This document shows, piece by piece, positions 1 through 64,000 of a stretch of DNA of 64,000 bases (its first letter is position 1; the number at the start of each line of letters is the position of its first letter). The stretch is taken from assembly GCA_018644665.1 (NCBI GenBank), contig JABGQA010000115.1, forward strand, positions 1 to 64,000, in the 5' to 3' direction. The position numbers and the translations under genes were made by a program. Below the pieces are notes generated by a model. It was given only the letters and a program-made list of their open reading frames with translations, ran no database searches and was not told where the DNA came from. This DNA comes from Candidatus Poribacteria bacterium (lineage in GTDB: Bacteria; Poribacteria; WGA-4E; GCA-2687025).

Positions 1-30
1 CGCGACGTTCCCTCTCGCCGGGAGACATAG

Positions 31-852
31 ATGCCCGTGTTGACGCAGGCCCACCACGACCACTTCGATGCGCAGGGGTACATGCTCGTCGAGGACGCCG
101 TGCCGACCGAGCTGTGCGACGCCGTTGCCGACGCCATTTGGGCGTTCCTCGAAATGGACGGCGACGACCCCGAGACGTGGTACCGACCCCCGCACAAGCC
201 GGGAGCCGGCATGGTCGAGATGTACCAGCATCAGGCGATGTGGAACGTGTACCAGCACCCGAAGATCCAGCAGGTCTATTCCGAGATCTACGGCACCGAG
301 AAGATCTGGGTGCATCCCGACCGCGTCAACATGAAGCCGCCGCGCCACGCGGACCATCCCGAGTGGGACCACATGGGCATGTTCCACTGGGACGCCGACA
401 TCACGAAGCTGCCGCTGCGCTACGGCACTCAGGGCGTCCTGTATCTGAGGGACACGGCTGACGATCAGGGGTCGTTCGTGTGCTGGCCGGGGGCGCACAA
501 GTCGCTCATCGACGAGGAGAACCCGTGGGCGCCTGAGCTATCGCCGGACAAGTTCATTCAGGTCCCCGCGAAGGCCGGCACGATGCTCGTGTGGCATCGC
601 GCGCTTCCGCACGGCAACGGGCGGAACACGTCCGACAAGCCGCGGCTCGCGCAGTACATGAACTTCTACCCGGTTCCCGAGCCTATGAACGAGGAGCGGC
701 GTCAGGAGCGGATCACGCTGTGGCGCGAGCGTAGGGCGCTGGGACGAGGGCCGTGGCCGGGCGATCCGCGCGGGTGGGAGGCGAAGAACTACGGGCCGGC
801 GGAACTGACGGCATTGGGCCGGAAGCTGCTCGGTCTGGACCTCTGGGAGTAA
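31..852 (+). CDS. Phytanoyl-CoA dioxygenase (PhyH) family protein
   Basis: Full ORF; FHWDAD (HxD) motif and distal His in VWHRALPHGNGRNTS; GGGAG upstream of the ATG. Confidence 0.88.
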   Translation: MPVLTQAHHDHFDAQGYMLVEDAVPTELCDAVADAIWAFLEMDGDDPETWYRPPHKPGAGMVEMYQHQAMWNVYQHPKIQQVYSEIYGTEKIWVHPDRVNMKPPRHADHPEWDHMGMFHWDADITKLPLRYGTQGVLYLRDTADDQGSFVCWPGAHKSLIDEENPWAPELSPDKFIQVPAKAGTMLVWHRALPHGNGRNTSDKPRLAQYMNFYPVPEPMNEERRQERITLWRERRALGRGPWPGDPRGWEAKNYGPAELTALGRKLLGLDLWE

Positions 853-864
853 TGCTCGCCGCGC

Positions 865-1422
865 TCACGACGGCGCGACGCCGATGCGCTTCGCCAGGAA
901 GATGTCCGGCTTTCCGAACCCGTTCGCGTCCGGCAGCATGCCCACCACCGAATACCCGCACTTCTGGTAGAACTCATACGGGTGGCCACCCGGGTTCCGG
1001 ATGGCGGCCAGGTGATCGAGTGGGTCCGGGTAGACGTCGATGTCGCCCAGGGATGTCTGGCCGAGATGATCGTCGGAGCCGAGGTAGACCGTCATTCCTC
1101 CGCGCGCCCGCGCTTGCTCCTCCAGGTCTGCTACCAGCGCGCGGCCGATGCCGCGTCCTCGCCACTCCGGGTGCACGACTAGGGGGTGCAGTTCCCACAC
1201 GTGGCCGTCGTATTGGCGTATGCCTCCGACCCATCCGACCACGGCGCCATCCTCGACGGCCACGCGGCTGATGCGGTCTTCGGCGAGCGATTCGCGCACT
1301 TCCTCCAGGGCCTCGTCCGGGTCGGCCCAGCAGTCAGGGAGGTGAAGGAAGCCGATGCGCAGCACTTCCGCCGTCTGCGCGACCCCTTTGGCGTCATCAC
1401 GTTGTAGGTCCCTGATGTCCAC
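865..1422 (-). CDS. GNAT acetyltransferase resembling aminoglycoside 6'-N-acetyltransferase AAC(6')-Ii
   Basis: WELHPLVV, RGRGIGRAL, GGMTVYLGSDD, HPYEFYQKCGYSVVGMLPDANGFGKPDIFLAK blocks match remembered AAC(6')-Ii signature segments. Confidence 0.85.
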   Translation of the reverse strand: MDIRDLQRDDAKGVAQTAEVLRIGFLHLPDCWADPDEALEEVRESLAEDRISRVAVEDGAVVGWVGGIRQYDGHVWELHPLVVHPEWRGRGIGRALVADLEEQARARGGMTVYLGSDDHLGQTSLGDIDVYPDPLDHLAAIRNPGGHPYEFYQKCGYSVVGMLPDANGFGKPDIFLAKRIGVAPS

Positions 1423-1425
1423 AGA

Positions 1426-1974
1426 TTACGGCCTCTCGTCGGCTGCTTCGGACGTGATCGCCACCCGGATGCCGTCCAGGCGTGGGTCCGTGCGCGCGTA
1501 TTCTGCGAGGGATGGGTTTGCGGCGACGGCATCTCGGTAGGAGCGTAGGGCGTCGTCGTGCTGACCCCGTTCGGCATACACGCGCGCCAACGCATAGTGC
1601 GCGCCGGCGAGGGTCGGGTCGTCCTTCGCGGCGCGGAGCCACTCGGCGACGGCCTCGTCGGTTCGCCCGAGGTCCTCGTACGCCGCCCCCAGCTGATAGC
1701 GCGCGACCGCGTCCGACGGGTCGACGCGTAGCGCCGCCTCGTACGTCGCGGCGGCCTCCTCGACCTTGCCCTCTGCCGCGTACGCGGCGCCGAGGCTATG
1801 CCGCGCTTCGGTAAGCTCAGGGCTGAGGTCCAACGCTGCTTTCCACTCCTCCACGGCGAGGTCGACACGCCCGGTCTTGTGGTAGATGACACCGCGGTTG
1901 TAGTGCCGCGCCGCCGGATCGCCGCACGCGACGACGAGCCCGCATGCGATCAGCGCGACCATGACCGCCCTCAT
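1426..1974 (-). CDS. TPR-repeat lipoprotein
   Basis: Internal start MRAVMVALIACGLVVACGD gives a lipobox; repeated TPR units follow. The longer ORF N-terminus looks non-coding. Confidence 0.8.
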   Translation of the reverse strand: MRAVMVALIACGLVVACGDPAARHYNRGVIYHKTGRVDLAVEEWKAALDLSPELTEARHSLGAAYAAEGKVEEAAATYEAALRVDPSDAVARYQLGAAYEDLGRTDEAVAEWLRAAKDDPTLAGAHYALARVYAERGQHDDALRSYRDAVAANPSLAEYARTDPRLDGIRVAITSEAADERP

Positions 1975-1997
1975 GCGGCTCGAGATCCTGCACAGGA

Positions 1998-2414
1998 TCA
2001 CGGGTTCGGCGGCGCGGTGCAGATGAGCACTTCGAGTGTCTCGTCGCCCGTGTTCTCGATGCCGTGTTCGCACCACGGCGGCAGGTGGACGAACATCCCC
2101 GCGCGCACGTCGCGCTTCTCGCCGTTGAGCGTCATCGTCCCAGAGCCGCGTACGATGACGTAGCACTCCTCGGTGTGATGGCTACCCGGCTCCAGCACGA
2201 CGTGGGGCGGAATGTAGAACATGACGAGGCCCAGGTTCTCTGCGGGCGCTTTCGGGTTCGCGGGGTGCACGATCCGCACGCCGATGCCGTCGCATCCCGG
2301 GTAGCGTACCGGCACGCCGTCCTGGGCCGTGACGACGTTCGCCGGCGGCGGCGTGTCCGGCTTCGCCACGGGTGGATCGCCCTGATAGCCCTTGAACGTC
2401 GTTATCTTCGCCAT
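1998..2414 (-). CDS. Cupin domain protein
   Basis: PGSHHTEECYVIVRGSGTMTLNGE...AGMFVHLPPWCEHGIENTGDETLEVL cupin motifs. Confidence 0.88.
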   Translation of the reverse strand: MAKITTFKGYQGDPPVAKPDTPPPANVVTAQDGVPVRYPGCDGIGVRIVHPANPKAPAENLGLVMFYIPPHVVLEPGSHHTEECYVIVRGSGTMTLNGEKRDVRAGMFVHLPPWCEHGIENTGDETLEVLICTAPPNP

Positions 2415-2433
2415 GTGGTTCTCCCTGTCCGGC

Positions 2434-3216
2434 TTACCAGTCCCGCGTGTAGCCGGCCGTCCATCCCCCGTCCACTGTGAGGATCGCCCCGTTGACGTAG
2501 CTCGACTCCGGCGCGACGAGGAACAGCACGGCGTGCGCGATCTCCTCCACCGTCCCCGGCCGGCCGAGTGGTATGTGCGACAGCAGCGACTCGGCGTTCT
2601 CCGTGTACGCGCCGTCCTCGCCGTAGAAGAGCGCCTTCGTCCCGTCGGTAAGGGTGGACCCCGGCGCGACGGCGTTCACGAGTATCCCCTCCGGGCCGAG
2701 TTCCAACGCCATCGACTTCGTGAGATTCACGACGCCCGCCTTCGCCGCCACGAATGCGCTCTGTAGACGCAACGGCACGATTCCGGCTACCGAGCTTATG
2801 TTCACGATGCGTCCGCCGCCACGCCTCAGCATGCCGGGGATGATCGCGCGGCTCGTGATGAAGACGCCGTCGAGATCGACATGAGTGATGCGGCGCCAGT
2901 CGTTTACCGAGTATTCGTGTATCGGCACGCGATCGCTGCGCGTGTTGATGCCAGCGTTGTTCACGAGGATGTCGACCGGCCCCACCGTCGCGGCGACTTC
3001 TTCCATGTTTGGTAGGGAGGACACGTCGCCCTTGAGCGCGACGCACTCGCCGGTCGCGGACGTGATCTCCGCCGCAGTACGCGCGGCCTCGTCCGCGTCG
3101 ATGTCCACGATGAACACGCGCGCGCCGTTCGCGGACAGCGTCTCGGCAATCGCCCGGCCGATGCCCCGTCCGCCACCAGTGACGGTAGCGACCTTTCCGC
3201 CCAACTCGACGCGCAT
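2434..3216 (-). CDS. SDR family oxidoreductase
   Basis: Start at MRVELGGKVATVTGGGRGIGRAIA; NNAG; C-terminal VNGAILTVDGGW. Confidence 0.92.
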   Translation of the reverse strand: MRVELGGKVATVTGGGRGIGRAIAETLSANGARVFIVDIDADEAARTAAEITSATGECVALKGDVSSLPNMEEVAATVGPVDILVNNAGINTRSDRVPIHEYSVNDWRRITHVDLDGVFITSRAIIPGMLRRGGGRIVNISSVAGIVPLRLQSAFVAAKAGVVNLTKSMALELGPEGILVNAVAPGSTLTDGTKALFYGEDGAYTENAESLLSHIPLGRPGTVEEIAHAVLFLVAPESSYVNGAILTVDGGWTAGYTRDW

Positions 3217-3366
3217 ATCGACTCCCCGAATGACCCAACGAGCATAGGACTGGGACGGCGCGTCGCACAACGGTCGGAGATCGTTGCGCGACATCACGCC
3301 TACGATTACATTGGCAGCGACGGCGCGGCAGACACCGCGTGAGCGATCCACGGCGAGGAGAGGCAC

Positions 3367-4140
3367 ATGCGTAGCGACGGCAAGGTGGCGGTCGTGAGCG
3401 GCGGTGGAGCGGGGATCGGGAAGGCGTGCGTGCTGCGCTTCGTCGAGGAGGGCGCGCGCGTGGTCATCGGCGACATGTCCGTCGCCGACGGCGAAGCCAC
3501 CCGCGCTCTTGTCGAGCAGGCCGGCGGCGAGGCGATCTACGTCGAGGGCAACGTCGTGAACGAGAGCGACTGCCACGCGTGGGCATCCGCCGCGCTGGAC
3601 GCGTGGGGCCGCATCGACATGCTCGTTGCGAACGCGGGGGCGCGCGTAGGCGGCAGCATCCTCGACGCGACCGAGGAGGACTGGGAGATCATCGTCAACG
3701 TGAACCTGCGTGGCGTGGCGTACTGCTGCAAGGCGGCGCTCCCAGCGATGATCGAGCAACAGTCCGGCAGCATCGTCATGATCTCGTCCGCGAACGCGAC
3801 GGTTGGGCGCTCGGGAATGCCGCTGTACGACGCGACGAAGGCGGGGGTCGTATCACTCGCGCGCAGCCTCGCGGTCGCGCACGGCGAGGACAACATCCGC
3901 GCGAACGCCGTGCTGCCGGGCTACACGATCACCGATTTCCACGAACGCAACGCGGCCAAGGGCGGCACGACGCCTGAGGAGATGCGCGAGCGCACGAAGG
4001 GGTATGCGCTACTCGGCGCGGCTGCGGAGCCGCATCAGTTGGCCGCCGCCGTCTACTTCCTCGCTAGCGATGACGCGTCTAACATCACCGGGCAGGGGCT
4101 GCTGGTCGATGGCGGCCTCAGCGTGACTTCGGGCGCCTGA
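3367..4140 (+). CDS. SDR family oxidoreductase
   Basis: VAVVSGGGAGIGKACV, NAGA, YDATKAGV, GQGLLVDGGLSVTSG. Confidence 0.93.
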   Translation: MRSDGKVAVVSGGGAGIGKACVLRFVEEGARVVIGDMSVADGEATRALVEQAGGEAIYVEGNVVNESDCHAWASAALDAWGRIDMLVANAGARVGGSILDATEEDWEIIVNVNLRGVAYCCKAALPAMIEQQSGSIVMISSANATVGRSGMPLYDATKAGVVSLARSLAVAHGEDNIRANAVLPGYTITDFHERNAAKGGTTPEEMRERTKGYALLGAAAEPHQLAAAVYFLASDDASNITGQGLLVDGGLSVTSGA

Positions 4141-4191
4141 GAACGCGCGTTGCGGGCGACATCAGACCGAGCGGGATAGGGAGACTGACGC

Positions 4192-5547
4192 ATGACCGGG
4201 ACATCAGTGCGCCGAGTCGCGTACACCGTCGTGCTCGCCGTGGCCGTGTGTGCGCGGCTCGACGCCGCCGATACCAACTGGCCGTCGTTCCGCGGCCACA
4301 ACGCCGATGGGGTGGCCGACGGCTACGCGACGGCGACCGAGTGGAGCGTACCCGACCATAAGAACATCGCATGGACGGCGCCCATCCCGGGTCAGGGACA
4401 TTCAAGCCCTGTCGTCTGGGGAGACCGACTGTTCGTCACGACGGCCGTGAGCGGCATGGACGACCCGGAGTTGCGCGTCGGTCTCTACGGCAGTATCGAG
4501 CCCGTGCAAGACGACACGGTGCACCGGTATGAGGTGCATTGCCTCGACAAGAACACCGGCGTCCCGTTGTGGACGCGCGTAGCTCTCGAGGCCGTCCCCG
4601 AGATCAAGCGGCACACGAAGGCCACGCACGCGAACTGCACCCCTGCCACCGATGGCTCTCACGTAGTGGCCTTCTTCGGTTCCGACGGGCTGTACTGCTA
4701 CACCGTCGACGGCGACCTGCTCTGGGAGAAGGATCTCGGCGTCCTCGACTCGGGGTACTTTGTCGTGCCTGAGGCGCAGTGGGGCTTCGCGTCCTCGCCG
4801 ATCATCCACGATGAGATGGTGATCGTGCAGTGCGACGTGCAGGAGAACTCGTTCATCGCGGCGTTCAGCATCCACGACGGCGAGCAGGTCTGGCGCACTC
4901 CCCGCGACGACGTCCCGACGTGGAGCACCCCCACGATCTACCCGCACGCGGACGGCGCGCGAGTCGCCGTCAACGGTTACCGGCACATGGCCGGCTACGA
5001 CGCGCGGACGGGCGCCGAGGTGTGGCGCATGAGCGGCGGGGGTGACATCCCCGTCCCGACGCCAATCATCGCGAACGACCTCATCTACATCACCAAGGCG
5101 CACGGCGACGGAGCGCCCCTGTACGCCGTCCGACCCACGGCGGTCGGGGACATCACGCTTCCCGATGGCGAGACCGCCAGCGACGCCGTCGCGTGGGGCA
5201 CGCCCGGCAACGGCGCGTACATGCAGACGCCCATCGCGTACGGCGCCTACCTGTATAGCTGTCGAGACAGCGGCGTCGTGAAGTGCTACGCAGCGGAGAC
5301 CGGCGAGCTGATCTACGAGCAGCGACTCGGGAGCGGGCGCACGGGGTTCACGGCGTCACCCATCGCCGCCGATGGGAAGCTCTACTTCACGAGTGAACTC
5401 GGGACCACGTACGTCGTCGCGCCCGGCCCCGAGTTGGAGGTCCTGTCCGTGAACGAGCTGGACGACATCTGCATGGCGACGCCGGCGGCGTCCGAAGGCG
5501 CCCTCTACTTCCGCACACGCGGCGCCGTGATCGCCGTCGCGGAATAA
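4192..5547 (+). CDS. PQQ-like beta-propeller repeat protein (secreted)
   Basis: N-terminal hydrophobic segment; NWPSFRGHNADGVA; repeated blade-like motifs. Confidence 0.88.
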   Translation: MTGTSVRRVAYTVVLAVAVCARLDAADTNWPSFRGHNADGVADGYATATEWSVPDHKNIAWTAPIPGQGHSSPVVWGDRLFVTTAVSGMDDPELRVGLYGSIEPVQDDTVHRYEVHCLDKNTGVPLWTRVALEAVPEIKRHTKATHANCTPATDGSHVVAFFGSDGLYCYTVDGDLLWEKDLGVLDSGYFVVPEAQWGFASSPIIHDEMVIVQCDVQENSFIAAFSIHDGEQVWRTPRDDVPTWSTPTIYPHADGARVAVNGYRHMAGYDARTGAEVWRMSGGGDIPVPTPIIANDLIYITKAHGDGAPLYAVRPTAVGDITLPDGETASDAVAWGTPGNGAYMQTPIAYGAYLYSCRDSGVVKCYAAETGELIYEQRLGSGRTGFTASPIAADGKLYFTSELGTTYVVAPGPELEVLSVNELDDICMATPAASEGALYFRTRGAVIAVAE

Positions 5548-5693
5548 CCCACTGCCAACACGTCCAGTCCGGGGCGGCAGTCGGAATCGGATCGCGACTA
5601 CAGAGCGGCCGGCATCTGCACCCGGACCGTGTTTGACGCTTCCGTCGCACTCCGCACACGCCGCGCATGGACGGGGACCACGCCCAAGAGCGA

Positions 5694-6690
5694 GGTAGCC
5701 TCGGAAGGTGTGTAAGTAGGGAACGGCGGCGTAGACGTCCCAGACCTGAAAACCACCGGGTAGGAGACCCGGCAGAAGGGAAGGACGCGCCAGCATGAGC
5801 CAGGATACGCACGACCCTCAGCACGCGTAAGAGGTCGCCTTTGAGAACGTCGACGCGTGGGCGCGCCAGCGGATGCAGGACGGGTTCCAGGGACTGATCG
5901 AGGATGAAGTCGACGACCTGCTGGGTCGCAAGAAGCACGAGCGTCGTGGGTCTGGGAACATGTCCTCGGGCTACCGCAACGGACACCGAAAGCCACGTCG
6001 CGTGAGCCTGACGAGCGGGACGATCACCGTGCGTCGCCCTCGTGTGCGCGATTTGGAGGAGCGGTTCGAGAGTCGGATACTGCCGCTGTTCCTGCGCCGT
6101 ACCCGGGAAGTAGGCGACCTGCTCCCTGAGTTGCATCTGCACGGTCTATGCGAGGGTGATTTCGATCTGGCGTTGCGTGGTCTGGTGGGCGATGGCGCTC
6201 CGCTGTCGGCGAGTTCCGTCGCGCGGCTGGTCGCGCGGCTGAAGGAGAACTGGCTGGCGGAATACAGCGCGTGGAAGTCACGGTCGCTAGCGGACGACCC
6301 GGTCGTGTACATCTGGGGAGACGGCGTGTATGTGAAAGCCGGCTTCGAGAAGGAGAAGGCTGCGCTCTTGGTCGTCATCGGCGCGATGCGGCACGGTCCC
6401 AAGGTGGTTCTGGCTGTCGAGAGCAGGTATCGGGAGAGTATAGGAAGTTGGTCGTCGGCGCCGCGGGATCTGAAATCGCGGGGCATGAGCTGTCCGCGTC
6501 TGGTGATCGGCGACGGTCACCTGGGTATCTGGGGAGCGTTGGCAAACGTGTATCCCGACGCGGCGGAGCAGCGTTGCAGGAACCACCACATCGTCAACGT
6601 CCTGGATCGTGTGTCGATGTGGGAACAGGGCACGGCGAAGACGCCGCTGACGCGCATTCCGTATGCGTCCACGCGCAACGAAGCGGTGAC
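5694..6690 (+). mobile_element. Partial IS256-family insertion sequence
   Basis: Transposase pseudogene plus a GGAAGGTGTGTAAGTAG-type sequence upstream as a possible left terminal repeat; no right end found. Confidence 0.55.
5795..6690 (+). pseudogene. IS256/Mutator-family transposase remnant (in-frame stop near the N-terminus, C-terminus lost)
   Basis: ATG at 5795 reads MSQDTHDPQHA then TAA (5828-5830), then continues in frame EVAFENVDAWARQRMQDGFQG...; VYIWGDGVYVKAGFEKEKAALLVVIGA and LVIGDGHLGIWGALANVYPDAAEQRC typical of the family; homology stops after YASTRNEA. Confidence 0.85.
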
Positions 6691-6691
6691 G

Positions 6692-7297
6692 TCAGCCGCC
6701 GGGTCCGCTATACGGCGTACGGGTGTGGGTCGGAATAGAGTACGCGGATTTCGCCAGTTGACGCCCGGCAAGTTCTCGGAGCTTCACGTAGTTGATTCCC
6801 CCATCGCGCGTAATGGCTTCCGGGTACGCGGCTGAGAGGACGTCGAGGGCCGCGAAAAACGCACGGCGGAACTCGCGATCTCGCTCGTCCCACGCTGGGT
6901 CGGAGTCGTCTCGATGGCTTTGCTCATGTCTGTCGTAGGCGTCGTCCGCAACGTGATATGTCTCCAGTCGGCGCTCCAGCTCCTGCACCTCTCGCTCTGA
7001 CATTCGTCCAGTCGTCGGTACGATGGCAGAGGGGCCCTCTGTCGCTCCGGCAGCTGAACGGGGCGGCACACGGTGGACTGCGGCGGCTCCCGTAGCGCGC
7101 GTCCCGTCCGAGGGATCCACCGCAACCTTCCGTGCTGGTAGCGGGTTGCGGGCCGGCACACGACCAGCGTGCTGCGAAGGGCCCGTGTCCACGGCTGGCG
7201 GTTCTCCTGGAGGCCCTCCGCGCAACATGATCCCGGCGATGACGGCTAGTGCCGCGGCCACAGCCGACGCTGTAAGAACCGTGCGAGGGGCGGGCAT
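6692..7297 (-). CDS. Hypothetical membrane-anchored/secreted protein, probably truncated at its C-terminus
   Basis: MPAPRTVLTASAVAAALAVIAGIML N-terminal hydrophobic segment; the 3' end abuts the point where transposase homology stops. Confidence 0.45.
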   Translation of the reverse strand: MPAPRTVLTASAVAAALAVIAGIMLRGGPPGEPPAVDTGPSQHAGRVPARNPLPARKVAVDPSDGTRATGAAAVHRVPPRSAAGATEGPSAIVPTTGRMSEREVQELERRLETYHVADDAYDRHEQSHRDDSDPAWDERDREFRRAFFAALDVLSAAYPEAITRDGGINYVKLRELAGRQLAKSAYSIPTHTRTPYSGPGG

Positions 7298-7529
7298 AGG
7301 ATCCCTTCGACGTTGTGTGGGAGAAGGGACGGGCGAAACCCCCTCCCTGTAAGGCGCCGCACACGAACACGACAACAGGCAGTCGACCTGGGGGTGGTAA
7401 ACAGTGTTGTAGTTGTCGCCCCAGCTGCAAGTACTGGCGGTCTCCTCGGAGCAGGTCGTGTCGGTGTACCATGTGAGCCTGCACTCTGATTGTACGCGGT
7501 CCAGCTCGCACGCGCGCGCTTGCGTCCTT

Positions 7530-8750
7530 GAGTCGGTGCGACATTCTCTCAGGTCGAATGCTGGGCTCGCATCTGGTGTATGGCAGCCCGCGCACTCGGA
7601 CGGGGCACGCTGTCTTGAAGCGTCTGACGTGTCCGCGACGTGCGCTCCACCCGCCCCGTGGCACGCTTCACACGGAACATGGCGCAGCTCTGGCGTCTTT
7701 GTAGCGCTGGCGAAGCCGGTTCGGGCGCCGAGACCGACAACATGACACCTCAAGCGCTCTGGGTCGTGCGAGCGCCCCTTCGCGACGGGCGTGTCGTACA
7801 CGTGCGCACGCTTGGCGCCTTGCCAGGTGACGTACGCGTCGGCGTGGCCCCGACCACACTCCGCGTTGCCGACGAACGATGCGCTGTCGGTGACTTCCAA
7901 CGACTCGTCAGCGTTGTCAGGGATGTCGGGCGCCAAGTGTGGCGTCGTTCTCATATGTGTCGGACATCGGCAACGCGCCTGCCTCCTCGTCGGCGCGCAG
8001 CATCTGCGTGACGAGGCGCTGCCCTTTCACGCCGGTGCAACGATGGGCGTGCCGCCCCCGGAGGCTGCGACCGCAGGTGAAGCATCCGTGGCCACCGGGA
8101 TCTGGGCCACAATCGCGTCGAAGTCGGCACCCGCCGCGCGAGGGTAACCGCGTCCGCAACCGAAGCACAGTAGAGAAGCACGAGGCTGTCGCTGCCGCTT
8201 CTGCGACGAGCTCTCTCGCGCGGGCCACGGGGTTCGACCGCGTGGATTCGGGGCGGAATGCCTGTGCCCTGCGCGCGTTCTCCTCCGACATGGTCCCTAC
8301 AGCGCCCAGCGCGCTTCCGCCTTCTCGCCAATACCCGATGCCTTCGGAGAGCTCGACTCCACCCCATCGCAGGTTCCCGGCGCGGAGAGGGACGCCGCTG
8401 CTGTCCCACTGACCGGCCAAGCATGGAATCCCAATGCGGCCTCGCCGACCCCAACATTCATCGCCACGCATCCGCTTGCGCGCATCGCCAGGAGCGCCGT
8501 CCCCAACTTCAGCTCCTGCTGCCACCCCGGCCCTTCGACCACACCGCCGTTGTGCACGAGGGCAACCCCATCCTGGGAGTTCCGCACCTCCGCGATCGCC
8601 GTGGCCCTCCTGGCAAGCCTCCCCCGGCTGGGACATGGCGCATCCACAAAGCTCGATGAACCCACGCTCGTCGCTCGAGATGCCCAAGACCACGCCCTGC
8701 TCACGTGTCGCCCCGAGCGACACGCTCATCGCCGCAGGAGTCACAGTATG
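7530..8750 (-). pseudogene. Degenerate metallophosphatase (5'-nucleotidase-like) fused to multiheme cytochrome c (c554-like)
   Basis: Segments in different frames: RGFIELCGCAMSQPG; LARRATAIAEVRNSQDGVALVHNGGVVEGPGWQQELK; LLYCASVADAVTLAR; GADFDAIVAQIPVATDASPAVAASGGGTPIVAPA(stop); VKGQRLVTQMLRADEEAGALP; SFVGNAECGRGHADAYVTWQGAKRAHVYDT...KGRSHDPERLRCHVVGLG...CEACHGAGGAHV...CAGCHTPDASPAFDLRE. Confidence 0.8.
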
Positions 8751-9792
8751 GCAACAGCGTGTGCCGCACGGCGCCACACGACCCGCACTCGTGATAGAGA
8801 CCGGAGCCACAGGACGGGCACGTGTAGGGCGTCTCGTCTTCGTCGCTCCCGTCCGATGCGCCGGAGACAGGCCCCTTCGCCGTCCATAGCGCGTGCTTGA
8901 GCGGGCCTCGCATGATCTGGAACGCGCACACCGGGCAGCGATGGCGCCCGTACGCCTCTCGATACCGACGCAACAACAGGTCAGGCCGTGGAGCCGCCAC
9001 CATCCTCACCACCTGCACGAGGAACAACGTCACGACGCCAATGCCCGCGCCCACCGCGATGTACTTGAACCAGGGCCGCGGGAAGTACTGCCACATGACC
9101 TGTGCCATCACCACGAACGTCGCGATGAGCCACGCGTAGTAGATCGGCGCGTATAGCTGCTTCCGCCGCGTGAACACCAGCCACGCCCCCAAGGCGAGCG
9201 CCGGAAGCACGAACGCCAACTTGAACGCGGCGAGCTTCAGTCGATGGCGGCTCAGGCGCGACTCGAACTCCTCGTGGACGCGCTCGTTGTCTTCCGTACG
9301 CCGTTCATCGAGTGCCTGGATGCGCGCGGCGACCGTGCGCTGTTCCTGGCTCTGTTTGCCGATGGTTTCGCTCGCGAGTTGGAATTCCACCTGCTTCGCG
9401 ATGAATAACGACTGGCTCTCCGCGAGCGCCTGTTGACGCTCGTCGGTGGGCGTGACGCCAGCCTCGATATCGAGCCGGTGCAGGTCGATGAGCTGATCCA
9501 TCGTGGATCGGAGCTCGGCGGTGCTTCGGCTCAGGACGCGCTGGATGTCCTCCTGATTCGAGATCTGCGTCTGCAGGTCGGATTGCTGCTTCTGCAGGCT
9601 GTCGAGCTCGTCGCGCAAGGCGGCGTCCCCGATCTCATCGCGCACGTCCTCGCGCTGCGGCCCGTCGATACGGCCGATGTCGCTGACCACGAAGTCGACC
9701 GCCCAGTAGAACAGGAGCGTCAGCACAGAGCCGAGGAACCAGATGAGCAGCCGATGCAGCCGAGGGGCGTGTGCGCGGGATGTCGAGGCCAT
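8701..9792 (-). CDS. Membrane protein with coiled coil and C-terminal double zinc ribbon
   Basis: N-terminal TM helix, long Gln/Glu-rich coiled coil, further TM helices, CPVC and CPSCGSGLYHECGSCGAVRHTLLPYCDSCG. Confidence 0.8.
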   Translation of the reverse strand: MASTSRAHAPRLHRLLIWFLGSVLTLLFYWAVDFVVSDIGRIDGPQREDVRDEIGDAALRDELDSLQKQQSDLQTQISNQEDIQRVLSRSTAELRSTMDQLIDLHRLDIEAGVTPTDERQQALAESQSLFIAKQVEFQLASETIGKQSQEQRTVAARIQALDERRTEDNERVHEEFESRLSRHRLKLAAFKLAFVLPALALGAWLVFTRRKQLYAPIYYAWLIATFVVMAQVMWQYFPRPWFKYIAVGAGIGVVTLFLVQVVRMVAAPRPDLLLRRYREAYGRHRCPVCAFQIMRGPLKHALWTAKGPVSGASDGSDEDETPYTCPSCGSGLYHECGSCGAVRHTLLPYCDSCGDERVARGDT

Positions 9793-9831
9793 GGGGTTGC
9801 GCGCTCCATGTGGTTGGGAGTCCGGGAGCCG

Positions 9832-9846
9832 TGCGCCTAAGGCGCA
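9832..9846. promoter_or_regulatory. Short palindrome TGCGCCT-A-AGGCGCA upstream of the coiled-coil/zinc-ribbon gene
   Basis: Exact 7-bp arms with a 1-nt centre, about 40 bp upstream of the ATG at 9792. Confidence 0.3.
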
Positions 9847-10579
9847 TTATCGCAGCGTTCCGCACGCGAAGCCACCTGCCCCGGGCGGGCACGAGCGCTC
9901 CCGTCACAGGCCGGCGACGTGCGAGCGCGCACGCTGACACCGTCTGCCGTCTTTCCGACGATCGTCGTCCGCATGCCGGCGTTACAAGCTGCGTGCCAAC
10001 CACTCGGCGTAGGCCTATAAATCGGTGGCCCGGAGGGCGGGGCGCCGGCCGCACGCCGGTTGCGACGCAGCGCACAGCGGGTGCTTACCACCCGGACAAC
10101 TCCGGTTGCGCGAGGCGAGTCGCATTATTCGGTGCGTGTCGCACCGCGCCGCGCTATGGGCGATACATACCCATGGCATAGGTGTGCGCGACCTCGCAGC
10201 GGGACCGGTCGCGTCCGACAACGTCTGACGCTCCACGATTGGCTGGGGGCACTACTCGTGTCCCGTCCTGCATGGATTGGGGTGGCGCCGTCCGTACACC
10301 CGGCGGACACGAGCCTTCGGGGCGGTCAGCGCGCGCGGCGTGGAGTACGGCCCCTCGGACAGAGATCCGCGTCTACCACACACTGGACGGCGAACTCCTT
10401 GCACGCGAGGAGCACACGATGCGATCCGTGCGATGCCTCCCAGCGGAGTCCTGCTGATGCTCGGGCGCGCGCGTTCCGCGATGTCTAGGTAGCGGGCGGG
10501 TGGCTCGATCGCCACTCGGTACCCGCGCTGGACGAGACGTGCTGTTCGTCGCGCGGAAGTGGCCCAGGCGCGTGGTCGG

Positions 10580-11530
10580 TTAACGACGGCCGGCCAGCCA
10601 TCCCCAGAACGCCGTCCCCGGCGGCGGCTCCAGCAGGAATTCCTGCACGACCGCGCGCCGCTCCTCCGTGGGCTCGCCGAGGAGCGCGTACAGCTCACTG
10701 GCTATGTCCGTTGGCCCGGCGGCGCCGTCGACCCATCCTCGCAGAGCTTCCTCCGCGTCGCGCCAGAACGCCTCCCATCGGGCCTTCGACCCGTCGTCCG
10801 CTGGCAATCCGCCGCGCCATCGCAACGCGCCGATGCTCGCGATCTTGATGTCGAGATAGCGCGTGTAGCGATGCATGCACGGCGGCTGAGACTCACTCAG
10901 CACGCCCGCGATGAGCGCCTCTGCGTCTGCCTCTGAGGGGAAGTGTCGCTCGGCGTCCGTCTTGCGACTGCTGACGAACTCGCCGTCCGACAGCGTGTAG
11001 CGGGCTCCGTCGGCGCGGAGGTACGACGAGGAGTTGGGGCACGGCGTCTCGCCGGGAGCCTGGGAGCCGTCGGCGAGAACGCTGACATGGGAGCCCGATA
11101 CGATCTGATCGACGAGCGCGCACAGCAGCAGCTCGACGAGCGCGCGCTTCGCCGGGTGGTCTTCGCCGAGCCACTTGCGGACGCGTGTCACGATGTCGGA
11201 GTCGAGCTCGGGCGTGGGCGGGAGGTCGTGACCCAGCCACGCGCGCAGGCCGACGAGGTAAGCGTCCATCGCGGCGCGACGTACCGCCGTCACCTGGCCA
11301 CAAAGCGCGAGCGATGTCGGCTTGCCCTCGCCGATGGCGCGGCATATCTCACGCAGATTCGCGCGATACTCGACGTGATACCAGCAGTTGTATGCCGCCT
11401 GCGCCAACACCGCCCGCATCCCGTCGGCATGCCCGAACCGAGTTTCGTGCGCGCGGACCTTGGCCGCGAACGCGTCGTCGGCGTGCATCATCGCGTCGGC
11501 GAAATCTGACAGCGGCACGTGCGCGCGCAT
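10580..11530 (-). CDS. Uncharacterised protein coupled to the Lhr helicase gene
   Basis: 316-aa ORF starting 1 nt after the Lhr stop codon; no family recognised. Confidence 0.75.
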   Translation of the reverse strand: MRAHVPLSDFADAMMHADDAFAAKVRAHETRFGHADGMRAVLAQAAYNCWYHVEYRANLREICRAIGEGKPTSLALCGQVTAVRRAAMDAYLVGLRAWLGHDLPPTPELDSDIVTRVRKWLGEDHPAKRALVELLLCALVDQIVSGSHVSVLADGSQAPGETPCPNSSSYLRADGARYTLSDGEFVSSRKTDAERHFPSEADAEALIAGVLSESQPPCMHRYTRYLDIKIASIGALRWRGGLPADDGSKARWEAFWRDAEEALRGWVDGAAGPTDIASELYALLGEPTEERRAVVQEFLLEPPPGTAFWGWLAGRR

Positions 11531-11531
11531 C

Positions 11532-14500
11532 TTAATCCGCGTCCATCTTCGCGTCGATCGCCGCGCGCGTCTTCGCGAAGCGTTCCAGGATGCCCCGCCG
11601 GGCCTCCTCGTCCTCGCAGTCTACGGGCGACGACACGATCATCGGCGGCACCCAGCCCTGATGCGTGACGTGGACCCACGCCTGCTTCTGCCCCACGCGC
11701 ACATGCGCCGCGCCCACGCCCCGGTACTCCATGAGCAGGCCGCGGGACTCGTAGACGAAGGCGCACTCGTCGGACAGCATCTCGTCCAGCATGTCGATGG
11801 CGGCGCGCACGCCCTCGCGGATGCCCTTCGGGGCGCGTTCGATCATCCATTCCTTGTTGTACTCGACGGGAGCGTCCGCCTTGCCCGCGCGCTCGAACTC
11901 CGCCGGGATTTCACTCGACAGGGCGCGCACGCGTTCCGGCGTTCGCTCCACGAGGCCGTCGTAAAAGTACTCGCGGCGCGCGCCCTCGGCGAAGCCCAGC
12001 TTCGCCAACAGCGGCCGACCGACGCTCACGTCCACCGGATGCCCGTTCCAGTCGCGCACGCGCAACCGCGTCACCGGTTCGACCTTCGACGGCTTGTCCA
12101 CGAGCTTGCACAGCGCCACGAGCGCCCGTTCCATGCGTTCCCGCGTCATGTCCACGAGCACCGTGATCGAGTGCTGGTAGAGCAGTAACGGCCGCCCTGC
12201 CTGCACGACGAGGTACTTGTGCGGCGTCCGTATCGCCTTGACCGGTTCGTCGACCTCGTCCGCGACGGGGAACAGGGCTGGAAACGGGTTCGCCGGGTCG
12301 CATAGGTTCAGCGCGATCATCGGCTCGTCGGGTGAATCCGCCTCGTTGTCGAGCCGCCGCCGTTTGGCCTCACGTAGCTCCTCGACGGCGTCCGGGTACG
12401 CGAACTGCTCGCCGGCGAGGCCGTCCACGAAGAAGCCGCGACGTATCCTCGCGAGCATCTCTAGCTTCACCAACGCGCGCCGGAGGTCCTTCCACGGCGG
12501 AGCCGCCGATTCGAAGCGTATCGACTCCCGCGTCACGATGCCGTAGCGACTCAGGAGCTGTTCCGCCCACGCCTCGACCCACGCCGCGCGCTCCGCAAGG
12601 TCCGACGACTCGGGCAGCAAGCGTTCGGTAGGGGACCATCGCCCGAGCCTCGGGTCCAGGTTTCTGAGATCGAGCATGTGGTGCGCGATGAAGTCGTCCG
12701 TGACGCCCGACTTCCCGGGCGTCGACGCGAGGTCATAGCATCCCGACAGCCCGCTGCCGACGCGCATGTGCCGTATGGGCTCGTAGGCGTCGTTCGTGGC
12801 CTCGCCGGTCCACACGAGATGCCACACGGCCCGCAGCACGCGTCGCCAGTCGTGGCCGGTGCCCTCGACGATGTCATCGAAGTCGCACGCCCCGTGCGTC
12901 GCGAGCCACTCGCGCGTCGCGTCGCAGATGTCGGGGATATCGTCGTCCCACTGGGTCAGTTTCATGGGCGTCTCGCCCGGATCGGCGAGAAGCGCGCTGC
13001 CTTCGTCCGAGAAGCAGAAGCCGATGTGCCCGCGCTTCATGCGCTTCCATCCGAACCGGCGCCAGGTCACCTCGCCCGTCTCGACCAGGGCGTCGAGCAT
13101 CGCGGGCGTGTAGTCGTGCACGCGCCCGGCGAAGACGTCCCGCTCCAGTAGCAGTTGGTAGTTGTCCTGCCCCTGCAACTGGCGGATCACGTGCCGCACG
13201 CCGTCCACGCCGGACAGCCGCGTGTCCGGGTGTAGACGCTGCCACCGTATGAGGAAGTCGGCGTACTCCTCTGCCGAGGCGGGCTCCATCTCCTTCTGCA
13301 GCCGGTTGAGCGTGAGCCGATGTATCTGTTCGAGGTTGCGCTTCTCGCACCACTGCGGGAACGCCTTCGTCGCGACGTACTCCCCACGCGCGATGGAGCC
13401 TTCCTCGCGCAGCGTCTCCAACAGGCTGTCCACCACGGCGCCGGGCATGCCGTACCGCTCCATGATCTCGTACTTCGTGATGGGCCCGTGGGTGGCCAGG
13501 AATCGCTCGGCGAGCGCGAGTCTCGCCTTCTCACCCGACGGCCGCTCGTCGTAGATGGCCGCGGGCAGCCATGCGCTCGCCGCGACGTACTTCTCGCCCT
13601 TCCCGCCCGGCAGTCTCAGCGTCTCATAGCGCATCGCGAGCGTTTCTAGCCGGTTCGCATGGGCGCCGGGCAGTGGAATCTCATCCGCCGACAGCGGCCC
13701 CCGCTCGGCGAGCACGGCCAGCAACGCCCGGTCGCGTTCGTCCAACTTGAGTGGGCTCGCGAACGCGGCCCGATACACCGGGAAGTCGTCCGACGCGATC
13801 CATCGATCCCGGTTCATCTCGACTCGCCCGATGGGCACGAGCACGACGCGCCGCGTCTCGACAAGCTCAGACAGCAGGGCGAATTCGTTCCCCGCGACGC
13901 GATCCACGAGCGACATCTCATCGTCCGGCAGATGTGTGAGATCGCCGACATCGCGGAGCACGCGCCACATCTCGTCAGCGGTGCGCGCCTGACGGTCGGG
14001 AGCCGTGCGTTGCAGCCGCGCCTCGACACCCTCGACCGCCTCGTCGTCCAGGAGATGCTCCAGCGCGTCCTCGTCGATGATCTGCTTCAGGATCTCGCGG
14101 TGGAGGTGCATCATCCGGCTGCGACGCTCCCGAGGCGATACGGCGTCCATGTCGCCATACTGACCAAGCAGCAGGACGGAGTGCGAGAGCGGCGACGGGA
14201 CGATCGTCTCCATCGTGTGCGATGTGATCTCACCCGACTCGATCCGCGCGAGGACGCCCCGCAGATTCGGGCCGTCGAGCGCCTCGTTCATGCACTCCCG
14301 CAGCGCCTCGACAACGATGGGTAGGTCGGCGTTTTCTCTGCACGCCTCCAGCATCTCCGCGGCGCGCAGGTTCTGCAGCCACACGGGCGTCCGCCGCTGC
14401 CCCGTGTGCCGCGGGATCGTCATCGACCGCACGGCGACGTGCCGAAACCGGGACGCGAACACCGGCGAGTCTAAGAGCGCGCTACGCAGGACATCGTCCA

Positions 14501-16661
14501 GGCTATGCGATGTCACGAGCGTCAGGATATCGTCGGGGTCGATCGCGCAATCGCGTGGGAGCGTGAGCAGGATGCCTTCGTCGGTGGTCGCCCACGCAGG
14601 CCTGCGTCCCGTCTTCAGGTCGATCGCGTGGCTCAGCGCGAGCGCCCACGCGTCGTTCACGCGGACGCCGAAGCACGAGTGGATCACGACCTGCCGCTCG
14701 CCGAGTTCATTCTGGAAATGCTCGACCAGCAGGCGTTCGTCAGATGGCAACATGCCGGTGACTGCGCGCTGTTCGCGCAGATACTCCGCGATGCTCGCCG
14801 CGCCGTTCGCGTCGACGCGCGTCTCCCGGCGTATCCAGTCGGTGAAGTCGTCGTCGTCGATGTGCGGTTCGGCCGCCGCGCGGAACCTGCCGACCAGCAC
14901 GCCGAGGTCGCACGTCCGCGAATCACGGTCCCCGCCCCAGTAGGGGATGGTCGGCGGCTTGCCGTACACGTCCTCGACGAGCACGCGGTCGCGCTGCACG
15001 CCCGTCACCAACCACGACGAACTGCCCAGGATGAACACGTCGCCGGCGTTGAGCTTCTCGACGAACCCCTCGTCGAGGCTGCCGACCCGCGTACCCTTGC
15101 TCTCGCAGTAGACGTCGTAGTCCGCGATGTCCGGGATCGTGCCGCCCGATCGAAACGCCTGCATGCGCGTCCCGCGTTCCGCGCGGAGCAGGTTGTTCAC
15201 CTTGTCCCACACGATCTGGGGATACGGCGCGTGGTCCATGTCGAACGCGACGTTCCCCGCCAGCAGGTCGAGCACGCGGTCGAACTCGCCACGGGTCAGG
15301 TCCCGATAGCAGTACGATCGCCGGCACACGTCGTACAGGTCCTCGACGGTCCACTCGTCCGCGGCGACGGCTCCGACGACATGCTGCGCGAGCACGTCGA
15401 GACATCGCTCTGGGATGCGTACGGTGTCGAGGTCGCCGTCGAGCATGGCGCGCACGAGCACCGCCGCCTCCACGAGGTCGTCGCGGTCCGTGACGAGCAC
15501 CCGGCCCTTGCTCGTGGCGTGCAGCAGATGCCCCGCGCGTCCCACACGTTGCATGCCCGTCGAGACCGACTTCGGCGACTGCACCTGACACACCAGATCG
15601 ATGCTGCCTACGTCGATGCCCAGCTCCAGCGAGGCCGTGGCCACGACGGCGTTCAGCGCGCCGTCCTTCAGGTCGTTCTCGACGTCCAGCCGGACGGCCT
15701 TCGACATGCTCCCGTGGTGCGCGCCGACGCGCACGGGCTCGCCGGTGGTCGCTTCGTTCAGTCGTAGCGCGGTTCGCTCCGTCTTGTATCGGCTGTTGTG
15801 GAATACAAGCGTCGTGTTGTGCTGACGGATCATGTCGGCCATCTGCGCGTAGGCGGAGCCCCAGATGGCGTCGAACTGCGCTTCGAGGAAGTTGTCGACC
15901 GGCGTCATCACCTCGACGTCGAGCGCCTTGCGTGCGCCAGCGTCGACGATGGAGCACGGACGCGGTTCGCCGTCCTCACCCACGCCCGAGAGGTACGCCG
16001 CGATGGTCTCCAGCGGTCGCTGCGTGGCCGACAGCCCTATCCGCGTGAATGGCGCCTCGACGAGATGCTCCAGCCGCTCTAGCGACAGCGACAGATCCAC
16101 GCCACGCTTATTCGCGACCATCGCGTGTATCTCGTCAACGATCACGTATCGCACCTTGCGGAACGCCTCGCGGAAGCGTTCGGTCGCCAGGATGATGTAG
16201 AGGGACTCCGGCGTCGTGATCAGTATCTGGGGCGGCCGCTCGACCATCTCACGACGCTTGCTCTGCGGCGTGTCGCCCGTCCGCACTTCGGAGCGCACCT
16301 CGGGCATGTCGAGCCCGCACGCTTCCGCGTGCTCGCGTATGCCCTCCAGCGGCGCGATAAGGTTCTTCTGGATATCGTTGTTCAACGCCTTGAGCGGGGA
16401 GATGTACAGCACCTGTACGGCGTCGTCGAGCGCCTCTTCGCGTCCCAGGCGGAACAGGTCGTTGAGGCACCACAGGAAGGCGGCGAGCGTCTTGCCCGAC
16501 CCGGTGGGCGAGAAGATGAGCGTGTTACGCCCCTCGGCGATGAGCGGCCACGCCATCGTCTGCGGAGGGCTGGGCTCGCCGAACTCGCCCGTGAACCACT
16601 CCCAGACGTAGGGCTCGAACGCATCGCTAAGGCGGTCGGTCGTGTCGCCGTCGTCGGCCAT
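11532..16661 (-). CDS. lhr: Lhr-type ATP-dependent DEAD/DEAH-box helicase
   Basis: Start at MADDGDTTDRLSDAF; FSPTGSGKTLAAFLWCLNDL (Walker A), VIVDEIHAM, GLSATQRPL, QRVGRAGHLLHA; long Lhr C-terminal region. Confidence 0.95.
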   Translation of the reverse strand: MADDGDTTDRLSDAFEPYVWEWFTGEFGEPSPPQTMAWPLIAEGRNTLIFSPTGSGKTLAAFLWCLNDLFRLGREEALDDAVQVLYISPLKALNNDIQKNLIAPLEGIREHAEACGLDMPEVRSEVRTGDTPQSKRREMVERPPQILITTPESLYIILATERFREAFRKVRYVIVDEIHAMVANKRGVDLSLSLERLEHLVEAPFTRIGLSATQRPLETIAAYLSGVGEDGEPRPCSIVDAGARKALDVEVMTPVDNFLEAQFDAIWGSAYAQMADMIRQHNTTLVFHNSRYKTERTALRLNEATTGEPVRVGAHHGSMSKAVRLDVENDLKDGALNAVVATASLELGIDVGSIDLVCQVQSPKSVSTGMQRVGRAGHLLHATSKGRVLVTDRDDLVEAAVLVRAMLDGDLDTVRIPERCLDVLAQHVVGAVAADEWTVEDLYDVCRRSYCYRDLTRGEFDRVLDLLAGNVAFDMDHAPYPQIVWDKVNNLLRAERGTRMQAFRSGGTIPDIADYDVYCESKGTRVGSLDEGFVEKLNAGDVFILGSSSWLVTGVQRDRVLVEDVYGKPPTIPYWGGDRDSRTCDLGVLVGRFRAAAEPHIDDDDFTDWIRRETRVDANGAASIAEYLREQRAVTGMLPSDERLLVEHFQNELGERQVVIHSCFGVRVNDAWALALSHAIDLKTGRRPAWATTDEGILLTLPRDCAIDPDDILTLVTSHSLDDVLRSALLDSPVFASRFRHVAVRSMTIPRHTGQRRTPVWLQNLRAAEMLEACRENADLPIVVEALRECMNEALDGPNLRGVLARIESGEITSHTMETIVPSPLSHSVLLLGQYGDMDAVSPRERRSRMMHLHREILKQIIDEDALEHLLDDEAVEGVEARLQRTAPDRQARTADEMWRVLRDVGDLTHLPDDEMSLVDRVAGNEFALLSELVETRRVVLVPIGRVEMNRDRWIASDDFPVYRAAFASPLKLDERDRALLAVLAERGPLSADEIPLPGAHANRLETLAMRYETLRLPGGKGEKYVAASAWLPAAIYDERPSGEKARLALAERFLATHGPITKYEIMERYGMPGAVVDSLLETLREEGSIARGEYVATKAFPQWCEKRNLEQIHRLTLNRLQKEMEPASAEEYADFLIRWQRLHPDTRLSGVDGVRHVIRQLQGQDNYQLLLERDVFAGRVHDYTPAMLDALVETGEVTWRRFGWKRMKRGHIGFCFSDEGSALLADPGETPMKLTQWDDDIPDICDATREWLATHGACDFDDIVEGTGHDWRRVLRAVWHLVWTGEATNDAYEPIRHMRVGSGLSGCYDLASTPGKSGVTDDFIAHHMLDLRNLDPRLGRWSPTERLLPESSDLAERAAWVEAWAEQLLSRYGIVTRESIRFESAAPPWKDLRRALVKLEMLARIRRGFFVDGLAGEQFAYPDAVEELREAKRRRLDNEADSPDEPMIALNLCDPANPFPALFPVADEVDEPVKAIRTPHKYLVVQAGRPLLLYQHSITVLVDMTRERMERALVALCKLVDKPSKVEPVTRLRVRDWNGHPVDVSVGRPLLAKLGFAEGARREYFYDGLVERTPERVRALSSEIPAEFERAGKADAPVEYNKEWMIERAPKGIREGVRAAIDMLDEMLSDECAFVYESRGLLMEYRGVGAAHVRVGQKQAWVHVTHQGWVPPMIVSSPVDCEDEEARRGILERFAKTRAAIDAKMDAD

Positions 16662-16975
16662 TCGGGTCTCCCACGTGCGATGTGGGTCGATGCCGTGCGC
16701 CTGTCTACCTGCGAAACGCAATGTACGCATACGCGGCGCGGCGGCGGATGGGTACCGCATCGACGCGGGGCCTTTCGCGCGTCGATCTCGGCCGGCGCGT
16801 CGCGTCTTCACGAGGGGGCGACTCGCCGCTGTATGAGACGGAGCAAGGCACCGGCACGTAAGTCGCGTGCATGTCCTCCCTGCACCCACGACGCGCCGCT
16901 TGTCGGCGATTCGCGGCAAGGCTACGTTCTTACTGCACACGCACTACACGGCGCGGCGACACCCCCGGAGGACGG

Positions 16976-17419
16976 ATGCCAATGCGACGTCTAGCTCTAC
17001 TCGGCCTGTGCGCGGTTGCAGTCGGCTGTGCGACCCACCTACCGGTCATACGCACCTATTCGAGTCCTGAGCCCGTCAGCAAAGCGGACGTCATGGCCGC
17101 TGCCGTGCAGGTGCTGCAGACGCGCGGCTACAACATGGCGATGGTGAACGAGAACGTGGGCGTCCTGACGACCGAATGGGCCGACGACACCAGCGTCGGC
17201 ACGCAAGTGTTAAGCGCTCTCGTCGGGGACAAGACGAATCAGCGCAAGCAGATCGGCGTATCCGTAGCGCCGGACGCACGCGAGATCACCGTCACCGTCA
17301 CCCGGCAGGAACAGAACGACTTCACGTCCTGGACCAATCAGGAACGAAGCGACGAACAGCGCGAGGAAGGCGACGAGATACTCGCGGAAATCCGCACGCA
17401 TCTGACCGCAGCGCAGTAA
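16976..17419 (+). CDS. Small putative lipoprotein
   Basis: MPMRRLALLGLCAVAVGCATHL lipobox; GGAG just upstream. Confidence 0.75.
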   Translation: MPMRRLALLGLCAVAVGCATHLPVIRTYSSPEPVSKADVMAAAVQVLQTRGYNMAMVNENVGVLTTEWADDTSVGTQVLSALVGDKTNQRKQIGVSVAPDAREITVTVTRQEQNDFTSWTNQERSDEQREEGDEILAEIRTHLTAAQ

Positions 17420-17475
17420 GCGGGCCGGCCGGCGAGCGGTTGAGCAGACTGACCTTCTGCGCCCGCGGGTGGGCG

Positions 17476-18702
17476 CTAGAACATGTCCGGCCCGTAGTAG
17501 CGGTACGCGAGCCGGGGACACAACGCCTGCAGCACGGCCGCGGCGTCTTCGGTCAGGTCGGCCGCGTTGGTCACGAGAGACGCCGCGTCGATCTGCCCGA
17601 AGACCAGTTCGATCGTCTGTGTGTGCGTCGCGTGCAGCGTGATGGACGGCGCGTCCGCGTCCGGCACACGCGTCACGGACGCATCGGCACACTTCAGATC
17701 GACGTTTCCGACGCCCGACTGCACCCGCACCACGCCCGACCAGTCGCCGGCCGGAGAGGCCGCCAGCCGCTCGCTCATCCGTGGCAAGAGTTTGTCCAGC
17801 AGTGGAGCGGGACGCATGATGCAGTACATCGTCGGTCCTCGACGCCCATCGGAATCTGCGCCGAGTTGCTCGACATCGCAGCCGAGTTCGGCGATCCCCG
17901 CCAGCAGGGCCTCACCGTCGCGTAGATACACGCGTTCGATGCCTGCCGTTGCGCGTTGGAGGACATCCGCGACGAGGGCGACGGCAGCATCCTCCGCGCC
18001 TGGAAGATAGCCGATCTCCTCAATGCGCTTGCCGTCGGTGTCGTGGAGGTACGCGACGACGCGCCTGTCCGCGACCGCGACGTGGTACGAAGCCAGCCGA
18101 TCTGAGTGATACGTCCAATACGCGGCGTTCCGCGCCACGGGCCCGGCTTTGTCGCGGTTCGTGACGTCGTATATCTCGCGTACGGCGGCGAGGTCGTCGG
18201 TGGCGTGCATCGGCCGTACGGAGCCACGGAACGCCGGGGCCGCAACATCGCCGGATACGATGATGTCGTGCGCGACCCCGTGCTCGAACGAGCGCCATCC
18301 CAGCCGTTCGTAGTAGCCGTGGATGCCCGTGTAGAGCAGCGATATGTCGTGGCCGCTGTCCTCGATATACTGGATGGTGTCCCGCAGAACGGCGGTGTTG
18401 TATCCGTGGTGGCGATGGGACTCGCGGGTGCACACCCCAGCGAGGCCACCCATGCTGAGGATGGAGCCGTCCACGTGAATCGGTCGGGGCATGACGGCGA
18501 CGGTGCTGACAACCACCCCGTCGATCACGCCGACGCGCAGGTCGTCCAGGGACAAGAACGGGTCGTCGTGAGCGGCGTGGAGCACTTCCTGCCGGATGGT
18601 GTCGTATTGGGCGTCGTCGCCGGAGGCGAACGCCTCTCCTATGCACTCGGCCGCCGACTCTAGGTCGGCCTCTGTGGCGGCGCGTACTTCCAGCACTCTC
18701 AC
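17476..18702 (-). CDS. GNAT family acetyltransferase, Eis-like with C-terminal SCP2-like domain
   Basis: LSMGGLAGVCTRESHRHHGYNTAVLRDTIQYIEDSGHDISLLYTGIHGYYERLGWR. Confidence 0.85.
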   Translation of the reverse strand: MRVLEVRAATEADLESAAECIGEAFASGDDAQYDTIRQEVLHAAHDDPFLSLDDLRVGVIDGVVVSTVAVMPRPIHVDGSILSMGGLAGVCTRESHRHHGYNTAVLRDTIQYIEDSGHDISLLYTGIHGYYERLGWRSFEHGVAHDIIVSGDVAAPAFRGSVRPMHATDDLAAVREIYDVTNRDKAGPVARNAAYWTYHSDRLASYHVAVADRRVVAYLHDTDGKRIEEIGYLPGAEDAAVALVADVLQRATAGIERVYLRDGEALLAGIAELGCDVEQLGADSDGRRGPTMYCIMRPAPLLDKLLPRMSERLAASPAGDWSGVVRVQSGVGNVDLKCADASVTRVPDADAPSITLHATHTQTIELVFGQIDAASLVTNAADLTEDAAAVLQALCPRLAYRYYGPDMF

Positions 18703-18841
18703 GTCCCCTCATCTTCTCCGCGTTCTACCATACAGGCCGCCGTGGGCCGATGCATCTCCGCGTGTCGCGCAACGCCCGACGGTCGCGCCACCGTTACATA
18801 TAGCGCCGCACGCGTACCCTGTTCAGTCCCGAGGCCGGGCC

Positions 18842-19402
18842 ATGCCCCGCGCGAAGCTCCCTTATTGCGACCCGGATCTCATGGCCCCGCCCGAACTCCG
18901 TCGCGCGGTCGCGGCCGCTGATGTGGCGACCGTGACGCGTCTGCTCGACGACCGGCCCGAGTTGGTGTGGGCGGATCGCCTGTTCCTGGCGGTGTGCCGG
19001 GTCCCCGGCTACGACGGTCACGGCGGCGAGATCTCCCGCGAGGACGCCAAGGAGGACGCGCGGGTAGATATCGCACGCGAGTTCCTGCGCCACGGCGCGC
19101 ATCCGTCAATGCGGGCGAAGCGCAAGGTCACGCCGCTGCACGGCTGCGCCCGGTTCGATCTGCCGAAGGTGGCGGAGCTGTTACTCGAGGCCGGAGGCGA
19201 TCCCAACGCGACGAATGTCGTTCGCGAGACGCCCCTCTACCGCGCCGTGAACCTCGGGTACCACGCCGTTGCGGAGGCGCTGCTCCGGCATGGGGGCGAC
19301 CCCGACATACGCAACAGCAAGGGGCAGACGCCTGTCGACCGTGCCGCCCGTCACAAGCGCGCCGAACTGCTCTCGCTACTCATGGCACACAGCCGGGCGT
19401 AG
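18842..19402 (+). CDS. Ankyrin-repeat protein
   Basis: KVTPLHGCARFDLPKVAELLLEAGGDPNATNVVRETPLYRAVNLGYHAVAEALLRHGGDPDIRNSKGQTP. Confidence 0.88.
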   Translation: MPRAKLPYCDPDLMAPPELRRAVAAADVATVTRLLDDRPELVWADRLFLAVCRVPGYDGHGGEISREDAKEDARVDIAREFLRHGAHPSMRAKRKVTPLHGCARFDLPKVAELLLEAGGDPNATNVVRETPLYRAVNLGYHAVAEALLRHGGDPDIRNSKGQTPVDRAARHKRAELLSLLMAHSRA

Positions 19403-19424
19403 CTGCAGGACGCCCAGTACGTGT

Positions 19425-19463
19425 CGGCGCCCTCCCCGCCGGCGATGGCGTGAGAGGGCGCCG
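19425..19463. terminator. Candidate bidirectional terminator hairpin between convergent genes
   Basis: Perfect 10-bp stem CGGCGCCCTC/GAGGGCGCCG, 19-nt loop, between stops at 19402(+) and 19493(-); no clear T-tract. Confidence 0.4.
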
Positions 19464-19492
19464 TTACGTCTAGCCGTCGCTCGTAGTGAGGG

Positions 19493-20425
19493 CTACTCGA
19501 CTTCCCTGCGGCTCCAGACGCCGCTGTTCTCGTGCCACGTGTAACGCGCCACGCCGTCTTCCTTGTGCACGTGCAACTCCGTCATGACGAGGCCTTCGTC
19601 CGCGTCCGCCATGAAGAAGTCGACGTCGTACATCTTCCCGTCGGTGGCCTTGAAGTCCGAGCAGGCGAAGTACACGCCGTCGCCCAGCGTCGCCAGGCGC
19701 TCTTCGTGGACCTTGTCGAGGTTCAGCGTGAGCTGCACGCCCGCCTTGTGGTCCTCGATGTGGAAGTGACCGCCCTGTGCCTCTGTGGCTGCGTCGATAT
19801 GCGCCTTGATGGCGACGGCTAGGGCCTCTTTGGTGAGCGGGCCGGCAGAGGCCTCCTCGTCGTCGTCCTCGACGTCGTCCCCATCCTCCGGGTATTCGTC
19901 GCAGTCCTCGTCGTCCGCGCCCTCGCCTTCATCGCCGGGATACGCGTCGTCGTCCTCGTGTTCGTCCCCCGGGTAGGCGTCGTCATCGTCGCCGTGCTTC
20001 GGGTGCTCCTTCTGGATGTGCGGGACGTCTAGCGCCTCCAGGAGCCGATGAGCGTACTCCCAGCCCACGTCGTTGGTCAGGATGGCGAGCTTCCGCGTGC
20101 CGTGATGGAACGCGATCCGCGAACCCTCGGGCAGAAACTCATCGATAACGCCCGCGATCTCTCCGTCGCCGTGCTCGAGCGCGACGACTTCGAGCCTCGC
20201 CCCAGCCAATACGCCGCCATGCATGCGGTGGGCGTCGGGATGCTCTGGCGCGTGCTCCTTCGGGTGCTCTTTGGGATGCTCCTTGGCCACAGGGGCCTGC
20301 TCTGCCTTCTCCTCGCCGGCAAACGCCGACGGCAGCACGATCAAGAGGGCCGATATGCCGGCGGCCAGCGCGACCGCGGCCAGCTTCGTACGTGTCATTC
20401 GCAACGTCCTTCTGTTTATCCACAT
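19493..20425 (-). CDS. Secreted His-rich/Asp-rich low-complexity protein (possible metal binding)
   Basis: Signal peptide; KEHPKEHPKEHAPEHPDAHRMHGG; DDDDAYPGDEHEDDDAYPGDEGEGADDEDCDEYPEDGDDVEDDDEE. Confidence 0.8.
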   Translation of the reverse strand: MWINRRTLRMTRTKLAAVALAAGISALLIVLPSAFAGEEKAEQAPVAKEHPKEHPKEHAPEHPDAHRMHGGVLAGARLEVVALEHGDGEIAGVIDEFLPEGSRIAFHHGTRKLAILTNDVGWEYAHRLLEALDVPHIQKEHPKHGDDDDAYPGDEHEDDDAYPGDEGEGADDEDCDEYPEDGDDVEDDDEEASAGPLTKEALAVAIKAHIDAATEAQGGHFHIEDHKAGVQLTLNLDKVHEERLATLGDGVYFACSDFKATDGKMYDVDFFMADADEGLVMTELHVHKEDGVARYTWHENSGVWSRREVE

Positions 20426-20500
20426 GCGCCAGGTTGGGCAACGCCGTCGATTATGCCATGCGCCCCATGGGCGTGCCAGCCAACTGCGACGGTGTCGATC

Positions 20501-21436
20501 CTATGCGAGGCATTCGCGCATCAGTGCGAGATATCGCGCGCACGTCGCGCGCATGTCGCCTTCGTGCTTGTCCTGTTCGAGAGACACGTACCCGCGGTAG
20601 CCGATGTCCCGCAACGTGTCCACGACTGCCGCGAAGTCCATCACCCCTTCGCCGACGTGCACGAAGCTCCGCATGAGCCCGTCGATGTCGCGCATGTGCA
20701 CGTTCATCAGTTGGGACTTCGTCTTGTGGACGGCCAGCGGCGGGTACTCGCGCTGGCTTAGCGTCCACCCCACGTCCATGTTGTACCCCAGATCGGGATC
20801 GCCGACGGCGTCCCACAGTCGCAGGAACGACGTGGCATCGGGGATCATCGTGTGCGTGTGGTGCTCGATGGTGAAGCGCATGCCGTACGACTTGGCGCAG
20901 TCGAGGCACGCCGTCGTCGCCTCGATGTACGCCGCCCACACCTCGTCCCAGTCGAATCCGTCCGCGATGCCGATGTGGAACTTCTCGTCCGCCGCAGCGT
21001 CGGGCAGGTCGTAGTACCGGGGCAGATAGTCCACGGGGCCGCGCATGGCGACCGGCCAGGGGGCGACGATGTTGATGATCGGCGCGTCGAACATCCGCCC
21101 GATGCGGCACCCCTCCTCGAAGTACCGCAGGCTTTCGGCCCGTTCGTCGCGATCCGCGCTCGCAAGACCCGCGACGACCGGCTGAAACAGCACGAACTGC
21201 GCCGCCTCCAGCCCGTGGCCGTCCAACTGGCGACGGAGCGTGTCTACCCGCGCGTCGGTCCAGTACCCGTTGACATCCTCGCGCGCCAGGAGTATCAGTT
21301 CGACGCCGTCGAATCCGAGTTCGCCGATGATGTCGATGGCCTCGGACGGGTCGGCTCCCGGCGAGAACGGGTGGAAACACCAGCTCAGGCATCCCACCTT
21401 GATGTCGGCGCGCGAGTCGACTTCGGGCGTGCTCAT
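20501..21436 (-). CDS. Sugar phosphate isomerase/epimerase (xylose isomerase-like TIM barrel)
   Basis: Start MSTPEVDSRADIKVG; ELGFDGVELI, MRFTIEHHTHTMI, MDVGWTLS, GYVSLEQDKHEGD. Confidence 0.9.
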   Translation of the reverse strand: MSTPEVDSRADIKVGCLSWCFHPFSPGADPSEAIDIIGELGFDGVELILLAREDVNGYWTDARVDTLRRQLDGHGLEAAQFVLFQPVVAGLASADRDERAESLRYFEEGCRIGRMFDAPIINIVAPWPVAMRGPVDYLPRYYDLPDAAADEKFHIGIADGFDWDEVWAAYIEATTACLDCAKSYGMRFTIEHHTHTMIPDATSFLRLWDAVGDPDLGYNMDVGWTLSQREYPPLAVHKTKSQLMNVHMRDIDGLMRSFVHVGEGVMDFAAVVDTLRDIGYRGYVSLEQDKHEGDMRATCARYLALMRECLA

Positions 21437-21491
21437 AGGGGGTCTCCGCATGTGCCGGTCACGAGAGGGTCGACGGTCGCCGCGTCAGGGT

Positions 21492-22676
21492 ATGCTACGA
21501 GACCGGCGCCAACAACGACATCTTCCGGCGCTGCTGATGGCGCTGACGCTTGCCGCCGCAACAGCCCAACAGCCCGTTGGCGATGGGGAGCCCGACATGT
21601 ACCAGAGCCCGGGCGTGGTCGAGAACCTGGCCGTCTTCTACACGGACGTCGCCGACCGCCTGGACTTCCCGCTTTCGTGGCTGTCCGGCCAGCGCGAGGA
21701 CTTCGGCGTGTGGCGCGAGGCGGCGCGGGCCCAGGCCCTCGACTGTCTGCTGGCAGCCCCGCCGACTGCCCCATACGACGCAGTCACGGTCGCGGAGGAG
21801 GATCGTGGCAGCTACGTCGCGCGGAAGCTCACTCTGAACATCACTGGGGACAGCCGCGTCCTCGCGTACATGCTCGTCCCGAAGGGGGCCGGCCCGTTTC
21901 CCGCCGTCCTCCTGCTGCACGACCACGGCGCCCGCTTCGACATCGGCAAGGAGAAGGTGATCCGTCCGTTTGGTGTCTCGGACGAACGTGCGGCCTCTGC
22001 GCAGGAGTGGGTGGGTGGTTCGTACGGCGGGCGGTGGATCGGGGACGAGTTGGCGAAGCGCGGCTACGTGTGCTTCTCCACGGATGCCGTCAACTGGGGC
22101 GACCGAGGCGGTGGCGGCTACGAAGGTCAGGCGATGATTGCCGCGAATCTCATGCACCTGGGCATGTCGTTCGCGGGCCTGATAGCGCACGAAGACATGC
22201 GCGCGGCCGAGTTCCTCGCCGGACGCCCTGAGGTGGACGCGAAGCGCGTCGGCGCGATGGGTCTAAGCATGGGCGCGTTCCGCACGTGGCAGGTGACCGC
22301 GCTATCGGACCACATCGCGGCGGGAGCCGCCATATGCTGGATGGCGACCGTTAAGGGACTCGTGACGCCGGGGAACAACCAGGTTCGCAGCCAGTCGGCG
22401 TTCTCGATGCTGCACCCCGACCTGTTCAACTACCTCGACTACCCGGATGTCGCGAGTATCGCCTGCCCCAAGCCCCTGCTGGTCTACAACGGCCTGCGCG
22501 ACGGGTTGTTTCCGGTACCGTCGGTTCAGGATGCGTACGCCAAGATGCGCGCGGTGTGGGAGTCGCAGGGCGCTGGGGATCGTCTCGTCACCAAGCTCTG
22601 GGACGTGCCGCACGAGTTCAACGAGACGATGCAGGAGGAAGCGTTCGCCTGGATCGCGGGCAGCCTCGACGACTGA
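21492..22676 (+). CDS. Alpha/beta hydrolase (dienelactone hydrolase/acetyl esterase-like)
   Basis: VGAMGLSMGAFRTW nucleophile elbow, LLLHDHGAR, C-terminal VPHEF. Confidence 0.88.
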   Translation: MLRDRRQQRHLPALLMALTLAAATAQQPVGDGEPDMYQSPGVVENLAVFYTDVADRLDFPLSWLSGQREDFGVWREAARAQALDCLLAAPPTAPYDAVTVAEEDRGSYVARKLTLNITGDSRVLAYMLVPKGAGPFPAVLLLHDHGARFDIGKEKVIRPFGVSDERAASAQEWVGGSYGGRWIGDELAKRGYVCFSTDAVNWGDRGGGGYEGQAMIAANLMHLGMSFAGLIAHEDMRAAEFLAGRPEVDAKRVGAMGLSMGAFRTWQVTALSDHIAAGAAICWMATVKGLVTPGNNQVRSQSAFSMLHPDLFNYLDYPDVASIACPKPLLVYNGLRDGLFPVPSVQDAYAKMRAVWESQGAGDRLVTKLWDVPHEFNETMQEEAFAWIAGSLDD

Positions 22677-22688
22677 CCCCGGGTGGCC

Positions 22689-24656
22689 CTACTTGAGGAC
22701 CGTAAGCCGCCGCCGCTGCCGCGCGGTGTCCGTGGCGAGTTCGACGAAGTACGCGCCGCCCGCCACCACTTCGCCCTGTCCGTTCCGCCCGTCCCAATAC
22801 GCGGCGTCGCGCGTGGTACGGTATGCGCCCGGCGTGAGCCTCCCGAGGTCCATGCGTCGCACCGCTCGCCCCCGGGCGTCGTATACCGTGACCGCGACCT
22901 GCCCAGCGGCGGCCAGATCGAACGGCATCCACGTCTCGGGGTTGAACGGGTTGGGGTAGTTGGGCAGTAGCCGCGTCTCGTGTGGCGTGCTGGCCTGCAG
23001 TAGCCCCTGCAGGACGTCCACGCCCCTGCGGAATGACCTCGTGTCATCGTCGGCCCTACGCGCCAGCCTCAGCCATCCCTCGACAAGATCCCTCTGCGCC
23101 GCCACGGGGAGGCGTGGCGCTGCCGCGAACCGTGCCGTCGTCTCCCCGAAGTGCGCCGCCACCGTGACGAGATCCACGATGGTGACGCGACCGTCGTCGT
23201 TGGCGTCTGCGGGGAGATCCTCGCCGGTTGCGCCGAACGCGGAGGCGACGGTCACGAGGTCGATGATGTCCACCCTACCGTCGTCGTTCACGTCCCAAGG
23301 TGCCGCCGCCGCTATCCCTACGGGCCCTATGCGGTATCGTCCTCTGTCGTCCCGGCCTTCCATCGCCAGGAAGAGCGGGGCCTCGCCGCTATCCGGGTTG
23401 CGGATGCTGAGCGTGAGTGTGTATTCGCCTGATGCCAGAACCACCGCGTCCGGCAGCCGAACGACTGTCGCAAGCGCGTGTGCCCCCGGCGTCCAGTTCC
23501 GGGGATCCCACGTCGGCGCATCCGGGGCGACCTCGAAGACGGTCTCTCCCGCGTCGTCCACGAGGCCGACGACGACCTCCCACGGGTGGTAGAACGGCGC
23601 GCTGCCCTCGTTCACGACCACCGCCGAGACCGCCAGTTCCTCCCCGGCCGCGACCGGTGACGTGTACTGCACGGTCGCTACGCGGAACCGATATCCGAGG
23701 CTTTTGTGCAGCGACCTCGCCTTGGTGAGGAGTTCGCCCTCCGCCCGGAGCAGTACCGCGCCAGCAGGGCCGACAAAGCTCCAGTGCGTCGCCTGGACGA
23801 ATGCGAGCGTCTCGTCGAAGCGCTTCGCCATCGAGTCGAGTACACCGCCCGTGCCGCCGCAGAACTCGCCACCGATGATCGCCTGCTTGTACTGCTCAGG
23901 GATGATCTGTGTTGAGACTCGGTCCAGCGACTCGGTGTACCAGTCGTTCGCGTCGAGCGGCCCGAGGCAGTCGTTCCGAATCCCGTGGCCGCGCTCCGCC
24001 ATGTAGGCCGTCGCGAAGTCGTCGTCGAACGGGATCACGAGCCGCGTGTCTGGGAACGCCCGCAGGTACGCGTCTAGGATGCGTTGCTTGGTCGCTTCGG
24101 AGCCCGCCAGGTGGGGATTCCGGTAGACGTGCCACTCGCCCCAGATTCCGTACGTTCCGACGTCCACCCACGCGACGCGCGGATCGCCGTTGTACCGCTC
24201 CCCGAGTGCCGCTAGGACCCTGTCGTGCTCCTCCAGGAACGTGGCATCGTCCCAGTCCGGGGCCTTCCCGGTCCCGCCATCGATCTCGTAGTCCCGCAGC
24301 GTGACGCCTTGATCGACGAGCCACGACGGCACGTCGACTGCGTCTCCCGACCACGGGTCGGCGATCTTGAATCGGAACCCTACGCGCCGGCCGATTGCCA
24401 GGTGCGGCGCCCAGTCGTCCTCGAGCGCGTCCCAGTCGAACGCTCCGGGCGCGCCCGGCTCCAGGCGGCGCCACGTGACGTCGTCGTAGAAGAGGGACTG
24501 TGGAACCGCCGGGTTCGGGTAGAACGTGTCAGCGTACGGCGCGATGCCCTTGTACGGATTGGGGAGGGGGTCGGCGAGGGGGACCCTAGTAACGTCTCGC
24601 GCCACGGCGGCGTAGGCGAGTAGGAGGCATGCGATGGCGGCGACGCACGTTGGCAT
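22689..24656 (-). CDS. DUF4832-like secreted glycoside-hydrolase-like protein with two dockerin-type repeats and a FlgD-like sorting domain
   Basis: Signal peptide MPTCVAAIACLLLAYAAVA; DVNDDGRVDIIDLVTVASAFG and DANDDGRVTIVDLVTVAAHFGE; C-terminal LLPNYPNPFNPETWMPFDLAAAGQVAVTVYDARGR. Confidence 0.88.
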   Translation of the reverse strand: MPTCVAAIACLLLAYAAVARDVTRVPLADPLPNPYKGIAPYADTFYPNPAVPQSLFYDDVTWRRLEPGAPGAFDWDALEDDWAPHLAIGRRVGFRFKIADPWSGDAVDVPSWLVDQGVTLRDYEIDGGTGKAPDWDDATFLEEHDRVLAALGERYNGDPRVAWVDVGTYGIWGEWHVYRNPHLAGSEATKQRILDAYLRAFPDTRLVIPFDDDFATAYMAERGHGIRNDCLGPLDANDWYTESLDRVSTQIIPEQYKQAIIGGEFCGGTGGVLDSMAKRFDETLAFVQATHWSFVGPAGAVLLRAEGELLTKARSLHKSLGYRFRVATVQYTSPVAAGEELAVSAVVVNEGSAPFYHPWEVVVGLVDDAGETVFEVAPDAPTWDPRNWTPGAHALATVVRLPDAVVLASGEYTLTLSIRNPDSGEAPLFLAMEGRDDRGRYRIGPVGIAAAAPWDVNDDGRVDIIDLVTVASAFGATGEDLPADANDDGRVTIVDLVTVAAHFGETTARFAAAPRLPVAAQRDLVEGWLRLARRADDDTRSFRRGVDVLQGLLQASTPHETRLLPNYPNPFNPETWMPFDLAAAGQVAVTVYDARGRAVRRMDLGRLTPGAYRTTRDAAYWDGRNGQGEVVAGGAYFVELATDTARQRRRLTVLK

Positions 24657-24876
24657 TGAGTTGCGCTTCCGCACGCGGGCGTGCCGTGGTCCACGACTCC
24701 GATCGCGGTCGGCTGTGATTGTACAGCATGATCGAACAGCGAAGATCCAGGACGCGCAGCGCGTCTCGGACAATGCCGCCACGGTGCGTCGGAGGATGGC
24801 GCGCGGCCCGGACCCCGCCACACGCCGCGCTTGCGGGGACCGGTACGCGCTTCGGCGCTCGCAGAAGGGAGCTTCG

Positions 24877-25773
24877 ATGTCCCCAACGAACCTGATCGGC
24901 GAGGAGGGGTACGGCCGCGTCGTGACGGGCCGGCACGGGCACTTCCTGTACAACGCCCACGACATCTACGTCGGGCGCTCGATCGCCGTCTATGGGGAGT
25001 ACAGCGAGGCAGAGGTAGACCTCTTCTCACAGATATGCGCCCCCGGCGACGCCGTTGTCGAAGCGGGCGCCAATATCGGCGCACACACCGTGCCCCTCGC
25101 CCGCATGGTGGGGCGTTCGGGAGCTGTATGCGCGTTCGAGCCGCAGCGCCTCGTCTTCCAGAACCTTTGCGCGAACGTGGCGCTGAATTCGCTGGAGAAC
25201 GTGAGGTGCTACGAGCTGGCGCTCGCGGCGGAAGGCGGGTATGCGCACCTGCCACCCGTGCGCTATGACGCCGAAGGGAATTTCGGAGGGGTCGCGCTCA
25301 GCGAGACGCCAACGCAGAACGGCGAGGTCGCGTCCAAAGTCACCTTCGACGAGTTCCTGCATCTCCCCAAGCTGAGGCTGCTGAAGGTGGATGTCGAGGG
25401 CATGGAGGCGGATGTGCTGCGGGGGGCGGCACAGACGATCGAGCGCACGCGACCGCTCATCTACGTGGAGAACCACGATCCCGTTACCTCCGAGACGCTC
25501 GTCACGCTCATCCTGGACATGGGGTACCGGCCGTATTGGCACGTCGTCCGTCTATACAACCAGAGCAACCACGCGGGCGTGACCGATAACCTGTTCCCGG
25601 CGATCAGTTCATTCAACGTCTTTGCCGTCCCGACCGAGTTGGACGCGCGCGCCACCGGGTTCACGCCCATCTCCGACCCGGCGGATCACCCGTTGCGCGA
25701 GGGCTCGCGGTTGCGCAACCTGCACAGTAGCGTGTACCACTTCTCGCAGGAGAGTCGTACAGACGCCGACTGA
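24877..25773 (+). CDS. FkbM family methyltransferase
   Basis: VVEAGANIGAHTVPLARMVG, CAFEPQRLVFQNLCANVALN, LLKVDVEGMEADVLRGA. Confidence 0.93.
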   Translation: MSPTNLIGEEGYGRVVTGRHGHFLYNAHDIYVGRSIAVYGEYSEAEVDLFSQICAPGDAVVEAGANIGAHTVPLARMVGRSGAVCAFEPQRLVFQNLCANVALNSLENVRCYELALAAEGGYAHLPPVRYDAEGNFGGVALSETPTQNGEVASKVTFDEFLHLPKLRLLKVDVEGMEADVLRGAAQTIERTRPLIYVENHDPVTSETLVTLILDMGYRPYWHVVRLYNQSNHAGVTDNLFPAISSFNVFAVPTELDARATGFTPISDPADHPLREGSRLRNLHSSVYHFSQESRTDAD

Positions 25774-25802
25774 CCGGCGCACGGCGCGCCGCGGAGGCAG
25801 AC

Positions 25803-26582
25803 ATGAGTGATGGAACTCGCGCGCGCGTCCTTGGTCTTGCCACGCGCGGCGAACTGACGATACAGCAGGTGGACTACCTGCTCGGGTGCGTCGACGAGAT
25901 ATCCGCTGCCGACGCGGATCTTCTGATCCGGGCGTTCCTGGCTGAGAACACTCAAGGCGCCAGCGAGTCGTCTACCGATCGGGATCGCGATCCCGGCCCT
26001 GATCCGAAGCGTGAGCGGAAGCCCGAGAGCATCGGCGAGCGCGTCCGGGGGTTCACGGACCGACTGAGGGGGATGTCCGCCGAAGATCTCAAGCAGACGC
26101 TGAACGAGGAATACCTGGGCATCGATCGGAACCCTCGATACACGGCGGACGAGAAGGTCCGACGCGTCATCAACGTCACCGCCGTCGCCTGCGCAGGCGT
26201 GACGATACAGCCGATCCCGTTGGTGGACTTCCTGCTGTTCACGCCGCTTCAGTGCATTATGGCGTCGAAGATCTCGACCATCCGTGGCGTCCGCGTCGCA
26301 GGCCAGGACGCCACGATGGAGTCGCTCAAGACGGCCATGGGCGCCGTCGGACTCAGCATCCTCTCGCAATCCGCAGCGGCAAGCCTGCTCAAGGCCGCGG
26401 CGCCCGGCGTCGGCGGGCTCGTGTCAGGTCCCCTGATGTACGGCCTGACGTACGGCGTCGGTCGCGTGATGGACCTGTACTTCACAGACCGCGCTGCCGG
26501 CCGTACGACCACGGACGCCGACCTGCGGGAGGCGTTCCGCCGAGGTCGTGACGAAGGCGAACGCGCCAAACCCAGCGAGTAG
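25803..26582 (+). CDS. DUF697-like protein
   Basis: VACAGVTIQPIPLVDFLLFTPLQCIMASKISTIRGV and Gly/Ala-rich hydrophobic segment. Confidence 0.7.
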   Translation: MSDGTRARVLGLATRGELTIQQVDYLLGCVDEISAADADLLIRAFLAENTQGASESSTDRDRDPGPDPKRERKPESIGERVRGFTDRLRGMSAEDLKQTLNEEYLGIDRNPRYTADEKVRRVINVTAVACAGVTIQPIPLVDFLLFTPLQCIMASKISTIRGVRVAGQDATMESLKTAMGAVGLSILSQSAAASLLKAAAPGVGGLVSGPLMYGLTYGVGRVMDLYFTDRAAGRTTTDADLREAFRRGRDEGERAKPSE

Positions 26583-26642
26583 GCCATCGGTCGGGCGAGG
26601 GATCAGGCTCGCGTCGGCGCCGTGTCCAACGCCGCGCGCAAG

Positions 26643-28295
26643 CTAGGGTATGACCGGAAGCACGATGCGCGACGCACACGCGCCGCCGTGCCAGACTGTC
26701 TGCTCCGCGACAACCACATGATCCTCGAAGCCAATGTCCCCGCCGACGTTCGTGTTGCGGTCGATGAGTGGGAAGTTGCTGCTCGTGATGTGCAGACGGA
26801 TGCGATGTCCACGCAGGAATACGTTGCTCGTGGGCTGCATCTCGATGACGTATTCGTAGACCTGCCCCGGCTCGATGAGGCTGGGCTCCTCCCAAATCGA
26901 CGCGCGGAATCGCGCTCGGACGAGCCCTTCGGTCAGGTTGTACGCCGTGCCGTCGGGGTAGACGTCGATCAGCCGCGCGATGAAGTCCGTGTCGCGCGCC
27001 GTGGACGCGGCATACAGGCGGACGACCACCGGCCCGGTCACTTCGGTGTCCTCGCGCAACGGCGGGGTGGAATACACCAAGACATCACCGCGATCCTCGT
27101 TCGGGCGCTGGTCGACGGAGCCGACGCGCAGTACGCCCATGATATCCGGCGACGAGTGGTTGCCGCCGAGTGTGGGCGTTGGGTCGTCGGGATCGTACGT
27201 GTATGTCACAGACCACGGCTCGTTTGGGGCCTGCGTGGATAGGCTGCCGGAACCGTCGCCCTCTGGGGCCAGGTAGTAGTCCGTGTAGCGCGTCCGGGCG
27301 AGCGGCCACTCCGCCTCGTGGCGCCATTCGTTGACGCCCATCACGAACAGGCGCACTGGGGGTCCGTCGTCGAAACCCGTGTCGATCCCCCGCACGACGT
27401 GATCGAGCCACCGAATCGCCAGGCCGACCTCGTCCTTGCCGGCGTCTGGGCCGAAGTCGCGGTCTCCGACGACGCGGTTCAGGTGGTCCGACGGGTTGAT
27501 GACCACGCGCACCTCATCGGTCGCGCCGACCGCGCGTAGGGCCCCATAGCTCTTCAGCGTCGCGCCCGGGTAGTTGTCGTACCAGCCGCACATGAGATAG
27601 GTGGGGATGCGGATCCGGTCGTACCGATCGCCGATGCTGATCGCCCGCCAATACTCGTCGTAGGTGGAGTGCGAGACGTACTCCCGCCACATGCGGTTCC
27701 CGGGCGTGCCGGCGACGGTGTCCAGGTCGATGAGCGGCAGGTGGCGATACCAGTTGTGCCAGCCGAACGCCTCGACCTTGTCCTGCCCGCCGTCGTCGTA
27801 GATGCGTCGTGCGGTGTGGGCAAGCTGTATGGCCCCGTGATCACGGTACCCGCGTTCCCAGAAGTCGGCGTTCACGTTCTGCGGGACGATGACCCGGAGA
27901 TTCGGGTGCTGCTCCGGCGCGACGAGCCACTGCGTCGCCGCCCAGTACGACTTGCCGTACATCGCGATGTCGCCGTTGCACCACGGCTGCGCCGCGATCC
28001 ACGTGAGGGCGTCGTAGCCATCCCTGGCGTCGTCGAAGAAGCGGTTCATGACGCCGTCGGACTGCGCGTGACCGCGTGTGGACTGACCGACGTAGACGTA
28101 ACCCGCGTCGGTGAACCGCTCGTGGTCCCGACCGAAGCCGGGCCAATAGGCTCGCGTGAATACGACAGGATAGGACCCGTCGCCCGGCTTCCAGACCTTC
28201 GTGTGTAGGCGCACGCCGTCCGGCATCGGCATCATGACCTCGTCCGGGTCGGACGCCGAGAAGATGGCGCAGGCGATTGCGGCCAGGCAGAGCAT
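26643..28295 (-). CDS. CocE/NonD family hydrolase
   Basis: MPMPDGVRLHTKVWKP, QSTRGHAQSDG, AMYGKSYWA, C-terminal jelly-roll-like LRLHITSSNFPLIDRN. Confidence 0.92.
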   Translation of the reverse strand: MLCLAAIACAIFSASDPDEVMMPMPDGVRLHTKVWKPGDGSYPVVFTRAYWPGFGRDHERFTDAGYVYVGQSTRGHAQSDGVMNRFFDDARDGYDALTWIAAQPWCNGDIAMYGKSYWAATQWLVAPEQHPNLRVIVPQNVNADFWERGYRDHGAIQLAHTARRIYDDGGQDKVEAFGWHNWYRHLPLIDLDTVAGTPGNRMWREYVSHSTYDEYWRAISIGDRYDRIRIPTYLMCGWYDNYPGATLKSYGALRAVGATDEVRVVINPSDHLNRVVGDRDFGPDAGKDEVGLAIRWLDHVVRGIDTGFDDGPPVRLFVMGVNEWRHEAEWPLARTRYTDYYLAPEGDGSGSLSTQAPNEPWSVTYTYDPDDPTPTLGGNHSSPDIMGVLRVGSVDQRPNEDRGDVLVYSTPPLREDTEVTGPVVVRLYAASTARDTDFIARLIDVYPDGTAYNLTEGLVRARFRASIWEEPSLIEPGQVYEYVIEMQPTSNVFLRGHRIRLHITSSNFPLIDRNTNVGGDIGFEDHVVVAEQTVWHGGACASRIVLPVIP

Positions 28296-28471
28296 ACGTA
28301 GCCTCCACCGGCATTGTCCCCACGCGTGCGCCGTCGAGCAAGGCTACTGCCCGCAGGCGCGCCGCACGCGCGTCGCGACAACCGCGGCCGCCACCGGCGC
28401 TTTCGGCGGCTCCGGCCATGGCGTAGAATGGCCGCGAGGTGGCGTGTACCCGGCGGCAGATGGAGAGCGTG

Positions 28472-29695
28472 ATGACGCGAACGGCCGAGGCGGTCATAGT
28501 CGGGGGCGGGATCTGGGGCCTGAGCGCCGCGTACCATCTTGCGGATATGGGCATCTCAGACGTGTGCGTGCTCGAGCGCAACCCGATCGTCGCCGATGAG
28601 ACGACGTCGCAGGCGGCGGGGCTCGTCGGGCAGATCCGGTCGTCGGCGCTCATGGTGCGCGCGATCCAATACTCGCTGGAGTTGCTGACGCGCTTCCAAG
28701 ACGACATGGGTCGTGACATGGGGCTGCGACGCAACGGCAGCCTGTTCGTCGCGCTTACGCCGGAGCGGCAGGCGGCGTATGAGCGCAAAGCCGCGAGCGT
28801 CCGCGATGAAGGCATCACAACCGAGTTCCCGTCGGCCGCGGACATGCGCGCGATGGCTCCCGACATGGACACATCGGAGATCGTAGGCGGCCTGTACGTG
28901 AACGGGGACGGCTACCTCGACCCGCGAAAGTGCGCGCAGGCTTACGGCGCGGCGGCCGAGGAGCTGGGCGTCACGATCGAGACGGGCGCGACCGTCACGG
29001 GGTTCCGCTTCGAGGGCCGCAAGCTGACGGGCGTCGAGACGATGACAGGCGTTGTATCTACGGACACGGCCATCATCACCGCTGGACCGTGGGGCGGGAT
29101 GCTCGCCGCGCATGCTCGCCACACGGCTGCGATGCGGCCGCTCAGGCACCAACGCGCCGAAACCGTCCCGGTGGACACGGCCACGGACCACATGCCGGTC
29201 GTGCGCGTGACGGACGTGAGTTGCTATGTACGGCCGTGGGAAGGCGGCTACACGTACGGGTTCTTCGAGCCGGAGCCGGTGGACGCGGAGATCGAAGCCA
29301 AGCCACCCGACTACGCGACATCCGACATCGAACCGCCCGTCGCGGTGATGGCCGAGGCGCGTCGTCGCCTCGCGCCGGTCTTCCCGACGCTGGAGTACTT
29401 GGGAGTCGCGCAGTACCGCCGGGGCATGACGTCCTTTGCGCCGGACGGCGGTTATATCGTCGGTCCTGTTCCGGGGATCGAGGGGCTGTACATGGCCACC
29501 GCGTGCGCTGCGCTCGGGATCGCCGGTTCCGCTGCCGTCGGACGATGGCTCGCGAACTGGGTGGTCGACGGCGACCCCGGCGACGATCTGTCGGCGTTCT
29601 CTCCCGACCGGTTCGGCGACCGCGTGGCTGATGGCGAGTGGCTGCGCGCCGCTTCGTCCGAATACTACGGCAGCTACTACGCCATCCGCGACTGA
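28472..29695 (+). CDS. FAD-dependent oxidoreductase (sarcosine/dimethylglycine dehydrogenase-like)
   Basis: AVIVGGGIWGLSAAYHLADMG, CVLERN; C-terminal RYRRGMTSFAPDGGYIVGPVPG-type FAD region. Confidence 0.92.
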   Translation: MTRTAEAVIVGGGIWGLSAAYHLADMGISDVCVLERNPIVADETTSQAAGLVGQIRSSALMVRAIQYSLELLTRFQDDMGRDMGLRRNGSLFVALTPERQAAYERKAASVRDEGITTEFPSAADMRAMAPDMDTSEIVGGLYVNGDGYLDPRKCAQAYGAAAEELGVTIETGATVTGFRFEGRKLTGVETMTGVVSTDTAIITAGPWGGMLAAHARHTAAMRPLRHQRAETVPVDTATDHMPVVRVTDVSCYVRPWEGGYTYGFFEPEPVDAEIEAKPPDYATSDIEPPVAVMAEARRRLAPVFPTLEYLGVAQYRRGMTSFAPDGGYIVGPVPGIEGLYMATACAALGIAGSAAVGRWLANWVVDGDPGDDLSAFSPDRFGDRVADGEWLRAASSEYYGSYYAIRD

Positions 29696-29807
29696 CCCGC
29701 CGCCGCTCTTGGCGTCGATCTACCACGCTATCTGGCGCGACTCGACGCCTGCGGGCATCTGGTCCGACATGATCGCGATGGGACGTCGCGTGGTCGCCTG
29801 ACCGGGC

Positions 29808-30725
29808 CTATTGCGCGCGTTCACGCGCGAGGCGCGCCTCGGCCAGGCTCAGGCTGTTCGCGCTCTCCGACGACTCCGGGTTCACCGCGAGCGCCGCCTG
29901 CAGGGACGCCACGGCACCGACGTAGTCGCCCGCCTGAATCTGCGTGAGCCCAAGCTGATGCAGCGCCTCGTGGTTGGGCGGGCCGGTTTCCGTGGCGCGC
30001 AGGAGCGCATCGGTCGACAACACAAGGTCGCCCGCGTCGCGGTAGGTCTGCCCAAGGTTTATGTGCGCTTCGACCGACGACGGATTGAGCTCGATCGAGG
30101 TCTTCAGTTCCGCGACGGCATCGTCGGTCATCCCCTTGTGCCGATAGGCGACGCCGAGCGCGTAGTGCGCCGACGCCAACGAGGGCTCCAACTCCACGGC
30201 GTGCCGCAGCGTCGCGATCGCGTCGTCCAGCCGGCCGGCCATCCCCTGGGCGCGACCGAGGTCCACGCGGGCCACGGCCATTTCAGGCACGCGGTCGACC
30301 ACCAACTGAAACGCGTCCACGGCGCCCTGGAGGTCTCCGACCATGAGTAGGACGGTACCCAGGTTGTGGCGGGCCTGCAGCAGTTGCGGGCGCGCCGCTA
30401 GCGCCTGGGAGTACGCCGCGGCGGCTTCCTCGAGGCGCCCAAGGCGCTGGTACGATGTCCCCATGTTGTTGTACGCGCGCGCATGGGTCGGGTCGACGGC
30501 GACCGCCTTCTCGAACTCAGCGATCCCTGCTGTGAGATTCCCTCGCGATTGCTGCGCCACCCCGCGACTGTAGAACATCCGCGCGCGGTCCTCGGCCGGC
30601 CGCTCCTGGGCCACAGGTGTGATCGACTGCCGGGGCTCGGGCGCCTCGGCCCGGCACGCTGTCAGGTACAGCGCGGCGAGCAGAACGCCGGCGAACGGCA
30701 AAGCCGCGCATACACGGAACGTCAC
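29808..30725 (-). CDS. TPR-repeat lipoprotein
   Basis: LYLTACRAE lipobox; 6 or more TPR units; GTG start overlapping the upstream stop (GTGA). Confidence 0.88.
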   Translation of the reverse strand: MTFRVCAALPFAGVLLAALYLTACRAEAPEPRQSITPVAQERPAEDRARMFYSRGVAQQSRGNLTAGIAEFEKAVAVDPTHARAYNNMGTSYQRLGRLEEAAAAYSQALAARPQLLQARHNLGTVLLMVGDLQGAVDAFQLVVDRVPEMAVARVDLGRAQGMAGRLDDAIATLRHAVELEPSLASAHYALGVAYRHKGMTDDAVAELKTSIELNPSSVEAHINLGQTYRDAGDLVLSTDALLRATETGPPNHEALHQLGLTQIQAGDYVGAVASLQAALAVNPESSESANSLSLAEARLARERAQ

Positions 30726-32392
30726 TGCGTTTCGCCCTCCGTCACCGTGAACGTCTGCCGTCCCTGCACCCCGGCATACCGATCGACGACGCCCGACGGC
30801 CAGCGAACGTCGAGCGTGTGCACGGACTCCACGTCGCCGAGCCCGAACGTCAACGTCGTCTCGCTTTGAGAGCAGTAGCTGCCTCCCGTCTTCACCATCT
30901 GTCTACGCGTGACGCCGCCCGCCGTGACGGTCACCACGGCACCGATGCCGTCGCGGTTCGAGCGCGTCCCACGCGTGGACACGCGCAGCCAGGCGCCGGA
31001 GACGCCGTCATTGCGAAGAAGCCAGGGCGCGCCACGTCCGTCTTCCACGCCGTTATTGGCGACGAGTACATCGAGGTCGCCATCGCCGTCGTAATCACCG
31101 TACGCCGCGCCACGTCCGACACCGGGCGTCGTCAGCCCTGCCGCGCTCGATACGTCGTGGTACCTGCCGTCGGCGCGACCCCGGAACAACGTCGCGTCCT
31201 GAGCGTACGTCGTGGCCTGTTGGTAGTCACCGACGCGCGGCTCGATGTGTCCGTTGGCGCAGAACAGGTCTGTCCACCCGTCGAGGTCATAGTCGAAGAA
31301 GAACAGGCCGAACGTCAACCGCGTGAGGCTGGAGGCGCCGATGCCGGCCGCGCGCGCGTCGTCTCGGAAGTAGGCCGCAGCAGATCCCGTGAAGAGGCCC
31401 GTCATCTCGGCGCTGAAATTCCCGACAGCGATCGCGACGGAGCCCTCGGCGCCGAAGCTCGTGGCGTCGATGCCCATGCCGGCGCGCGCCTTGCCGTTCT
31501 CCCCGAATGCGACGCCCATGACGACGCCCTCCTCGGTGAACGCTCCGTCGCCGTCGTTGCGGAAGAGGAGGTCCGGCTCTGTGTCGTTGGCCACGGCCAG
31601 GTCCGGCCACCCGTCGTCGTCATAGTCGAGGATGACGGCGCCCAGCGACTTACCTTCCGCCCGGTACACGCCCGCGGCGACGGTGACGTCCTCGAAGGCG
31701 CCCGACCCCACGTTGCGGTACAACCGGGACGGGTAGCCGGGGTACACCGTAGGCGTGCAGTACGAAGGCTGTGACGGGGAGACGCCGCAGTCCAGGTCGG
31801 TGTCAGGAGTCCACTCCACGTACCCGCACACGAATAGGTCGAGCAGGCCGTCGAGGTCATAGTCGAAGAACGTGGCGCTCGTCGACCACCCGTCGTTCTC
31901 GATGCCCGAGTCCGTGGTGATGTCCTCAAACGTCCCGTCGCCGCGGTTGGCGAATAACAGATCGCGTCCGAGGTTCGCGAAGTAGATGTCGCGGTCGCCG
32001 TCGTTGTCGATGTCCGCGATGGCGAGACCCATGCCGTACATCGAGCGGTCGAGCCCAGCCGCGCGCGTCGCGTCGACGAAGCGACCGGCGCCGATGTTCC
32101 GGTACAGGCCCGGGGTGTGCTCCGACGGCGCGTCAGGCCACTCGCGGCCGTTGGCGAACAGGATGTCGAGCGCCCCGTCCCCGTCGTAGTCGACGAAGGC
32201 GCAACCTGCGCCCATCGTCTCCGGCAAGTACCGCTCGCCCGTGGCCCCGGTGAAGTGGCGGAAGTCGATGCCGGCCTGGGCCGCCACGTCTACGAACAGG
32301 GCGTGGGACGTTGCCGGCGGCCCTATGAGAAGCCATGCCATGCCGCTCAGCAGCCACCCGCGACACGTGCGATGAAGCGACTCGCGAACCAT
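30722..32392 (-). CDS. FG-GAP/VCBS repeat protein with ASPIC/UnbV C-terminal domain (CRTAC1-like)
   Basis: FVDYDGDGALDILFANG and repeated DxDxDG motifs; C-terminal YCSQSETTLTFGLGDVESVHTLDVRWPSG. Confidence 0.92.
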   Translation of the reverse strand: MVRESLHRTCRGWLLSGMAWLLIGPPATSHALFVDVAAQAGIDFRHFTGATGERYLPETMGAGCAFVDYDGDGALDILFANGREWPDAPSEHTPGLYRNIGAGRFVDATRAAGLDRSMYGMGLAIADIDNDGDRDIYFANLGRDLLFANRGDGTFEDITTDSGIENDGWSTSATFFDYDLDGLLDLFVCGYVEWTPDTDLDCGVSPSQPSYCTPTVYPGYPSRLYRNVGSGAFEDVTVAAGVYRAEGKSLGAVILDYDDDGWPDLAVANDTEPDLLFRNDGDGAFTEEGVVMGVAFGENGKARAGMGIDATSFGAEGSVAIAVGNFSAEMTGLFTGSAAAYFRDDARAAGIGASSLTRLTFGLFFFDYDLDGWTDLFCANGHIEPRVGDYQQATTYAQDATLFRGRADGRYHDVSSAAGLTTPGVGRGAAYGDYDGDGDLDVLVANNGVEDGRGAPWLLRNDGVSGAWLRVSTRGTRSNRDGIGAVVTVTAGGVTRRQMVKTGGSYCSQSETTLTFGLGDVESVHTLDVRWPSGVVDRYAGVQGRQTFTVTEGETQ

Positions 32393-32485
32393 CCGCTCTT
32401 GACCCCCCGATCCCCGCGTGTGCAGTATGGCGCCACGGCGGCCACGCCGCAATTCCGATCACCTGCGTGGAGGGCATGGCGACAT

Positions 32486-32941
32486 ATGGCGAGAACTCTA
32501 CGACTGTCGTTCCCCGACGCCGGCGCCGAGTGCGTGGCGGAATTGCTCGACGAGGTCGCCCCGAAGACATGCGACGCGGTCTGGCACGGTTTGCCTCTCG
32601 AGGGCGACACCGTGCACGGCACGTATTCCGGGCCCGAGATATTCATCACTGCGGACGAACTGTCCGACGTCGAGATGGAGAATGGCGTGCACCGCGCGCA
32701 GCCCGGCGACATAGGTTACTGGCGGAACCCTCCGGGTCGGTACGCGACCACGCCTCAGCGCGTCGTCGAGGTCGTGCTCATCTACGACCGCGGGGCCGCC
32801 ATCATGGGCCCTGACGGGCAGCCCACGTTCGTCAACCTGTTCGCACGCGTGGCGGGCGACTGGGAGGCGTTCCGTCGCGCGGCCCGGACGATCCGCACAC
32901 GCGGGCCGATGCGTCTGCACGTCGAACGGGGGCAGCCTTGA
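32486..32941 (+). CDS. DUF3830 family protein
   Basis: VWHGLPLEGDTVHGTYSGPEIFI...PGDIGYWRNPPGR...VVEVVLIYDRGAAIMGPDGQPTFVNLFA. Confidence 0.82.
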   Translation: MARTLRLSFPDAGAECVAELLDEVAPKTCDAVWHGLPLEGDTVHGTYSGPEIFITADELSDVEMENGVHRAQPGDIGYWRNPPGRYATTPQRVVEVVLIYDRGAAIMGPDGQPTFVNLFARVAGDWEAFRRAARTIRTRGPMRLHVERGQP

Positions 32942-34056
32942 GGATCACGCGCGTCGAGACGATCCCGGTTCGGATTCCGCTGCGGCGTGAGTTCCTGATG
33001 CGTAGCGCGCACGGTGACACGCCCCCGGTGTCGACCCCTGTGCTAGTGCGCCTGCACACGGATGCCGGCGTCGTTGGGGTAGGCGAGTGCACGGGAAGCG
33101 CGCAATGGAGTGGCGAACCCCAGAACGTGGCGCTTACCGTGATCGGCGAACACCTTGCACCGGCGGTGGTAGGGGCCGACCCGGGGCACACATCTCAGGT
33201 CGCGGCGCGCATGGCGGCGGCGATCAAGGGGCACCCGTTCGCGAAGTCGGCGGTCGAGATGGCGTGCTGGGACGCCGCGGGCAAGGCGACGGGCAGATCG
33301 GTCGTGGACATGCTGGGCGGCCCGTGCCGTGAGCGTGTCCCCATCAAGTGGTCCGTAAGCGCGCGTCCTCCGGGCGAGGCCGCCGCGATTGCCCGCCGCG
33401 CCGTGGCAATGGGCTTCACCATGATGAAGGTGAAGACCGGCCTGGATCTCGCTACGGACGTCGAGCGCGTTCGCGCGGTGCGCGAGGCGGTCGGGCCCGA
33501 TGTGCGGGTCGGGATCGACTGCAACGGCGGGTGGACGGCGCGTGAGGCCCTGTCCGCGGCCAGGCAACTCGACGACTGCGACCTATGGTTCATCGAGCAG
33601 CCCACGCACCCCCGCGACCTCGTGGGCATGGCGGAGGTGAGGCGGGGCGTTGCCACACCCATCATGGCCGACGAGTCGGTGTGGACGGCCGAGGACGCCA
33701 TCGCGGTAATCCGGCACGAAGCGGCCGACATCATCAGCGTGTACCCGGGCAAGAACGGCGGCATCGGCCCGTGCCGAGACATCGTGGCCGTCGCGCAGGC
33801 GGCTGGACTGACGTGTGTGCTCGGGTCGAACCTGGAACTCGGCGTGGCGTCGGCGGCGATGCTCGCCGTGGCCCGCGCGCTGCCAGGGCTGAGTGACGAG
33901 ATCGGCCACCACATCATCGGCCCCCTGTACCACGAACGCGACGTGATAGCGCCACCACTGAAGCTAACCGACGGGCACGCTACGGGCGCCGACGGCTCCG
34001 GCCTTGGCGTCGAACTGATGGCGGACCTACCGCTGACCATCCCACCGTCGGAGTAG
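32938..34056 (+). CDS. Mandelate racemase/muconate lactonizing enzyme family protein
   Basis: TTG start overlapping the DUF3830 stop (TTGA); MKVKTGL (KxK), GIDCNGGW, FIEQPT, MADESVW, YPGKNGG. Confidence 0.92.
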   Translation: MRITRVETIPVRIPLRREFLMRSAHGDTPPVSTPVLVRLHTDAGVVGVGECTGSAQWSGEPQNVALTVIGEHLAPAVVGADPGHTSQVAARMAAAIKGHPFAKSAVEMACWDAAGKATGRSVVDMLGGPCRERVPIKWSVSARPPGEAAAIARRAVAMGFTMMKVKTGLDLATDVERVRAVREAVGPDVRVGIDCNGGWTAREALSAARQLDDCDLWFIEQPTHPRDLVGMAEVRRGVATPIMADESVWTAEDAIAVIRHEAADIISVYPGKNGGIGPCRDIVAVAQAAGLTCVLGSNLELGVASAAMLAVARALPGLSDEIGHHIIGPLYHERDVIAPPLKLTDGHATGADGSGLGVELMADLPLTIPPSE

Positions 34057-34150
34057 AGAGCACCGGCCGTGCGGCGGCGTCTTGCCGGGTGGCCGCGCCG
34101 GTCCTATCATCGCCGGCCGTTCGCAGCTTCGGCATCGACCGGGAGAGAGT

Positions 34151-34927
34151 ATGCTACCCGTATGTTACGACCCCTACGTCGGCACGCTCGGCCGATTCAC
34201 GCGCGCGGAGATCATCTCGCTGGTCGCGAAGGCGGGGTACGACGGCATCAACGTGCCGGTCAACGCGGCGTTCCTCGGCGACGTCGCAGCCTCGGACGTG
34301 GACGACCTCGTGGCGCGCCTTGAGGACAACGGGCTGGTCGCGCCGACGGTCGGGTACGGCCGCTACGAGCTTTTGACGAATCCTGACCGCGCCGATGATG
34401 TCATGCCGCACTTCGAGGTCGCGTTGGGGGTCGCTCAGCGCGTCGGCGCGACGATCTTCGGCATATGGCCGCCGCCGCCGAAGTCGGTGTCCCACACGGA
34501 AGGGCTCGACACGCTCACGACGCATCTGACGGCGATGGCGCTCGCGCTCGAGGAACACGGCTTGCGGGTCGCCATCGAGTTCGAGAAGGGCGTGCCTATC
34601 GACAACTACCGCGACGGCTTGGCGTACATCGAGCGCGTGGGCCTCCCGCTCCTGCTCACGGCGGACACCTACCATCTCCACAGCGATCAGGCGGACCCCG
34701 AACGCGCGGCGCGACAGATGGGCGACCGGCTCGGAGACGTGCACGTCTCCGGCAGCGAGCGCGGTGAGCCCAAGGCCGACAACTTCGACATGGACGGCTT
34801 CATCCGCGGTCTGCGCGCGATCGATTTCCAAGGGCCGCTGATCGCGCAATACCACCTGAAGGACGTCGAGAGTATCGCGCGTGTCTGCGCATACGTTCGC
34901 GAAGTGCGCGAACGGTTGACGGCGTAG
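34151..34927 (+). CDS. Sugar phosphate isomerase/epimerase
   Basis: GGGAGAGAG before the ATG; RVAIEFEKGVPIDNY, LLTADTYHLHSDQ, GDVHVSGSERGEP. Confidence 0.88.
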   Translation: MLPVCYDPYVGTLGRFTRAEIISLVAKAGYDGINVPVNAAFLGDVAASDVDDLVARLEDNGLVAPTVGYGRYELLTNPDRADDVMPHFEVALGVAQRVGATIFGIWPPPPKSVSHTEGLDTLTTHLTAMALALEEHGLRVAIEFEKGVPIDNYRDGLAYIERVGLPLLLTADTYHLHSDQADPERAARQMGDRLGDVHVSGSERGEPKADNFDMDGFIRGLRAIDFQGPLIAQYHLKDVESIARVCAYVREVRERLTA

Positions 34928-34971
34928 GGGCGACCTCGGCAAACCAGACGCGGCCGCTGCGGGCGGGCGGC

Positions 34972-35000
34972 TTGACGTAGTACTTATAGACTACTATGCT
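34972..35000 (+). promoter_or_regulatory. Sigma70-like promoter with inverted repeat in the spacer
   Basis: TTGACG-N17-TATGCT; spacer contains GTAGT-ACTTATAG-ACTAC. Confidence 0.5.
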
Positions 35001-35005
35001 GCGGC

Positions 35006-35146
35006 CACGCGTTGCCCGAATGCGATGGTTCCGGCAGGGCCACGTGACGAGACGGCCCGTGGCGATGGCGCTGCGGGCCACGAAACGTCCACACGCACCC
35101 GGCCAAGGCAACGTCGCGGCTCCCCGGCCTGTGTTACCGGGGAGCC
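35006..35146 (+). ncRNA. Candidate structured small RNA
   Basis: Begins just downstream of the promoter; closing helix CGTTGCC(35010-35016)/GGCAACG(35107-35113); internal GCCACG/CGTGGC hairpin; ends in a strong hairpin; no plausible ORF. Confidence 0.35.
35118..35146. terminator. Strong hairpin, candidate terminator (no poly-T)
   Basis: GGCTCCCCGG-cctgtgtta-CCGGGGAGCC, perfect 10-bp stem. Confidence 0.45.
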
Positions 35147-35295
35147 ACTTCGCATGTGGTCACTCGAAGCTGGTCGTGGGTAGGTGGGAAGCCGACGCCT
35201 GGATGCCCGCGAACGCGGAGGCAGTCCACCGTCGGGTACAATTCCACTTAAGCCACGCGAGCGTGGCGGGACGGGCGAGTCGGGAGTGGTGGCGT

Positions 35296-35505
35296 CTAGA
35301 GCTTGCCCTGCTCTTTGAGCTTCCGCCGCACGCGGGCGAGCTGACGCACGCGCTGTCGCGCCTTGCGGCGACGCGCTTCACTCGGCTTCTCGTAGGCTCG
35401 ACGTCGACGCGTCTCGCGTCGGAGCCCCTCGCGCTCACACGCCTTCTTGAAGCGTTTCAGCGCGCGATCGATCGATTCGTCGTCGTGCACGTATACTCGC
35501 GGCAC
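35296..35505 (-). CDS. rpsU: 30S ribosomal protein S21
   Basis: PRVYVHDDESIDRALKRFKKACEREGLRRETRRRRAYEKPSEARRRKARQ; GTG start with GGAGG upstream. Confidence 0.95.
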   Translation of the reverse strand: MPRVYVHDDESIDRALKRFKKACEREGLRRETRRRRAYEKPSEARRRKARQRVRQLARVRRKLKEQGKL

Positions 35506-35843
35506 AGACTACCACCTCCGAAGTACGGTCGGTCGGCACATCTCACGGCGAAGGTCTTTGCGGGCGCGCCGCGCGTCGTTACGGACGGACTCGACGACGG
35601 TCGCGCAAGAGGCGAGTCAGCAGGCCTGAACCTGGGTGAGAGGATCATGCTGCGGCTCGCGCCCGGCGGCGCCAGATGGCCACCCACCGCTTCGGACCTC
35701 CCGTTCGCCAGCGTACGGCGAACGAACAGACATCGGAGCAATGATGACATGAGGGCGCCAGGTTGTCCACCTCAACCGGCGGCGGCGCGAGGCCTTCGCG
35801 GGTACCAACAGGAGCGCGTCGCCGCTCGTTCTCGGCCCGGCGC

Positions 35844-36908
35844 CTAGCTGTCGGATGCCGCGTCCTCGAGGGCCGCTTCCAGGGCCTCGCGCAGGTGGCC
35901 GATTGCTTTCTGCTCATCCTCCTTCGCTTCGGCAAGATGCCTGGCGGCGGCGGCTCGCATATCGGCCGTCCACTCCTGCCCGTCCTTCAAGTCCCACGGA
36001 TACACGACGTCGCCGCGTCCGGCGCGCAACCCCGCGACCATGCTCTCGTACGCGCCGACGGCCTTCTCCACGTGCTCGGCGGCAGCATGCGGGAGCGTGG
36101 ACGCCTGGGCGCGTAGGTACCGGATCGCCGACCCGCGCGCGTCTATGAGGCTGTCGTAGCACCACGCGTTCACGCGCATGTTGTGGGTGAGTGTTTCGGC
36201 GTCGGCGTAGAGCGCGTCGTCGGTCAGCCCGGCGATCCACGCGTCGTATGCGGCGAACCCACTCGCGTACGTCCCGTATCTCTCCCTGGTCGCCATCTCG
36301 ATGGCTATCTCGATCGATCGGAGCGTGTTGTCAAGTGGTGAGGGCGCGTCACCCCTCTCGCCGATGAACTCGACTATCCACGGGAACTTGGCTGCCTCGG
36401 CGTACTCTTCGCCCTGAGCGTGGTAGTCGCGCACGAGCAACGTCTCGCCGCTGTCGCGATAGCCAACGATCACGCCCCAATCGGGGATCTTCACGAGGTC
36501 GATGGCGCGCACGGGCCTCCCGGCGTCGATGCTGGCGACGATCTGCGCCCGCGCAGCGGCGACCGCGTCCTCGTCCTTTGTGTCGACTATGTGCGCGGAG
36601 GCTGAGTAGCCGAACGCCTTCGCGGCCGGTTCGGCGTGGGTGTATCCCACTGTTGCGTCCGGCGAGCTGGGACACCAGTCCGGTTGGTGGAAGTGCAGAC
36701 GGAACGCAGCCCCCGAGTAGCCCATCGCGGTGTCGTACGTGACGTCCTCTCCCGCCCCCTGGAGGGAGAGAGCGTACGCGTTGACCCAGGTATTGCCGCG
36801 CCCCTTGCCCCACTCCATCGGCCCCACGCCTTCGATCACATTCCCCGCGCGCGGCGGCTCCTCGACCGCTGCCGACAGCGCGGTCACCAAGACTAGCGCC
36901 AAACTCAT
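35844..36908 (-). CDS. Hypothetical secreted protein, possible C39/BtrH-N-like fold
   Basis: Full-length ORF with N-terminal hydrophobic segment; WGVIVGYRDSGETLLVRDYH resembles papain-like peptidase core; weak family call. Confidence 0.7.
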   Translation of the reverse strand: MSLALVLVTALSAAVEEPPRAGNVIEGVGPMEWGKGRGNTWVNAYALSLQGAGEDVTYDTAMGYSGAAFRLHFHQPDWCPSSPDATVGYTHAEPAAKAFGYSASAHIVDTKDEDAVAAARAQIVASIDAGRPVRAIDLVKIPDWGVIVGYRDSGETLLVRDYHAQGEEYAEAAKFPWIVEFIGERGDAPSPLDNTLRSIEIAIEMATRERYGTYASGFAAYDAWIAGLTDDALYADAETLTHNMRVNAWCYDSLIDARGSAIRYLRAQASTLPHAAAEHVEKAVGAYESMVAGLRAGRGDVVYPWDLKDGQEWTADMRAAAARHLAEAKEDEQKAIGHLREALEAALEDAASDS

Positions 36909-37201
36909 GGATGTTCCCCTTCGCGGGTTCGGGCATGTCCTCGGATCAGTGTGCTGTTGGGGCCTCGTGCGGGCGCGTCAACTGCGCCGCGCATCCACGC
37001 CGGTATACGCGCGCGGAACCACTGCGATTTCGCCGCTGGCGTCCGATTGCCCCAGTCCCGCCCGCGCCGGGAGACGAGACGGTCCATCGCGGCCTCAGGT
37101 CGGTTCCTCCCGCTGGCTGTCTGACGGCTTGGCGGCTTGCGTGCCCAGACAGTGACACCATACGATCCGCCCACACTGTCGCTCCCTGAGGGGACACGGC
37201 C

Positions 37202-38194
37202 TTGCCGACGAACGCCGCCGACGCCGTTACGGCGCCCATGTGCCACGCCCGAGGGTTCGCACTCGTGCTCCTCGTCATCGCGGTGACGGCGCACGGCCGG
37301 TCGGGTTCGCAGATCGCCTTTACGTCGGAACGCGACGGGAATCCTGAGGTGTACGTCATGGATGCCGATGGGGGCGGTCTCCGTCGGCTTACGCGCCACG
37401 CTGGCTATGACGGAAGCCCATCCTGGTCCCCGGACGGGCGGATCGCGTTCTCGTCCAGCCGAGGAGGCCGTTCCGGGGTGTACATCATGGATTCCCACGG
37501 GCGTGGCGCGCGGTTCGTGATGCCGGGCTTCGAGGCTGACTGGTCGGCGGACGGCCGCTCATTTGTCGTCACCGACAGCGGGCGTGGCGCCGCCACGCGC
37601 CTCTATGTGGCGCGCTCCGACGGTTCCCGGCGGGATGTACTCGAGGACGGCCCGGGGTGGCGAAGACGGGCGGAGTGGTCGCCGGACGGGACGCGTGTTG
37701 CCTTCGACTCGAACGCGCGGGACGAAGACTCCGGCATCGGCGACCGCGAGATATACGTCGTCGATGCCGACGGCTCCGGCCTGCGCGCGATCACGCCGCA
37801 TCCGGCCGTCGAGAGCGATCCCACGTGGTCTCCTGACGGCGCCCGCGTGGCGTTTTACTCGTCGCGCTTGGCGCCCGACCCGGGCATCTACGCCATGGAC
37901 GTGGAGGGCGGCGATGCGCGATTCATCGCCCTTGCCGGCCTGTTCGCAACGGATCCAGCGTGGTCGCCCGACGGGGGCCGCATCGCGTTCGCCGGCAGTC
38001 CGATGAATGCGGAGGAGCCCCGCGACATCTACACAGTGGGCGCCGGAGGCGGTCACGTGAGCCAACTGACGGACCATCCGTCGTTGAACACCGATCCGGC
38101 GTGGTACGACCCGGCCTTCGCGCGGCCGGTGCATGCGCTCGACCGCGACCTGACTTCCTGGGGATGGCTGCGCCGAATCGCCCTGGCCAGATAG
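37202..38194 (+). CDS. TolB-like/PD40 beta-propeller protein
   Basis: Repeated IAFTSERDGNPEVYVMDADGGGLRRLT...PSWSPDGRIAFSS; TTG start at 37202 or ATG at 37238. Confidence 0.88.
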   Translation: MPTNAADAVTAPMCHARGFALVLLVIAVTAHGRSGSQIAFTSERDGNPEVYVMDADGGGLRRLTRHAGYDGSPSWSPDGRIAFSSSRGGRSGVYIMDSHGRGARFVMPGFEADWSADGRSFVVTDSGRGAATRLYVARSDGSRRDVLEDGPGWRRRAEWSPDGTRVAFDSNARDEDSGIGDREIYVVDADGSGLRAITPHPAVESDPTWSPDGARVAFYSSRLAPDPGIYAMDVEGGDARFIALAGLFATDPAWSPDGGRIAFAGSPMNAEEPRDIYTVGAGGGHVSQLTDHPSLNTDPAWYDPAFARPVHALDRDLTSWGWLRRIALAR

Positions 38195-38263
38195 CGCTAC
38201 CGTTCCACGCCGGGTTCGGATGGGCCCAAGTTGCCGGACGCATGCTCCGCGGTTACCGTCTTA

Positions 38264-38282
38264 CGTGAGGGCAGGCCTCACG
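38264..38282. promoter_or_regulatory. Inverted repeat CGTGAGG-GCAGG-CCTCACG (terminator hairpin or operator)
   Basis: Exact 7-bp arms, 5-nt spacer, in the intergenic gap 38195-38313. Confidence 0.35.
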
Positions 38283-38313
38283 GCCGGCTCACGCCGAAGA
38301 GGAACACGGCCCC

Positions 38314-39201
38314 ATGCGACGTACGCTCGTCACGGCGCTTCTCATAGCCTCGCTGGCGCTCATTAGCCTCGTGCAGCCGTCAGCGCAGGTGGCGGGGATG
38401 GTGGACCGCGCCCTCGAGTCGATGCCTCCGGCGGGCCGCGCCGAGGTAGACGCCATCCTCGCCGAGCGTGGTCTCACCCTGGACGACGTCCGCAACGACG
38501 CGTCCCTGGCGCAGAAGCTGATGTCGTCACCGGAAATCCAGGAACGCGTGAAGCGGGCGATGGAAGGACCCGGCACAGCCGAAGCCAAGGCGCCACCGTC
38601 CCAGGGCCCGCCGGCGTCCCAAGAACGCGACCCCTCCGAGGCGCCGCGCCCGCCGCGCGGTCAGCGAGAAGGCGGCCTGCCCGAGCGATACCAGGTGATC
38701 ATGGAGGGGAACCTGTTCCGCCGCCTCGGGTGGCAGGAACAGCGTCACAACCCGTTCGGGCTCGCCGGGGTCGTGCATCGCCAAGACGGGGCGTGGGCGC
38801 TCATCACGAAGCAGGGCCGGCCGGCGGGACTGTACGTCGAGGTCGGCGCCGACGTGGGCGATGGCTATACCGTCTCGGCGATCGACGGGCGCTCCGTGAA
38901 GCTCGTTGGGGGGACCCTCGGCGAAGTCACGTTAGAACTCGACGGCGCCGTGATAGGCTCGCGCAGCGGAGGCGGCCGCCCAGAGTCTCGACCCACGAAG
39001 CAGGGCCCGTCGGACAAGGGCAAGGGCGAGAAGTGGTATCCCGTGCGCGGTCTGGAGTTCATGGAACTCGTAGGGACCATCCTGGGTCGTGAAGGCCTCA
39101 CGATGCAGGACGTGGAGAACGACCGCGATCTCCAGCAGAGCCTGAAGAAGAAGTACCAGTATCTCGAAGACGAGGGGTATACGAAGTTCCCGGACGACTG
39201 A
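38314..39201 (+). CDS. Secreted hypothetical protein
   Basis: Signal peptide MRRTLVTALLIASLALISLVQPSAQ; intact ORF. Confidence 0.78.
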   Translation: MRRTLVTALLIASLALISLVQPSAQVAGMVDRALESMPPAGRAEVDAILAERGLTLDDVRNDASLAQKLMSSPEIQERVKRAMEGPGTAEAKAPPSQGPPASQERDPSEAPRPPRGQREGGLPERYQVIMEGNLFRRLGWQEQRHNPFGLAGVVHRQDGAWALITKQGRPAGLYVEVGADVGDGYTVSAIDGRSVKLVGGTLGEVTLELDGAVIGSRSGGGRPESRPTKQGPSDKGKGEKWYPVRGLEFMELVGTILGREGLTMQDVENDRDLQQSLKKKYQYLEDEGYTKFPDD

Positions 39202-39206
39202 GCGCG

Positions 39207-40049
39207 TCACTCGGGGAGGACGCTCCTCGCGGGCGTGAAGCCTATCTCCTCCCGCACGCGGTCTATCGAATACAACGGGTCGCGTTCGTGCCCCGGTCTC
39301 TCGTAGTGCGACATGTCGAGCGAATCGGCGTCGGCGCCGTACCAGGCCCGCAGGATCTCCGGGACCGGCGCGGCCACGCACGCCTGCGCGCCTACCGCGT
39401 TCATGATGCGGACGCCGGGCTTGCGCGGCGACTCCGCGGCCATCCGGAAGCAGCGCACGGCGTCGCTCACGTACAGCAACGACGGCGCCCCGATCGACCA
39501 CTGACGCACCGGCCCCGGCTGCACGGGCGACGGCGTGCTGTCCTCGGGAATCACGCTGGCGAGGCGGATGTTGATGATGTCGACCTCGTCCTCCTGCCGC
39601 GAGACGTAGCGCGTGACTTCCTCCATCAGGTACTTGGACACGCCGTAGCCGTCGCGATCCAGGCACGGGTGCTCGTCCGGGATGGGGATCTGAAGCGGGC
39701 GGAAGCGCACTGACTGGAACCCGACCGCGGCGATGGAACTCGCCAGGACGAACTTGCGGCAACCTCGGTCGATGAGCGCGCGCAACAGCGAATGTGTGCC
39801 GAGGACGTTCACCGCCATGCAGTCCCGCTCCGTGCCCGCGCCCGTGACCGCAGCCAGGTGCACGACCGCGTCTATGTCGCCCCTGACGAGCGCGAGACCT
39901 TCCTCCGTGGCGAAGTCGCCCTGTAGCGTCGTCACGCCCTCGATATCCGTCGGCTTCCGCGACAGGCACACGACATCGTGGGCGCCCGACATCGAGCGGG
40001 CCAGTTCCGCGCCGACGAACCCACTCGTGCCGGTTATCAGAACGCGCAT
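39207..40049 (-). CDS. NAD-dependent epimerase/dehydratase
   Basis: MRVLITGTSGFVGAELA; YGVSKYLMEE. Confidence 0.92.
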   Translation of the reverse strand: MRVLITGTSGFVGAELARSMSGAHDVVCLSRKPTDIEGVTTLQGDFATEEGLALVRGDIDAVVHLAAVTGAGTERDCMAVNVLGTHSLLRALIDRGCRKFVLASSIAAVGFQSVRFRPLQIPIPDEHPCLDRDGYGVSKYLMEEVTRYVSRQEDEVDIINIRLASVIPEDSTPSPVQPGPVRQWSIGAPSLLYVSDAVRCFRMAAESPRKPGVRIMNAVGAQACVAAPVPEILRAWYGADADSLDMSHYERPGHERDPLYSIDRVREEIGFTPARSVLPE

Positions 40050-40059
40050 GCGGAATCTC

Positions 40060-41064
40060 CTACGACCAGTGGATGACGGCCCCGAGGACGCCGTCCGAGT
40101 TACCGTCGCGTATCGAGGCGTACAGATCTGGGGCTTCGGCCGCCTGGACGCGGTGCGTGATGACCTCGCCCCACGCGAGGGCGCCCATCGCCATATTCTT
40201 CAAGACGGCCGTGCGACACTTTGCCAGCCCATCGTCGCACGGGTAGAAGGTCGTCAGACGCTTGCCGTGCGGGACGAGGAAGTTGTATGTGATCGGCGCC
40301 TGCCCATAGTTGCCCTGGTACACGAACTTCCCGTGCGTGCGGCACAGGGCCATCGCCGGGTCGAGGCAGGCGGGGATGCCCGTGGACTCGAACACGGCAT
40401 CGGCCCCGTCAGGGGCGATTGCGCGGACGGCGGCCGCTGCATCCTGGCGAGCGCCGTTGATGACGTGATCGGCTCCGAGCTTGCGCGCTACGTCGAGGCG
40501 CGCGTCCTCGATATCGATCGCGACGACCGTGCATCCTCGATGGCTGCATGCCGCGACGACGCCCAGGCCAATCAGCCCAGCCCCGTGGACCACGACGACA
40601 TCGCCCATGCGCGGGTTCGCCATGTCCACGCCGTTGAGGCCGACGGCCGGCATGACGTAGAGGCAGGCGGCTTCGTCGTCGACGCCGTCCGGCACGTGCG
40701 CTATGCCGTGCGTGCTCGTGGGGTCGATCACCGCCGCGGAGCAGTGCGTCCCCGCTGCGGTCGTCACGCTCACACCGTCGGCCAGCGTGATGGACTTGTT
40801 GTCGCGGTAGTAGACGCGGTCGCCGACGTCGAAGCCTTCCACGTCCCCGCCGACATGCTCAACGACACCGACCGCCTGGTAACCGGTCGTCAGCGGGTAT
40901 GGCCCCCAGTTGAGCTTGCCCATGATGACCGCGAACTCCGTGCCGATGCTCACGCCACTGCACACGGCGCGCACCGATATGTTCGTGGCGCCGGGCTCGG
41001 CGAGGGTCACATCGGCGAGTTCGAAGGAGCGGTCGGCGTTGCAGATGAGCGCCTTGGCTTGCAC
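40060..41064 (-). CDS. Zinc-binding alcohol dehydrogenase family protein
   Basis: GTG start with GGAG upstream; MGDVVVVHGAGLIGLGVVAACSHRGCTVVAIDI. Confidence 0.88.
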   Translation of the reverse strand: MQAKALICNADRSFELADVTLAEPGATNISVRAVCSGVSIGTEFAVIMGKLNWGPYPLTTGYQAVGVVEHVGGDVEGFDVGDRVYYRDNKSITLADGVSVTTAAGTHCSAAVIDPTSTHGIAHVPDGVDDEAACLYVMPAVGLNGVDMANPRMGDVVVVHGAGLIGLGVVAACSHRGCTVVAIDIEDARLDVARKLGADHVINGARQDAAAAVRAIAPDGADAVFESTGIPACLDPAMALCRTHGKFVYQGNYGQAPITYNFLVPHGKRLTTFYPCDDGLAKCRTAVLKNMAMGALAWGEVITHRVQAAEAPDLYASIRDGNSDGVLGAVIHWS

Positions 41065-41322
41065 GAGCGCGTCTCCGGTGGGCTGCGTGTGCGAAGTATG
41101 GCGGCGCGAGTACACCACAGGGCGCGCGCGGGGGTCAATGCGGCGACATACGAGGCGGTCTGCCGCGCGTTGCGGCGCCATTCTGTATGGAGTTCCGGCA
41201 GCGCGAGTCTGAGCGATGCGCCCATTCCCGCCCCAAGGCGCCGGCCGCATTTGGCCCGTTTCTGGTCGGCAGCTACTATAGGCGCGGGTGAATGCGGCAT
41301 GTCAGCGAAGGGATGTCCACAC

Positions 41323-42024
41323 ATGAAGCGGATGACGAGCGTCGTCGCATGCTTCGGCCTGGTCTTGTGCCTCGGGCGTGCGGCCGGCGCGGCGCCGACG
41401 GAGCAGCCGTGGAACGGTGAGCAGGTCGCTTGGACATTCGATGATGTTCCGGTGGGAGGACTTCCCTACGGTTGGGAGGTCGAGGCCACCCGGCAGGCGG
41501 GTTCCCTGGCCACCTGGGAGGTCGTTGCGGACGAGACGGCGCCCTCCGACGGAAGGGCGTTGGCTCTGACGAGCCCCAACCACACGTCGCGAGGCACTTT
41601 CAACGTCTGTTGGACGAACGGTGTGTCGATCCTGGACGGCGAGGTCGAAGTGCGCTTCAAGGCGCACACGGGGAAGATAGACCAGGGCGGCGGCGTCATC
41701 TGGCGGGCCCAGGACAGGCACAATTACTACATCGCGCGCTACAACCCGCTGGAGGACAACCTTCGGATCTACTATGTCCTGGACGGAGATCGCACGATGC
41801 TCGCGAACGCGGACATCAGCCTTGCCGCGGGCGAGTGGCACGTTCTGAAAGTCGTTCAGCGCCGGGCGGACATCCACGCGTACCTGAACGGCGAGAAGCT
41901 GCTCGAAACGACGGACGAACGGTTCACCGCGCCGGGCGGCATAGGGCTCTGGACCAAAGCGGATGCAGTGACTTCGTTCGACGACCTGGTCGTTCGCATG
42001 AGCCGCGTGGTGGCGCCCCGCTAG
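41323..42024 (+). CDS. Secreted concanavalin-like (DUF1080/LamG-type) protein
   Basis: Signal peptide; GGGVIWRAQDRHNYYIARYNPLEDNLRIYYVLDG; ITAPGGIGLWTKADAVTSFDDLVV-type ending. Confidence 0.85.
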   Translation: MKRMTSVVACFGLVLCLGRAAGAAPTEQPWNGEQVAWTFDDVPVGGLPYGWEVEATRQAGSLATWEVVADETAPSDGRALALTSPNHTSRGTFNVCWTNGVSILDGEVEVRFKAHTGKIDQGGGVIWRAQDRHNYYIARYNPLEDNLRIYYVLDGDRTMLANADISLAAGEWHVLKVVQRRADIHAYLNGEKLLETTDERFTAPGGIGLWTKADAVTSFDDLVVRMSRVVAPR

Positions 42025-42794
42025 AGGCGCATCTGATGAGCTGGCGTGAAGCACATCCGACGGACGAGATGGATCACGATCGCGCTCCCTATCGCCGTGG
42101 ACGCCACGAGCATCAGCATCACCACGATCTGGTAGCGGACCGCCTCCAACGGGGGCTGTCCGGCGAGTATCTGGCCGGTCATCATGCCGGGAAGTGAGAC
42201 CAACCCTACGGTCATCAACGCGTTGATCGACGGGATCATGCCCGCCTTCACGGCGTCGCGCAGGTAGTCTCCTGTCGCCTCCTGGTACGTCGCGCCCAGG
42301 CAGAACGCGAGTTCGATCTCCGCACGCTGCTTCCGCAGATCGGAGAACAGCCTGTCCAGCCCAATGGACACGGCGTTCATGGAGTTCCCGATGATCATGC
42401 CGCCCAGCGGGATGAAGTACTGCGGCAGATACCACGGTCGCGCGCCGACGATAGCGCCCGTGACGAATGCCGTCACGAGCACATAGCTCACGACCATCGA
42501 TACGAACGTGGGCCCGAACACGCGCACGCGGTCCTCGTTTACGCGCTTCCGCACCGCGCGGGCCGCCCAGAAGATCATCCAGACGTAGTACAGCAGGACG
42601 AGCGCCGGGTTCCGCAGATCGAAGATGAAGTGCAGCACATAGCCCACGAGGAACAACTGCGCGAAGGTCCTGACCGAGCCCCACAGCAGGTCGCGCTCCA
42701 GGCGCAGCCGCAACGCCAACGACGCGGCCGCCGCCACGACCACGAAGGCCATACACAGCGTGAGCTGACCCCAACCGATCGGTAGGACACTCAC
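42021..42794 (-). CDS. fetB: ABC transporter permease, FetB/YbbM (UPF0014) family
   Basis: IPLGGMIIGNSMNAVSIGLDRL; E(I)ELAFCLGATYQEA; SLPGMMTGQILAGQ; GTG overlaps the ATPase stop (GTGA). Confidence 0.88.
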   Translation of the reverse strand: MSVLPIGWGQLTLCMAFVVVAAAASLALRLRLERDLLWGSVRTFAQLFLVGYVLHFIFDLRNPALVLLYYVWMIFWAARAVRKRVNEDRVRVFGPTFVSMVVSYVLVTAFVTGAIVGARPWYLPQYFIPLGGMIIGNSMNAVSIGLDRLFSDLRKQRAEIELAFCLGATYQEATGDYLRDAVKAGMIPSINALMTVGLVSLPGMMTGQILAGQPPLEAVRYQIVVMLMLVASTAIGSAIVIHLVRRMCFTPAHQMRL

Positions 42795-43486
42795 CCGTCG
42801 TCCTCCAGGCCTGCTTCCGCGGACATGCGCAGTCGCCGGACGGCGGCGGCCTTCGGCGAGTAGTCGACGTGCGTGACCATGACCACCCCGACGCCTTGCT
42901 CGACGTTCATCGCCTCCAGCCTGTCCTCGACGACCTCGCGCGACTCCGGGTCCAGGGCGGATGTGGGCTCGTCGCACAGAAGCAGCGCCGGCTCCGTCAT
43001 CACCGCGCGGATGAGCGCCAGCCGCTGCTGCTGGCCGACAGACAGTACGGTGGCGTCGGCGTCGAGTGGCACGTCGGCCAGCCGGTACAGCCCGAGAGTG
43101 GCGCGGAGCGTATCCTGGGTGGGCGGCGTCTGGCCCCTCCCCGAGCGGTAACGGAACGCCAGCAGCAGGTTGTCCTCGACGCTTCCCGACACCATCACCG
43201 GCGTCTGCTGCACGTATCCCACGCGTCGGCGGTGATCGGTGATGTCGATGGAGGCCAGCTCGCGGCCGTCGACGACCACCCGTCCCGACGTGGGTTCCTG
43301 CAGGCCGTTGAGAAGGCGCAGCAGGCTGGACTTGCCGACGCCCGACGGGCCGCGGATCAGCACGAACTCCCCGCTGCCGATCGTGAGACGCACCCCCGAG
43401 AGGAGGGGCGCAGCGCCGTCGTAGCATAGTGTGATGTCGTCAAGCGCCACCTGCACGCAACGCGCCCCCGTCGCCCACGTAAGCAA
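42791..43486 (-). CDS. fetA: ABC transporter ATP-binding protein, FetA/YbbL-like
   Basis: GPSGVGKSSLLRLLNGL (Walker A), LSVGQQQRLALIRA, LLLCDEPTSALDPES; start may be the GTG near 43453. Confidence 0.88.
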   Translation of the reverse strand: MLTWATGARCVQVALDDITLCYDGAAPLLSGVRLTIGSGEFVLIRGPSGVGKSSLLRLLNGLQEPTSGRVVVDGRELASIDITDHRRRVGYVQQTPVMVSGSVEDNLLLAFRYRSGRGQTPPTQDTLRATLGLYRLADVPLDADATVLSVGQQQRLALIRAVMTEPALLLCDEPTSALDPESREVVEDRLEAMNVEQGVGVVMVTHVDYSPKAAAVRRLRMSAEAGLEDDG

Positions 43487-43571
43487 TCAGAACTCTTCTG
43501 GCACTGCTACAGTCCGCGACCACCGCGACCACCGCGACGGCGCCATTCTCTGTCCACGAGCCGCGTCAGGC

Positions 43572-43718
43572 CTACTCTGACTGGGACAGTTCGGGGACGT
43601 GGTCCGCCAACTCCTGTCGCAGTTCGCGCACCTTCGCCAGGGCGCTGTTGGCGTTCGCGAGCGCTGCGAGCGCGAAGGTGAAGCCGATGATTCCGAACAC
43701 CATGCCGACTGTATCCAT
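43572..43718 (-). CDS. Small (48-aa) single-TM protein
   Basis: MDTVGMVFGIIGFTFALAALANANSALAKVRELRQELADHVPELSQSE: one TM helix followed by a coiled-coil-like tail. Confidence 0.5.
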   Translation of the reverse strand: MDTVGMVFGIIGFTFALAALANANSALAKVRELRQELADHVPELSQSE

Positions 43719-43842
43719 GCCGCCATCCCATCGGTAGCCCGGTTCGTGAACTCTCCGCTCCGTACAGTGTAGGCGCTCCCGGCCTGGGCCACGTGGACGG
43801 ATGGCCCACGTCAGCCATCGGGCCGCCACGGCTCATCCGGCG

Positions 43843-44466
43843 TCACAATATCAGTTCCGGGTCGTCCTCGTATGCCGAGTCGATGTGGCAGAGCTGATTG
43901 AGCGTCTCCGCGAAGAGGTCGAAGAGCAGTCGAAGTCGACTGAGATCCTTGATGATCCCTGCCGCCGAGAAGTACAGCTCATCCACGCCGTCCGGGAACT
44001 TCTGCCGGAACCACCCCTCGTCATCCTTAACCTCGAAACGGATGGACCGCTGCGCGCGGATAAGATTCCTGATGCGGTCGTTCGGGAAGAGCGCTCGGAC
44101 CTTCGCTTCGTCGTTCCCTTTGATGACGAAGTCGCGGTCGAACTGGGCGTCGCCCACCTCGATGTCCTGCGCGCCGAGGAGCCGGCCGAGCGGAGTGAAC
44201 AGTCCCGCGCGGCAGACGGCGAACCCGAACCCGTCGCTGTTAAGGTACGGAGCCCGCATTCTCGTGAAGGTCCTCTGGGCTCCGCCGCCTGCGGCCTGGG
44301 CTTCGCCGCCTGTGGTGTACGTGTCCAGCGTGACCGTCCATTCGCCGACCTTCGCATGGACGACGTCGGGTCGGAAGAATCCCCCGTCGGTGAAGTCGCC
44401 GTCGACTGCGTCTGCAAACTGCGTCCAGACGTCGCCTTGGCTGGGCCCGAACAGCCTCGCCCGCAT
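43843..44466 (-). CDS. Conserved hypothetical protein
   Basis: MRARLFGPSQGDVWTQFADAVDGDFTDGGFFRPDVVHAKVGEWTVTLDTYTTGG...GVDELYFSAAGIIKDLSRL; coherent protein-like composition. Confidence 0.75.
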   Translation of the reverse strand: MRARLFGPSQGDVWTQFADAVDGDFTDGGFFRPDVVHAKVGEWTVTLDTYTTGGEAQAAGGGAQRTFTRMRAPYLNSDGFGFAVCRAGLFTPLGRLLGAQDIEVGDAQFDRDFVIKGNDEAKVRALFPNDRIRNLIRAQRSIRFEVKDDEGWFRQKFPDGVDELYFSAAGIIKDLSRLRLLFDLFAETLNQLCHIDSAYEDDPELIL

Positions 44467-44576
44467 GGCTTCCTGTCGCCTCCTCGTGCCGGATCTCACG
44501 TCGAGACATGGCGCGGCCGCCGGCCGCCTTCATCCTGACCGCGCGCGGCGCCGATCCGTGATCGTGGTCTACGAAG

Positions 44577-45335
44577 ACGACTTAAGGCTTGCCCGGGTCG
44601 GCGTCCCCTTACCAAGGGACTCTACCCCGGGGAGGGCGTCCAGGCCCACGCGCACGGCTTCCTGGATCTCGTCCGCTGTGCGGGCGAAGCTCGGCACGCC
44701 TACGGTGATGGGATCCCCACTCTGACACGGCGGACTCGCGTACGGCTGCTCCGTCTCGAGGGAGCCACATGGAGGCGGCCCACGACGCCGTCGTATGTGA
44801 ACGCGAGGTGACGCCACTGATTGTCGGTGATGACGGTCGTTCCGTCGGCTTGGAAGTCGCATCCGCCCCCGAAGCCGATCCGCGCGTGCAGCACGCTCTG
44901 GTCGGCCTGCGCCCAAATGCCGTAGTTGCGGTTCGCGCAACCCGCTTGCTGCTTCCAGCTGATCCCTTGCCACTTCGCAGTCGACTCTTCCACCTTCACC
45001 CATGGCTCGACGGTGAGTTCCTCGAGCACCAGATCGTCGGTCGAGTCCACAATGACATAGCCTATCCCGTCGCCAGGGAACACCAGGCCGCCGCCGAACG
45101 CGGCTTCTGTCCAACTGAGCGAGCCCTCGAACGTCCCGTCATGGCCCTTTCCCGACGCGTCGTGCACTGTGGTGCCCTCGCCTTCGTTGAGCAGCCAGAC
45201 AGCGAGAGTGTCTCGGTCTATTCCCGCGTGGGCCGGGACCAAGCCAGACACCACGAGTGTGCAAAGCGCGATAGCTGCGCCACTCACGCGATAGCTGCGC
45301 CACTCAGAAGAGCGGGCATTCGGCAGGGCGGTCTC
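44577..45335 (-). pseudogene. LamG-domain secreted protein, inactivated
   Basis: MPALLSGAAIA(stop) in one frame, LCTLVVSGLVPAHAGIDRDTLAVWLLNEGEGTTVHDASGKGHDGTFEG...WRHLAFTYDGVVGRL in a second, GSLETEQPYASPP...ADEIQEAVRVGLDALPGVESLGKG in a third. Confidence 0.82.
45267..45306. repeat. Perfect 20-bp tandem duplication CGCGATAGCTGCGCCACTCA x2
   Basis: Read directly; 45267-45286 and 45287-45306. Confidence 0.97.
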
Positions 45336-45711
45336 ACCACGTCCCTGCCTATCCCATGCGACCGGGGTGTCGATCGCGTCGGCATTGTCCACGACGGGTG
45401 GGGAGCCAACAAGGTCTGGCAGCGTACGGCGCCTGAACGTGACCGCGCAGCCGGGTTGTCCGAGTGCTCTTCCGCGGACGGCGAGACGTGTCTCGTCCTC
45501 GCCCGTTCCAGCTCCCGTCGCGGCTCCGGGCTCGACGATGTGAGCGGGCACCTGCGGAGGTCGGCCGCACGAGTGGCCGAGCCACGTCCGCGCCTGTGAT
45601 ATTCGCGCGGAAGCGCCAGCATATCAGCGCCCGTGGCGCGCGGCAGGCGGGCGCCATACAATCGGCGCTCAGCAGGAGTCGGCATGGACCCGAAACCGCG
45701 AGGCTGTACGA

Positions 45712-46983
45712 ATGGCGGGACAGGTCGGCGACCATTCCACGGACGTCCTCATCATCGGCGGCGGCGTCGTGGGCGTGTGCGCGGCGTACTACCTGCTCAA
45801 ACAGGGCCGCGATGTCACGCTCATCGAGAAGGGCGCTATCTGCTCGGGCGCATCCTACGGCAACGCGGGGCTCATCGCGGTCAGCCATGTCGTGCCGCTG
45901 GCGGAGCCTGGGGTCTTCGCGCAGGGACTCCGTTGGCTCACGCGGCCCGACAGCCCGTTCTACATCCGTCCGCGGCTCGATCGCGACTTCGCGCGCTGGC
46001 TGTGGCTCTTCCGCAAGGCGGCGACGCACAGCCGCGTGCGCGCGGCCATGCCCGCCATCCGCGACCTGCAATTCGCCAGCCTCGGCCTCTTCCCCGAGAT
46101 CATCGACGAGACAGAGGCGGACTGCCATTTCGAGCAGCGCGGGTTGCTGATGGCGTTCACGCAGCCGAAGAAGCTCGCTGCCGCCGTCGAGGAGGCGCGT
46201 GTGACGGCTGAGGTCGGGATCGAGTACGAGGAGCTTGACGACGACGCGATCCACGCGCGTGAGCCCGCCCTGTCCTCGAACGTCATCGGAGGTGTGTACC
46301 ACCCACAGGACGCGCACATGGAGCCGGCCTCCTTCGTGCGGGCCGTCGGTCGGCATATCCGCGAGAACGGCGCGAGGGTGCACGAAGGCGTCGAGGTGCT
46401 CGGCCTCGAGCGATCTGGCGGCGCCGTGGGCGTGGTGACCACGACACACGGCGGGTTCCAGGCGCGAGAGATCGTACTCGCGGGTGGCGCGTGGTCTCCG
46501 GAGATCGTCGGACCGCTAGGGTTGCGACTACCCATACAGGCCGCCAAGGGGTACAGCGTGACGGTGCGTCGGCCAGAGAAGGCGCCGTCCATCCCACTGC
46601 TTCTCACCGAGACGCGCGTCGCCGTGACGCCGATGGGCGACACGTTGCGATTGGCGGGGACGTTGGAACTCGCGGGCATGGACCTGTCCGTGAACATGCG
46701 GCGCGTGCAGGCTATCGTGGACGGCGTCCCCCCGTACCTCGCCGATGGCGCCACCGCGGACATGGAACTGGTCGAGATCTGGCGAGGCCTTCGGCCGTGC
46801 TCGCCGGACGGCCTGCCGTTCATCGGGCGCGCGAGTGGCTACGACAATCTCACCGTCGCGGCGGGGCATTCGACGATAGGCCTCGCGTTGGGCCCGATCA
46901 CCGGGAAACTGGTCTCACAGTTGGTCGCCCACGAGGCTCCCGAGATCGACCTGACGCTGTGCGATGTCGGGCGCTACGGTTGA
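45712..46983 (+). CDS. FAD-dependent oxidoreductase (D-amino acid dehydrogenase DadA-like)
   Basis: DVLIIGGGVVGVCAAYYLLKQGRDVTLIEKG; GLRPCSPDGLPFIGRASGYDNLTVAAGHSTIGLALGPITGKLV. Confidence 0.94.
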   Translation: MAGQVGDHSTDVLIIGGGVVGVCAAYYLLKQGRDVTLIEKGAICSGASYGNAGLIAVSHVVPLAEPGVFAQGLRWLTRPDSPFYIRPRLDRDFARWLWLFRKAATHSRVRAAMPAIRDLQFASLGLFPEIIDETEADCHFEQRGLLMAFTQPKKLAAAVEEARVTAEVGIEYEELDDDAIHAREPALSSNVIGGVYHPQDAHMEPASFVRAVGRHIRENGARVHEGVEVLGLERSGGAVGVVTTTHGGFQAREIVLAGGAWSPEIVGPLGLRLPIQAAKGYSVTVRRPEKAPSIPLLLTETRVAVTPMGDTLRLAGTLELAGMDLSVNMRRVQAIVDGVPPYLADGATADMELVEIWRGLRPCSPDGLPFIGRASGYDNLTVAAGHSTIGLALGPITGKLVSQLVAHEAPEIDLTLCDVGRYG

Positions 46984-47021
46984 ACCCCGACACCAGGCGA
47001 ACCGACATTGGAGGACGCAGC

Positions 47022-47786
47022 GTGGACAGAAGCTACTGCGCGAGCACGATGCCACTCCAGGGGTACCCCCTGGCCGAGATCCTGCCTGCGCTGCCGGAGG
47101 CCGGCTTTACGGCTGTGGAACTGGCGATCGGGCATCTCGATGGGCTTTCCGCGAGCGCGGCCGCCGAACTCCAGGGCGCGCATGGCGTGAAGTTCCGCTC
47201 GCTCCTCAGCACCGACGACATCATGGTTCCCGGAGGCCGGGAACGCTTGGCGGACCTGGTCGAGACGGCCGGACGCCTTGCCATCCCGATGGTCAGCATC
47301 CCCAGTGGTGGCGCGGAAAAGGCATCGGACGAGAGCATGTCGCAGTGCATCGACCGGCTGGCGAATCTCGCGCGGCAGGCCGAAGGCGCCGACGTGCGAC
47401 TCGGGCTGTACGCGCACGAGGGTTCCATCGGCTATAGCCTCGCACGCGTGACGCACATTCTCGACGCGATACCGTCGTCGGCCCTCGGATTCTACTACAG
47501 CGGCTACCATTTCCACCGCGCGGGGGATTCCCCGGTCGAGGCGCTTGGGGCGCTGGCGGGACGCCTGTGCAACGTCTACTTCAACTGTGGCGTGGATCCG
47601 GGTGGTGAGGGCGAGCCGTTTTGGGCGCCCGAGATGGACCTACCCGCCGTATGCGACGCCATTGCTCGCGTCGGCTACGACGAAGAGATCATGCTGATCT
47701 ACCTGGGACTCGACGCCAAGGGGGTCGAGCCGGTCGTCGACGGTCTCGCACGCGCTCGGACCGCGCTGGACGCGATGTTCTCATAG
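47022..47786 (+). CDS. Sugar phosphate isomerase/epimerase
   Basis: GTG start with GGAGG about 8 nt upstream; LPEAGFTAVELAIG, YAHEGSIGYS. Confidence 0.85.
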   Translation: MDRSYCASTMPLQGYPLAEILPALPEAGFTAVELAIGHLDGLSASAAAELQGAHGVKFRSLLSTDDIMVPGGRERLADLVETAGRLAIPMVSIPSGGAEKASDESMSQCIDRLANLARQAEGADVRLGLYAHEGSIGYSLARVTHILDAIPSSALGFYYSGYHFHRAGDSPVEALGALAGRLCNVYFNCGVDPGGEGEPFWAPEMDLPAVCDAIARVGYDEEIMLIYLGLDAKGVEPVVDGLARARTALDAMFS

Positions 47787-47822
47787 GACCTACCGGCATC
47801 GGCCCTGGAAGACCGCCAACGC

Positions 47823-48878
47823 ATGGAGTATTACGCGTTCACGACGCAAGGGCTGGAGAGCATCACGGCGCGCGAGGTGGAGTACGCGCTGCCGGATGCC
47901 GTCGTGACCCGCGCCCGTGGCGGCATTGTGCGCTTCACGTATTCGGGTGAACAGGCTCCGCTGTTGCGGCTCGGCACGACGGAAGACGTGTACGCCTACA
48001 TTGCCGACGGGACCGTTTCTCGCGAGCGCAAGGGCAAACACGACGTCGCCCGACGCCTGGCGGCGTCACCGCACTGGCACGAGGCGGTCGGCGCGGCGCG
48101 CGCGCTGAAGCGCAAGGACGTGAAGCGCATTACGTTCCGCGTCGTGTCCCAGCGGCCGGGCGGCGACCTGGCCTACCGTCGCGCGGACGTGCAGCGCACG
48201 GCGGCGGACGCCGTGCAGGCTATGTTCCCACGGTGGAAAGAGGTCGAGGACGACTCTCACCTCGAGATCTGGGTGCTCCAGGACGACGAGTACATTCTCG
48301 CGGGCGTGCGGCTGTCCGACAGGCGCATGCGGCACCGGACGTACAAGGTTGCCCACATCGGGGCCTCGCTCAAACCTACCATCGCGTGCAGCATGGCGTG
48401 GCTCACTAACCCGGAGCCGAACGACATATTCCTCGACCCGATGTGTGGCGCGGGCACGATCCTGATCGAACGCGCGTACTGCATGCCGTACCTGATCGCG
48501 AGCGGGGGAGACGCCGACGCGGGGGCCCTCGCCGCCGCGCGCGACAACCTCCTGAGCGTGCGGCGTCCCGTTTCCCTGACGCGGTGGGATGCGACGCATC
48601 TGCCCGTCCCCGACGGGACGGTCTCGCGGATCGCGAGCAACCTGCCGTTTGGGAAGCAGCACAGCGAGCCCGAGGATCTACGCGCACTCTACACGCGGTT
48701 CCTGCGGGAAGCCGACCGGGTGCTGGAGCCGGGAGGCCGCATGGTGCTGCTGACGTCGCAGTCGGAACTCCTGCGCGACATCCTCCGGGGCCGCCGCCGG
48801 CTGCGATACACGGAGACGTACCGACTGACCGTACTCGGGACGCGCGCGACGATCTACTGCATCGACGCGTCCTACTGA
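47823..48878 (+). CDS. THUMP-domain rRNA/tRNA guanine methyltransferase (RlmL/Trm14-like)
   Basis: MEYYAFTTQGLESITAREV; FLDPMCGAGTILIERA; SNLPFGKQ. Confidence 0.93.
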   Translation: MEYYAFTTQGLESITAREVEYALPDAVVTRARGGIVRFTYSGEQAPLLRLGTTEDVYAYIADGTVSRERKGKHDVARRLAASPHWHEAVGAARALKRKDVKRITFRVVSQRPGGDLAYRRADVQRTAADAVQAMFPRWKEVEDDSHLEIWVLQDDEYILAGVRLSDRRMRHRTYKVAHIGASLKPTIACSMAWLTNPEPNDIFLDPMCGAGTILIERAYCMPYLIASGGDADAGALAAARDNLLSVRRPVSLTRWDATHLPVPDGTVSRIASNLPFGKQHSEPEDLRALYTRFLREADRVLEPGGRMVLLTSQSELLRDILRGRRRLRYTETYRLTVLGTRATIYCIDASY

Positions 48879-48908
48879 TAGGCGGCAGACGACCGCGAGG
48901 GCCGCGCC

Positions 48909-49753
48909 GTGCCGCAAGGCCTCTGGGTCACGGAGACGCTCGAAGACGCGCGAGCGTACGATACGCGCAAAGAGTCGGGGCCATTCCGCTTCCCCGTGGC
49001 GCTGAAACGCGCGCGCCGCTGTGGCGTCTCATCGAGCACCTCCTGCCGCCGCCCGATCGCGGAACGCCGATCCTCGACCTCGGAGGCGGTACGGGCGTGT
49101 GGGCGATTCGGCTCGCGGAAGCCGGCCATCGCGTCACGATGGTCGACATCGCGCCGGGGTATCTGGCGCGGGCGCGCGAGAAGATCGCGGCCGCCGGTCT
49201 GACCGAGCTCGCCGCCGTGGAAGCTGGCGACATCTGCGATCTCAGCCGGTACGCAACCGACGCCTAGCCCATCGTGTTGGCCCTCGGCGACCCGCTCTCC
49301 CACTGCCATGACGCGGCGCGCGCCCTTCGCGAGATTCTGCGCGTCACCGGCCCTGGTGGGGTTCTCATCGGCGATGTGGAGAACCGATACGCGGCGCTGC
49401 GTGACGGCCGACGCGCCGAATCGTGGCAAGATGCCACGCGAGTCCTCAGCGACGGCATCGCGCGGTGGTCCGGTGAAGGCGACTTCGCGCCGATCCGTGC
49501 GTTCACACCGTCCGAGGTCCGTGGTGTGATCGAGGAGTCGGGCTGGCGGTGCGAGTCTCTGTACCCGTCCGACCTGCTGGCATCCATCGTGCGGCGTGAC
49601 ATGTTCGAGACCGCCGTGACCGAACGGCCGATGGATGAACTCGTCGCCCTGGGGGAACGGCTGCGCGAGGACGCGTCGCTTCTCGGGTGTGGGACGGAGA
49701 TCCAGTTCGTGGCGCGCAAGCCGCACGCGGCGGAACGAAAGGCGAGGACGTGA
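48909..49753 (+). pseudogene. SAM-dependent methyltransferase, disrupted by frameshift and in-frame TAG
   Basis: GLWVTETLEDARAYDTRKESGPFRFPVALKR in one frame; LIEHLLPPPDRGTPILDLGGGTGVWAIRLAEAGHRVTMVDIAPGYL...YATDA-TAG-PIVLALGDPLSHCHDAARALREILRVTGPGGVLIGDV in another. Confidence 0.82.
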
Positions 49754-51009
49754 CATCCATCGACGTTCGAGGCGGCGCGTTCCTGATCAACGGCACGCCC
49801 ACGTACGCGGAGATTGGCGGCAGCGACCCCGCGGCGCACGGGCTCCTGATGAACGCGCGGTTCATTCAAGGAGTGTTCGACGATCGCGCGCAGCCCGATC
49901 GGTTCGCGCGATTCGGCCACGACGAATGGGACGCGGAGGCGAACACGGATCGTCTCGTCGCCGCGCTCCCGGAGTGGCACGCCCACGGTCTGCGGGCCTT
50001 CACGGTGGGCTTGCAGGGCGGCGGCCCCGTGTTCACCATCGACGACTGGCGCACGATCGACAACAACCCCTTCGGCGCCGACGGGCGCTCCTTCGACTCC
50101 GGGTACGCGGGCCGCCTGGACCGGCTGATACGCGGAGCGGACGCCGCCGGGATGGTCGCCATCGTCAGCTTCCTGTACGCGTCCCAGGGGCCGCGGTTGC
50201 GCGACGGCCGGGCGGTACGCAACGCGGTCGCCACGGCCTCGAGGTTCCTTCGGGACGGTGGGTATACCAACGTCATCATCGAGGTTGCCAACGAGCACAA
50301 CCTCAACGGCTTCTCGAACCATCCGATCGTGCAGTCCGTCGAAGGCATCACGTATCTCATGGACATGGCCCGGCGCGAGTCGGGCGGGATGCTCGTCGGG
50401 TGCAGCGGCACGGGCGGGTACGCGAACCGGGAAGTCGCCGACGCGAGCGACGTCATCCTCATCCACGGCAACGGCTGCTCACGGCAGCGATACTACGACC
50501 TAGTGCGGACGGCGAAGTCCTACGAACTCGGACGCCCGATCGTGTGCAACGAGGACTCGCCGTGCTGCAGCCGGCTGGGCGTCGCGTACCACACGCGGAC
50601 GTCGTGGGGCTACTACAACAACCTGACGAAGCAGGAGCCCCCGGCCGACTGGTCGATCACGCCGGGCGAGGACGTCTACTTCGCGCGCCGCATGGCGGCC
50701 GGAATCGGCATCGACCTGCCGCCGTTGGACGCTGGCGACGAGTACTACTTCCAAGGGTTCGAGCCGGACATCACGCTGGACGGGAAGCGGTGGGTGCGAC
50801 TGGCGAGTCTGTATCCCGAGAAGGTGGATCGCGTCGAGTACTGGCGGAATGGCGAGCGCATCGAGGTCGCCTACGATGAGCCGTTCTTCATCGACTACCG
50901 GACGACGTGGATTCAGGGCCCGATCGTGGAACGCGCGGACGATCGGGAGTGGCGCGCCCGCATCTTCCAGACCGATGGCGCGGTGGTCGAGAAGGTGGTG
51001 AATGTGTAG
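49750..51009 (+). CDS. Glycoside hydrolase-like (cellulase/TIM barrel) protein
   Basis: GTG start overlapping the upstream TGA; NVIIEVANEHNLNGFSNHPIVQ; IVCNEDSPC. Confidence 0.82.
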   Translation: MTSIDVRGGAFLINGTPTYAEIGGSDPAAHGLLMNARFIQGVFDDRAQPDRFARFGHDEWDAEANTDRLVAALPEWHAHGLRAFTVGLQGGGPVFTIDDWRTIDNNPFGADGRSFDSGYAGRLDRLIRGADAAGMVAIVSFLYASQGPRLRDGRAVRNAVATASRFLRDGGYTNVIIEVANEHNLNGFSNHPIVQSVEGITYLMDMARRESGGMLVGCSGTGGYANREVADASDVILIHGNGCSRQRYYDLVRTAKSYELGRPIVCNEDSPCCSRLGVAYHTRTSWGYYNNLTKQEPPADWSITPGEDVYFARRMAAGIGIDLPPLDAGDEYYFQGFEPDITLDGKRWVRLASLYPEKVDRVEYWRNGERIEVAYDEPFFIDYRTTWIQGPIVERADDREWRARIFQTDGAVVEKVVNV

Positions 51010-51064
51010 CGCACGCTGACGGCGCCGTTGAGAACGTAGCACACGCACGTCGAGGGACAGTCTG

Positions 51065-51949
51065 ATGCAACTGTGGGGCGGCATCGAGGGTGGTGGGACG
51101 AAGTTCGTCTGCGCGGTCGGAACGGGACCGGACGACTTGCGGGAGGTCGCGCGGTTCGATACTACGACGCCCGCCGAGACGCTCGAGCGCGTCGTGGGGT
51201 TCTTCCGCGGCCATGGCGATGTGGCGGCTGTCGGCATCGCCTCGTTCGGCCCCGTTGACCCCGACCCGCACTCGCCGACGTTTGGCCACATCACGACGAC
51301 CCCGAAGCCGGGCTGGGCGCACACGGACGTCGCGGGCGCGGTCACCGATGCCCTGGGAGTTCCGGTCGGGTTCGACACGGACGTCAACATCGCCGCCCTC
51401 GGTGAGTGGAGGTGGGGTGCGGCGCAGGGCCTCGACACGTTCCTGTACCTGACGATCGGCACGGGCATCGGTGGCGGCGGCATGGCCAACGGGCAGTTGA
51501 TGCACGGCCTGGTCCATCCCGAGATGGGCCACATCCCACTACCCAGGGACATCGCGCGTGACCCGTTCGAGGGTTCGTGCCCGTACCACGGCGACTGTCT
51601 GGAGGGGCTAGCGAGTGGGCCGGCGATCGAGGCGCGGTGGGGGCAGAGCGCCGAAGAACTGCCCGTCTACCACGACGCGTGGACGCTCGAGGCCGAATAC
51701 CTCGCGCAGGCGCTCGTGAGCTTCATCTGCACGCTCTCGCCGCAGCGGATCGTCATGGGCGGCGGGGTGATGGAGCAGGCGCAGTTGTTCGCGATGATCC
51801 GTCGCCGCGTTCAGGAACTGCTGAACGGGTACGTCGCGCACGCGTCCATCCTGGAAGATATCGCCGGCTACATCGTGCCTCCGGGCTTGGGGAGTAGGTC
51901 GGGTGTCCTAGGCGCGATCGCCCTAGCACAGCGCGCGGCCGCGGAGTAG
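51065..51949 (+). CDS. ROK family sugar kinase (fructokinase-like)
   Basis: [45 protein letters not shown]; zinc motif [17 protein letters not shown]. Confidence 0.95.
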
Positions 51950-52040
51950 CGCCGCGCTCAAGAACGCCTGGCCCCGTTGCGTTCAGAGCGCATCTCGCGT
52001 CACCATCCGCGCGGAACGCCACCGAGTCGCGAGTGTACCC

Positions 52041-53432
52041 ATGCCCGACGATCGACCCAACATCCTCGTCGTGTTCGCCGACCAGTTCCGCCGTCAAGCG
52101 CTTGGGTTCCTTGGCGAGGATCCTGTGCTGACCCCGGCGCTGGATCGGTTCGCCGAGGAGAGCTGTGTGCTGACCCATGCGGTGAGCACACGACCGGTCT
52201 GTAGTCCGTACCGGGCGATGCTCCTGACGGGCAAGTACCCGCACGCGAACGGGGTCGTCGGGAACTGCAACTCGGATACCGTGCAGCATGCGAACTACCT
52301 GCGAGCGGAGGACGTGTGCCTGTCCGACGCGCTGCACGCCGCCGGATACGACCAGGGCTACATCGGCAAGTGGCACCTCGATCCGCCCACCGAAGAGCAC
52401 AACGCCTACACCGAGGGCCCGCGGGGCAACGGTGTCATCTGGGACACCTACACGCCCGTGGAACGGAGACACCACTTCGACTTCTGGCACACGTATGGGT
52501 GCTGTGATAGGCACATGAAGCCGCACTACTGGCAGACCGACGCCGCGGTGGGCGAGAGGATCGACGTCGACGAGTGGTCGGTGAAACACGAGACAGACAC
52601 CGCGATCGCGTACATCCGCAACGACAACGACGCGCACCGGGATCCGACCAAGCCCTTCTCGCTCATCATGTCGCACAATCCTCCTCATCCGCCGTACGCC
52701 GCTGTGCCCGACGAGTACCTGCGTCCCTACGAGGGGATGAAGCTGCCGGAGTTGGCGAACCGGGAGAACTTCGATCCCGACGCGATCGGCGGAGAGGCAC
52801 GAGCGAGAGCCACGCTGCAGCAGTACTTCGCCGCGGTCACCGGCGTTGACGAGCAGTTCGGCAGGCTACTCGCCGCGCTCGACGATGCCGGGCTGAGCGA
52901 GAACACGATCGTTGTGTTCACGTCGGACCACGGAGACATGCTCGGATCGCACGGCCTGATCGGTAAGGACGTCTGGTACGACGAGTCGTTCCGTGTGCCC
53001 ATGATGATCCGGTGGCCGGGGCGCGTCGCAACCGGTGAGGACGACCTTCTCATCGGGACGCCGGACCTGATGCCCACGCTGCTCGGCCTGGTCGGCGAGG
53101 CAGACCGTATCCCGGACGACGTTCAGGGCTCTGACTCGTCCCCCGCTTTGCTCGGCGCGCCGTATGAGCGGCCGACGTCGGCGCTGTACTACACATCGCC
53201 GCCCGGACGAACGGAGATCGGCCGCCGCGGGGTCATGACGCATTCCCACACGTTCGTCATCGACCGCGGAGCCGACGGCGCCGAGAACGCCATCCTGCAC
53301 GACCATGCCACCGACCCGTACCAACTCGCCGACGTTTCGGATCGTGAACCGCGCCTCGTGCGTGAGTTGCAGGCCCAGGTCCGTCAGTGGGGCTCTCGAA
53401 TCGACGACCCCTGGTTGTCTGCGTCACAGTGA
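52041..53432 (+). CDS. Sulfatase (type I, formylglycine-dependent)
   Basis: NILVVFADQFRRQALG; VCSPYRAMLLTGKYP (CxPxR); YIGKWHL; SDHGDMLGSHGLIGK. Confidence 0.95.
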   Translation: MPDDRPNILVVFADQFRRQALGFLGEDPVLTPALDRFAEESCVLTHAVSTRPVCSPYRAMLLTGKYPHANGVVGNCNSDTVQHANYLRAEDVCLSDALHAAGYDQGYIGKWHLDPPTEEHNAYTEGPRGNGVIWDTYTPVERRHHFDFWHTYGCCDRHMKPHYWQTDAAVGERIDVDEWSVKHETDTAIAYIRNDNDAHRDPTKPFSLIMSHNPPHPPYAAVPDEYLRPYEGMKLPELANRENFDPDAIGGEARARATLQQYFAAVTGVDEQFGRLLAALDDAGLSENTIVVFTSDHGDMLGSHGLIGKDVWYDESFRVPMMIRWPGRVATGEDDLLIGTPDLMPTLLGLVGEADRIPDDVQGSDSSPALLGAPYERPTSALYYTSPPGRTEIGRRGVMTHSHTFVIDRGADGAENAILHDHATDPYQLADVSDREPRLVRELQAQVRQWGSRIDDPWLSASQ

Positions 53433-53893
53433 CAGACGTGGTGCGCAGCAACATGACTCCGTCGGTGTCCGTGGCTCGCCTAGGGGAGGGCGGTGTCGAC
53501 GCGGTGCGGCGCGCCTCGCACGTCTTCACAGGGCATCCCGACCTAGACGACGGCGCGATCCGGGCCTTTCTCGAAGACCCCGGGGCGTACTTGCTGCTCG
53601 CGCACGTCGACGCTCGCCCGGCCGGGTTCGCGCTTGCGCACGCGCTGCCTCGGATAGATGCCCGGGGCGCGATGCTGTACCTACACGAGGTCGACGTCCT
53701 GCCGGAGTTCCGACGGATGGGAGTCGCGACCGCCCTCACTGGGGCGATGCTGGAAACCTGTCGGGAGCGTGCATTCGGCGAACTGTTCGTGATATCGAAC
53801 GAGACCAACGTCGCCGCGATGCGGCTTTACGAGTCGACCGGAGGCGAGCGACCGGCTTCGGACGATGTCGTATTCGTCTACCAGACCGGCTGA
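53429..53893 (+). CDS. GNAT family N-acetyltransferase
   Basis: GTG overlaps the sulfatase stop (GTGA); LHEVDVLPEFRRMGVATALTGAML; NVAAMRLYESTGGERP. Confidence 0.87.
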   Translation: MTDVVRSNMTPSVSVARLGEGGVDAVRRASHVFTGHPDLDDGAIRAFLEDPGAYLLLAHVDARPAGFALAHALPRIDARGAMLYLHEVDVLPEFRRMGVATALTGAMLETCRERAFGELFVISNETNVAAMRLYESTGGERPASDDVVFVYQTG

Positions 53894-53972
53894 GGGCGAG
53901 ACACGGCCCAGGCGGCCGCGTTGATCCCGCGCGTCGTTCTGTGCCGTTCCGCTGGGACGCCGCGAGGTCGGA

Positions 53973-54389
53973 TCAGCAGGCGGCGTCCGCTCGGCACGCG
54001 ACGTGTGGCGGCGCGCTCGCCCTGCGCACGATCTCCTGCACCTGCTCGCTCAGCGCGATGCTGTCGAACGGCTTGGTCAGGTATCCGTCGGCGCCCAATG
54101 CCAACCCGGCGTCGATATCCTTCTGCTGGGCCTTGGCGCTCAGGAAGATGACGGGGATCGTGGCGGTCGTGTCGCTTGCCTTCAAGAGCCGCAGAACCTC
54201 ATGGCCGTCCATGCGCGGCATCATCACGTCCAACAGGATGACGTCGGGGCGTTCTGTTCGCGCGAGTTCCAGGCCGCGCAGCCCATCATCAGCGACGGTG
54301 ACGGTATGGCCGCCGAGGGTGCCGAGCGCCAGGCTGGCGACCATCTGGACGTCTGGCTCGTCTTCTATGAGCAGGACGTTGAGTGACAT
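53973..54389 (-). CDS. Single-domain response regulator
   Basis: VLLIEDEPDVQMV; VILLDVMMPRMDGHEVLRLLK; FLSAKAQ; GADGYLTKPFD. Confidence 0.93.
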   Translation of the reverse strand: MSLNVLLIEDEPDVQMVASLALGTLGGHTVTVADDGLRGLELARTERPDVILLDVMMPRMDGHEVLRLLKASDTTATIPVIFLSAKAQQKDIDAGLALGADGYLTKPFDSIALSEQVQEIVRRASAPPHVACRADAAC

Positions 54390-54471
54390 ATTCGGTCTCC
54401 CCAGTCTCGAGTCGGTGGAGTCGTACAAGGCTCGGCCACGCGACGGTGGCTTCTCCATCCATGGTGATCGC

Positions 54472-55587
54472 CTACGCGGCGCCCGGTGTGTCGGCGTCGT
54501 GTTCGGGGAGCGTGACGCGCACGGTTGTCCCCGCGGCCACACGAGAATCCAGAGTGATCTGACCCCTGAACTGCTCGACCAGCGCCTTGCAGATGCTCAG
54601 GCCCAAGCCGGAGCCGCCGCGTCCGCGCGTGGAGGAGGAGTCGACCTGGTAGAACTGGTCGAACACGCGGCCCTGTGATTCGACGGGGATGCCCGCCCCG
54701 TGGTCGCTGACCGACACTTCGACATCCGCGTCACCGCGCGTCACGTCGACCGTGACGGTTCCGCCTTCGGGCGAGAACTTCGCGGCGTTGGTAAGCAGAT
54801 CCGCCATCACCTGCATGAGCCGGTCGCGATCGACGAACACCGACACGTCGGCCGCCGCGTCGGCCAGCCCCAGGCTCACGCCGAATCGGTCGGCGTGTGG
54901 CTGGTTCGCGTGGACGGCCTCCCTAACGATCTCAGCGATGCCGTGCGGTCGCATGTCGAGCGTTAGTGTGCCAGGCCCCGGTCTGGTGTGGTCCAGGATG
55001 TCGTTCACGAGGCGCATGAGACGCCTGCTGTTGCGGGCGCCGATTTCGGTGATGCGCTTTGCCTCTTCGCTGAGGTCTCGGGCAACGCCCATTGTGAGCA
55101 TGTCGAGCGCTCCAACGATGGCCGCGAGCGGCGTGTGTAGCTCGTGCGTGAGATTCGCGATGAACTCATCCTTCATGCGCTCAACTTCTCGGCGTTCTGT
55201 GACGTCGCGGAAGGTGGCGACATAGAAGGGGTCAGACTGGACATCCGCCGCGACGATAGTCATCTCCAACCGGAACGAGGTCCCGTCGACGCGCTTGCCC
55301 CTGAGGTCGAGCGCGTGGGTATCGACCGCGCCGGGTCCATCGCCGCCGTCCGAGTCCAGCAGCGTCGATATGGGCTGCCCGAGTAGGGCCTCGGCTTCGT
55401 ACCCAAAGATCTGCGTAACGCTCGGGTTCACCGACGTAATGACGAGGTCATCGGCGGCGAACGTCGCGACCCCCTCCGACACCGCGCGGAATACCGCGTC
55501 GGCCCTGGATGCAGACCGCTGCGACCCGACACTGTCCAGCTCGTGCTGCACTGGTATGCAACGCCCTTCCGCCGATGCGGATCCCAC
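54472..55587 (-). CDS. PAS-domain sensor histidine kinase
   Basis: PAS region; FIANLTHELHTPLAAI (H-box), LLTNAAKFSPEGG (N), DHGAGIP, GGSGLGLSICKAL. Confidence 0.94.
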   Translation of the reverse strand: MGSASAEGRCIPVQHELDSVGSQRSASRADAVFRAVSEGVATFAADDLVITSVNPSVTQIFGYEAEALLGQPISTLLDSDGGDGPGAVDTHALDLRGKRVDGTSFRLEMTIVAADVQSDPFYVATFRDVTERREVERMKDEFIANLTHELHTPLAAIVGALDMLTMGVARDLSEEAKRITEIGARNSRRLMRLVNDILDHTRPGPGTLTLDMRPHGIAEIVREAVHANQPHADRFGVSLGLADAAADVSVFVDRDRLMQVMADLLTNAAKFSPEGGTVTVDVTRGDADVEVSVSDHGAGIPVESQGRVFDQFYQVDSSSTRGRGGSGLGLSICKALVEQFRGQITLDSRVAAGTTVRVTLPEHDADTPGAA

Positions 55588-56352
55588 GTGTCTGCCTCGC
55601 GCATTGTCTACGGATGTATAGCGGCAGTCTACAGGCGCTGCCCGTAACTACCCGGAACCGAGGCTCTAGCCAAGATCGGTGGTCCGCGGAACGAGCGCGC
55701 CTGGGCTCAGGCAGCGTCGAGGTGGGTCGGGCCTCTGCGGCCGCGGGGATCTCCGCCTGCCATCGTCGCCAGATCTGGCCGGCCTGTCCACTATCGCTGG
55801 CAGCGATTCTCATGAGTGCGCCGACCTGAACCAACATCATGCTGCTTCCCCTACCTCGCCCTTCAGGCGGCCGGTCCGTCTGTGGATGCCTCCGACCCGT
55901 CACCGCCGGTGCGCCACGCCGGAGGCAATGCATCAGACATGCCAAATGCGCTGATTGTGCGCGGCGACGGGAGGCCAGACCGCGCCCTATGGGCGGCCGC
56001 AGGGCTCGGGGCGTCGCGTTGAACCGGCTGCGGCGACCGATGCGACCGGTGTCGTGGCGTCGCATTGTGCGACAGAAGGAGGATTTGCGTTGGCTTGGCG
56101 GGCGGGAGCGCCACGACATCGACCGGTCGCCGCGTGGGCCGTCGTCCGTCGGCCTCTTCGAACTGCGCTCGGCCGTGCCGCCCGCTCGCAAAACCGGCAG
56201 CGTGTGGGGACGGTGATGGCGCGGTACCAGCGCCGGTTGCCGGCGGCATGCGGGTCGGGACCTCGCGATTGTCCGCGATGGATGGTACACCTTGGCCGCA
56301 TGGCGCCGACGCATCAGCCACACCTCCCGACTGAACGAGAGTAAGGACGCAC

Positions 56353-57057
56353 ATGACTGCGCTCGAAGACTTCCTGCGGACCCGGGCTGGCGGAGCCGTC
56401 CTCGACATTGCCTGTGGTGGTGGCGCCTTCGCGCGTCGGCTGGTTGACGGCCTCGCCTCATACCGTGGGGTCACCGGCCTCGACATCGTTGATAAACGGG
56501 AGGAGTTCCTCGGAAACATCGAGGGCGACGACGTCTCGTTCGTGGCGTCCGCGATCGGCGACTATCTGCGCGGCGATCATGGCTTCGACACCATCTCGAT
56601 ATCCAATGCCCTCCACCACCTAGAGGGTGTCGGTGACATCCTCCGCGATCTGCGTCGCATAGCGAATCCCAACGGTGTCGTCATCATCAGCGAGATGTAC
56701 GCCGACGACCTCACTCCGCCACAGCAGACCCAACGCGACCTGCACGCGATGATCGCGCGGCTGCACGTGGGCATGGGCGAATACCACCGAGCGACGTACA
56801 CGCGCGACGAGATCAACGGCTTCCTCGCGGGCGCAGGTTTGGGTGTCCTGCACGCGTTCGACGCGCCACACGACGATGCCCCGGTGGAGAAGGGAACCGA
56901 CGGGTTCGCGGGTAGGGCCGGGTCCGTCATGGCCGACGCGTATCCCGACGGCGCGCCGCCCGATGTCTCCGCGGAGTACGAACGGCTCAAGGCGCGCGCG
57001 ATCGCGATTGGAGTAGCGCGACCCCCGCAGTTGACGCTGGTCTGCGCCTACAGGTAG
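56353..57057 (+). CDS. Class I SAM-dependent methyltransferase
   Basis: VLDIACGGGAFARRLVDG; GLDIVDKRE; DTISISNALHHL. Confidence 0.9.
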   Translation: MTALEDFLRTRAGGAVLDIACGGGAFARRLVDGLASYRGVTGLDIVDKREEFLGNIEGDDVSFVASAIGDYLRGDHGFDTISISNALHHLEGVGDILRDLRRIANPNGVVIISEMYADDLTPPQQTQRDLHAMIARLHVGMGEYHRATYTRDEINGFLAGAGLGVLHAFDAPHDDAPVEKGTDGFAGRAGSVMADAYPDGAPPDVSAEYERLKARAIAIGVARPPQLTLVCAYR

Positions 57058-57068
57058 AGGCGGCATCC

Positions 57069-57419
57069 GTGTCTGACCGGACGGGCGGTCAGACACGCGT
57101 CGGGGCGAGCGCGAGCAACGTACTGATCCGCGCTGGCGCCATCCTGGGACAGAAGCGGATCACCATGGTCCGGTACGCGCCCGACGGGGTCGGAAACGCC
57201 GGTGGCCCATCTGGGCTCACCGGCGCTGAGGCGGCGTTCGTCGCGCAGGCCTCCAGCCATTTCGCGGAGCAGAGCGCGCGGATGGCGGCGCTCGAGGAGT
57301 CCATGGCAGTGCTCCTCGGTCGCACACTCAGCATCGAGCGCGGGCTCAAGGTCGTCGCGGTCATGGTCGGAGGCATTATCGGGATGCTTGCCGGCTTGAT
57401 GCGTTCCACCATGTGGTAG
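57069..57419 (+). CDS. Small hypothetical protein with C-terminal TM helix (XhlA-like organisation)
   Basis: Amphipathic helix MAALEESMAVLLGRTLSIERG then VVAVMVGGIIGMLAGLM; GTG start. Confidence 0.45.
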   Translation: MSDRTGGQTRVGASASNVLIRAGAILGQKRITMVRYAPDGVGNAGGPSGLTGAEAAFVAQASSHFAEQSARMAALEESMAVLLGRTLSIERGLKVVAVMVGGIIGMLAGLMRSTMW

Positions 57420-57560
57420 GACCGGCGCTCGAGCGGTAGGCGCCCACAGCGCCCACAGCAATGCTGGCCCGTCGGGAGCGCGCGGAGGGCCAGCTTGTGT
57501 ACAGCGGCAGCACGGCAATAGCATGCCGCGGCGCCCAACGCCCGCTCGAGGAGGAGGACC

Positions 57561-58892
57561 ATGTCACAACTGAACGCCGCAGCGGTCGAGCCCTGGAGCC
57601 CGCACCCTAAGGCCGCGCCCGTCCTGGAACGGCAGGGCGACGCGTGCGTCACCGCGGCGAATGGCACGCGGACGTGCGTCGGAGGCTGGAACGTCCGGTA
57701 CGAGGACACGCAGCCGGGCGCGACCTACCTTGTCGCCTGCGACGCCCGCACAACGGGTACGCACGAGCCGGCCGACTCTCTGCGGTGCTTCGTCGAGTGG
57801 GCAGGCCAAGACGGCCGCCACTGGGAGTACCTGATGCCGGAGTTCCGCGACGGTGGAGCGATAGCCTTCTCGCGCGTCGTCACCGCTCCCGAGGGCTCGA
57901 CGGGGTTCAGCGTCCGCATGCTGTTCCGATGGTCGACGACCGGCACAGTGACGTGGCAGCCCCCGCGCGTCGAGACCGCGACGCGTCCCGAGCCGAAGCC
58001 GCCGGTGAAGGTGGCCCTCGTCACGGGCAAGGTCCGGGGCCGGCGTGGGCCGTTCCGCGAGGCGCAGGACAACATCGACTACTACTTGCCGCTATGCGAG
58101 GCGGCCGCGGCCGAGCAGCCGGACCTCATCGTCCTGCCCGAGATCGCGTTGCACTGGCACATCGACGACAGCCCCATCGATCTGGGGGTCACGACGGACT
58201 CCCCGGAAGCTGCTCCCTTCGCCGACCTTGCCAAGCGACACGGCCTGCATCTCCTTCTCGGAATGTACGAACGTGACGGCGACGCGGTCTTCAACAGCGC
58301 AGTGCTCTACGGCCCGGACGGCGACGTCGAAGGCGTCTACCGCAAGGTGCATCTCGCCGTCGGGGGTGAGGACGAGAACGGCCTCCTGGCCGGCGACGAC
58401 TTCCCGGTGTTCGACACGGACATCGGCCGCATCGGCTGCAACATCTGCATGGACTCGTCAGCGGCCGAGTCGTCGCGAATGGTCGGGCTCAACGGCGCCG
58501 ACTTCCTCCTCCTGCCCATCATGGGCGATCACCGGGCCGACCGTTGGACCGTTGGGTCGCCGCACTTCAGCGAGGAGCGGTGGAAGGCGATCATGCGCAC
58601 GCACGCGATGGACACGCAGCTTTGCATGGTCGTCGCGCGCAACGAGACACACGGAAGCTGCGTGGTCGACCGGAAGGGCGATGTCCTCGCCTGGAACGAG
58701 GGCGACCGCGACTTCGTGATCGCCACGGTCGAGATTGACGACGGCTACCGCACGTGGAACGGCGCGTGCTTCCGCGACGTGAACTGGATGCAGCGACGCC
58801 CGCACCTGTACCCCGAGTCCACGCGACCCGGGAACGTTGGCGGCGTCACCCAAGCGACCACCCTCCCAGGACGACGGGATTTGAGCAGATGA
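57561..58892 (+). CDS. Carbon-nitrogen hydrolase (nitrilase superfamily) with N-terminal extension
   Basis: LIVLPEIALHW (Glu), GVYRKVHLA (Lys), IGCNICMDSSAAES (Cys); GAGGAGGA before the ATG. Confidence 0.92.
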   Translation: MSQLNAAAVEPWSPHPKAAPVLERQGDACVTAANGTRTCVGGWNVRYEDTQPGATYLVACDARTTGTHEPADSLRCFVEWAGQDGRHWEYLMPEFRDGGAIAFSRVVTAPEGSTGFSVRMLFRWSTTGTVTWQPPRVETATRPEPKPPVKVALVTGKVRGRRGPFREAQDNIDYYLPLCEAAAAEQPDLIVLPEIALHWHIDDSPIDLGVTTDSPEAAPFADLAKRHGLHLLLGMYERDGDAVFNSAVLYGPDGDVEGVYRKVHLAVGGEDENGLLAGDDFPVFDTDIGRIGCNICMDSSAAESSRMVGLNGADFLLLPIMGDHRADRWTVGSPHFSEERWKAIMRTHAMDTQLCMVVARNETHGSCVVDRKGDVLAWNEGDRDFVIATVEIDDGYRTWNGACFRDVNWMQRRPHLYPESTRPGNVGGVTQATTLPGRRDLSR

Positions 58893-59740
58893 GCGGCACA
58901 GTCCTTCTCGGCTACGACGTTGAGTCGGCATCGGACAGCACGGCGGGCTTCCTCGACGGAGCCGCCGAACTCCACACGCGGTTCGACGTGCCGTGGTCCA
59001 TCTACCTCGTCGGTACGACAGTCGAGGCGCGCGTGGACGACATCCTCCGCCACGTGGACGACCCGCTGCTGACGATCGGTCAGCACACGTACAGCCACAT
59101 GCTCCTCAAGTCCATCTACATGGACCCGCGCGACGGCAAGGAGGTGCACGGCGGCGCGCAGACGTATTTCATGCCGGGCGGGGCGTTGGGAGAACTTGAG
59201 GTCGAGATTGCGAAGACGCAGCAGGTCATCCGCGATCTGCTCGGTGTCGAGTGCGAGGGCCTTACGGGGCCGTGGGGCTACTACCGTGGATTGGCGGATC
59301 GCGAGGACATCCTCCGCGTGCTCCACGAGAACGGCATCCGTTGGGCGCGCACGAACGCGCGCGACTTCCGCGACTGCCAGCCCGTCCCGTTCACTCAACA
59401 GCCGTACTTCTACGAGCAGCAGGGCTACCCGGACATCCTGGAACTGGGCATCCAGGGCTATCAGGACGACTTCTACTGGGACCGATTCGACGACCGTCGG
59501 CATGGCGACACGTACCAGGACTACCTGTTCGCGACGGTGGAAGAGGTCGCGGCGAACGACTGGGTGTGGAACCTATGTAGTCACGACCACGGCACGTTCA
59601 CCGCGGAGATGTTCCACGCGACGAAGGGCAAGTGGTTGGGCGACTTCATCGAGCGCGCGAAGGACGTCGGCGTGCGCTTCGCGTCGCCGAAGCAGGTCTA
59701 CGACGAGATGGTGGCCGCACGCGAGGCCGCGGCCGAATGA
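58889..59740 (+). CDS. Polysaccharide deacetylase family protein
   Basis: GYDVESASD, IGQHTYSHMLLKSIY (HxxxH), GPWGYYRGL; ATGA overlap with the upstream gene. Confidence 0.9.
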   Translation: MSGTVLLGYDVESASDSTAGFLDGAAELHTRFDVPWSIYLVGTTVEARVDDILRHVDDPLLTIGQHTYSHMLLKSIYMDPRDGKEVHGGAQTYFMPGGALGELEVEIAKTQQVIRDLLGVECEGLTGPWGYYRGLADREDILRVLHENGIRWARTNARDFRDCQPVPFTQQPYFYEQQGYPDILELGIQGYQDDFYWDRFDDRRHGDTYQDYLFATVEEVAANDWVWNLCSHDHGTFTAEMFHATKGKWLGDFIERAKDVGVRFASPKQVYDEMVAAREAAAE

Positions 59741-60483
59741 CCGAACTCGCGGCACAGGTCTACGAGCGCGGATACTGCGTGATCGAGGCGGCGTATTCCG
59801 CGCAGGAATGCGCCGAAATCGAGGCGATTCTCGTCGACGCGTGGAGGCGGGACGAACGGGACACCATGGGAGGCGTGTTCGGCAGCGTCTTCCACCCCCT
59901 CCTGAAATACGCGCCCGACATGGCGCAGTTCTACGACCGCCCGGACATCGTCTCCGTCATTGCCGAAGTCCTCGAAGACGAAGTGTGTCTGGCGCACAGC
60001 GGCGCGCTTCTCGCCGACGAGACCCGGCAGTTCTGCGGATGGCACGTCCACCTGAACGGCGACCGCTACAACGAGTGGAGCCCAAAGCCCGACGACTACG
60101 GGAGCCAGGTTGAGCGCGTGCTTGGGAACGTCTACGTGCACGGGTCGAACGAGACAACGGGGGAACTGCTCGTGCATCCGCGCGCCGTCACGGACCCGTG
60201 GGAAGCCCCGCGCCAGGACCGAGGGGTGGAATGGGACGGGCAGGGGGTTCTTACGTGCCCGCCCGGATCCGTCGTGATCTTCGACACGGCGCTCTGGCAC
60301 GCCGCTCGGGCCCCGTCGCGAGCATGCCGTCGGTTCCTGTGGGGCGCCCACTACAGCCGCAAGGGCGACCCGCGACCGCACCGCGAGGACAACCTGCACG
60401 ACTCGCCGGAGTTACAGGCTCACCGCGCGGAGTACGCGACGTTCGCGGCGCTCACCGAGGAGCCGCCCGCGAAGTTCCGGTGA
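59737..60483 (+). CDS. PhyH-like dioxygenase family protein with atypical HxH motif
   Basis: GYCVIEAAYSAQECAEIEAIL; FCGWHVHLNGDRY; ALWHAARAPSRACRRF; ATGA overlap with the upstream gene. Confidence 0.85.
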   Translation: MTELAAQVYERGYCVIEAAYSAQECAEIEAILVDAWRRDERDTMGGVFGSVFHPLLKYAPDMAQFYDRPDIVSVIAEVLEDEVCLAHSGALLADETRQFCGWHVHLNGDRYNEWSPKPDDYGSQVERVLGNVYVHGSNETTGELLVHPRAVTDPWEAPRQDRGVEWDGQGVLTCPPGSVVIFDTALWHAARAPSRACRRFLWGAHYSRKGDPRPHREDNLHDSPELQAHRAEYATFAALTEEPPAKFR

Positions 60484-60541
60484 CGTGCGCAGGTATCCGT
60501 CGCCGCGAGCGCGAAGGCTACGCTCCGGCCGGTGACGACAC

Positions 60542-62653
60542 TCATTGCAGATGCAACACCCCTTCGGCGCCGAGGGCGGAGTATGCCGCACGGCACATGG
60601 CGTATTCCGCCTCGATCGCCTTGGTGTCGGCAGGCGTCTTCATGTGGTCGAGCGTCTCCGCTAGCCGAACGGGACGCGGCGCGATGCCGGCCACGAGGTC
60701 GGACAGGTCGTACCGCCCGATGACCCCGGGGACCATCACGTTCACGTGACAGTCGTACAGCTCGTTCAGCGCCAACGACTTGTAGGAGATGAGCGAGCGG
60801 CGCGCGGTGACCGCCGACACACGAACGTCGAGCAGCGCGGCGTGCAGGGCCATCGCCGCGCCGAGCCCCACCCCAAGCAGCGAGACGTCGGACGGATCGA
60901 CATCGTCCCGCGAGACGGCGTAGTCCACGGCGCGCACGATGTCTCGCGCCCGCAGCCCGAGCAGCGGCAGACCGATCATGAAGCTCGTGTACGTCAGGTC
61001 TGTCTCGACGCCGTAGCGCGCGTAGTAGTCCCCACGATGGTCGTGCCGTGACTTAGTCTCGCCCATGCCACGTGGGTCGATGGCGATGACTACGGCGCCG
61101 TTGCGCGCGAGACGACGCACGCTGTCCATGTCGGCCGACTTGCCGTCCTCATGCACATAGACGACGGCCGGTAAGCGGCCCTCGTGGCCGTCGGCTCGGA
61201 CAACCAACGTCGGCACGTGGATGCCCGCCTCCGACGTGAAGACGACCTTCTCGACGCGTAACCCGTCCTCGGAGCGCGTCTCCAACGTCTGCGCGTGAAG
61301 CGGCCCTTCCGGCCGTTCCCACCCGAGGAGTCCCTGCACGGAGGCGAGCGTCGCGTCGCGGTGCCCGTCCACCGCCCCGGCGTCCCCAAGGCTCGCAGCC
61401 GGTGAGATGCGCGCCGTCGCGGCTTCTCGGTAGATGTCGAACACCGTCGTGCCGCCGAGCGACGTCAGTACCTGCCCTGTCTCCGTGCACTGCAGGGCTG
61501 CGTCCTCTTCCACGCCGATCTCGGGTTCTGTGTAGTCCGGCGTCGGATGCTGTAGGTGCAGGTTCATCCACCGGATCATCGCTTCGCGGAGTCCGAGCGT
61601 GAAGCCGTGTTGCTCGTCCACCTCTACGATCTCTACGGCATCCGGCGCGTCCACGGCGGCGTATGCGCGCTCCAACTCCTTGTGCGCTTCCCGGGCTCCC
61701 TCGATGGGGAAGAAATCACGAATCGCCGCGCCGATCTGCACGGGCCGCGGGGCCATGACGGACAGCAGGTCCGAGTGGTCGATTCCACGGGCGATCTGCG
61801 GGATGAAGTTCTGCTCGGGGTCCGCGGTGACGCGCGAGAGGAACCGGCGGCGTAGCGTGGTGATGTAGCAGTTGGGCGACCCCACCGCGACGCGCGGATC
61901 GACCGCGCACAGATACGTCGTCACCGTGCCGCCGCCGGAGTTGCCCATCACGCCGAACCGCGTGGCGTCCACGTCCTCGCGGGACTCCAGGTAGTCCAGG
62001 CACCGCATAGCGTCCCCTATGCGAATCTGCGCCAGGTTGAGGCCGATGAGATACCCCTGGTTCCCCTGGTGGCAATGCTCGCCGGTCCCGATTCCGATGA
62101 CGGAGCCGCCGGACTCATCGAGTATCTGTAGCCGCTCGCCCTGCGAGATCGGATCGAACGCAAGGACGACGTATCCCTGCTTCGCCGCCGAGATGTACGC
62201 GCGCTGATACCCCTCGTACGCCTTGCCGTTGTGCGAGTGACCGCAGGGGCTCAGCAACGCGGGATATGGGCCGGCTCCCCGAGTGGGGACGTAGACGTTC
62301 GCGGTGACGTAGAACTCCGGCCGGCTCTCGAAGATCACGTTCTCGACGCGGTAGCCGTCACGCTCCAGAACGCCGACGACCCGAGGGTTGAGAGGCGTTC
62401 GCTCGGGCAAGCCGCCCATCATGTCGATGAGCGTCTCTCGCACGTATTCCTGGCGTTGGCGCCACGCGTCCGCGCTGTCGAGGGCGTCGAGGGTCGTCGC
62501 GCGCTCGGCGTACTGTTCCTCGGTTACGCGCATCAGGGAGAGGAAGAGCTGTTCGGGCTCGTAGTCCTCGATCAGCGGTACGACCGCGCATTGGTCGACC
62601 GGATCATCTGCGGGCGTCGCGCCGAAGAGCGTCATGCACATGTACCACACCAC
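60542..62653 (-). CDS. Tandem alpha/beta hydrolase (acetyl xylan esterase/dipeptidyl-peptidase-like)
   Basis: GGGAGG about 7 nt before a GTG at 62653 (ATG alternative at 62641); lobe 1 RFGVMGNSGGGT and VDEQHGF; lobe 2 VAIDPRGMGETKSRH and DVSLLGVGLGAAM. Confidence 0.9.
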   Translation of the reverse strand: MVWYMCMTLFGATPADDPVDQCAVVPLIEDYEPEQLFLSLMRVTEEQYAERATTLDALDSADAWRQRQEYVRETLIDMMGGLPERTPLNPRVVGVLERDGYRVENVIFESRPEFYVTANVYVPTRGAGPYPALLSPCGHSHNGKAYEGYQRAYISAAKQGYVVLAFDPISQGERLQILDESGGSVIGIGTGEHCHQGNQGYLIGLNLAQIRIGDAMRCLDYLESREDVDATRFGVMGNSGGGTVTTYLCAVDPRVAVGSPNCYITTLRRRFLSRVTADPEQNFIPQIARGIDHSDLLSVMAPRPVQIGAAIRDFFPIEGAREAHKELERAYAAVDAPDAVEIVEVDEQHGFTLGLREAMIRWMNLHLQHPTPDYTEPEIGVEEDAALQCTETGQVLTSLGGTTVFDIYREAATARISPAASLGDAGAVDGHRDATLASVQGLLGWERPEGPLHAQTLETRSEDGLRVEKVVFTSEAGIHVPTLVVRADGHEGRLPAVVYVHEDGKSADMDSVRRLARNGAVVIAIDPRGMGETKSRHDHRGDYYARYGVETDLTYTSFMIGLPLLGLRARDIVRAVDYAVSRDDVDPSDVSLLGVGLGAAMALHAALLDVRVSAVTARRSLISYKSLALNELYDCHVNVMVPGVIGRYDLSDLVAGIAPRPVRLAETLDHMKTPADTKAIEAEYAMCRAAYSALGAEGVLHLQ

Positions 62654-62902
62654 TGGATGTCCTCCCTGAGACCTCGCGTCACGGAACCGGCGACGTGCTT
62701 GGGCGCATGGTATGGGCCGCGGTCGCGGTGGGCAACGCCGCCCATGCCCAGCAGGCGTGTTGCGAGTGATCGCGTTCAGGCGGGCGCGCCTGGCCAGTGG
62801 TACCCATCCGCTTCGACCTGCGGCGGTTTCGAGAGGCGCAGCCGGAAACGGCGTCGGCGACCGCAGTCGACGTCCAGTGGCAGGGCCGTGCCTTCGCACG
62901 CG

Positions 62903-63688
62903 CTATCCAGGCCCTGCCATGTCGATCAGCCCTGCGATCGTGGCGAACCACGCGCCTCGGCCCTTGGCATGACGGATGACGTCCTTGACGACCTGTATCT
63001 CGCCGGCGTTGATGACAAGCATCCACGGATGGATGACGAGGCTTGCCATGCGTCCGTGCTTCTCGGCCCAATCGACGTTCGCGAGCCACTTCTCCCGCGC
63101 GCCCTCGGGACTGAACGCCTCTTCGTGGGCGTCGGCCCAGTCCGGCCGCCTGTCCGTGTAGTCGGAGGCGCCGCGCGCGTCCGCTCCCGGCACGACAACG
63201 CGCGCATCGCCGCCCTCGACATCCCGCCACTGCGGGGACGGAGAGCCGGCCGCGCGGAACCGCGACTCCACGAACGTGATGTCTAGTTCAACGGCGGCCC
63301 GTAGCGTGTTCTCATCCGCCGATCCATGGTGCGGGCACGCGAGCCCGTCCACCTCGACGCCGCAGGCGCCGTGGATCGAGTCACGCATGCGTCTAAGTTC
63401 GTGGCGTTGGTCGGCGAGAGATCGGCCCGCGAACGCCTCCCTGTGGAACATCCCGTGGCCGTACACCTCGTGTCCCGCGTCGACGATGTCCGCGATGAGG
63501 TTCGGGAACATCTCCGCGGTGATGCCAAGGACGGCGAACGTCAGGTGGACGTCCATCTCCGCGAGCATGTCCAGTAGATTCGTGACGGCAACGCGCGTCA
63601 GCCGATAGTCGCCGATGTACTTCTGCGCTTCCACGTGCTCCACATCGACGCGGACCCGAAACGCGAACGGGCGCCCATGCCAACTCAT
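62903..63688 (-). CDS. Polysaccharide deacetylase family protein
   Basis: FRVRVDVEHVEAQKY; AGHEVYGHGMFHREAF; GLACPHHGSADENTLRA. Confidence 0.92.
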   Translation of the reverse strand: MSWHGRPFAFRVRVDVEHVEAQKYIGDYRLTRVAVTNLLDMLAEMDVHLTFAVLGITAEMFPNLIADIVDAGHEVYGHGMFHREAFAGRSLADQRHELRRMRDSIHGACGVEVDGLACPHHGSADENTLRAAVELDITFVESRFRAAGSPSPQWRDVEGGDARVVVPGADARGASDYTDRRPDWADAHEEAFSPEGAREKWLANVDWAEKHGRMASLVIHPWMLVINAGEIQVVKDVIRHAKGRGAWFATIAGLIDMAGPG

Positions 63689-64000
63689 GCGCCCACCCCC
63701 GCTCGCGCATCATCTGCGGCAGCATCCAGGACCACCGCCTCCCCAGTCTCATGGGCGGTCTTGTACGCGGTGATGAGATCAAGCGTCCGCAGACACTCCT
63801 CCTGCCACGGACCGACGTCCACTCCACGTCGGCAGTGGTCGATCCATTTCGTCAGCTCGCGCTCATCTCCACGCCATGTCCCCACGGGTCGCCGTTCGAC
63901 GCCCTCCGCTGTATGGATGACCACGGACTCCGCGCCCGTGTCGGGATCAGGCTCGATCGTGAGGCCGCCGTCATCTCCCAACACATGCATCCCAGAGCCC
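63685..64000 (-). CDS. Gfo/Idh/MocA family oxidoreductase, C-terminal part (cut by window end)
   Basis: GDDGGLTIEP...WIDHCRRGVDVGPWQEECLRTLDLITAYKTAHETGEAVVL; ATGA overlap with the deacetylase. Confidence 0.75.
   Translation of the reverse strand, partial: GSGMHVLGDDGGLTIEPDPDTGAESVVIHTAEGVERRPVGTWRGDERELTKWIDHCRRGVDVGPWQEECLRTLDLITAYKTAHETGEAVVLDAAADDARAGVGA

Follow-up and report, generated by a model that had tools for sequence, protein, structure and literature searches.

A three-gene locus linked in one genus of Candidatus Poribacteria, and an H-x-H subfamily of PhyH-fold proteins

No domain family is more abundant in the genomes of Poribacteria than PhyH, whose functions there are mostly uncharacterised (Kamke et al., 2014; PMC3909097). 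Members of the fold that act as 2-His-1-carboxylate Fe(II)/2OG dioxygenases carry a His-X-Asp/Glu ligand motif, and in EctD the site is made up of His-146, Asp-148, His-248 and Arg-259 (PMC2871039). A second family of interest here is that of the NodB-fold hydrolases, and the group formed by 3RXZ, HP0310 (HpPgdA), ArnD and PuuE includes intracellular hydrolases of small amides. Within this group PuuE has been reported not to be metal-dependent (PMC10967932), and HP0310, which keeps all its metal ligands, is inactive on allantoin (PMC3084791). The third family is the nitrilase superfamily, in which N-carbamoylputrescine amidase and N-carbamoyl-D-amino-acid amidohydrolase have a CN_hydrolase domain with a Glu-Lys-Cys triad. 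We describe a locus in which one member of each of these three families is encoded by overlapping genes; a literature search found no paper naming all three families together, in agreement with a sequence-only reading of the locus that knew of no described pathway with this trio.

The locus lies in a draft genome (7.5 Mb) of Candidatus Poribacteria, within a stretch of 64,000 nucleotides that was analysed as a whole and that we call the window. The three genes, here A, B and C, and both ATGA junctions are present in the sequence as that reading had placed them (Table 1). Its family calls of carbon-nitrogen hydrolase, polysaccharide deacetylase and PhyH also hold, as the Pfam cut-offs are passed clearly by A (CN_hydrolase, 113.2 bits against a cut-off of 23.2) and barely by B (Polysacc_deac_1, PF01522, 26.4 against 23.1) and C (PhyH, PF05721, 26.0 against 22). 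The ATGA overlaps are an ordinary signal and alone unremarkable: exact 4-base overlaps are found in 5 of the 30 same-strand neighbour pairs called in the window, two of the five being the trio's own. The strong Shine-Dalgarno-like stretch directly upstream of A, GGAGGAGG, has no counterpart of similar strength upstream of B or C, as would be expected if their translation were coupled to that of A. The claim that the three proteins are made together thus agrees with the overlaps, the single strong ribosome-binding site and the junctions kept in a sister species, but a sigma-70-like promoter or terminator consensus was looked for and none was found, and we infer co-production from the gene layout. 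Trio and window have the same GC content (0.67), so that composition gives no hint of the genes having been imported recently. The upstream methyltransferase is unlikely to be an operon member, since an opposite-strand gene separates it from A in the sister species; that gene (L044 2784-3749) encodes 321 aa and does not lie between the two in the window.

Table 1. Positions of the trio, its junctions and flanking features in the window
Feature	Position	Strand	Description
Methyltransferase gene	56353..57057		upstream of A
Shine-Dalgarno-like stretch	57545..57558	+	GGAGGAGG, strong, directly upstream of A
Gene A	57561..58892	+	443 aa; ~150-aa N-terminal domain and nitrilase-superfamily (carbon-nitrogen hydrolase) domain
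A/B overlap	58889..58892	+	ATGA; present also in sister species G007
Gene B	58889..59740	+	283 aa; NodB-fold (polysaccharide deacetylase-like) amide hydrolase
B/C overlap	59737..59740	+	ATGA; also at a contig end in sister species G007
Gene C	59737..60483	+	248 aa; PhyH-fold protein
AXE1-type gene	60542..62641	-	699 aa; converges on C
Second polysaccharide deacetylase gene	62903..63688	-	2.4 kb downstream of the trio
Longer frame	63685 onward	-	leaves the window; 362 aa in L058

The C model (pLDDT 81.8) is a double-stranded beta-helix that matches 2OG oxygenases in Foldseek with an E-value of 5e-12. C resembles EctD and proline hydroxylase H11 in this fold, in a W-H-x-x motif that falls in register and in an Arg placed 11 residues past the distal His (H248 and R259 in EctD), but its motif reads H103-x-H105...H188...R199 where the canonical one is HxD...H...R. 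Two alignments give this register, one of the C profile to EctD and H11 in PDB and one of profile against profile between C and ten canonical PhyH paralogues from the genome of the window (98% probability). By alignment H103 corresponds to the first iron-binding His, H105 to the Asp ligand (D148 in EctD), H188 to the distal His and R199 to the 2OG-type Arg. The distal His and the 2OG-binding Arg are thus present, whereas the His-X-Asp/Glu motif is not. All four residues are invariant in 14 of 14 sequences of the C subfamily, drawn from Poribacteria, Verrucomicrobia, Gemmatimonadetes, Latescibacterota and Planctomycetota, so that His stands in place of the EctD Asp ligand in every member examined; four further His (H53, H87, H205 and H215) are invariant in the same 14 sequences. 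The loop at 107-113, beside the predicted metal site, is poorly modelled. On the aligned sequences we regard C as a PhyH-fold protein that lacks a defining feature of 2-His-1-carboxylate oxygenases, with H105 as a putative metal ligand. Its earlier designation as a non-haem-iron oxygenase is not supported, given the replacement of the carboxylate ligand throughout the subfamily, and the H-x-H site may mean that C is not a 2OG oxygenase.

C belongs with the poribacterial PhyH expansion by phylum and by domain family, and the genome of the window has 128 PhyH (PF05721) matches. It departs from the rest of that expansion in its motif, since nearly all others examined in this genome read H-x-D: among the best-scoring PhyH stretches this holds for 62 of the 71 distinct rows, and one row besides C has H-x-H. 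The protein behind that row (G000:C53:11924-12487, L144) falls outside the subfamily of C. A literature search found no paper linking PhyH or 2OG oxygenases to a three-histidine H-x-H site, which is not proof of absence, and we know of no description of a three-histidine active-site class that keeps the 2OG Arg in a PhyH fold.

By alignment B retains the residues predicted to serve catalysis and metal binding in an N-deacylase. These residues (D10-x-E12, H66-x3-H70 and H232) are invariant among its aligned relatives and are also kept in four of five further planctomycetal relatives. The closest structures to its AlphaFold model (pLDDT 85.5; best Foldseek E 9e-10) are 3RXZ, HP0310, ArnD (8T0J) and PuuE allantoinase (3CL6), to all of which B is only ~13-15% identical. 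B shares with this group the fold, the D-x-E and H-x3-H motifs and the late His, and with HP0310/HpPgdA also the absence of a signal peptide; its own departures are a motif 3 that reads T-G-P-W-G-Y-Y and an insertion of ~20 residues after H70. The likeness to ArnD, a membrane-associated deformylase of the lipid-linked Ara4FN intermediate, is one of modelled fold only. An assignment of B as PuuE is disfavoured by the presence of the metal-ligand residues, and one as a literal secreted polysaccharide deacetylase by the absence of a hydrophobic N-terminus. As such an N-terminus is absent from A and C as well, the three proteins are probably located in the cytoplasm, with small molecules as substrates.

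The Glu-Lys-Cys triad of A (E194-K262-C296) is intact and invariant across 7 aligned sequences. Among the best sequence relatives of A are N-carbamoylputrescine amidase and N-carbamoyl-D-amino-acid amidohydrolase, and its top PDB matches include 3IVZ, 6MG6, 5H8I and 1ERZ. A agrees with these carbamoyl-removing enzymes in domain and triad, but differs from them in having the extra N-terminal domain, which had no credible relative among PDB sequences, and in missing the cut-off of the N-carbamoylputrescine amidase equivalog TIGR03381 (80.7 bits against 410.25). Naming A as any known amidase was rejected, as it scores far under every curated equivalog cut-off tried. Paralogues of A with the same domain layout, ~30% identical, are found in this genome and in related Poribacteria.

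The trio itself is surrounded by genes for a ROK kinase, a sulfatase, an AXE1-like esterase and a second deacetylase. The AXE1-type product looks like two fused alpha/beta hydrolases; it is kept in the sister species, and a ~33% identical relative lies near C in another poribacterial genome (G024; L050 6681-8711). The second deacetylase gene overlaps the longer frame beside it by 4 bases. In other genomes the neighbours of B differ from one to the next: DegT aminotransferase genes lie next to it in G023, G085 and G432, with genes for AP_endonuc_2 and a sugar-acid dehydratase further downstream in G023, and in one planctomycete it lies beside a GH10 glycosidase. A more distant B-like deacetylase in G011 likewise adjoins a DegT aminotransferase. 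The verrucomicrobial C adjoins enolase-type sugar-acid dehydratases, and A of G024 has AP_endonuc_2, zinc alcohol dehydrogenase, DUF5069, GH43 and PhyH genes within ~7 kb. The shared theme of these contexts is carbohydrate metabolism, mostly catabolic. A DegT aminotransferase gene followed directly by a B-like NodB gene recurs in more than one phylum (L013 104-2316, L083 252-2278 and L084 8821-10428, the NodB gene of the last looking degraded), and this two-gene pair may be a better module for study than the trio.

The DegT, GH10 and dehydratase genes beside B, together with the dehydratases beside C, suggest that an N-acylated, sugar-like compound is broken down in the cytoplasm. We find a genus-specific three-gene operon serving such catabolism to be the most economical account of the locus, a preference that we hold tentatively and that stops short of calling it probable. 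The substrate class is suggested by the neighbours of B and C elsewhere, and the most likely candidate would be a derivative of an amino sugar or a sugar acid that carries an N-acyl group (acetyl, formyl or carbamoyl). Metal-dependent hydrolysis by B would take off this group, the Glu-Lys-Cys triad of A would serve to hydrolyse another C-N bond (amide or carbamoyl), and C, if it is an active metalloenzyme, would perform or assist an oxidation at its atypical three-histidine metal site; the order of these steps and their place in one shared pathway are likewise conjectural. The set of N-acyl stripping and oxidation proposed in the sequence-only reading is plausible, but its oxidation step is unproven; of the two targets that it offered, a natural product or an amino sugar, the neighbourhoods elsewhere favor the sugar, as catabolism, and modification of a natural product has no positive evidence. 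Support for the operon account comes from the overlaps, the one strong ribosome-binding site and the junctions kept in the sister species, from the catalytic residues of A and B, the likeness of the B model to a group with intracellular small-amide hydrolases, the lack of hydrophobic N-termini and the sugar-gene contexts, and from the co-occurrence of the genes described below. It is weakened by the linkage in one genus only, the abundance of PhyH genes, the variable neighbours of B and the H-x-H site of C.

A serious rival is that three separately circulating genes were packed together by chance in one genus, sharing transcription but no single pathway. We consider this quite possible, if on balance doubtful, and the distribution of the genes speaks on both sides. 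In the sister species, the only same-genus genome compared, C is an 89% match, and the same-strand double overlap is kept, which counts against chance packing; on the other hand, synteny with this species spans the whole neighbourhood and is not confined to the trio. In this species B falls on two contigs, and at the end of one of them it runs into unrelated sequence, a break that may be an assembly chimera or an insertion. At that contig end (G007:C117; L044 1-185) B breaks at about residue 139, and the sequence that follows has no match in the other loci compared. Close A (>50%) and close B (>60%) have one and the same presence pattern across Poribacteria (5 of 85 genomes, 3 of 22 genera), which also counts against chance packing, and close C (>50%) is found in four of these five genomes. 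The co-occurrence involves two lineages only, and shared ecology may explain it. In the second of them, a poribacterial family (G023-G025), the orthologues of A, B and C are 51-65% identical and unlinked; in G024, for example, A and C lie in the interior of contigs of 50 kb and 17 kb, respectively, neither of them near another trio gene.

In other genomes each gene follows a distribution of its own, as chance packing would have it. A scan for C in 84,980 species, one genome per species, returned 18 loci, the exact peptide patterns used being such that divergent relatives can be missed, and at the loci other than that of the sister species A or B is absent within the flank examined (up to 10 kb). 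The C tree groups the genus of the window with a verrucomicrobial sequence (97/94) and not with the other Poribacteria of G023-G025, which indicates horizontal transfer of C. The closest C from outside the phylum (61%) is that of the verrucomicrobial genome G085, which also has B (62%), on a different contig, and this co-residence supports the operon account over chance packing. No close A was found in six other-phylum genomes with C relatives, G085 included, at least one of these assemblies being small (2.1 Mb) and possibly incomplete. B was matched in 2 of 388 Verrucomicrobia and 5 of 392 Planctomycetota genomes, both evenly drawn, and in 0 of 16 Latescibacterota, and the planctomycetal B genes have no A or C nearby. 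A PhyH gene beside an operon is in itself unremarkable, as the 128 matches in this genome would make it fairly often expected, and 4-base overlaps are common. The scan and the unlinked orthologues lead us to reject the trio as a recurring module: its linkage is limited to one genus, and much of what the sequence-only reading had said would refute it, a trio not conserved elsewhere, is what the neighbourhood comparison returned. The locus is as observed, but it does not represent a conserved unit of a pathway.

Two other readings assign the three genes to a single pathway of another kind. In the first, a cyclic ureide or imide would be oxidised by C, its small ring opened by a PuuE-like B, and the carbamoyl group removed by A. 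A ring-opener and a decarbamoylase are a classical enzyme pair, PuuE is among the best structural matches to the B model, and the relatives of A include carbamoyl-removing enzymes. We nevertheless find this reading improbable, since B keeps all metal ligands and PuuE is reported not to be metal-dependent (PMC10967932), HP0310 keeps them as B does and is inactive on allantoin (PMC3084791), the neighbours of B elsewhere are mostly sugar genes and not ureide genes, and A is far under the equivalog cut-offs. Least probable is an operon that would make or tailor a natural product or a surface amino sugar, with ArnD-like deformylation or deacetylation, amide trimming and oxidation: the fold of B recalls ArnD, DegT aminotransferases of the ArnB/PseC kind are frequent neighbours of its relatives, and a planctomycetal relative (L166) has genes for a glycosyltransferase and a nucleotidyltransferase within a few kb, but the annotated neighbours of the trio include neither of these, and the sulfatase, ROK kinase, esterase and second deacetylase near it look catabolic.

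The preferred reading, a catabolic operon of one genus, leaves the trio by itself a narrow and probably catabolic operon in an uncultured phylum. What carries over to other systems is the H-x-H PhyH subfamily, in which every member examined, from five phyla, has His for Asp at the normally carboxylate ligand and keeps the distal His along with an Arg of the 2OG type. It is an unlikely conjecture that this subfamily has a genuine three-His metal site with a 2OG-binding Arg, has spread horizontally across Poribacteria, Verrucomicrobia, Gemmatimonadetes, Latescibacterota and Planctomycetota, and acts here on a single substrate together with an N-deacylase and an amidase. Cupin thiol dioxygenases use a three-histidine site. 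If C binds iron, it would test whether the PhyH fold can use such a site as well; if it binds none, a widely kept branch of PhyH would have left oxygenase chemistry.
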